Positions 1 through 30,362 of a DNA stretch of 30,362 bases are shown here, in pieces (position 1 is the stretch's first letter; every line of letters begins with the position of its first letter). A model generated the notes under the pieces. It made no database searches, had not been told where the DNA came from, and saw nothing but the letters and a program-made list of their open reading frames with translations. The position numbers and the translations under genes are program-made. Source of the DNA: a virus; IMG/VR virus record IMGVR_UViG_3300001683_000036, positions 1-30,362 of that record; one strand, 5' to 3'.

Positions 1-115
1 TTTTGGTCATATCAGTATATGAACTCAAAATTTCCTTTTTATCATTTAATGAATTGGTATTTTGTAATTCTATTACCAATTCATTTAGTCTATTAAATTT
101 AACGTTCTCTCTCAT
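1..115 (-). CDS. 5' end of an unidentified gene (partial; possibly DNA ligase-like)
   Basis: An open frame starts with ATG at 115-113 and runs off the window edge. The 38 visible residues begin MRENVKFNRLNELVIELQNT and continue with a lysine- and serine-rich stretch ending SSYTDMTK. No stop is present. The ATG lies only about 11 bases after the -10 box of the promoter at 126-154, so the transcript would have almost no leader and no room for a Shine-Dalgarno site. The pattern of a short leucine-rich helix followed by an 'LNDKKEIL' stretch reminds me of the N-terminus of T4-type ATP-dependent DNA ligases. That is only a weak resemblance, because no catalytic motif falls inside the window. Confidence 0.6.
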   Translation of the reverse strand, partial: MRENVKFNRLNELVIELQNTNSLNDKKEILSSYTDMTK

Positions 116-125
116 TTCGTACTTG

Positions 126-154
126 ATCTTACGACATATTTTCGTTAAAGTCAA
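126..154 (-). promoter_or_regulatory. sigma70-type promoter P1
   Basis: Read on the minus strand, the -35 box TTGACT (154-149) is followed by a 17-base spacer and the -10 box TAAGAT (131-126). An A-rich stretch (AAAAAAAGTGAAAAAAA) lies just upstream, like an UP element. Box sequences, spacing and flanks match the promoter at 583-611 almost exactly. The predicted start of transcription is about position 119, a few bases before the ATG at 115. This implies a leaderless or nearly leaderless message for the partial gene. Confidence 0.75.
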
Positions 155-172
155 GTGTTTTTTTCACTTTTT

Positions 173-421
173 TTAGATTAATTCCAACATTGACATTGGA
201 ACATTATATAACCGACCTCTCATATCAACAACACATTTAACTTTGTTGATTTTAGTAATCCTACCTTCGGTTTTCTTGGTCTTTTGGACTACATAAACTT
301 TATCTCCAACTGAAAATGACATTCTCCCCAACATCACTTTACAATCATTGATAAATGCTGATAGTTCATTCAAGTCTGAAAGACTATCCAATTTTCTGAT
401 TTTGTTTTTTATTGATAACAT
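173..421 (-). CDS. conserved small phage protein with SH3/KOW-like C-terminal half
   Basis: An 82-residue protein of unknown function. The N-terminal ~30 residues are a charged helix (KNKIRKLDSLSDLNELSAFI). The rest is short beta-strand-like segments (FSVGDKVYVV, GRITKINKVKCVVDM, LYNVPMSMLELI), a pattern typical of a small SH3-like barrel. I recall similar small proteins in T4-like cyanophages and marine phages, without a known role. The ATG at 421 is preceded by a GAGAGAG purine run about 7 bases upstream, which serves as ribosome binding site. It is transcribed from promoter P2 (583-611) through a leader of about 150 bases, and its stop lies just upstream of promoter P1. It could be a nucleic-acid-binding regulator, but that is a guess from the fold pattern. 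Confidence 0.75.
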   Translation of the reverse strand: MLSIKNKIRKLDSLSDLNELSAFINDCKVMLGRMSFSVGDKVYVVQKTKKTEGRITKINKVKCVVDMRGRLYNVPMSMLELI

Positions 422-576
422 TTATTTACTCTCTCTATTTGTTACTTGATTGAGTTTCGTGGATTCTTCTGGACTTCTATTAAAAGACCTTCACACTCAC
501 CGAAGGATATTTCCCTCGTATTAGTCGGGAACCGAACTACTTGTTTTCGTTCTGTTGTATTCCCTATCTCAATCTC
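422..576 (-). promoter_or_regulatory. long 5' leader of the 82-residue gene, possibly structured
   Basis: Between the predicted start of promoter P2 and the ATG at 421 lie about 150 bases without an open frame. The leader is less AT-rich than its surroundings. It contains at least one small hairpin, CCTTC paired with GAAGG at 488-492/502-506, with a second weak stem next to it (GGTCTT paired imperfectly with AAGTCC). I see no tRNA cloverleaf and no riboswitch class I can name. It may regulate translation of the small protein, but the predicted stems are short and could be chance. Confidence 0.35.
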
Positions 577-582
577 TACTTG

Positions 583-611
583 ATCTTACGACAAAAAAAC
601 GAGAAAGTCAA
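583..611 (-). promoter_or_regulatory. sigma70-type promoter P2
   Basis: On the minus strand, the -35 box TTGACT (611-606), a 17-base spacer and the -10 box TAAGAT (588-583) form a near-consensus promoter. It has the same A-rich upstream stretch as P1. The TGA stop codon of the GH6 gene (610-608) is embedded in the -35 box, so the promoter overlaps the end of that gene. It drives the 82-residue gene through the long leader. The shared flanks (TCAAGT after the -10 box, AAAAAAGTGAAAAAAA before the -35 box) indicate that P1 and P2 are copies of one element. Confidence 0.78.
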
Positions 612-1459
612 GTCTTTTTTTCACTTTTTTTGTTATGTATCAAATCTAATGCCAGATTATGAGAGAATCTACCAGCTTTAGGACCCCCATTGACCTTTCC
701 ATCACTTTCACCTGGTACTTTAATCCAAAGGTATGCATCTACTATTTCATCACAAGTTTTAGTAGTTGGATATTCACCTATTGACCTACCATATGGATTG
801 AAATGTTCTTTTGTTGCTCCTGTACCATTTCTTGATGTATCTATAACAAAATGTTTTCCGTCTAATCTCTTACTTATAGACTTTCCATACTTATAACAAG
901 TTGTAGTTGCGTAATAATTACTCGTATTTATACTGAATCCTTTTATCTTATTTACATCACACATTCTTAGATATGCAACTGCCTTTGGAACTGATAACCA
1001 ACCAGGATTACCAATATCTAAATAAACAATTGAATTTGTCTTACTCAACAACTTAACTGATTTTTTTATCAAAGATAATCGTTTTAATCCATCTACCACT
1101 CCCATATCTTCCATATGTGGAATACAATCTGGTTCGTATATCACAATAGGACTTCTATCACCTATTGCGTCACAGAACCCTCTAATAAACTTTAAATACT
1201 CTTTATCACTATTTGCACCACCCTTTGAGTGATGGCCTAAATCTCTGTATGGGATTGAATATATGACTAATATTGGTAAATACGGGTCTGCCCGTTTTAA
1301 TAGTCTTTGGATTGATTTTTTAGTCTTTCTAATAGTTCGTTTGGGCCCAACACCATACCAAAAAGCCGTTGGTTCTCTTGTGATTTCTTTTATTTGAGGA
1401 TATTCTTTACAAACTTCTTTATGACTGTTCCATTCAGGATAGTAAAACCTATAATTCAT
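608..1459 (-). CDS. glycoside hydrolase family 6 (cellulase/cellobiohydrolase-type) protein
   Basis: A 283-residue protein that is essentially a complete GH6 catalytic domain. GH6 enzymes cut beta-1,4-glucosidic bonds with inversion of configuration. Family motifs appear in the right order: VIYSIPYRDLGHHSKGGA (~66-82), IVIYEPDCIPHM (~105-116), VYLDIGNPGWL (~145-155), GFSINTSNY (~174-182), FVIDTSRNGTG (~204-214), NPYGRSIG (~221-228) and DAYLWIKVPGESDG (~241-254). The aspartates D73, D111 and D253 align by motif with the catalytic and supporting acids of known GH6 enzymes (D175, D221 and D401 of Trichoderma Cel6A). There is no signal peptide, linker or carbohydrate-binding module, so export would depend on lysis or on being part of the virion. 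The ATG at 1459 overlaps the end of the upstream gene by 11 bases. Base composition matches its neighbours. The family call is secure; the polymer attacked is unknown and could be cellulose-like exopolysaccharide or another glucan. Confidence 0.93.
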   Translation of the reverse strand: MNYRFYYPEWNSHKEVCKEYPQIKEITREPTAFWYGVGPKRTIRKTKKSIQRLLKRADPYLPILVIYSIPYRDLGHHSKGGANSDKEYLKFIRGFCDAIGDRSPIVIYEPDCIPHMEDMGVVDGLKRLSLIKKSVKLLSKTNSIVYLDIGNPGWLSVPKAVAYLRMCDVNKIKGFSINTSNYYATTTCYKYGKSISKRLDGKHFVIDTSRNGTGATKEHFNPYGRSIGEYPTTKTCDEIVDAYLWIKVPGESDGKVNGGPKAGRFSHNLALDLIHNKKSEKKT

Positions 1460-1880
1460 CTTTTAATTTTTGATCTATCTCCCATGTATCTACATTTACA
1501 ATAGTATAAATTCTTGTTCTAATTTTATTGAGTCCTTCATCATTTACTAATAATAGAGTATTCTGAAACTCCGACCATTCAATAGGAAATGATTTATCTA
1601 ATACACCTTGATTCTTTTCTCTAATTATTTCGTTTAGTGCATTTATAGTATAAAGTGTATTGGTCTGTTTCTTTCTATGTAATGCTATTGTATCAACACC
1701 TTCAATATAATTATCTTCATTTTGTGGTATATTATAAGTACAAATTAATTGATGATGGTCATCTTCATTAGTGAATACATAAATTTTGTTGAATACTATA
1801 TCGTGGCACTCAATGATAAGACTTACTGTATCGTAGAGTCTATTTCGTTTAGTGAATGTGCAAAGTAGTTGTGTTTTCAT
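1449..1880 (-). CDS. conserved phage protein of unknown function
   Basis: I choose the ATG at 1880 (143 residues, MKTQLLCTFTK...). A longer frame exists from 1901, but a clear AGGAG motif sits about 5 bases upstream of the 1880 start. This start also gives a 7-base gap to the preceding stop at 1888 instead of an overlap. The protein shows alternating beta-strand segments, including IYVFTNEDDHHQLICTYNI. It also has the stretch ALHRKKQTNTLYTINALNEI, which I recall as well conserved in proteins of T4-like marine phages with no assigned role. It lies between the 894-residue protein and the GH6 gene and overlaps the latter by 11 bases. No membrane segment or catalytic motif is recognisable. Confidence 0.8.
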   Translation of the reverse strand: MKTQLLCTFTKRNRLYDTVSLIIECHDIVFNKIYVFTNEDDHHQLICTYNIPQNEDNYIEGVDTIALHRKKQTNTLYTINALNEIIREKNQGVLDKSFPIEWSEFQNTLLLVNDEGLNKIRTRIYTIVNVDTWEIDQKLKDEL

Positions 1881-1887
1881 TATACTC

Positions 1888-4572
1888 CTACTCCTCTTCA
1901 CTCTCTAATTTTTCTTGTAGTTTTTCTGCTTCTACTAACTTGGCCATAGTCTCATCTAAATCCTTTTGTTTTGCCTTAGTAAGACCACCCTTCTTAGATT
2001 TTTTAATTTCTTCCAATGCATCTCTTTTCCTCTCTAATACTTTAATTCTTTTTTTGTTGGTTTCCCTTAATTTTCTTTTCCCTTCTGGGAGATTAGCTTC
2101 AGTATCGGATACTTCATCATCCCTTCTATCATAAATATCTAAAAGTTGATCAGAATAAGTTACTCTATCATTTGCTGGCCATTTTTTTGGATCTGCCTCT
2201 CCGTCATTCTTCAATACTTTCTGGAAATACCCAGTTGTTCCCATTTCAAGAGTAGGTGATGCGTTTGTTCCTCTTGACCTTGCCCTTAATGTAACCAAAG
2301 GTCTATTTCCATCTATATGTGTAATAAAAATAGTACCTGTAGCGTAATCTATTTCTATCTTTTCAAGTAATTTATCCACAATTTCTTGTTCAATTTTTTT
2401 TCTTTTTTTCTCCCAAGCTTCAAATCCTTTAGGGTCCTTTGTTTTACTTGGTTTAGGTCCTAATTCATCAAGTTCTTTTAAGAGATTCTCAATTGTTCCA
2501 TCGTCATTGAATAAAGCTAATAGAGTTTTTCTATCTTGTATAACTCCTGACAGTCCATCTTCTTCTCCTTCATCACCATATAAAACTTGAAATGAATCAT
2601 ATGTATCAGATTCTTCATCACCCAATATTCCTAATGAACTTAATATATGTGAACTCTTTAAAAACCACTTTTTAAATGCTTTTTTGGCCTCTGGAGTATC
2701 TAAGGCCTCATACATTGATTTTGTTAATACGGCATCTAATTTTCGTTGTTCATCATATGGTTTATGGTGTGCTTCTCGTTGTGGTTCTGTCCAATCGGGA
2801 TTATTATAATTTTGAAAAATTCTAAAAGTAGATTTATGGTCGGTTTTTGACATTAAATCCCCTTCGGCGAGAGATTCAGTTTGTCTTTGACCATAATTAT
2901 TTTTTTTCTTCGTCTCTAATTTTTCTCTTGCCCTTTTTAAAGCTTTTTTTGCGTTTTTGGTTTTGGTTTCTCGTTTTTTATTTTCTTTTTCTTGCCAAGC
3001 TAGTCTTTTCTTTGCATCTTTATACTGTTTACTATCTTTACCTTCGGGATATTTCTTTTCAATTTGACTTAATACATAATGTCCACCCTCTGCAACTTCA
3101 CGATATTTTCTATTTTCTTCTTCTTGTTTTTTTATTGATTTTTCTTGTTTTTTTATTGATTTTTCTTCTTCTGCCAACTCAGATTGAGAAATTTTTGGAT
3201 TAGTTGTCATTAAGTTATGAACATCAATCTCATCGTCATTTAACCATGCATCTCTATGTCCCAACACACCTTCTAAAAACTCTGTATGTGCTTCAAGTTT
3301 GGTTTGACCTGTAATCTTTTTCAGTTGTGATTGAAGATTCTCACAATCCTCTGATCCTCTATTTTCCTTTCTATCACATCCGAGGGCGTATGCCTGTTTT
3401 ATAAGAGAATGAACATGCCTAACTCCTTCAGCATAAGTTTTATGTTCTGGACTATCTTTATCTAATATTGCTGTAGCTGTTTTTTGTTCTCTTTCGGCCT
3501 TTCTTTTCTCATGATGTTCTATGGCCGCTGATTGTCGTATCTTATCTACGAGTTCTTTGGCTTCATCTATACATTTTTCATCTCCATTACATTCATCGGT
3601 CATATCCTTTTCCATCTTATCCGTCAATTTAACGATTTCTTTTGCATATCCTTTATTAATCCAAAAAACTGCTCCACTTTCTTTTAATGAAACTCCAGCC
3701 AACTTACCATCTGTCGTTTTAATAAACATATCTGCTGGAGTTTTATGTCCAGTTGTTCCAACTAATTTTTGTCCGTCTGGGGTATCCCATGCAATTTCTT
3801 CAATATTCTCAATACCTATTCCATCTGGATTCTTTTCATCATCTTTTATCAATAACCTATCAAGAGTATTGAATGATGCTTCCATATTTTTACAAGATAA
3901 AAGATATACTGTTTTCTTTTTATCAGTTGAACATATTTCTTCTAACTCTCCTCTTAAATCTTTTAAAGTAACATCTAACCATTCTTTCTTCTGTTTCCAG
4001 TCCATGGCCTCCCAATCTTCACGTGTTTTTGCACCTTTTGGTGGTGGGCCACCAAATTCTTCATCCCACTTGTCTTTAGCTTTCATTGCCCCTTCAACCA
4101 CAACCGCTTCTTGTGCCTGTGATTCTGGAGTTCCCATTCCTGCATCTTCGTCTGATAAATCATCGTTCTTCTGTCGGCGAGCAGCATTTTCAACATTCTT
4201 TCTATCGTTTTTTCTTAATTCTTCTTTTTCATCATCAGTTAATTCTTCATCTTCATCTTCAAAATCCTCACCACCAATATAAACGTTTGCAGACTCTTCA
4301 CTGTCCATCCCATATCTTGGAATGTCTTGACCCGTTTTCCATCCTGCCCAACCACCATCTGTCTGCCAAACACTATTTTTTTCTCTTTTCTCAACAATTA
4401 CTTCTTTTCCATTTCTCAAATTACCAAGAATCTCATTCGTGGCATTCTCATCCCAACCAAACTTTATTAATGATTCTCGTAACAAAGCAAGGTGTCGTGG
4501 ATTGGTCATATCTGGACCACCATCTCCGCACTTATGTGCAAAATCTGATAATATTTTATCCCAATTTTTCAT
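1888..4572 (-). CDS. large phage protein with a candidate PD-(D/E)XK nuclease core
   Basis: An 894-residue, highly charged protein. Residues ~1-55 form a conserved-looking head (GPDMTNPRHLALLRESLIKF, then GWDENATNEILGNLR) that I recall from many uncultured marine phage proteins. An acidic low-complexity region follows (~100-145). Around residues 276-300 the sequence HKTPADMFIKTTDGKLAGVS continues into LKES. D281 followed by S295-L-K297 fits the spacing of a PD-(D/E)XK nuclease with serine in place of the acidic residue. Residues ~455-560 are coiled coil with repeats such as SIKKQEKSIKKQEEE. The C-terminal part includes a strand-rich stretch (IDYATGTIFITHIDGNRPLV), and another coiled coil ends the protein. 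The start overlaps the polymerase-like gene by ATGA, so translation is coupled. Nuclease activity is inferred from one motif pair only. Confidence 0.85.
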   Translation of the reverse strand: MKNWDKILSDFAHKCGDGGPDMTNPRHLALLRESLIKFGWDENATNEILGNLRNGKEVIVEKREKNSVWQTDGGWAGWKTGQDIPRYGMDSEESANVYIGGEDFEDEDEELTDDEKEELRKNDRKNVENAARRQKNDDLSDEDAGMGTPESQAQEAVVVEGAMKAKDKWDEEFGGPPPKGAKTREDWEAMDWKQKKEWLDVTLKDLRGELEEICSTDKKKTVYLLSCKNMEASFNTLDRLLIKDDEKNPDGIGIENIEEIAWDTPDGQKLVGTTGHKTPADMFIKTTDGKLAGVSLKESGAVFWINKGYAKEIVKLTDKMEKDMTDECNGDEKCIDEAKELVDKIRQSAAIEHHEKRKAEREQKTATAILDKDSPEHKTYAEGVRHVHSLIKQAYALGCDRKENRGSEDCENLQSQLKKITGQTKLEAHTEFLEGVLGHRDAWLNDDEIDVHNLMTTNPKISQSELAEEEKSIKKQEKSIKKQEEENRKYREVAEGGHYVLSQIEKKYPEGKDSKQYKDAKKRLAWQEKENKKRETKTKNAKKALKRAREKLETKKKNNYGQRQTESLAEGDLMSKTDHKSTFRIFQNYNNPDWTEPQREAHHKPYDEQRKLDAVLTKSMYEALDTPEAKKAFKKWFLKSSHILSSLGILGDEESDTYDSFQVLYGDEGEEDGLSGVIQDRKTLLALFNDDGTIENLLKELDELGPKPSKTKDPKGFEAWEKKRKKIEQEIVDKLLEKIEIDYATGTIFITHIDGNRPLVTLRARSRGTNASPTLEMGTTGYFQKVLKNDGEADPKKWPANDRVTYSDQLLDIYDRRDDEVSDTEANLPEGKRKLRETNKKRIKVLERKRDALEEIKKSKKGGLTKAKQKDLDETMAKLVEAEKLQEKLESEEE

Positions 4573-5840
4573 AATTTCTCTGTGATATCTTCCATTTCAT
4601 GGTAGTTTGTCCCCTTACTTGTCTTAGTGGGAAATAACCCGTTACTCTCGATAATCTTTTTAATTTTTTTCAAAAAGTCCACTCCATCGTCTAAGTTAAA
4701 GTCAAACAAAAATGAATCATAACTGTACAAAATCAATTTACTTTTGTATGATTCTAAAAAAGGAATAAGGTTACTTAACATTTTCATATTGTTTTCTGTT
4801 TCCATTAACTGAATCATATAGTTAAATAATTTATTCCGATTCATGTCAGATAAATTTTTCCTAAATATCTTCTTATTATAAATATTAGAAGTTATAAAAT
4901 CTCTTTGTTTATACTCACTCCAAATTTTATTAATATAATCGTGAACTTTACCGAAAAATGGATTTATTTGAACTACTTCTATTGGAATATGACCATACAA
5001 ATATTGAAATGACCTATTTTTGGATTCATCATAAGTAACATCACCGTAAAACTTTGCCATATGTTTATGAACTGAACCTTCTGGGAATTTATAATCTACC
5101 ACTTCACCTATCAACCGTAAGTGATATGCGTCATAATCGAATTCAACCAACATTCCATTTTCAAATCTACTCTTAAATGGTTTTCGTGAACCATCTGTTT
5201 TGTTTAATGCTGCAAAATTAATTCCACCAAATCTATTACTTGGTCTACCAGTTGATGTATAGAGATTATATTCACTATACACCAATTCATCATTATATCT
5301 TAATCCTGATGATTCTAAATACGTTAAGTTATCAATAATATTATCATTATATATTTCGTAACCACAATCCAACCACATCTCTAATTTCTTATATAATATG
5401 CGACAATACTCAACGTGTTTCAAAATAGGAATAACAGTATTTATATCTTTCATTTTATAATATTTCCTATTAAAATAATCATGAGAATTTGTAGTTATAT
5501 CATCAATATCTAATGGTTCATTATTATTCATATAATAAACAAGATTAATATCTATCACATTTTTCCATTTAACAATATGATTAAATTGTTTCTTATCATA
5601 AATATATTTTTTATTATCTGAATTAAGTTTATCGAGATAAGATATATCAAGATTTATTGCTTCACTATGATTAAACGGTAAAATATATTCATCACCACCT
5701 AATAATTTCACATATAATAGGCACAAAGAATTCTCAAGTGGATGTTTATTCACATCAGATAAAACTGGAATTAAAATACAATCAGAGTTTTTATATTTTT
5801 CTATAAAATCTTCAAACTCATGTTTCGTTTCTACTATCAC
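4569..5840 (-). CDS. short family-A (PolA-like) DNA polymerase-related protein
   Basis: A 423-residue protein with the motifs of DNA polymerase I in order. There is STGRPSN (~196-202, compare TGRLS); motif A, LVEFDYDAYHLRLIG, with D235 at the place of D705 of E. coli Pol I; motif B, KNRSFQYLYG, with K274, F278 and Y282 at the places of K758, F762 and Y766; NYMIQ (340-344, compare NAPMQ); and motif C, LYSYDSFLFDF, with D375 at the place of D882. The first ~150 residues look like a worn 3'-5' exonuclease fold (IYDKKQF, VIDINLVYYM) without the DxE metal-binding pair. The arginine expected four residues before K274 is Y. Motif C reads YDS instead of HDE. It is much shorter than Klenow fragment (~600 residues). 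The start is a GTG at 5840 overlapping rimK-like by 23 bases; no better start lies nearby. Role could be repair, gap filling or an inactive relative. Confidence 0.82.
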   Translation of the reverse strand: MIVETKHEFEDFIEKYKNSDCILIPVLSDVNKHPLENSLCLLYVKLLGGDEYILPFNHSEAINLDISYLDKLNSDNKKYIYDKKQFNHIVKWKNVIDINLVYYMNNNEPLDIDDITTNSHDYFNRKYYKMKDINTVIPILKHVEYCRILYKKLEMWLDCGYEIYNDNIIDNLTYLESSGLRYNDELVYSEYNLYTSTGRPSNRFGGINFAALNKTDGSRKPFKSRFENGMLVEFDYDAYHLRLIGEVVDYKFPEGSVHKHMAKFYGDVTYDESKNRSFQYLYGHIPIEVVQINPFFGKVHDYINKIWSEYKQRDFITSNIYNKKIFRKNLSDMNRNKLFNYMIQLMETENNMKMLSNLIPFLESYKSKLILYSYDSFLFDFNLDDGVDFLKKIKKIIESNGLFPTKTSKGTNYHEMEDITEKL

Positions 5841-6729
5841 TATAACCTATTTTATGTTTTACATATGTAACTATTTGTTCTGCAATATTTGTCTTGGTAA
5901 ATTTATCCATTCCTTCAAAACCAGGAGATGAGTTAACCTCACAAATACTATATCCTTCTCCATCAAATAACAAGTCCACCCCTGCTATATCCAAACCAAG
6001 TAGTCTTGCTGATTCACCACCTAACCATTCTATCTCATCATCAATTTGATATGGAATACCTTTACCACCTCTTGTAATGTTAGCTCTGAAATCGTCATCT
6101 ATTGATTGTCTCATCATGCAACCAACTACTTTACCATTTACCACTAAAACTCTTAAATCTTTTCCATGAGAATCCTTGATAAACTCTTGAACTATAATGT
6201 TATAACTTGGTTTGGTTATCTCTGCCATCTTCAAAAGTTGTTCAAATTGTTTCTTGGTTTCTGCTAAGAATACACCAGCACCAAATGAACCACTTAATGT
6301 TTTAATAATAACAGGAAAGTTTATGTTCTTCTCTACAAAATCTATATTGATTGGATGTCTTACTAAAAGTGTTTTTGGTACTGGTAAATTAGACTGTCCT
6401 AATATTTGTTGAGTGTATAACTTATCTTTAACTGTATCTATGGAATTACTTCCATTAATAAGTATCACTCCCAATCTTTCTAAGTGCCGTATAATCGCTT
6501 TTATAAAATATGTAGTTCCACTACCCGTTCTTGGTATTACAAAATCAGGTAATGGTCTTGACTTACCATCAACTAAAATACTTTTTCTATCATCTCTATC
6601 TACGAAAATATCTACGTCTTGTGGATTTACAACTCGGACCTTAATATCTTGTTTCTCAAACTCTTCTATAAGTTTATTAGTTTCCCAAGATTCATCTATA
6701 GGATTTTTATATAATATCCAACCATTCAT
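5818..6729 (-). CDS. RimK-like ATP-grasp ligase
   Basis: A 303-residue member of the ATP-grasp superfamily closest in pattern to RimK/LysX/GshB. Such enzymes use ATP to join an amino acid to a carboxylate; RimK itself adds glutamates to the C-terminus of ribosomal protein S6. Visible features are the substrate-fold N-terminus; FPVIIKTLSGSFGAGVFLAE (lysine and glycine-rich loop); IIVQEFI, the adenine-contacting segment; GKDLRVLVVNGKVVG; and the metal-binding end DLLFDGEGYSICEVNSSPGF, whose E and N bind Mg-ATP. I choose the ATG at 6729 because it forms an ATGA overlap with the thyX stop; a TTG two codons upstream is less likely. The target in the infected cell is unknown. Candidates are ribosomal protein S6, another host protein, or a small metabolite. 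Confidence 0.88.
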   Translation of the reverse strand: MNGWILYKNPIDESWETNKLIEEFEKQDIKVRVVNPQDVDIFVDRDDRKSILVDGKSRPLPDFVIPRTGSGTTYFIKAIIRHLERLGVILINGSNSIDTVKDKLYTQQILGQSNLPVPKTLLVRHPINIDFVEKNINFPVIIKTLSGSFGAGVFLAETKKQFEQLLKMAEITKPSYNIIVQEFIKDSHGKDLRVLVVNGKVVGCMMRQSIDDDFRANITRGGKGIPYQIDDEIEWLGGESARLLGLDIAGVDLLFDGEGYSICEVNSSPGFEGMDKFTKTNIAEQIVTYVKHKIGYSDSRNET

Positions 6730-7418
6730 TTCCAATATACTTCACTCCATATTTTAGTAGTTTCTGGATAAACCTCTAACATTATTTTCTTTAATGCTCT
6801 TGCATACTCTTGTATTTCTACTTGAGCTGTTTTCTCATCTCTGAGTTCAATAAAATTCATAATGGATTGAAATGATGCTGTCCACCATACTTGTGTATAA
6901 ACTGTTAATGGTAGAATACTTCTGGCCTGTTCTTTTGCCATTCCCATTTCAAGTAATTTATTATAATTATCAACTGACTTCTTTTGAGCCTCTCTCCAAT
7001 ACCAACCTGCCTTTGATTGATGTTCAACCAATCCTTCACTTGCCTGTTTGTTATCATCTGATTGTGCTCTGTATTCACTTGGTTCATAAAAATCTACATA
7101 CGGAACATAACGACCACTAATCTCGTTCCAAGCATGGTCTTTGGTAGGATGGCTTGATGTGGTTTCGATTCCAACAACGTGTTTATACCATTGTCGCATA
7201 ACGAACTCTGGTGCCTTGATAATCATCATCACGTGTTGGTGTCTGAATGGGCTGAAATGTTTGTGTTTGATTAAGAACTTGGATAGTTTCCTATCTTTCT
7301 CTGTAAATTCATCACTACGACCACCGAATGAAACTCTAGCGGCATTTACAGGTGTTAAGTCGTCTCCAAGAACATCAACGACTTCTATATAACCTTTGTC
7401 TAATACGTTGACTTTCAT
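6726..7418 (-). CDS. thyX: flavin-dependent thymidylate synthase
   Basis: A 230-residue ThyX. It makes dTMP from dUMP using FAD, NADPH and methylene-tetrahydrofolate, supplying thymidine for phage DNA. Motifs seen are HKHFSPFRHQH (~52-62), RQWYKHVVG (75-83), WNEISGRYVP (97-106) and SILPLTVYTQVWWTASFQSI (~167-186), followed by NFIELR. The usual ThyX signature RHRxxSxNExSxRY is split here: KH replaces RH, and about 13 extra residues separate it from NEISGRY. I recall the same arrangement in ThyX of cyanophages and other marine phages. A TTTGATATATATA box lies just upstream, with an AAAGG ribosome binding site before the ATG. The gene opens a coupled cassette with the rimK-like, polymerase-like and 894-residue genes. 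Confidence 0.95.
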   Translation of the reverse strand: MKVNVLDKGYIEVVDVLGDDLTPVNAARVSFGGRSDEFTEKDRKLSKFLIKHKHFSPFRHQHVMMIIKAPEFVMRQWYKHVVGIETTSSHPTKDHAWNEISGRYVPYVDFYEPSEYRAQSDDNKQASEGLVEHQSKAGWYWREAQKKSVDNYNKLLEMGMAKEQARSILPLTVYTQVWWTASFQSIMNFIELRDEKTAQVEIQEYARALKKIMLEVYPETTKIWSEVYWK

Positions 7419-7434
7419 TACTATAACCTTTGTT

Positions 7435-7447
7435 TATATATATCAAA
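7435..7447 (-). promoter_or_regulatory. candidate phage promoter box before thyX
   Basis: In gene direction the sequence reads TTTGATATATATA, close to the TTTGATATTTATAGT box seen before the tail tube and 115-residue genes. It ends 17 bases before the thyX ATG. The short distance leaves room only for the AAAGG site, so as a -10-like element it would give a very short leader. No clear -35 box is visible. Confidence 0.4.
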
Positions 7448-7467
7448 TTAAATCCTCAAAATGTAAA

Positions 7468-8403
7468 TTAATATCCTGATCCAGGAGGTGGTCCATCACC
7501 CGCACTCCATCCTGAAGATGGATTTGAAGATGTATCAGTAGATGTTGATTTGGCAATGGTTGATGTAGTAAACTTGCCCCTTTTAAAAAGATTTTTCTTC
7601 TTTTTCTTAAATTTCTTCTTTGGTGATTTCCATTTTTTCTTTGGAAATAATTTTTTAAGTTTTTCTACTTTTTCTTCTTGTAATGACATATCACCTTCTA
7701 TATGACCTTCGGCCGGATTCAATGAATATTCTAAAGATTTAAATCCCTCTCCTACAATTCTATCAATTTCATCAATATTTTTATTTATCATCATATCTTT
7801 ACTCAAATCTAAACTCCATTTCACTTGAGTTTTTTGATAAAGTGGAGTATTTTTATTATGATCTGATTTTGAAATTTCAAATTCTGGAGTTACATTATCA
7901 TTTGCCAATTTGGCAAAATATCTATAAGACATTTGTAATTTTCTATTTTTTTTAGTAACTTCAAATTTAAATGGAACACTTGGAAGATAAGTCATTCCAG
8001 ATGATGGAGTTATTAAATTTATATATTTACCAAAATTAGTATTTCCCTTTAATCGTATAATAACTTGAGAAACTTCATTATGTTTTTTACCAGTCATATA
8101 AATTTCCGTTTTTCCAATTGAAGAATAATGAATATGATATGGAGTTCCTACTGGTACATCACCTCCATCGAGATATGCAAACGCACCGTTACTTTTAACT
8201 TCACCTGCATCATTTATTGTTCTTTCATGTTTATCCTCACTCAAATATCCATCTAAAGTTTTCAATTTAGATATTTGTATTTTTTTCGTTTCTTGAAAAG
8301 ATTTTTTTGAAAACACCCGTGATTTAAAAAATTTCTTTTTATTATTCTTTTTCTTCTTATTCTTAATTTTACCAATTGTAAAGTTACCAAAATTTATTTC
8401 CAT
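7468..8403 (-). CDS. lysine-rich protein of unknown function in the tail cluster
   Basis: A 311-residue protein I do not recognise. Three parts are visible. A very basic N-terminus (~12-55) has runs such as KIKNKKKKNNKKKFFKS. A central beta-rich domain (~70-200) contains IYMTGKKHNEVSQVIIRLKG and YINLITPSSGMTYLPSVPFKFEV in succession. A second lysine-rich stretch (~250-280) precedes a Ser/Thr-rich tail ending GWSAGDGPPPGSGY. No signal peptide or membrane segment is present. An AGGAG motif about 7 bases upstream supports the ATG at 8403. It follows the hub-like gene and precedes the thyX cassette with its own box, so it is probably the last gene of the tail transcript. It could be a virion protein that binds nucleic acid or acidic polymer, which is inferred from charge only. 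Confidence 0.75.
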   Translation of the reverse strand: MEINFGNFTIGKIKNKKKKNNKKKFFKSRVFSKKSFQETKKIQISKLKTLDGYLSEDKHERTINDAGEVKSNGAFAYLDGGDVPVGTPYHIHYSSIGKTEIYMTGKKHNEVSQVIIRLKGNTNFGKYINLITPSSGMTYLPSVPFKFEVTKKNRKLQMSYRYFAKLANDNVTPEFEISKSDHNKNTPLYQKTQVKWSLDLSKDMMINKNIDEIDRIVGEGFKSLEYSLNPAEGHIEGDMSLQEEKVEKLKKLFPKKKWKSPKKKFKKKKKNLFKRGKFTTSTIAKSTSTDTSSNPSSGWSAGDGPPPGSGY

Positions 8404-8405
8404 TT

Positions 8406-8511
8406 TTACGCTCCTGTCAGAAATGAAGGTGAAGATTTAGTTTCCTCTTCCCTCCGCAAGTAATTGAGCAGATGCACTTGTATTATATCCCTTTTCTGCC
8501 GCTATAGCCAT
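8406..8511 (-). pseudogene. small gene of about 34 codons broken by one extra base
   Basis: The gap between the 966-residue and 311-residue genes is filled exactly by a frame that starts one base after one stop (TAG-G-ATG) and ends two bases before the next start (TAA-AA-ATG). Its length is 106 bases, 35 codons plus one. Read straight, it stops after 24 residues at 8437 (MAIAAEKGYNTSASAQ... EGRGN). Dropping one G in the GGG of GCGGAGGGAAGAGG keeps it open to the end, giving a tail ETKSSPSFLTGA. The same SPSFLTGA peptide precedes the S74-like domain of the 2335-residue protein. This may be a true frameshift mutation, an assembly error, or a programmed +1 shift at the purine-rich stretch. The product is unknown. 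Confidence 0.5.
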
Positions 8512-8512
8512 C

Positions 8513-11413
8513 CTATCTTAATGATATTTTTTCTAATTGATTCCCAAATGATACAATAGGTTCTTCTTGTTCTGCTAATTTATTTTGTGCTGCATCCTGT
8601 TCATCATTAACCTTTAAAATTTCTTCATCAATTAAATATTTCATAGCAGGTCTAACTTGACCTTTTAAAGTTGTCGTCCATTCACCATCATTAACTGTTT
8701 GATCAACAGATAATGTCTGAAAAACACAATACTTGTGATATCTTTCTGGTATATAATCTACTGTCCAAACATTTCCTGGAATAATACCACCAATTCCACC
8801 TATGGTTATTTCCATTTCAATAGGAATTAATACATCAATTTTATCCTTATGTTCATGTTCCACTCCAGGTATATTTCCATGAATAAAATCCATCATAGTA
8901 CGTCTAAAAAGTGCTGGTGTATCACCTTTTGGATAATCCCACATCGCACCATCCTCATCATACAAACTAATATATTCATAAGTGTGCCACTCCATTGGAA
9001 TTTTATTATTTGCACCACAATTCATCTCGGCTTGTCCTTTGAGTCGATTAGCTGGTGTGTCTGCCCCCATAGTTACCTTCATAAAATTCTCAATTGCCTT
9101 TTTTCCTTTTGCCTGCTTTCTTGCTTTAGCCTCCTTTACTTCTTCTTCCCTTTCTTCCAAATATTCTTCTGAAGACTCCATAATTTTATCAAATCCATCC
9201 GCAGACATAGGAATACCATGACCATAACCAAAATCAGCAATTCTTCCTTGGGCAGATGATGGAACATTTGTTTCTGGATTTCCATCTCCACCTATTCGCT
9301 GTCCCATACCACGACTATTTGCACGAGGGCCGTCACTGGGAATATTACCATATGGACTTATACTTCCAAAGGTTTGAGTCTCAGCATCTGTCCATGCTAA
9401 TCTAATTCTCTTCTGAGATTGATCAATGGCTCCTTTATCTCCAGTAAGTAAACCAACTGCTGTTCCCGATTCATCTCCCATATGTCCTTGTTCCATGTTT
9501 TTTGCACTCCCCGCATACATTGCGGTAACTGCCATTGCACTTGGAACTTTGGTTTTTAAACTTTGAGTTTTAACTATACTTGCTTCTCCCCATGACGGAA
9601 AAGTAAAAAGTTTACTAGTAGGATTTCCATTTAAACTATTTGGACTTTCGTTTGGAATTGCTGCTTTTTTATCATCCAATAATTCCTTAACTGTATAAGC
9701 AGTAGAATTCATATCTATAATTTTACAATTCCCATCAATATAAGGATCAGTAACTATTTCAAATCTCCAAAATCCATCAACATCTCTGTTAATTTCATCC
9801 ATTACTGATTGAACCCCTTCTTTTAGAGTTTTTGCATTCTTAAAAGCATTTTCTATTATTTCATAACTAACTAATATATTTCTTAAATATCCACCACTGG
9901 ACCAGTCATGTGGATCGATTGCAAATGGTCTATAATGAAAGGAATCGTTAGCTAACTTTGCTGTTGCTTCAGTAAGTTTTTCATCCCAATCAGTAGAAAA
10001 TATATTAACTACACCACCCCAAAAATCTCCTGCATTTTCTCGTTGTACTATTTCTCCAGGAAACTGGCCCGGTAATATCCACCTATCTCTAAAAGGAGTA
10101 TATAAATGTTTATGGTTTCGAATTATTGTGGATTCAAATTGTGCCTTGGTAATGTCTTGGGTTGTTTTTATTCCAGAACCATCTTCCGTAGGGGTATTTA
10201 ACCAATCACCAGTTTCATTATTTGCTAATACAGGTTGTAGGCTTCTAAATGAACTTGTGACTAATTTAGTATCCTGACTATATCTGCCTAAATATCTACT
10301 TAAAACATTATCCTCAAAAAATCCCCAAGTAAAATATGGGCCGGCCTTCTTCTTACTAAACCAACCCCAAAACCCCTCTCCAACTGAAGTGATATTAACT
10401 AACACTCCAGGCGGTTGAAATGTGTCCTGTGTCCAATCAGTATTAACAATGTTCCCAGTTAGTTCAGTTTTATTTGTATATGGTTTTAAATTATCTTCGA
10501 TACCGTCACTAAACCAATTTTCACCCTTTACAGCCATTGCATATGTAGTTTCTTTTATAGCGGCACAAAAATCGGGTAAGCTTGGTTGTGGAACGAGACT
10601 TTCATTAGGTACAGATGCTAATCCTGGATTTTCAGTAGTAGCATCTAACATATTTACACCACGAGAAGTAACTTTAGTCATACAATCAAATCCACCATCT
10701 GCTCTTAATGTCCACTCCCAATTAGAAATTACTCCTGCCATTGCATCATAATTACCGGCATTTTCTATAATTCTATTTTGTAAAATTTGATATCCTGTCC
10801 CACCTAAAAAATCTTTTTCTGATAACATGGAAAAATCAGTTTCAGAACCACCCCATCCCCATTCTATCAAAAGTCCTTTTCCATGTGAAAAAAAATGTGG
10901 TGAAAGTCTTTCTAAATCTTCAAATGACCAACATACCCAATTAATAGTAGTTTCTCTTATTGCAGATAAATTACCTTTATAACCAACACTTATATCTTTA
11001 ATTCCTGCAAGTGGTCGTTTAAATCCTGATATAGTCTCAGAGTATATTTCATCAAAACCATGAAACATATCACCTTCCCTTGTTGCCTGTCCCCCAAGAA
11101 TTGTTACCGTGTTAAGTTTATCTTTTTTGATTCCTGTAACCATTTTTATTCTTTTTACATTATCATCATTTTCATCCAATACAGGTTTACCCATCACATC
11201 CATCAAATTTTCATCAGTTTTTACTGGTACTGCAGTAGCATCTACAGGAGAAAATACTTTTATCCAAAGTGATTTAACAAGTTCATCACTAGCCAGAATT
11301 TTACCTTCGACATTTTGTGGATCAAAAGAAACGGTTTCTCCTCTTTTAACGGCCCGTGATCTATTCTCTAATGTTGTCCGTATTTTTTTATTAATAGGTG
11401 ATAAATTTATCAT
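8513..11413 (-). CDS. baseplate/hub-like structural protein
   Basis: A 966-residue protein. The N-terminal third contains ISGFKRPLAGIKDISVGYKG, then NLSAIRETTINWVCWSFEDL and HGKGLLIEWGWG. I recall this combination from large baseplate proteins of marine T4-like phages. The middle holds repeated aromatic and glycine-rich segments. Residues ~755-790 are a charged helix (EEYLEEREEEVKEAKARKQA). The C-terminal domain (~830-940) is beta-rich, with MEITIGGIGGIIPGNVWTVD, YHKYCVFQTLSVDQ and EWTTTLKGQVRPAMKYLIDE; this 'value, uncertainty, measured against reference' style of strands is common in tail hub proteins. It overlaps the LysM gene by ATGA. Position after the tape measure and LysM genes supports a hub or central spike role. 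Exact correspondence to T4 gp27 or another gene is not established. Confidence 0.75.
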   Translation of the reverse strand: MINLSPINKKIRTTLENRSRAVKRGETVSFDPQNVEGKILASDELVKSLWIKVFSPVDATAVPVKTDENLMDVMGKPVLDENDDNVKRIKMVTGIKKDKLNTVTILGGQATREGDMFHGFDEIYSETISGFKRPLAGIKDISVGYKGNLSAIRETTINWVCWSFEDLERLSPHFFSHGKGLLIEWGWGGSETDFSMLSEKDFLGGTGYQILQNRIIENAGNYDAMAGVISNWEWTLRADGGFDCMTKVTSRGVNMLDATTENPGLASVPNESLVPQPSLPDFCAAIKETTYAMAVKGENWFSDGIEDNLKPYTNKTELTGNIVNTDWTQDTFQPPGVLVNITSVGEGFWGWFSKKKAGPYFTWGFFEDNVLSRYLGRYSQDTKLVTSSFRSLQPVLANNETGDWLNTPTEDGSGIKTTQDITKAQFESTIIRNHKHLYTPFRDRWILPGQFPGEIVQRENAGDFWGGVVNIFSTDWDEKLTEATAKLANDSFHYRPFAIDPHDWSSGGYLRNILVSYEIIENAFKNAKTLKEGVQSVMDEINRDVDGFWRFEIVTDPYIDGNCKIIDMNSTAYTVKELLDDKKAAIPNESPNSLNGNPTSKLFTFPSWGEASIVKTQSLKTKVPSAMAVTAMYAGSAKNMEQGHMGDESGTAVGLLTGDKGAIDQSQKRIRLAWTDAETQTFGSISPYGNIPSDGPRANSRGMGQRIGGDGNPETNVPSSAQGRIADFGYGHGIPMSADGFDKIMESSEEYLEEREEEVKEAKARKQAKGKKAIENFMKVTMGADTPANRLKGQAEMNCGANNKIPMEWHTYEYISLYDEDGAMWDYPKGDTPALFRRTMMDFIHGNIPGVEHEHKDKIDVLIPIEMEITIGGIGGIIPGNVWTVDYIPERYHKYCVFQTLSVDQTVNDGEWTTTLKGQVRPAMKYLIDEEILKVNDEQDAAQNKLAEQEEPIVSFGNQLEKISLR

Positions 11414-11715
11414 AACGTTTCATTCATTCTTCTAAAATCACTCAATATCTCTGGTAAATTCATAGGAATTCTAATTGATTCATCTGGTTTTAATCCAAAT
11501 GAACCATCACGTATATTATTTGCTTGTGCTATAATCCACCAAAGTGTAGTATCTTTATAATATCTATGAGCAAGAGTTTCTAATCTCTCTCCATCAATAG
11601 GATAAATAAATTTATCCCCATCACTAAACCTAATTGCAGGATATAAAGTAGATTTAAATACTCTATTTCCAGTATTTTTATCTATTTTTATTCCTGTAAA
11701 TTTATATCTACTCAT
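11410..11715 (-). CDS. LysM-like baseplate/tail protein (T4 gp53 / gpX-like)
   Basis: A 101-residue protein with a single LysM-type module at ~42-85: ERLETLAHRYYKDTTLWWII followed by AQANNIRDGSF and LKPDESIRIP. LysM modules in tail proteins, such as gpX of P2-like phages and gp53 of T4, help hold the baseplate together or contact peptidoglycan. The first 40 residues (KFTGIKIDKNTGNRVFKSTL) are beta-rich. The gene sits between the giant protein (2-base gap) and the hub-like gene (ATGA overlap), as expected for a baseplate part. The alternative, a free peptidoglycan-binding protein, is less likely given the context. Confidence 0.85.
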   Translation of the reverse strand: MSRYKFTGIKIDKNTGNRVFKSTLYPAIRFSDGDKFIYPIDGERLETLAHRYYKDTTLWWIIAQANNIRDGSFGLKPDESIRIPMNLPEILSDFRRMNETL

Positions 11716-11717
11716 TA

Positions 11718-14700
11718 TTATACTCTTATAAAATCAACATCTATTTTACTGTAATCAACGGCTAAGTAGCCATTACTCATTTCAACTGAAGCCTCAGGAA
11801 CTTCTTGAGCGATAACTCCTACATATCTTCCTTCTCCATAAGCTTCATCCTTATAATTAAACTCATATATGTTAATTCCAGATGGTGATTTTCCTACTAA
11901 TTCAATATTCTCTTTCAATTCTATATCAGATGCTCCCGTCAGAAATGAAGGAGATGCTTCAGCTTCTATTTGTAATTTCTGATCGGGTGATTGATATTTC
12001 TCCATATTTGAGTCCAAAAGGGTCGTTAACTTTGCTCCCATTGGTTCTCTCTCTAAACCAGTTCCACCTCCTAATTGACTACCTTGGTTAGTCCACTTGG
12101 TACTATTATCATATTTCTTTAACCACCCCAAATCATAATGTTTCCCTTGAGAAGCCAATACGTGCTGACCAATATGTGTAAATTCACAACTTACACTAAT
12201 TGACTTTGGTAATTGAAATCCTTTTTCTATTTCCCAAGTGCCATTATCATCAACTGTAATACTTAACCCACTTAAAAATCCAGGAACTGAACTATACATA
12301 TTACCAATTGTTAAATTTATAAATGGTGATTCCATTCGTTTTGCATGCTTTCCAACGCTTTTCCAAGTTGGGTAAGTAAGTCCCACAAGATAATTTAATT
12401 TTTCCCATAATATAGGTAATTCTTGTCTTGTATGTGGAATTACCATAAATTCAAAACTCAATGATCTATTAACCCCTTGATAAACATGAACTTGGTCAGG
12501 TCTACCTATATATTTTTCAGATGACCATTCAGGAGAAAATTCCTCACTTATACTTCCTAAAGCTGCTCTGAATATAATCCATTTATCATTAATTAAATCT
12601 TTAAATTTAAACTTAATAAAATCTTCACCATGAACATCATAATCTTCCCCATATCTCAACATATTAATTTTATCAGTTAATGCTGTTATATAACTTGTAC
12701 CATCTACACTTTTCTTTACCAATCCCTTTAATCCATCATCATTTACAGTTATAACAACTCCTGTAGTATCCGATTTACCTGGATGTCCTTGATCATCTGC
12801 TTTCCATTGTTTTGCTCTATCTCTGCGACCAGTGTTTTCTCCTCCACCAACTCCTTTTACAGATGATTCTGATTCTATTATTTCACCTCTACCTTTTCCT
12901 GGTCTAAAACTTTTATTTATTTCACTTGCACTTCTTAATGTTTTTTCATAATTTAATTGGTCATGAATTCCTTGATCGTCTTTTCCTTCTACTTCTTTAT
13001 CTTTAAAAGTTGTAGATAACTTACCATATGCCAAAGTTGAATATGTATCAATTAAATTTGTAGAACCACGTGATACTCCCACACTTTTTATAGCTCCTGG
13101 AAGATTACCGAACTTTTCACCAAGATTTTTAGTTACTTTCTTTGTCTCGTAATGCTTCTTATTGGACATGAGATCTAATGAGTCCTCAATAGTTATCTTT
13201 TCACTTTCAACTGGTACAACTTGTTTATGTGACAAATTTTGATGAGTATAAGGTAATATTTTATCAATAGTAATATTATCGTCTTTGACATTTAGTGTAT
13301 CAGCTGCAGGTTGTGACATTAAATCAGTATAGTTTTCAGCATGTTGTCCATGTCCACGTCTCTTTTCTAGACCAAATAAATTTCCAAATAACCCATGACT
13401 GTGTTGAACATATCCTAAAGCCTGTCCTTCTAAACCGAAATTGGTGCCTATTTCTGTTTTATTAAGAAGTGGAAAATCTTGCAGTTTTATTGGTTCTTCA
13501 AGAGTCGATTTGCCGTCTGTTTGAAATCTATCACTACTATATGGATGTGCAGTTTTTATAACTACAGTTGGATCCCCTGTTGTATTATCAAGTTGTAATC
13601 TTGTAAGTTTTAAAAGACTACCGGGGGGTTGTTCTTTCGAACTACCAATAAAGTTAGTATAAGGTTCTTCACTACTATATAAATCCCCATCCCAAAAAGA
13701 TTTCTTTCCGAACTCTCCTCTTACAGTTACACCAAATTCTGCTTTTGTGCGTGGTGTTCCAGAAATAGTTGATCCAGGTATAATAATTATGCCCGTATCT
13801 GTTGGTGGAACTCCTGAATCTATAAACTTCCTACCTACCACCTTATCCGTCATATAATTTAATGTATCTGCAGCAAATTTTGCAATTGGATATAATACCT
13901 CTTTACTAAATTTCGTGGGTGTTTCTAGTCCGTGAATTAGATCACCCCATTTTCCTAATCTAGTCTTACCTTTTAAATAAGAATGAGGACCAGGTTCTTT
14001 ATAAACACCTTTCTCTCGGCCGCCGGTATATTGATTTTTACCACCATGTAACTCGTCAGGGGGACCAACATAAATTATTTTTGATCTTTCAGATTTAAAT
14101 CCACCATCTCTTATTTTGTTGGATTTACCTTTATAATCTGTTACTTCACTTGTAAAAGTAGGATCACCTACTAGTTGACCTATTGAAACTCCTTTCTGGT
14201 CTGCTGCTAATTTACCTATTGGTATGAGAGTTCCAGTTCCATGACCTGATAAATATAATGTTGTACCTTTTTTGTAAATGTTTTTACCAGAATGTTTCGT
14301 ATCCACTTGAAAAACTGTAGATTTCTTTCCAGCACTTTCATGGTCAAGTTTTGTAGTAACTGGAAATGGACTACCAAGAGTAGAGCCGGCTGGAGTTAAT
14401 TTTCCCTTATGGACAATATTTTTCTTTCCTATTACTGAACCAATATGTCCTAATTGTATTGGTTTACCATCCTTTGATTGTAATGTCGCTAAAGTGGGGG
14501 TCGAATCACTTGTGGCATATGGTGTACTAATATTCCATTTATCTCCTGTCCACTGAAATGGTTTGGCTGATGATCCTTCTACAGATAAACTAAAACCTTC
14601 TGGTATACTTACACTTTTCTCTGGATATCTCTTATCGTGTTTAAGTTTCCCATCAGTCTTAGTTTTAATACCACTTAAATATAAGGTCGATTCATCTGTA

Positions 14701-17700
14701 CCATTGAAGGTATAAATGTTTTTACCAGAATGTTTCGTATCCACTTGGAAAACTGTAGATTTCTTTCCATCACTTTCGTGGTCAAGTTTTGTAGTATAGG
14801 AATGTTCCGTATTGATAGCAGTTGCAGTAGTTATAATATCCTTATCACTTTTATGTATTCTTTTTGCTTCTGCGAGAACACTACCGGCATGACCAAGAGT
14901 TATTGCTGCACCATCCTTTGATTGTAATGTCGCTAAAGTGGGGGTCGAATCACTTGTGGCATATGGTGTACTAATATTCCATTTATCTCCTGCCCACTGA
15001 AATGGTTTGGCTGATGATCCATATACAAGTAAACTAGAATGTGGTTTATTCTGCGGATATCTTACTTCATGTTTAAGTTTCCCATCAGTCTTAGTTTTAA
15101 TACCAGTTAAATATAATATATCTTTTTTATAAACATTGTTACCATCAGGTTGGGTTACTGGTCCTGTTGTAGTTACTCCATCACCATGTGTTCTTTCATG
15201 GTGAAACAGTGTTGAAATCTCACCAACCTGGAGTGGAACTGGAGCAAATTGAGATGTGTTTGGTGAGTTCTTATTAATAAATATTACTGTTTGTTTTGCT
15301 TTTGGAGTACTTGTATGTCCAAGTGCTTTTTCACCCGCAGGCAATTTCTTTGGATATGGTGATGATTGGTTATGTTCTTTTAAATAGGGTAAAGTTGCCG
15401 AATATGGAGAACCTTGATAAACACCCACTCCCTTTACATTTTCAAGAGTCGGTAACGTATTTTCGCCGCTAGATTTATCCTCAATAAAATCACTTCTGTT
15501 CTCAGTTGGCCAAATTATAGGTGATGAACCTGGAAAATCGTGAGTCCATCGTTTTCTATAAACTACTCCTTTACCCGTTATTTGTATTAATCCTTTTCTT
15601 AATCCTTTCTCTGCTTGTGCAATATCTCCAAGTTCTACTCCTACTCCTTGAACTTCTGAAAGATTTTTTAAATAGGGTAAAGTTGCTGAATATTTATCAC
15701 CTTGATAAACACCTGTTATTTTTTGTCGCTTTGTAGAATGGAAATGGCCATTATCATAATACTGTTTTCCAAATGGAGTTTCTGAACCCCTTTGTCCAAG
15801 TGCCATCGGCCAGGTAACGTTACCTGCCTTGTGAGATTCTAAATATTGAGAATCTTTATCAGTACCTCTTTTTCTAAAATATAAATTTTGACCATCAAGA
15901 AAAACTTTCGTTGTATCATATGATGTACCAAGATTTGGACCCACATCTTTAACTTTTACAAATTCTTTTCTTCTTGGATTAACGGGTCCACTTACTCCAA
16001 GGTGTGCTGGCCAAGTAGTAGGATTTGGAATGGGGGTTGGATATTCCATCTGATTATCAATAGCCTCAATTCCCCTTCTCCGTTTATTTACATCTTGTAA
16101 TCCGTTATTTATATCTAAATTATATGAATAATCAGTTAATATAGAAGATTCATCTCCACCTTCAGTCAAATCTATCTTTGTAACTTCAGAATAGGTATCA
16201 CCAAGATGTCTTTGTACATGAAACATCGGTGGTAATGAACCTTGAATTGAGGCTGGATTCCATATTCTTGTTTCTTTTCTTGGGTTAAATGCCTGTAATG
16301 CTGCTTGGGTGGCTGCCCATTGAATACCTCTCGGGGAACCTTCCCACGCAGTTATTCTTATTTCATCTGCTAAAGTTCTAGCTGCTATAGTAGTTACACT
16401 ATTTACAAGATTACTTACTATATGTTCTACAAAATTATGAGATTCTCCGTCAGTACCCCATCGTTGTCCTATTTTCCTTAAAACATATGGTTGAGTTGTT
16501 GAGGCTCCTGGTTGTCCAGTATCAAGTCCAAAATGGTTTTCAACAAATCCCCATGCATTCCATGTTCCAGTTACATTTCTATGTGATATATTATACGGTG
16601 CCCTATCTTTTGGAAAAGTAAAGAAATTATTTCCATCTGGATCCCAATGTGGTGAAAGTTCATTTAATGGAAGTAACGGTATATCAGATGGAGTAAAAGA
16701 ACCAAAAGTAATATTATCAGATGAAATATCTACTGTCCCAGAAGTATAAACAGGTTGAGAAATAGTTGGTGCATCGGGACTTCCAAATAAAAGCAGTTCC
16801 AAGTCACTTGGTGTAGCAAACTCAAATTGGTCTTCAAGATCATTTATCCATGATGGTGGAGTAACACTTACTTCATCTCTATTAATAGTTATTAAACTTC
16901 CCTCAATTTGAGTTGTATCTGGCTCGAATGGAACTACTCTACTTCCATGTGCTCCTTCTGCAAAAGGAGTAAGATTTAAACTACCTTGATAATCTTCATC
17001 ACCAAATGGTCCAGTCAAAGTTATTTGTGGGATATTATGTGTTATTTGTGTTCCATCAAAAGTAGGAATATTACTTGGATACTGAGTAGTTACTCCTGGT
17101 GGAATAGTTGTATGTCCCGATTGTGGAACTCTATATGTTCCATCACCTGCTCTATAAATTGAACCTCTTGGTGTTATTGAAACTAAACTTCCATAATAAG
17201 TAACACCACCACCAATAGTAGGTGGTATATCTTGTGCTCCTATATGAATTGAACCACCTTTCCATGCTTCATCTTCTCCAAACAAATTAGTTCCCAATGG
17301 TGTATTTACAAAATTAACATCAGTTGGTTGAAAATGGTGTTGATAAACTTCATATAATCTACTACGAAATGTAGTATGGTCGAATGATGCATCGATTCCT
17401 GTAAAAGTAATACCATCAGAAGAAATAATTGGTGCACCAACTGTTTGATTTATTTCACCCTGTGGTGCAATGTAAATACCAGGATAACCAGTTAATCTTG
17501 AAAGTGAATCAATACTATGTGCGTCTGCTAATTTTGGTATATTACTAAACTCCAATGAATCAGTTTGTGGTCCTGTTGCTGTTATTTGTGGTATTACATA
17601 AGGTAAATCAGTTCCAAATTCAAATGGATTAAAATTTGGTGATGTCAATCCAATTTTACCAAGTCCTACACTTCCACGAGTAAATGATTTAAATATAGGA

Positions 17701-18725
17701 GTGGATAATTCATCTATATTAGTAATATACATATCACTACGATTAAACCCTGATATATGAAATTGTGTTCCATAACTCGAATGTAACCTTTCTGTATCAG
17801 TATATTGTGAACTTATATTTCCTTCTACGGTATTAAACTGACTACCCAGGAAGCTTCCTGGGGTGCCAAGTGCACCATCGTATCGTGAATAATCAATCGT
17901 AAATGATGGAGATGGTCCAACTTCAGGTATTGCATGTCTTAATGTATCTAAACTTAATACGGGTGGTGTACCAGGTGATAATAATGAATCAACCATATTA
18001 AAAGAAAATCCAAGTGGTAAAGTTTCAGGTCCCCAAGAACTCTGAACTCCACTTAAAAAATCAACTGGTCCAGTTTTAACTCCACTATCAAATGGTGTAT
18101 ATGGAAATCCAAGTCTGTTTGTCATTATAGTAATGGCATCTTCATTGGGTCTATCAAAAGTTTTAGTTCCTGTAATCGTATATCCACGAACATTAAATGA
18201 TTGTGGATTATCATTTGGTGATACACCAAAACCTACTCCATTATCAAGGTCACTGTGAGTATCTGGATGTGGTGGTTGTGCTGGAGTTGGTCCAACCGTT
18301 CCACCATGTCTACCACTTATTATATCTGAAACAGTATATCCACGAACTGTAAATGATTGTGGGTGTCCAATTCCACCTACCCCCTTATCATATAAAGAAT
18401 GAGCACCTTCATGTGGTGGCCATCCACCTGGTTCAGTTCCACCATGTCTACCACTTATTTGACTTAAATTTGTTCCTGCCCCATCATCTTGTAAAGAATC
18501 TTCTTCTGGATGTGGTGGTTGTCCCCCAGGTGAAGTTCCACCATGACGACCACCTATTTTACTTAAATTTGTTCCTGCTCCATCATCTTGTAGAGTATGT
18601 TCTTCTGGATGTTTTGGTATAATTTGACCCCCATGACGATCACCTATTTTACTATTATTAACACCAGCACTTTCATAATTCCAATTGAAATTTGATAAGT
18701 CTGTTAATAAATCTACAAGTGCCAT
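11718..18725 (-). CDS. giant repetitive baseplate-associated protein with a minimal S74-type C-terminus
   Basis: A 2335-residue protein directly after the tape measure, where T4 carries the tube-cap gene 48. Residues ~20-185 hold about four Gly/His/Pro-rich repeats around RHGG, two of them with an exact 33-residue period (DDGAGTNLS...). Residues ~190-800 are Pro/Thr/Gly-rich. Residues ~1000-1490 contain repeats such as YQGxxYSATLPYLK and GDKWNISTPYATSDSTPTLA. Residues ~2040-2196 look like a baseplate or tube-cap domain (DKWIIFRAALGSISEEFSPE, then FEFMVIPHTRQELPILWEKL). The last 70 residues resemble a peptidase S74 chaperone: ASDIELKENIELVG, YVGVIAQEVPEA and GYLAVDYSKID. S2266-D2267 is the expected cleavage site and K2271 the partner lysine. 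The usual trailing coiled coil is absent. An AGGAG site precedes the ATG. It may be a fusion of a small baseplate protein with a long fibrous N-terminus. Confidence 0.85.
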   Translation of the reverse strand: MALVDLLTDLSNFNWNYESAGVNNSKIGDRHGGQIIPKHPEEHTLQDDGAGTNLSKIGGRHGGTSPGGQPPHPEEDSLQDDGAGTNLSQISGRHGGTEPGGWPPHEGAHSLYDKGVGGIGHPQSFTVRGYTVSDIISGRHGGTVGPTPAQPPHPDTHSDLDNGVGFGVSPNDNPQSFNVRGYTITGTKTFDRPNEDAITIMTNRLGFPYTPFDSGVKTGPVDFLSGVQSSWGPETLPLGFSFNMVDSLLSPGTPPVLSLDTLRHAIPEVGPSPSFTIDYSRYDGALGTPGSFLGSQFNTVEGNISSQYTDTERLHSSYGTQFHISGFNRSDMYITNIDELSTPIFKSFTRGSVGLGKIGLTSPNFNPFEFGTDLPYVIPQITATGPQTDSLEFSNIPKLADAHSIDSLSRLTGYPGIYIAPQGEINQTVGAPIISSDGITFTGIDASFDHTTFRSRLYEVYQHHFQPTDVNFVNTPLGTNLFGEDEAWKGGSIHIGAQDIPPTIGGGVTYYGSLVSITPRGSIYRAGDGTYRVPQSGHTTIPPGVTTQYPSNIPTFDGTQITHNIPQITLTGPFGDEDYQGSLNLTPFAEGAHGSRVVPFEPDTTQIEGSLITINRDEVSVTPPSWINDLEDQFEFATPSDLELLLFGSPDAPTISQPVYTSGTVDISSDNITFGSFTPSDIPLLPLNELSPHWDPDGNNFFTFPKDRAPYNISHRNVTGTWNAWGFVENHFGLDTGQPGASTTQPYVLRKIGQRWGTDGESHNFVEHIVSNLVNSVTTIAARTLADEIRITAWEGSPRGIQWAATQAALQAFNPRKETRIWNPASIQGSLPPMFHVQRHLGDTYSEVTKIDLTEGGDESSILTDYSYNLDINNGLQDVNKRRRGIEAIDNQMEYPTPIPNPTTWPAHLGVSGPVNPRRKEFVKVKDVGPNLGTSYDTTKVFLDGQNLYFRKRGTDKDSQYLESHKAGNVTWPMALGQRGSETPFGKQYYDNGHFHSTKRQKITGVYQGDKYSATLPYLKNLSEVQGVGVELGDIAQAEKGLRKGLIQITGKGVVYRKRWTHDFPGSSPIIWPTENRSDFIEDKSSGENTLPTLENVKGVGVYQGSPYSATLPYLKEHNQSSPYPKKLPAGEKALGHTSTPKAKQTVIFINKNSPNTSQFAPVPLQVGEISTLFHHERTHGDGVTTTGPVTQPDGNNVYKKDILYLTGIKTKTDGKLKHEVRYPQNKPHSSLLVYGSSAKPFQWAGDKWNISTPYATSDSTPTLATLQSKDGAAITLGHAGSVLAEAKRIHKSDKDIITTATAINTEHSYTTKLDHESDGKKSTVFQVDTKHSGKNIYTFNGTDESTLYLSGIKTKTDGKLKHDKRYPEKSVSIPEGFSLSVEGSSAKPFQWTGDKWNISTPYATSDSTPTLATLQSKDGKPIQLGHIGSVIGKKNIVHKGKLTPAGSTLGSPFPVTTKLDHESAGKKSTVFQVDTKHSGKNIYKKGTTLYLSGHGTGTLIPIGKLAADQKGVSIGQLVGDPTFTSEVTDYKGKSNKIRDGGFKSERSKIIYVGPPDELHGGKNQYTGGREKGVYKEPGPHSYLKGKTRLGKWGDLIHGLETPTKFSKEVLYPIAKFAADTLNYMTDKVVGRKFIDSGVPPTDTGIIIIPGSTISGTPRTKAEFGVTVRGEFGKKSFWDGDLYSSEEPYTNFIGSSKEQPPGSLLKLTRLQLDNTTGDPTVVIKTAHPYSSDRFQTDGKSTLEEPIKLQDFPLLNKTEIGTNFGLEGQALGYVQHSHGLFGNLFGLEKRRGHGQHAENYTDLMSQPAADTLNVKDDNITIDKILPYTHQNLSHKQVVPVESEKITIEDSLDLMSNKKHYETKKVTKNLGEKFGNLPGAIKSVGVSRGSTNLIDTYSTLAYGKLSTTFKDKEVEGKDDQGIHDQLNYEKTLRSASEINKSFRPGKGRGEIIESESSVKGVGGGENTGRRDRAKQWKADDQGHPGKSDTTGVVITVNDDGLKGLVKKSVDGTSYITALTDKINMLRYGEDYDVHGEDFIKFKFKDLINDKWIIFRAALGSISEEFSPEWSSEKYIGRPDQVHVYQGVNRSLSFEFMVIPHTRQELPILWEKLNYLVGLTYPTWKSVGKHAKRMESPFINLTIGNMYSSVPGFLSGLSITVDDNGTWEIEKGFQLPKSISVSCEFTHIGQHVLASQGKHYDLGWLKKYDNSTKWTNQGSQLGGGTGLEREPMGAKLTTLLDSNMEKYQSPDQKLQIEAEASPSFLTGASDIELKENIELVGKSPSGINIYEFNYKDEAYGEGRYVGVIAQEVPEASVEMSNGYLAVDYSKIDVDFIRV
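14277..15120 (-). repeat. internal tandem duplication of about 440 bp in the giant gene
   Basis: Several blocks recur at a distance of about 432-444 bases. Examples are the block starting at 14277 and again at 14715 (AATGTTTTTACCAGAATGTT and following ~80 bases, few differences) and the block starting CCTTTGATTG at 14471 and 14915 (~100 bases nearly identical, including GTGGCATATGGTGTACTAAT). The distances are multiples of three (438 and 444), so the frame is kept. The protein shows matching repeats of ~146-148 residues. The high DNA identity suggests a recent duplication or gene conversion. Confidence 0.8.
18301..18660 (-). repeat. RHGG-type repeats encoding the N-terminus of the giant protein
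   Basis: About four imperfect units encode SxIxGRHGG followed by a Pro/Gly linker and an acidic segment. The clearest pair has a 99-base (33-residue) period, for example GTTCCTGC at 18472 and 18571, with most of the unit conserved. The units are rich in Gly, His, Pro and Asp and are not predicted to form a coiled coil. Confidence 0.75.
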
Positions 18726-18738
18726 TTAATTTCTCCTA

Positions 18739-21700
18739 TTATCTTGTTACAGCATCAGCAAATTCACCAGTATTTCCGGCTATTGTTGAAAGTTGTATAT
18801 TACCAGATTCTATTGCTGCAATTAATCTATCTACTTTTGCCTCTAATGCTGTAGTATCAGTTCCACCACCTGCCATTGCTCCACCAACCGCGGTTTGTTG
18901 GTCTTGATTTAATACCATTTCACCTGGAGTTAACATTGCAGGAATTGTATCAGTACCTTGTGCAAAATATTGAGGTCTGTTTCCAGGCATGGATACTACT
19001 CCACCTCTTGCAAATGGCCATATACTTTTAAGTCCTTCCCATGCCTTACTGGCTAAACCTTTAGCTTTATCCCATCCTTTAGATACTGATTCTTTGGCAC
19101 CGGCCCAAGCATTCGAGACATGCTCTGCTGCTATGGTTGCTGAGCTTTTCAGTCCTTCCCACGCCTGACCTGCACCTTCATTAATTCCTGCCCATGCTTG
19201 AGATGCACCACTCCTTAATCCTTCCCATACTGGAGCGAATGATCCTGCATCCCATCCTGCTTTAATTCCTTCCCAGGCGGTCGAAGCACCACTTTTAATT
19301 CCTTCCCAGGCGGTCGAAGCACCTTGTTGAAGTCCTTCCCATGCTGGTGCCAATGTTTCTTTTAGTCCCGTCCATCCTGCTTTTACTTTTTCCAAAGCCC
19401 ATTCGGCTCCGGCTTTAATTCCATCCCAAGCTGCTTGAAATCCGGCTTTAATTCCATCCCAAGCTGCTTGAAATCCGGCTTTAATGCCTTCCCAAAGAGC
19501 TCCAAAAAATCCAAGTAATCCTGAAAATATTTTTCCTATCCCATCAAATAACCTTCCAAATGAATCTAAAAGTCCACCCATTACAGCAGTAATTCCATCT
19601 CGTATCCTTTCACCCAATCTTGACGGTGATTCTGCAATTAAACCTGCCATTCCGAATCCAGACCATAATGCTTCACCAAGTTTTTTTCCAAGTTTTTTCA
19701 AGGGACTCATTGTTTTTGAAAACCCTTCAAGAAATCCTTCATACTGTTTTTTATTTTTAATAGTTTTTTCCATTTCTACATTTATATCTTTCATTCCACT
19801 AGCTACATCCGAGGCCGCTTTCCCCGATAAAGACAATGCTAAAGAAAGTGCAGTTATCAGTAGAATACCTATTGCAATAAAAGTTCCTCCAAGTCCCCAT
19901 GCTGCGAGTGCAAGACCAATTGCTGCTATTCCAACTGCCAACGGTACCAATTGAGATGCAACAGATGTCAATTTAATAAATCCTTCTACTATAGCTGTTA
20001 GAAATGGAGCGGCAAGTTTTAAAGCATATCCAAATGGTATCATTGCAACTCCTAAAAGTGCTATTAAACCAACAGCTATAAAAGGTAATCCTGTGGCTGC
20101 GGCTGCCCCAAGTGTCTCTAATCCACCCCCTAATGCGACAAGTCCGGCAGCTGCCGTGGTGCCGACCATTGCAATAAATCCTAAAAATGGAATTGAAGCA
20201 ATAGCAAGAGCAAACGCAACTGACGCGGCAACTAAATTCAAAGCTCCCATTGCAACTTTTTTACCGGCCATTCCTTTCAATCCAAAACCTAACTGTATAA
20301 GATTAGTTCCTATCTTACTTAATTTAGCTTTTCCAAGTATCAATATTCCCGGAAGTCCAGGTAAAAGTAATAAAAATCCTAATCCAGTTGGTATAAGATT
20401 AAGGGCCCCCTGTAAAACCTTTCCACCGGTCATTGATTTTAATCCCTTACCTAACGATATAAGATTAAGCCCTATCTTACTTAATTTAGCTTTTCCAAGT
20501 ATCAATAATCCTGGAAGTCCAGGTAAAAGTAATAAAAATCCTAATCCAGTTGGTATAAGATTAAGGGCTCCCTGTAAAACCTTTCCACCGGCCATTGCCT
20601 TTAATCCTTTTGCTAAATCTTTTAATTTATCACCTATTCCTTTTTTTGGTACAGTTTTCGTGTCTGGTATTGTAGCTTCTTTTTTGGATAGTTTAGGTTT
20701 TTTAACCGCTTTAGTTTTATCACCACCAGCAAACTTTTTCTTTATCTTATCTATAAAACCACCACTTTTTTTATCTTTATCCTTCCCCAGTGCTTTCTGT
20801 TTGATTTTTTCTTTTGTAATTCCCTTTTCAGCAAACCATTGTTTCATCGTGGTGATGACTCCTTTTCCACTAAAAATACCAATTTGCATTGTATGTAATT
20901 TCCATAATGCAAAAAGGCCCACTATACCTCCTATAACATATTCAGAACCTTCAATTTCATCCACCAACTTACTAATCCAATACACCGCCGTTGCAATTAT
21001 TCCAGCCCATAGGGTTAAAGGTAAAAATGCAATAGCTAGTGCCACTCCAATTCCAAGAATTACTGGATATAATTTTGTAGTTATCGATAATATTTGAGCC
21101 CATATTTCACCCGCGTATTCCAACATCTCATTTATTTGATCACGAGTCCGTTTTTCACCCGCTGTCATATTATTAAGTTTTTCTTGATTGGTTATCATAC
21201 TGCTCATCTCTGATACAGATAATCCAAATGCTTTTGCTAATGCTTTCCGTTGAAGAACATTCATTTTTTCAAAATCTGCTTGACTCCCGGCCTGTTTGAG
21301 TATTTCTCGTTGCATTCCTTCTATATCACCTGTAAATGCCATCTGTCGTGCCAAATCTGTATTTATATTACGACCAAGTAACATACTTGCTTCCATTGAT
21401 GCTTCAATAGACGATTCAAACTCTAATAATCCCTCTGCCGCGTCCACAATAGAACTAAATTCAACACCTAATTTTTTGGCTGCAATTGCCGCTTTAAACA
21501 TATTTTTACCACCATCTTTTGCAAATCCAGCAAATGCTTCTGAACTTTCAGCCACGGAATCCATAATTGCCGCGGGTGCAACTCCACTTGCTTGGGCTAA
21601 ATAACCAACCGACTCTAATTGTGATATTGCGGCCTGGTCACTTGCTGCCCCAACAGCTTTCATTTGTGTTACTAATGTTGCTGCAGATCCTCCTGCTATT

Positions 21701-23445
21701 CCAAAATCTGCATTTAATCTTGCCATACTTACTAAGAGTTCATGTGTTGCTTCTCCAACACCACCCATTGAATCTTGTATTCCACCTACTATCGATTCTA
21801 CATCTGAGGCTTCAACTCCGAGAAATGAAAATTGAGTTGCTGTCATATTTATTGATTTTTGTAACTCTGCGGCATGTCCAAATGTTAATCCCATTTCTTT
21901 ACGAAGTTCAAGAGTACCACCATATAATTTCTTTATGGCCGATACTATAAGCATTATTGCTGCAAGTCCAATTAATATAGGACCTAACATTCCACCTAAC
22001 ATAGCACTAAATTGAGCAAATGATGTCTTTATTGCATCTATTGCCTTGAGTGCTTTTTCCTGGATATTTGCAAGTGATTCTTCCATAGTCTGATTGTTCT
22101 TCTTTTGTGATTCATAAGTTTCTTCACTAATACGTCTGCCAGTTTCTAAATCCGTAAAATATTTTCTACCTAGTTTATCTATCCCTGCACTTACTGTTGG
22201 TGGTGTAAATGCAGCTGTCATTTCCTTACCAACCGTGTCTGCAAAAGATTTCATATGCATATCCAACCCAGTTAAAGTTGAAACCCATTTTCCAAGTGGA
22301 TTAGATTCTAAAATGGATTGTATTTTTTCAAATGGGCCAACAATTAATGCAGTACTTGCTGCAACATTACCTTGTATTCTTGCCATGAGTTTAGCGTGTT
22401 TTACATTTTTTTCTGCGTTATCAACCATAGACTCAGCATTCGCCTCCAATCTTTCTGATGATTTCTCCAACTCTGCCATATCTTCTACCATCATTTCATA
22501 TAAAGCACCTCCTTTATCGAGAAGCTTCAACTTTGACATCATTATCTTTAATTCTGCCTTGAGGGCGGGGATTTGTACGGTTAAAGTATACTTAGCCTGG
22601 GCTTTAGCCCTCTCAAGCTGTGTTTCCATTTCCCCTGTCATATCTCGAAAACCACCTTTTCCCATATTCTGATACATTTTGCTTAACTCAATTGTTTTAC
22701 CGAGATTTTCAGCTTGAATCTCACCTATCCCAGTATAAGCATCCTTAACTATTTCAAGAGCAATTTTTAGTGAATCGAATCCAGCCCTATTAGCTTCGAA
22801 AGCTTCCCTATCTTTTGCAAGCTTTGATTCCTGAAGATGTGCAATTGTCTTAAAATGATCTACTTCCATATCATCTAGTGCTTTTGATTTTTTTGCCCAA
22901 TGATCTGCTGACTCTACTAGTTTATTGATATGTTCCAATATTACGGCCACATTTTTTTGAACGTTAAACATATTATTTAAATGTAATCCTTGTAAAAAGT
23001 ATTCACGAGAAAGCTTTATAACAAGTTGACCTTTGGTTTTCTCTAACTTACCATCTACTATCCTTTCCTTTATACCCTTCCTTTGTACCGTACCAATTTT
23101 CTCATTCAAATCTAAAACTTTTGACTTTAACCCAGCAAGCTCCATCCCCGTTTTCATCATATGAGCTTGGTGAGCTCTTTCTTCTTTTTGTAGTTGCCTC
23201 TTCTCGTTTTTAAGTGCAATCGTTTTCTTGAGAATATTATCCTTCTCTTTCGAATCCTCTTTCCCAAGCCCTAATGCATCTTTCTCCAGTTTTAGAAGGT
23301 CCTCTTCAATCTTTTTTAATTGCTTGGCACGGTCAACTTCAGCCTTCGTAGTCATAGTCGGTATTATGGTATTATCTTTACCACCCCAATATACTATTCG
23401 ACTTTCAATTTCTTCAGATTGTTTTATTTTATCTTGAAATGTCAT
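18739..23445 (-). CDS. tail tape-measure protein
   Basis: A 1568-residue protein that sets tail length and is threaded inside the tube. Residues ~1-380 are highly charged coiled coil (QLKKIEEDLLKLEKDALGLG). A hydrophobic segment near ~490 (MLGGMLGPILIGLAAIMLIV) is typical of tape measures, and further hydrophobic stretches occur at ~820-850, ~950-1040 and ~1060-1190. Residues ~935-1045 contain 54-residue repeats. Residues ~1315-1470 contain Trp-containing 11-residue repeats (AAWDGIKAGFQ). The C-terminus has the common tape-measure ending ARGGVVSMPGNRPQYFAQGT followed by DTIPAMLTPGEMVLNQ. The gene follows the gp26/gp51-like helper pair and a small gene, the standard order upstream of a tape measure. 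By position it corresponds to T4 gp29, although the sequence style is closer to siphovirus tape measures. Confidence 0.93.
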   Translation of the reverse strand: MTFQDKIKQSEEIESRIVYWGGKDNTIIPTMTTKAEVDRAKQLKKIEEDLLKLEKDALGLGKEDSKEKDNILKKTIALKNEKRQLQKEERAHQAHMMKTGMELAGLKSKVLDLNEKIGTVQRKGIKERIVDGKLEKTKGQLVIKLSREYFLQGLHLNNMFNVQKNVAVILEHINKLVESADHWAKKSKALDDMEVDHFKTIAHLQESKLAKDREAFEANRAGFDSLKIALEIVKDAYTGIGEIQAENLGKTIELSKMYQNMGKGGFRDMTGEMETQLERAKAQAKYTLTVQIPALKAELKIMMSKLKLLDKGGALYEMMVEDMAELEKSSERLEANAESMVDNAEKNVKHAKLMARIQGNVAASTALIVGPFEKIQSILESNPLGKWVSTLTGLDMHMKSFADTVGKEMTAAFTPPTVSAGIDKLGRKYFTDLETGRRISEETYESQKKNNQTMEESLANIQEKALKAIDAIKTSFAQFSAMLGGMLGPILIGLAAIMLIVSAIKKLYGGTLELRKEMGLTFGHAAELQKSINMTATQFSFLGVEASDVESIVGGIQDSMGGVGEATHELLVSMARLNADFGIAGGSAATLVTQMKAVGAASDQAAISQLESVGYLAQASGVAPAAIMDSVAESSEAFAGFAKDGGKNMFKAAIAAKKLGVEFSSIVDAAEGLLEFESSIEASMEASMLLGRNINTDLARQMAFTGDIEGMQREILKQAGSQADFEKMNVLQRKALAKAFGLSVSEMSSMITNQEKLNNMTAGEKRTRDQINEMLEYAGEIWAQILSITTKLYPVILGIGVALAIAFLPLTLWAGIIATAVYWISKLVDEIEGSEYVIGGIVGLFALWKLHTMQIGIFSGKGVITTMKQWFAEKGITKEKIKQKALGKDKDKKSGGFIDKIKKKFAGGDKTKAVKKPKLSKKEATIPDTKTVPKKGIGDKLKDLAKGLKAMAGGKVLQGALNLIPTGLGFLLLLPGLPGLLILGKAKLSKIGLNLISLGKGLKSMTGGKVLQGALNLIPTGLGFLLLLPGLPGILILGKAKLSKIGTNLIQLGFGLKGMAGKKVAMGALNLVAASVAFALAIASIPFLGFIAMVGTTAAAGLVALGGGLETLGAAAATGLPFIAVGLIALLGVAMIPFGYALKLAAPFLTAIVEGFIKLTSVASQLVPLAVGIAAIGLALAAWGLGGTFIAIGILLITALSLALSLSGKAASDVASGMKDINVEMEKTIKNKKQYEGFLEGFSKTMSPLKKLGKKLGEALWSGFGMAGLIAESPSRLGERIRDGITAVMGGLLDSFGRLFDGIGKIFSGLLGFFGALWEGIKAGFQAAWDGIKAGFQAAWDGIKAGAEWALEKVKAGWTGLKETLAPAWEGLQQGASTAWEGIKSGASTAWEGIKAGWDAGSFAPVWEGLRSGASQAWAGINEGAGQAWEGLKSSATIAAEHVSNAWAGAKESVSKGWDKAKGLASKAWEGLKSIWPFARGGVVSMPGNRPQYFAQGTDTIPAMLTPGEMVLNQDQQTAVGGAMAGGGTDTTALEAKVDRLIAAIESGNIQLSTIAGNTGEFADAVTR
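19276..19500 (-). repeat. 33-base repeats coding for Trp-containing 11-residue units
   Basis: Tandem units such as AATCCGGCTTTAATTCCATC plus CCAAGCTGCTTGA (33 bases) appear side by side at about 19437-19500, with a nearly identical copy just before. A second pair, CTTCCCAGGCGGTCGAAGCACC, occurs twice between 19276 and 19323. They encode AWxGIKxGxxx units of the tape measure, with Trp at a regular 11-residue spacing, an amphipathic helical pattern. Confidence 0.8.
20311..20598 (-). repeat. 162-base direct repeat in the tape-measure gene
   Basis: The block starting TATCTTACTTAATTTAGC at 20311 recurs at 20473 over about 126 bases with only a few mismatches. The period is 162 bases, 54 codons. 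The repeated peptide contains GGKVLQGALNLIPTGLGFLL and LPGLPG, a hydrophobic hairpin-like unit. A third, diverged copy follows in the protein (KKVAMGALNLVAASVAFALA). In-frame duplication would change tail length if the region is part of the length-determining rod. Confidence 0.85.
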
Positions 23446-23460
23446 ATATTATTTTCTTAA

Positions 23461-23688
23461 TTATGATTGCTTTTCAAAAGGATATCCAAGTTTTGATGCC
23501 TTTCTTAACGACATATCTAATTTTCTGCTCGCAGCAAAAAACTCATCTGTTGCCTGTTCAAGAGCAGGATTATTTTTCATTCCCTTCATAACTTGTCGTG
23601 TTCGTCTATTAAAAATAGACTTTAATATTTTAGTTAGAATGCCTTCTACTAATTGATCTTCTGTTAATTTATTTTTGGACGAAGCCAT
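23461..23688 (-). CDS. small basic protein upstream of the tape measure, unknown function
   Basis: A 75-residue, helical, basic protein (LTEDQLVEGILTKILKSIFN, then RRTRQVMKGMKNNP). It has no membrane segment and no motif I know. An AGGAG-type site (GTAGGAGAAAGAAA before ATG) supports the start. It lies between the gp51-like gene and the tape measure, 15 bases before the latter. In T4 this interval holds hub genes 27 and 28, but the protein is too short to be either. It may assist tape-measure folding or tube initiation, which is inferred from position only. Confidence 0.75.
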   Translation of the reverse strand: MASSKNKLTEDQLVEGILTKILKSIFNRRTRQVMKGMKNNPALEQATDEFFAASRKLDMSLRKASKLGYPFEKQS

Positions 23689-23751
23689 TTTCTTTCTCCT
23701 ACATATGATTTATTTAATGATTTTCTGTGGTTAAACAGGATATTATAACTC

Positions 23752-23764
23752 ACTAATAAATATC
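23752..23764 (-). promoter_or_regulatory. candidate phage promoter box before the 75-residue gene
   Basis: In gene direction the box reads GATATTTATTAGT, one base longer than the TTTGATATTTATAGT form. It lies about 64 bases before the ATG at 23688, in the 93-base gap after the gp51-like gene. Confidence 0.4.
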
Positions 23765-23781
23765 ATATATAGGAAAAAATG

Positions 23782-24018
23782 TTAGCCTCGGGGGATACCT
23801 GGTCGTGAAATACCACCAGATTTTTTATTTGATTTATTGATTTGTTTTTGTTCTTCTTCGTAGAATTTTGAGGCCGATTGTATGTAAAATCGGCGCAGAT
23901 AGACGGGCATGTTATATACCTCTGTGAAATTAAATCCTCCTTTCCCGTGGAAGCATAGGGAGAAGATTTCTGAGTGAATTGCAGGCTTATCTTCTGCCCG
24001 CAGGCCAAAAAAACTCAA
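23782..24018 (-). CDS. gp51-like baseplate/tail assembly protein
   Basis: The frame of 78 codons encodes AEDKPAIHSEIFSLCFHGKG, then GFNFTEVYNMPVYLRRFYIQ and a charged tail. The core 'H-EIF-LCFHGKGGF---VYNMP-YLRRFY' is what I recall for gp51-like proteins of cyanophages and marine phages. In T4, gene 51 follows gene 26 and its product catalyses hub assembly. The frame overlaps the end of the gp26-like gene by 32 bases in the +1 frame. The only nearby start is a TTG at 24018 with no Shine-Dalgarno site, and no ATG lies before the conserved core. It may be made by +1 (or -2) ribosomal frameshifting at the T7 run at 24013-24007, or by coupled initiation at TTG. By position it acts as a tail assembly helper before the tape measure. 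Confidence 0.8.
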   Translation of the reverse strand: MSFFGLRAEDKPAIHSEIFSLCFHGKGGFNFTEVYNMPVYLRRFYIQSASKFYEEEQKQINKSNKKSGGISRPGIPRG

Positions 24019-24766
24019 CGTCTAATGGGATGTCCATAGTCGTATCTTCACCAGTAGCTTCGCTGGTAAAGGTAAAAGACATATCAACATCAGGTGTGAT
24101 TTTTATAAGATATTCTCTAAATGCAAGAGAATCACGAGATAGTAATTCGTTGTCAACAAAATCATTTACTCGTTTTTGTGATGTATCTCCATCAATCGAC
24201 ACAATTGCCTTTTTCAATCGTGTAGTAATTTCTGAACCTATACCACTTTCTTTTGCGAATTTCTTGTATGATTTTAATTCAACATCAATTTCTTTTTCTT
24301 CTTTATGTGTTAATAGACGAAACATAAGTTTAACTTTTGATGCAGGTAAATCTAATTCAAATTCATTTTTACCACTCTTAAATAAATCCCAATCAACTTC
24401 TTTATCGCTAATTGATGTTAAATCAAAAGTTTCTTCTTGTTTCTCTCCACTTGATGGATCTGAAATTTGAATAGTATAATCTTTACCATATCCAAGAATT
24501 CTTGTTGCTATCATCACTGCATTTTTATCACCAAGTAAAAGGTCATCAAGTGATACCTTTTTACTTACAATAATAGATTCCAATAACTTATCCAAAACGA
24601 TTCCTTTCTGAATAAGATTACGAGAAGTTAAAATATCTTCTTCTTTTGCTGTCATATACTTTAACTCTATTGTTCCACCTGATAATGGTGAACCTTTTGG
24701 ATAAAGTTTTCCCTTTGAAGGCAAATTAACTACCTCTGTTGGAAACTGGCGTTTTTCTTCTGCCAT
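23987..24766 (-). CDS. gp26-like baseplate hub / tail assembly protein
   Basis: A 259-residue protein with the T4 gp26-like pattern of marine phages: VVNLPSKGKLYPKGSPLSGG, IELKYMTAKEEDILTSRNLI, VLDKLLESII and LLLGDKNAVMIATRILGYGK. The C-terminal half has RLLTHKEEKEIDVELK and ends in VEFFWPAGRR. The ATG at 24766 has an AAAGGAG site upstream. The protein lies after the tail tube and before the tape measure, the place of the G/GT-type tail assembly chaperones in many tailed phages. Its last codons overlap the gp51-like frame at a run of seven T. It is soluble, with no membrane segment. The T4 protein is shorter (~208 residues). Confidence 0.85.
   Translation of the reverse strand: MAEEKRQFPTEVVNLPSKGKLYPKGSPLSGGTIELKYMTAKEEDILTSRNLIQKGIVLDKLLESIIVSKKVSLDDLLLGDKNAVMIATRILGYGKDYTIQISDPSSGEKQEETFDLTSISDKEVDWDLFKSGKNEFELDLPASKVKLMFRLLTHKEEKEIDVELKSYKKFAKESGIGSEITTRLKKAIVSIDGDTSQKRVNDFVDNELLSRDSLAFREYLIKITPDVDMSFTFTSEATGEDTTMDIPLDVEFFWPAGRR
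24007..24013 (-). other. possible frameshift site (T7 run) between gp26-like and gp51-like frames
   Basis: In the gp26-like frame the codons are GTT GAG TTT TTT TGG CCT. Skipping one base, or slipping back two, in the seven T continues as TTT TTT GGC CTG CGG GCA GAA, which is the gp51-like frame. The fused product would carry the whole gp26-like body and the gp51-like domain. The -1 frame instead leads to an unrelated frame. Confidence 0.4.
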
Positions 24767-24837
24767 GTTTTTTCTCCTTTGTATTTTTTTATTGAATAGT
24801 TTTTAGTAACCTATACAATATAACCAATTATAAAACT

Positions 24838-24863
24838 AACTGGGGACATTGAAATCCCCAGTT
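24838..24863 (-). terminator. probable rho-independent terminator after the 59-residue gene
   Basis: A 9-base inverted repeat, AACTGGGGA paired with TCCCCAGTT, with an 8-base loop lies 23 bases after the stop at 24886. On the minus strand it is followed by AGTTTTATAA, a modest T-rich tail. It separates the tube/59-residue unit from the gp26-like gene. Confidence 0.6.
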
Positions 24864-24885
24864 TAAAATATTACTTACTGCTGAA

Positions 24886-25065
24886 TTATGCTTTTCCAAC
24901 AGCGTCACGAACTCCGTACAAACCAAATGCTGCGAGTAATGTCCAAACAACTTCAGGTACTGCTTCTATAAGACCTGCTGCTTGTGCTACTCCAACGGCT
25001 CCAGCAACTACTGAAGTCCATATTGTCTTTGATTTCCACCAAGCTTTATCTGCTATGACTGCCAT
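24886..25065 (-). CDS. 59-residue membrane protein, holin-like
   Basis: A small gene between the tail tube and the gp26-like gene, with ATG at 25065 preceded by AAGGAG at a good distance. The protein begins MAVIADKAWWKSKTIWTSVV and has two hydrophobic stretches, ~15-32 and ~38-52, separated by a short polar turn (IEAVPE). It ends LYGVRDAVGKA. A basic, tryptophan-containing N-terminus followed by two membrane helices is the pattern of small phage holin-like or membrane-anchored proteins, and the WWKSKTIW start is a form I recall from such genes. Its place inside the tail cluster rather than beside a lysin is odd. A terminator follows it. Holin function is inferred. Confidence 0.8.
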   Translation of the reverse strand: MAVIADKAWWKSKTIWTSVVAGAVGVAQAAGLIEAVPEVVWTLLAAFGLYGVRDAVGKA

Positions 25066-25094
25066 AATTAACTCCTTTTTTTATTAAAATTTTA

Positions 25095-25586
25095 TTAGAA
25101 TTGTAGTATTGCGTAATCGTATCTAAGTGTCAAAGTTACATCAATTGGGTCTGTAGTATTTGCCCAATCTAAATCACCAAATGTTGCGTTAGTAATCCAA
25201 GTACCTTTAAGTGTCCACTCTTCAACCTTATCACCTACTGGTCCTAATACATTAATTGTTACATCTTTTTTATAAAAATCTGAATATCCATCTCTACCTG
25301 TTACTGATTCGTGGGATAATCTCACCCATTCCATTACGGCTTGTGCACCACTTGGAACAACAGGGTCATATAAAGTAATTTCTAATTCTTCCCATGCACC
25401 TTTACCTTTAACATATCGTTTTACGTTAATGTGGTCAAGTTCAATAGTTTCAAAAGCAATTGTAGGTCTATTAGCTGTTTTAATAAGATAAGCTGGTATA
25501 CCTTCAATATACATGATGTACCGATTTTTCGTTTTCGGTTCAAACGGTGTGAACATTATTTCAGAAGGATCTAATAAGTCTGGCAT
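25095..25586 (-). CDS. tail tube protein (T4 gp19-like)
   Basis: A 163-residue protein that polymerises into the inner tail tube. It has the gp19-type pattern: FEPKTKNRYIMYIEGIPAYL (~15-34); IELDHINVKRYVKGKGAWEE, in which IELDHINVKRYVKGK is the family's typical LD-LNVKRYVKGK segment; LEITLYDPVVPSGAQAVMEW; and the closing beta strands TWITNATFGDLDWANTTDPI and VTLTLRYDYAIL. Length equals T4 gp19 (163). It is preceded by its own candidate promoter box and a TTGGAG site, downstream of a strong terminator. It can therefore be transcribed separately from the sheath, in line with the large amounts needed. Confidence 0.95.
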   Translation of the reverse strand: MPDLLDPSEIMFTPFEPKTKNRYIMYIEGIPAYLIKTANRPTIAFETIELDHINVKRYVKGKGAWEELEITLYDPVVPSGAQAVMEWVRLSHESVTGRDGYSDFYKKDVTINVLGPVGDKVEEWTLKGTWITNATFGDLDWANTTDPIDVTLTLRYDYAILQF

Positions 25587-25615
25587 CTTTAATCTCCAAT
25601 AATTTTAATTTCTCA

Positions 25616-25630
25616 ACTATAAATATCAAA
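25616..25630 (-). promoter_or_regulatory. candidate phage promoter box before the tail tube gene
   Basis: The 15-base box TTTGATATTTATAGT (gene direction) is identical to the one at 28655-28669 before the 115-residue gene. It ends 29 bases before the ATG. It lies between a strong terminator and the tail tube gene, where a promoter is needed. TATAGT could act as a -10 element. A similar CTATATTTATATA stretch lies at 25690-25703, directly after the terminator. Confidence 0.5.
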
Positions 25631-25711
25631 ATTTTAAAAAATCATCATATTCATTTTTCATAGTTTTATAGAAGTTTTTCTTCTCTATCGTATATAAATA
25701 TAGCGGGCAAC

Positions 25712-25741
25712 AAAAAACCCCTCAAAAAAGAGGGGCTTTTG
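25712..25741 (-). terminator. strong rho-independent terminator after the sheath gene
   Basis: On the minus strand AAAAGCCCCTC, a loop of six T and GAGGGGTTTTTT form a GC-rich stem extended by A-T pairs and followed by a T tract, about 23 bases after the sheath stop. The A tract on the other side could make it work in both directions. It isolates the sheath message from the tube message. Confidence 0.88.
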
Positions 25742-25764
25742 TTTAGTTAATCTATTGATTAAAC

Positions 25765-28161
25765 TTACGCTGGGAAAGTTGCTCCCGTTGGAAGTACCAC
25801 GAAGTCAAGTACGATAAACTCTGCGGTTCTCGTTGGTTGAATAAAAATTTGTCCAACCAATTGATTTCTATCAATCACATCAGGTGTGTTATTGGAATCA
25901 TCCATAACTACCTTAAATGCTGATAAACCACTATTAGATTGTACTGATTCTAAGAACGGATTCACAATGTTCAAGAAACGATTTCTTGTTGCTGATGTGT
26001 TCTGTTCAAAGACTAAGTATCTACTTGACGAAGCGATAAACTTCTTCAGTCTAATTAACAATCTACGTACATTAACCCTATCGAGTGCTGATGGACGACC
26101 TTGTAAGGTCTTTTGTCCCCAAACTACCACACCCTGACCTGGGAATGAAGCGATTGGATTAACTCGTGCTTCATAGAGTTCATCTCTTTCGTCATGAGTC
26201 AATCTTGTTTGTGCTTCAAGTACAGTTGTTAAACCACCACGATTCAAACCTGCTGGTGCGAACCATTCATGTGCTACTTGGTCTGTAAATGCTATTACTC
26301 CAGGTAGTACAACTGAAGGTGGGACCCAAACTGGAAGTGCTGTGGCTCTATCAACAATCTTTACCCAAGGATAATAGGTTGCTGCGTAGTTTGTATCAAG
26401 TGCGGATATTGCTGCGGTTGCACTTGCAATTGAACCACCTTGAATACCACAATCAAATACATAGAATGCATCACCACGTTCTTCACACTTAGCTATTGCA
26501 TGATTTGTAATCTTTGGATGTAAATCATGAATAATACCAGGTGTTATTAACATATTGATATCAAACTCATCTGGATTACTTACTGCGTTAATTGCTTTCT
26601 TGTAAGCTACTGCTCCGGTCGCGGTTGCACTTGAAATGTCAAACCCTTGTGTGTTTACATTTGTAATACTCGCTCCTGTCAATTTTGGATTTGCTGGGTT
26701 ATCACCATCGAATCCACCTTGAAATGGAACAACAAACTTCCGTTGTTTCATATGTGATGTAGTTAGTTTAATAGACGAAGTAGCAGCTGCCCAATCAGTT
26801 CCTTCTGTTGTACCCAAGGTTGAGGCATCATCATGTCCTAACATATTTTCCAAACTCATACTTACATTTAGTCCAGATGTAAAATCATTAACAGGAACTA
26901 AATACTGTCCAGCATCTGCATTTTTGTAATCTACTCCATAAAGTACATTACTATCAAATTCATCTTGTGCATTTGATTGAGTTACTTTGAATATCCAATT
27001 TGGCATTAATGCATCTTCTAATGGGGCTTGAATTGCTGCATGTCCCATTGGAACTAAAGCTACTGGTATTGAACCATCTGAAATGGCGGAAAAATCAGAA
27101 ACATAAATGTGTTTAGATCTATTATTCCAATCACCATTATAAGTTAATTTACCATTAGAGTCAATCGTTACATATCTATCACCAATCCTACGAGCGAAGA
27201 AATTCGTACTCTTAGGATTAAAATTAAGACTATCCCACTGTTCCAAAACGTTATCTCTTGTTAAGTTGTTATCATTTAATCCAGTTTGTCTTACTTGTAA
27301 TGAAAACTGACCATAATCACTACCGGCAATATCACCTGCTTTCTTAACATTCAAAATAGCAATCTTAAATTTGTTATTTACATCACTACCATGTGAACGA
27401 GTATTAACTTTAAATAAGTTATATCGTGCATTATTAATCTCTTGTGATTGAACATATGGTGTTGATGCGTTTGAATAATTAGCGGATACAAATTTACCTG
27501 TGGTAGCATTATCTATTGAAATTGAACCAGTATGATCTGCAGAAGTTCCTGTGTCCCATCCATATGAACTTTGTTGATACTTAAAGTTCTTATACAAATA
27601 TACAGCCAAAGTTGCAGTTCCTGACTTTTGAACTTGTGGATCTGAACTAATTACTTGGTCAATATAATTTGCACTTGAAGTGTTAAATGATATTGAATAA
27701 TCAGTTGAAGCTACATCAGTACCATTAACAGTTAGTGTTTGTGAAGTATATGCACTTTCGGTTGCTGCAAGTGTACAAGTACTTAAATCACCTGTACCAT
27801 TTGTTCCTCCACGAGATGGTGCCAATACTGCTACAGTTCTTACAAATGATGCTGCTGAACTTGAAAGTTGAAGTGAGACAAAATCTGATGTATATCCACC
27901 AGTATTAAGAACACGAACAATCGTAACTGTTCCTGCACTACTTAAATATTGTTCTACGGCGTACGGTGTGTAAAATCTCGAATCCGTAGATCCAAACATT
28001 TCTTCAAACTCTGAAAAATTGCTAATTACCGTTGGAACAAATGCGGGACCTTTAACTGTTGGTCCAATTATACACGCTCCAATTGCTGCAATTCCTGCGG
28101 GAAGAAATGATAAATCACGTTCACGAGTAAATACACCCGGACTTACGATTCTTTCTGCCAT
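25765..28161 (-). CDS. tail sheath protein (T4 gp18-like)
   Basis: A 798-residue contractile sheath protein. The start IVSPGVFTRERDLSFLPAGI (~5-24) followed by IGACIIGPTVKGPAFVPTVI is the typical sheath N-terminus, and FEEMFGSTDSRFYTPYAVEQ also matches. The C-terminal third is strongly conserved: APAGLNRGGLTTVLEAQTRL, PIASFPGQGVVVWGQKTLQG, LDRVNVRRLLIRLKKFI and FEQNTSATRNRFLNIVNPFL, then VGQIFIQPTRTAEFIVLDFV. Residues ~100-480 form a variable outer domain rich in Ser and Thr. It is longer than T4 gp18 (659), with the extra length in that middle part. The ATG follows a TAGGAG site. Upstream lie two copies of the ATATTTATAGT box, and a strong terminator follows the gene. Confidence 0.97.
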   Translation of the reverse strand: MAERIVSPGVFTRERDLSFLPAGIAAIGACIIGPTVKGPAFVPTVISNFSEFEEMFGSTDSRFYTPYAVEQYLSSAGTVTIVRVLNTGGYTSDFVSLQLSSSAASFVRTVAVLAPSRGGTNGTGDLSTCTLAATESAYTSQTLTVNGTDVASTDYSISFNTSSANYIDQVISSDPQVQKSGTATLAVYLYKNFKYQQSSYGWDTGTSADHTGSISIDNATTGKFVSANYSNASTPYVQSQEINNARYNLFKVNTRSHGSDVNNKFKIAILNVKKAGDIAGSDYGQFSLQVRQTGLNDNNLTRDNVLEQWDSLNFNPKSTNFFARRIGDRYVTIDSNGKLTYNGDWNNRSKHIYVSDFSAISDGSIPVALVPMGHAAIQAPLEDALMPNWIFKVTQSNAQDEFDSNVLYGVDYKNADAGQYLVPVNDFTSGLNVSMSLENMLGHDDASTLGTTEGTDWAAATSSIKLTTSHMKQRKFVVPFQGGFDGDNPANPKLTGASITNVNTQGFDISSATATGAVAYKKAINAVSNPDEFDINMLITPGIIHDLHPKITNHAIAKCEERGDAFYVFDCGIQGGSIASATAAISALDTNYAATYYPWVKIVDRATALPVWVPPSVVLPGVIAFTDQVAHEWFAPAGLNRGGLTTVLEAQTRLTHDERDELYEARVNPIASFPGQGVVVWGQKTLQGRPSALDRVNVRRLLIRLKKFIASSSRYLVFEQNTSATRNRFLNIVNPFLESVQSNSGLSAFKVVMDDSNNTPDVIDRNQLVGQIFIQPTRTAEFIVLDFVVLPTGATFPA

Positions 28162-28176
28162 TGTTTTTCTCCTATT

Positions 28177-28204
28177 ATTATAATTAAATAACTAAATTAG
28201 TCAA
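28177..28204 (-). promoter_or_regulatory. possible sigma70-type promoter before the sheath gene
   Basis: TTGACT (28204-28199), a 16-base spacer and TATAAT (28182-28177) match the consensus well. The predicted start would fall in or next to the Shine-Dalgarno site (TAGGAG), which weakens the case. The AT-rich context also raises the chance of a random match. Confidence 0.35.
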
Positions 28205-28210
28205 TATTAG

Positions 28211-28234
28211 ACTATAAATATTTACTATAAATAT
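28211..28234 (-). promoter_or_regulatory. doubled candidate promoter box before the sheath gene
   Basis: Two copies of ATATTTATAGT (gene direction) occur with a 13-base spacing. They also create a perfect inverted repeat, ATATTTA-CTA-TAAATAT at 28218-28234, which could bind a dimeric regulator. The doubled box precedes the sheath, one of the most abundantly needed proteins. Confidence 0.45.
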
Positions 28235-28273
28235 CGCCTAACTTTCCCAAACGATATGTTTAGAGGAGATTAT

Positions 28274-28621
28274 TTAAGTAGTTTCTGAAGTTTCTTCAGC
28301 TATTGATGCGGGAGTGAATACTCCTGTTGTTGGATCTAAATTTCCAGGACCATACTTTTCATTCAACTGTTTGACAATTTCTTGTTCTTTTGTCTGTAAT
28401 CCAGCATAATCACTCTCAAACTGTACTTCAGTATCATTAAGAGCATCTAACTGTTGTTGAATCAAAAGTTTTTGGACTTTTAATTGACCAAATTGAGCTG
28501 ATTTTTCTTGGTAGCCTTCTTGTAAGTCTCTAAGTGATGTTAATTCATCATCACTAAACTTAATTTCGGATGTTTTTTCTTCTACTTTTTTAGCTAAATT
28601 GGATTTTTCTGTAACGGCCAT
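28274..28621 (-). CDS. small coiled-coil phage protein of unknown function
   Basis: A 115-residue protein. Residues ~18-90 are helical with heptad character (FSDDELTSLRDLQEGYQEKS; VQKLLIQQQLDALNDTEVQF). It then has LNEKYGPGNLDPTTGVFTP, a loop I recall from small conserved proteins in marine T4-like phages, and an acidic tail. No catalytic motif, signal or membrane segment is visible. The ATG has an AAGGAG site and the phage box lies 34 bases upstream. Placed between a fibre gene and the sheath, it could be a virion or assembly helper. Confidence 0.8.
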   Translation of the reverse strand: MAVTEKSNLAKKVEEKTSEIKFSDDELTSLRDLQEGYQEKSAQFGQLKVQKLLIQQQLDALNDTEVQFESDYAGLQTKEQEIVKQLNEKYGPGNLDPTTGVFTPASIAEETSETT

Positions 28622-28654
28622 AACTTTCTCCTTATTATTATTGTTTATAACTAT

Positions 28655-28669
28655 ACTATAAATATCAAA
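28655..28669 (-). promoter_or_regulatory. candidate phage promoter box before the 115-residue gene
   Basis: TTTGATATTTATAGT in gene direction, identical over 15 bases to the box before the tail tube gene, at a similar distance (about 34 bases) from the ATG. It lies in the 57-base gap after the S74 fibre gene. Confidence 0.5.
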
Positions 28670-28678
28670 TGAATTCTC

Positions 28679-29707
28679 TTAATTCACTTTTTTCTTTAAA
28701 TTTTCTACCTCTTGTTTTAATTCTTTAATAGATTCTATTAATAGCGGAACTAATCGTTTATAATCAACTCCTAAATACCCACTTTTTCTTTCAGATACAA
28801 TTTCAGGTATAACTTTTTGAACTTCCTGTGCTATAACCCCGACATCATGACCTCTTTCTTGTGCCCAACCAGGAGATTTTTCATTCCAATCAAATTCTAC
28901 ACCCCTAATTTCACCTATTTTATCTAATGAACCTTTTATAACTTCTATATTATCTTTAAGTCTTATATCAGAAGAATTATATGCTATTACATCACCATCT
29001 GCTACTACATCACCACTTGAAGAAATTTGTCCCATAGTAAGATGAGAAGTTAATGAACCAGATATTTTTCCACTGAGTTCAAGTCCAGTACTTAATGTTG
29101 TTCCCACATACTGATATGCTGTTAAATAAAGATAATCACTATTAGTAGGATCTACTGCAGAATTCATAAATTGAATTATACCTGTTTTGTAATCGAGTAT
29201 GTAATCATTTGTTGAAACTATATCATCTCCATCTAATGAACCAGTCTGTAAACTATGACTTACTGCAGATGATTTATATAATACTGCTAAATATCCTGGT
29301 GTAGCATCTTCTGCTGTAGAAGTTGCTAATGAAGCATCTGAATATTTTGGTGATACAAAATCTGTTACTTGATTGGTGTTAATTAACTGAGCACCTACTC
29401 CACTATCACTTCCCGTTGGATTTAAGAAAAACCAAGTTTCATTATTAAGATTTGACTTTGTTAATTTTTGTCTATACCAATATTTTGTTATATTCTCACC
29501 CAATACAGTATAGTTTTTCCCAATATCTGCACTTGAACTATGGGGCAATCCACTTGATGGAATTTTTGCTGCTTGGGTATAAACTTCTTCAGATCTTAAA
29601 TCAAGCACATTAGTAAATGACTCTTGAGCAGTCGTAAGAGTATCGTGAGTATATCTTCTCGACGCGAGTAATCTACTTGATTTTGAACCTGAATCTATCT
29701 TTGCCAT
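28679..29707 (-). CDS. tail fibre/appendage protein with peptidase S74 chaperone domain
   Basis: A 342-residue fibre-type protein. Residues ~1-240 are Ser/Thr/Gly-rich, with segments such as NNETWFFLNPTGSDSGVGAQ and ILDYKTGIIQFMNS, and short repeated beta segments near ISGSLTSHLTMGQISSSGDV. The last ~97 residues are a full S74 intramolecular chaperone: SDIRLKDNIEVIKGS, then HDVGVIAQEVQKVIPEIV, GYLGVDYKRLVPLLIESIKE and a final coiled coil. In this family the chaperone trimerises, helps the fibre fold and then cuts itself off between Ser and Asp, here S246-D247, with K251 as the likely helper. Mature length would be about 246 residues. An AAGGAT site precedes the ATG, 9 bases after the upstream gene. 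Confidence 0.9.
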   Translation of the reverse strand: MAKIDSGSKSSRLLASRRYTHDTLTTAQESFTNVLDLRSEEVYTQAAKIPSSGLPHSSSADIGKNYTVLGENITKYWYRQKLTKSNLNNETWFFLNPTGSDSGVGAQLINTNQVTDFVSPKYSDASLATSTAEDATPGYLAVLYKSSAVSHSLQTGSLDGDDIVSTNDYILDYKTGIIQFMNSAVDPTNSDYLYLTAYQYVGTTLSTGLELSGKISGSLTSHLTMGQISSSGDVVADGDVIAYNSSDIRLKDNIEVIKGSLDKIGEIRGVEFDWNEKSPGWAQERGHDVGVIAQEVQKVIPEIVSERKSGYLGVDYKRLVPLLIESIKELKQEVENLKKKVN

Positions 29708-29716
29708 TTCTTATCC

Positions 29717-30361
29717 TTAACTAAAAGTCAATGTTATGTCATCTAATGGTGTTGGATCACCTTTATATCTAACTATTACATAAAGTTCATTATCGTTACT
29801 ATCTAAATACATTCCATCTGCATTTCTTATTGGAATTGTATATGTTCCACTTGCAATACTACCACCACTATTTCCATACAAACTAATTGCGGTAGAGAAT
29901 GGATTTTTAAAATTGTCTGCTGCCATATCTGCTTCAATCAAATTACTCGTGGTTTTTACTGGGTCATATATTCTTGCTACACCCAAAGAACTATTATTAC
30001 CACTTCCATTACCAGAACTTTCAAACAATATTGCACATGAAACACCATTTGTGGTAGCGTTCCAAGCTATCAAAGTATTATTATTGAGATTTACCGTCAT
30101 ACTTGTCATAGTACTACCATCAGTTTGGAATCTTCGAATATAATATTTGTATGTTCCACTACCAAAACTTGCTGGATACCAATATCTATAATCTCCACCT
30201 GGATCTACCAAATATCCTGGTTTTACTTGTAAGTCATAATTACCTAACTGTCCTAATACATATGTAGTTGTCCAAGCAGTTCCATTAAATGCTTGAACAT
30301 TATCTAATAATTGTATTCTAAAATCTTCACCTGTAAATGTTTCAGTTGTGTCCTGTAGGGT
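29717..30361 (-). CDS. C-terminal part of a probable tail fibre/structural protein (partial)
   Basis: The frame is open to the right edge of the window, so the start is outside. A TTG codon at 30211 looks like a start but lies inside the frame: the sequence upstream continues in frame (DTTETFTGEDFRIQLLDNVQ and NYDLQVKPGYLVDPGGDYRY). The visible 214 residues are beta-rich and full of Gly, Asn, Ser and Thr (VNLNNNTLIAWNATTNGVSC; SGNGSGNNSSLGVARIYDPV), typical of fibre or appendage proteins. No enzymatic motif is seen. It is followed after 9 bases by the S74 fibre gene, with which it is probably cotranscribed. Its role as a fibre part is inferred from composition and context. Confidence 0.7.
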   Translation of the reverse strand, partial: TLQDTTETFTGEDFRIQLLDNVQAFNGTAWTTTYVLGQLGNYDLQVKPGYLVDPGGDYRYWYPASFGSGTYKYYIRRFQTDGSTMTSMTVNLNNNTLIAWNATTNGVSCAILFESSGNGSGNNSSLGVARIYDPVKTTSNLIEADMAADNFKNPFSTAISLYGNSGGSIASGTYTIPIRNADGMYLDSNDNELYVIVRYKGDPTPLDDITLTFS

Positions 30362-30362
30362 A

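Follow-up and report, generated by a model that had tools for sequence, protein, structure and literature searches.

The window, by which we mean the whole 30,362-bp IMG/VR contig analysed here, encodes a bare catalytic domain that belongs beyond doubt to the GH6 family and is almost certainly catalytically competent. All viral GH6 sequences that we sampled, including this one, form a single virus-only clade whose members are disulphide-poor, carry no export signal and occupy several places in phage genomes. We predict that the enzyme is an endo-beta-1,4-glucanase, and we give about an even chance to the reading that it is freed at lysis, perhaps virion-bound, and cuts a cellulose-like host matrix. 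More tentatively, and with somewhat less confidence than that, we propose that the virus-only, cytosol-folding GH6 is a soluble "spreading factor" of the phages of cellulose-coated aquatic bacteria, moving among slots and among unrelated myovirus backbones, including jumbo phages.

The GH6 gene is a complete reading frame, and its start codon is backed by relatives that start at the equivalent residue. A Pfam profile search matched the product to PF01341 with an E-value of 4.1e-46 and a score of 158.6 bits, where the cut-off is 27, and the alignment pairs residues 20-258 with positions 15-299 of the 305 in the profile, nearly its whole length. The first-pass annotation, which had described a complete GH6 enzyme, is thus confirmed. 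The top solved relatives are Mycobacterium tuberculosis Cel6 (6e-47) and Thermobifida fusca Cel6A (3e-36). The AlphaFold2 model (pLDDT 88.9, pTM 0.90) has the distorted beta/alpha barrel of GH6, as judged by its match to M. tuberculosis Cel6 (1up0; VIA Z = 36.3, with 276 residues superposed at an rmsd of 1.8 Å), and its overlay on T. fusca Cel6A gave Z = 32.9. When the model was searched with Foldseek, all of the first 44 PDB rows were GH6 proteins or GH6-based scaffolds. A search of PHROGs with the protein gave no match, and no GH6-like viral model was found in BFVD (best TM 0.44). The 283-residue domain agrees with the ~280-290 residues expected of an endo-type enzyme without extra tunnel-forming sequence, and the best structural fits are endoglucanases (278-300 residues), with cellobiohydrolases (358-428 residues) ranking lower. 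Domain size and this fit are the grounds on which we predict endo-beta-1,4-glucanase activity.

Table 1 Features of the window discussed in the text.
Feature	Position	Strand	Basis or remark
Promoter-like element TTGACT-17-TAAGAT, copy 2	126..154	-	Downstream of the 173..421 gene
82-aa gene, family c31	173..421	-	3' of promoter-like element; near GH6 in several relatives
Promoter-like element TTGACT-17-TAAGAT, copy 1	583..611	-	At GH6 3' end, directed away
GH6 endoglucanase-type gene, bare catalytic domain, 283 aa	608..1459	-	Reading frame, profile, solved relatives, model
Codon of D253	701..703	-	T. fusca Cel6A D265 by alignment
Codon of D111	1127..1129	-	T. fusca Cel6A D117 by alignment
Codon of D73	1241..1243	-	T. 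fusca Cel6A D79 by alignment
Conserved phage gene c3, 150 aa	1449..1901	-	Slot A of Immutovirus and Mel-JY01 is marked by its homologues
894-aa gene	1888..4572	-	Upstream, within GH6 block; conserved short N-terminus, variable remainder
Family-A DNA-polymerase-like gene	4569..5840	-	Homologue of Immutovirus gp001
RimK-type ATP-grasp ligase	5818..6735	-	Upstream co-oriented cargo; PF08443, 3.4e-51
ThyX	6726..7418	-	Upstream, co-oriented; profile match
Tail sheath	25765..28161	-	Links contig to Immutovirus/Mel-JY01-like myoviruses

The three key aspartates recognised in the first-pass annotation, D73, D111 and D253, align with those of T. fusca Cel6A, whose D117 is the proton donor, and none of the 97 distinct viral rows in our alignment departs from them. 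W34, Y67, D148, W154, N181, K247 and E251 are likewise retained in the window protein. Among the substrate-site positions examined, three differ from T. fusca: W231 is replaced by H219, H159 by N151 and S85 by K79. Asparagine at the second of these is also common among bacterial GH6. Lys79, which lies in an active-site loop, is found in 96 of 97 viral rows and in 3 of 52 bacterial ones, and R52, R56, P104 and H115 are among the other marks common to the viral rows. Since a substrate-site tryptophan has been lost in the window lineage and Lys79 is near-universal in the viruses, the true glycan may differ from plain cellulose. The enzyme could accordingly act, still outside the cell, on another beta-1,4-linked or modified host glycan such as a substituted or charged glucan, and the clade-specific residues and the lost tryptophan speak for this. 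All other catalytic positions and most substrate-contact positions are unchanged, however, and the characterised GH6 enzymes known to us act on beta-1,4-glucans. We regard such a shift in specificity as unlikely, and continue to favour a cellulose-like beta-1,4-glucan as the probable substrate.

The viral GH6 proteins are bare domains of about 270-294 residues; bacterial homologues carry 54-516 residues ahead of the catalytic domain, with one exception of 36. A hydrophobic N-terminus was sought in the viral rows and none was found, the maximum 12-residue hydropathy being 1.2 against a mean best value of 2.3 in the bacterial reading frames, whose starts are mostly strongly hydrophobic. Neither a signal peptide, as had been remarked for the window protein, nor a binding module was found in viral GH6. 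At the two positions of the first disulphide pair, T. fusca C80 and the residue bonded to it, cysteine is present in 52/52 and 51/52 bacterial rows but in 0/97 viral rows each. The second pair has it in 51/52 and 49/52 bacterial rows and in 69/97 and 15/97 viral rows, and both of its members are absent from the window protein. The window protein therefore does not have the features of a secreted bacterial GH6 cellulase, namely a signal peptide, disulphides and often a carbohydrate-binding module. The missing signal peptide and lost disulphides, read from sequence, point to an enzyme that would fold in the reducing cytosol and not be exported.

How widespread such genes are depends on the collection. 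The statement that GH6 is rare in phages holds for isolates, as a search of 50,697 phage records found it only in Streptomyces phage Gilgamesh (34% identical). It does not hold for IMG/VR, where GH6 is frequent: profile scans found 151 relatives with a first profile and 178 contigs with a second, on contigs of up to 340 kb. Each of nine large records examined has a single GH6 copy. A second candidate isolate, MT836874.1 (L009, labelled "Bacteriophage sp."), was rejected; by inspection it carries TonB-receptor, transmembrane and tRNA genes of Pseudomonas-like character, reads like a Pseudomonas chromosome with its own GH6, and is probably mislabelled. Host contamination or chimeric contigs were ruled out, because GH6 lies amid phage genes in many contigs.

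For phylogenetic analysis, the viral rows were the best matches to the window sequence and to group C, and the reference GH6 sequences, a partial sampling of bacteria, came from Actinomycetota, Myxococcota, Patescibacteria-type genomes and Proteobacteria plasmids. All sampled viral GH6 form one clade in a quick tree (SH-aLRT 100). In a careful tree, this virus-only clade has support of 100/99 and is found in 100% of 200 bootstrap trees, although the bootstrap had not fully settled. The Gilgamesh GH6 branches outside the clade, with a GH6 from a proteobacterial plasmid and a Pseudomonas-like one, so the family probably entered phages at least twice. Between close viral relatives dN/dS is 0.06-0.14, and viral GH6 is under purifying selection.

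The contig is that of a myovirus, as first described, with sheath, tube, tape measure and baseplate genes identified by PHROG matches. Viral GH6 genes occur in three settings. In slot A, the window's own, tail and baseplate genes are followed by ThyX, the polymerase-like gene, a variable large gene, c3 and GH6, and then, in relatives, by SSB, RecA and a 5'-3' exonuclease. The location at the end of a DNA-metabolism cassette given in the first-pass annotation is thus better described as a boundary, between the tail/baseplate-thyX-polymerase block and the SSB-RecA-exonuclease block of relatives; its view that this is no simple tail-spike depolymerase agrees with a single domain that is unfused to a fibre and lies between c3 and the replication module. 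In slot B (L039-L067), GH6 lies shortly ahead of a block holding baseplate wedge genes. In setting C it adjoins glycosyltransferase-like and, by inspection, peptide-deformylase-like genes, and for one phage of this setting the sheath is most like those of PA5oct and similar Pseudomonas jumbo phages (56%).

Slots A and B lie on a common backbone: the genes around GH6 in either slot have as homologues a run of consecutive genes in Flavobacterium phage immuto and, for those that were compared, in Microcystis phage Mel-JY01. In immuto the genes flanking slot B are just 33 bp apart, and slot A is occupied by other small genes in both immuto and Mel-JY01. About 32 related IMG/VR contigs have a c3-SSB gap of less than 150 bp and no GH6, and in further related contigs slot A is filled by unrelated genes. 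These empty or otherwise filled slots, together with the existence of a second slot, indicate that GH6 is accessory cargo. In the tree, slot-B sequences are nested among slot-A ones (L035, the window, L046), so a move from slot A to slot B is the simplest reading.

Several neighbouring genes deserve mention in their own right. Homologues of the 894-aa gene occupy the equivalent place in relatives and encode about 510-890 residues; the N-terminus is conserved (W-D-K-I-L..F..KC.GGAPD..NP.H...LRESL.KFGW), the remainder is highly variable, and the L030 version has, by eye, an HNH-like stretch. The product has the look of a polymorphic protein that is perhaps ejected. The RimK-type ligase may modify ribosomal protein S6 of the host. 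In L010 (13513-15120) and L011 (5177-6796), both relatives of the window phage, GH6 is followed after a few genes by one for a TROVE/Ro60 protein with a vWA domain (PF25045, 1.6e-63; PF05731, 3.8e-37). Between thyX and rimK in L010 (3258-5051) there are, by inspection, genes resembling glucosamine-6-phosphate deaminase, PIG-L deacetylase and glycosyltransferase. In L321 (4128-5663), prepilin-like frames (FTLIELVMVTIILGILAAVALPRY) take the place where other phages have GH6.

The strong promoter noted beside GH6 is a real element, TTGACTTT-N-TCGTAAGAT, but does not serve the gene. Its two copies in the window, near-identical with extended flanks, are both at or beyond the GH6 3' end and directed away, so that the element was ruled out as GH6's own promoter and would drive the next gene. 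It recurs in related phages, with copies that follow GH6 on its own strand at a distance of ~1-4 kb and one further copy far away. To our knowledge such elements are unlike Bacteroidota promoters, which gives a faint clue to the host. The end of c3 and the start of GH6 overlap by 11 nt, and in slot B there is a 4-nt overlap between GH6 and the preceding gene. Given these overlaps and the outward-directed elements downstream, GH6 seems to be part of the end of the preceding unit.

The mechanism that we propose is as follows. The gene would encode an active, inverting, endo-type beta-1,4-glucanase, as predicted from family, fold and intact active site. A transcription unit may run from the tail/baseplate side, with GH6 translationally coupled to the preceding gene, as the 11-nt overlap and the outward downstream promoter suggest. 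The infected cell would make the enzyme in its cytosol, in line with the missing signal peptide and disulphides, and set it free on lysis. Outside the cell it may cut a cellulose-like beta-1,4-glucan of the host matrix or sheath, and progeny would thereby escape trapping and reach new cells, both by analogy with Erwinia phage S6. GH6 would be optional cargo that moves among slots and unrelated phage backbones and is kept where hosts make the polymer. Cellulose on the host is an assumption of this explanation; the nearest isolates, immuto and Mel-JY01, are recorded from Flavobacterium and Microcystis. A cyanophage host was sought through psbA, and none of 22 GH6-bearing records, which are fragments, had a match. 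GH6 as the phage endolysin was ruled out: a related Immutovirus has an endolysin and a holin of its own elsewhere in its genome, and GH6 was the only match. A search for the Immutovirus-type endolysin in GH6-bearing contigs, which would miss remote lysins, gave no match.

Both routes put forward in the first-pass annotation, from inside the virion or following lysis, agree with the observations. Besides the shift in specificity considered above, the main rival to release at lysis is packaging in the virion. An enzyme at the baseplate or tail tip could cut or bind a cellulose-like matrix at adsorption, as with S6 gp095 and other virion depolymerases; phage S6 provides the precedent (PMC9544554), the window GH6 follows a baseplate block, and the slot-B GH6 shortly precedes the baseplate wedge block. 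Against this, GH6 consists of its catalytic domain alone and lacks any anchor, chaperone or fibre module, most same-backbone relatives lack it, and slot A takes unrelated cargo too, so that position is no sign of virion assembly. We therefore think packaging improbable, and prefer release at lysis. Still less probable, and quite unlikely in our view, is a role as an auxiliary metabolic gene, in which the enzyme would degrade glucan to supply carbon while the phage infects. Viral GH6 genes were so named in sediment and soil surveys (PMC8725595, PMC9948696), and by inspection L001/L010 have NagB- and PIG-L-like genes in the vicinity. This metabolic reading, which the first-pass annotation had also offered, found no positive support: the export signal is absent, neither a transporter nor a beta-glucosidase was recognised beside GH6, and cellulose is not a cytosolic substrate. 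That GH6 is a decayed or non-catalytic relic is scarcely credible, as nothing was found in its favour and the frame is intact, the active site invariant and dN/dS low.

If release at lysis is correct, a cellulose-like matrix would be a regular barrier for aquatic phages, which would counter it with a dedicated disulphide-free enzyme and not with a tail spike. GH6 would then mark many uncultured phages whose hosts are predicted to make beta-1,4-glucans. The viral clade would also offer enzymologists a collection of GH6 enzymes that fold in the cytosol.

GH6 is an old family, phage cellulases are already known, and GH6 has been listed in viral surveys. In the portions seen of the Mariana Trench and Aral Sea surveys, GH6 on viral contigs is listed among many carbon-degradation genes, as "AMGs", with no account of clade, disulphide loss, slot or mechanism (PMC8725595, PMC9948696). 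A disulphide-poor, unexported, virus-confined and slot-mobile GH6 clade appears undescribed in the 5.39 million open-access papers that our search covered.

M. tuberculosis Cel6 and T. fusca Cel6A resemble the phage enzyme in fold (Z of 36.3 and 32.9), catalytic-domain length, catalytic aspartates and short endo-type loops. The phage enzyme differs in being 30-33% identical to them, in having no signal peptide and neither disulphide, and in the replaced W231 equivalent and the lysine at 79. Gilgamesh gp72, annotated as a glycoside hydrolase, is likewise a GH6 domain and comes from an isolated phage, but it has a longer N-terminal part, adjoins minor tail genes and falls outside the viral clade. 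Erwinia phage S6 depends on the cellulose of its host and has genes for GH5 and GH48 glucanases, of which the GH5 was verified on carboxymethylcellulose (PMC9544554). Its gp094 (GH48) and gp095 (GH5) are, like the enzyme proposed here, phage-encoded beta-1,4-glucanases against host cellulose (PMC9544554), whereas they belong to other GH families, are multi-domain with probable virion-anchoring parts, and come from a podovirus.
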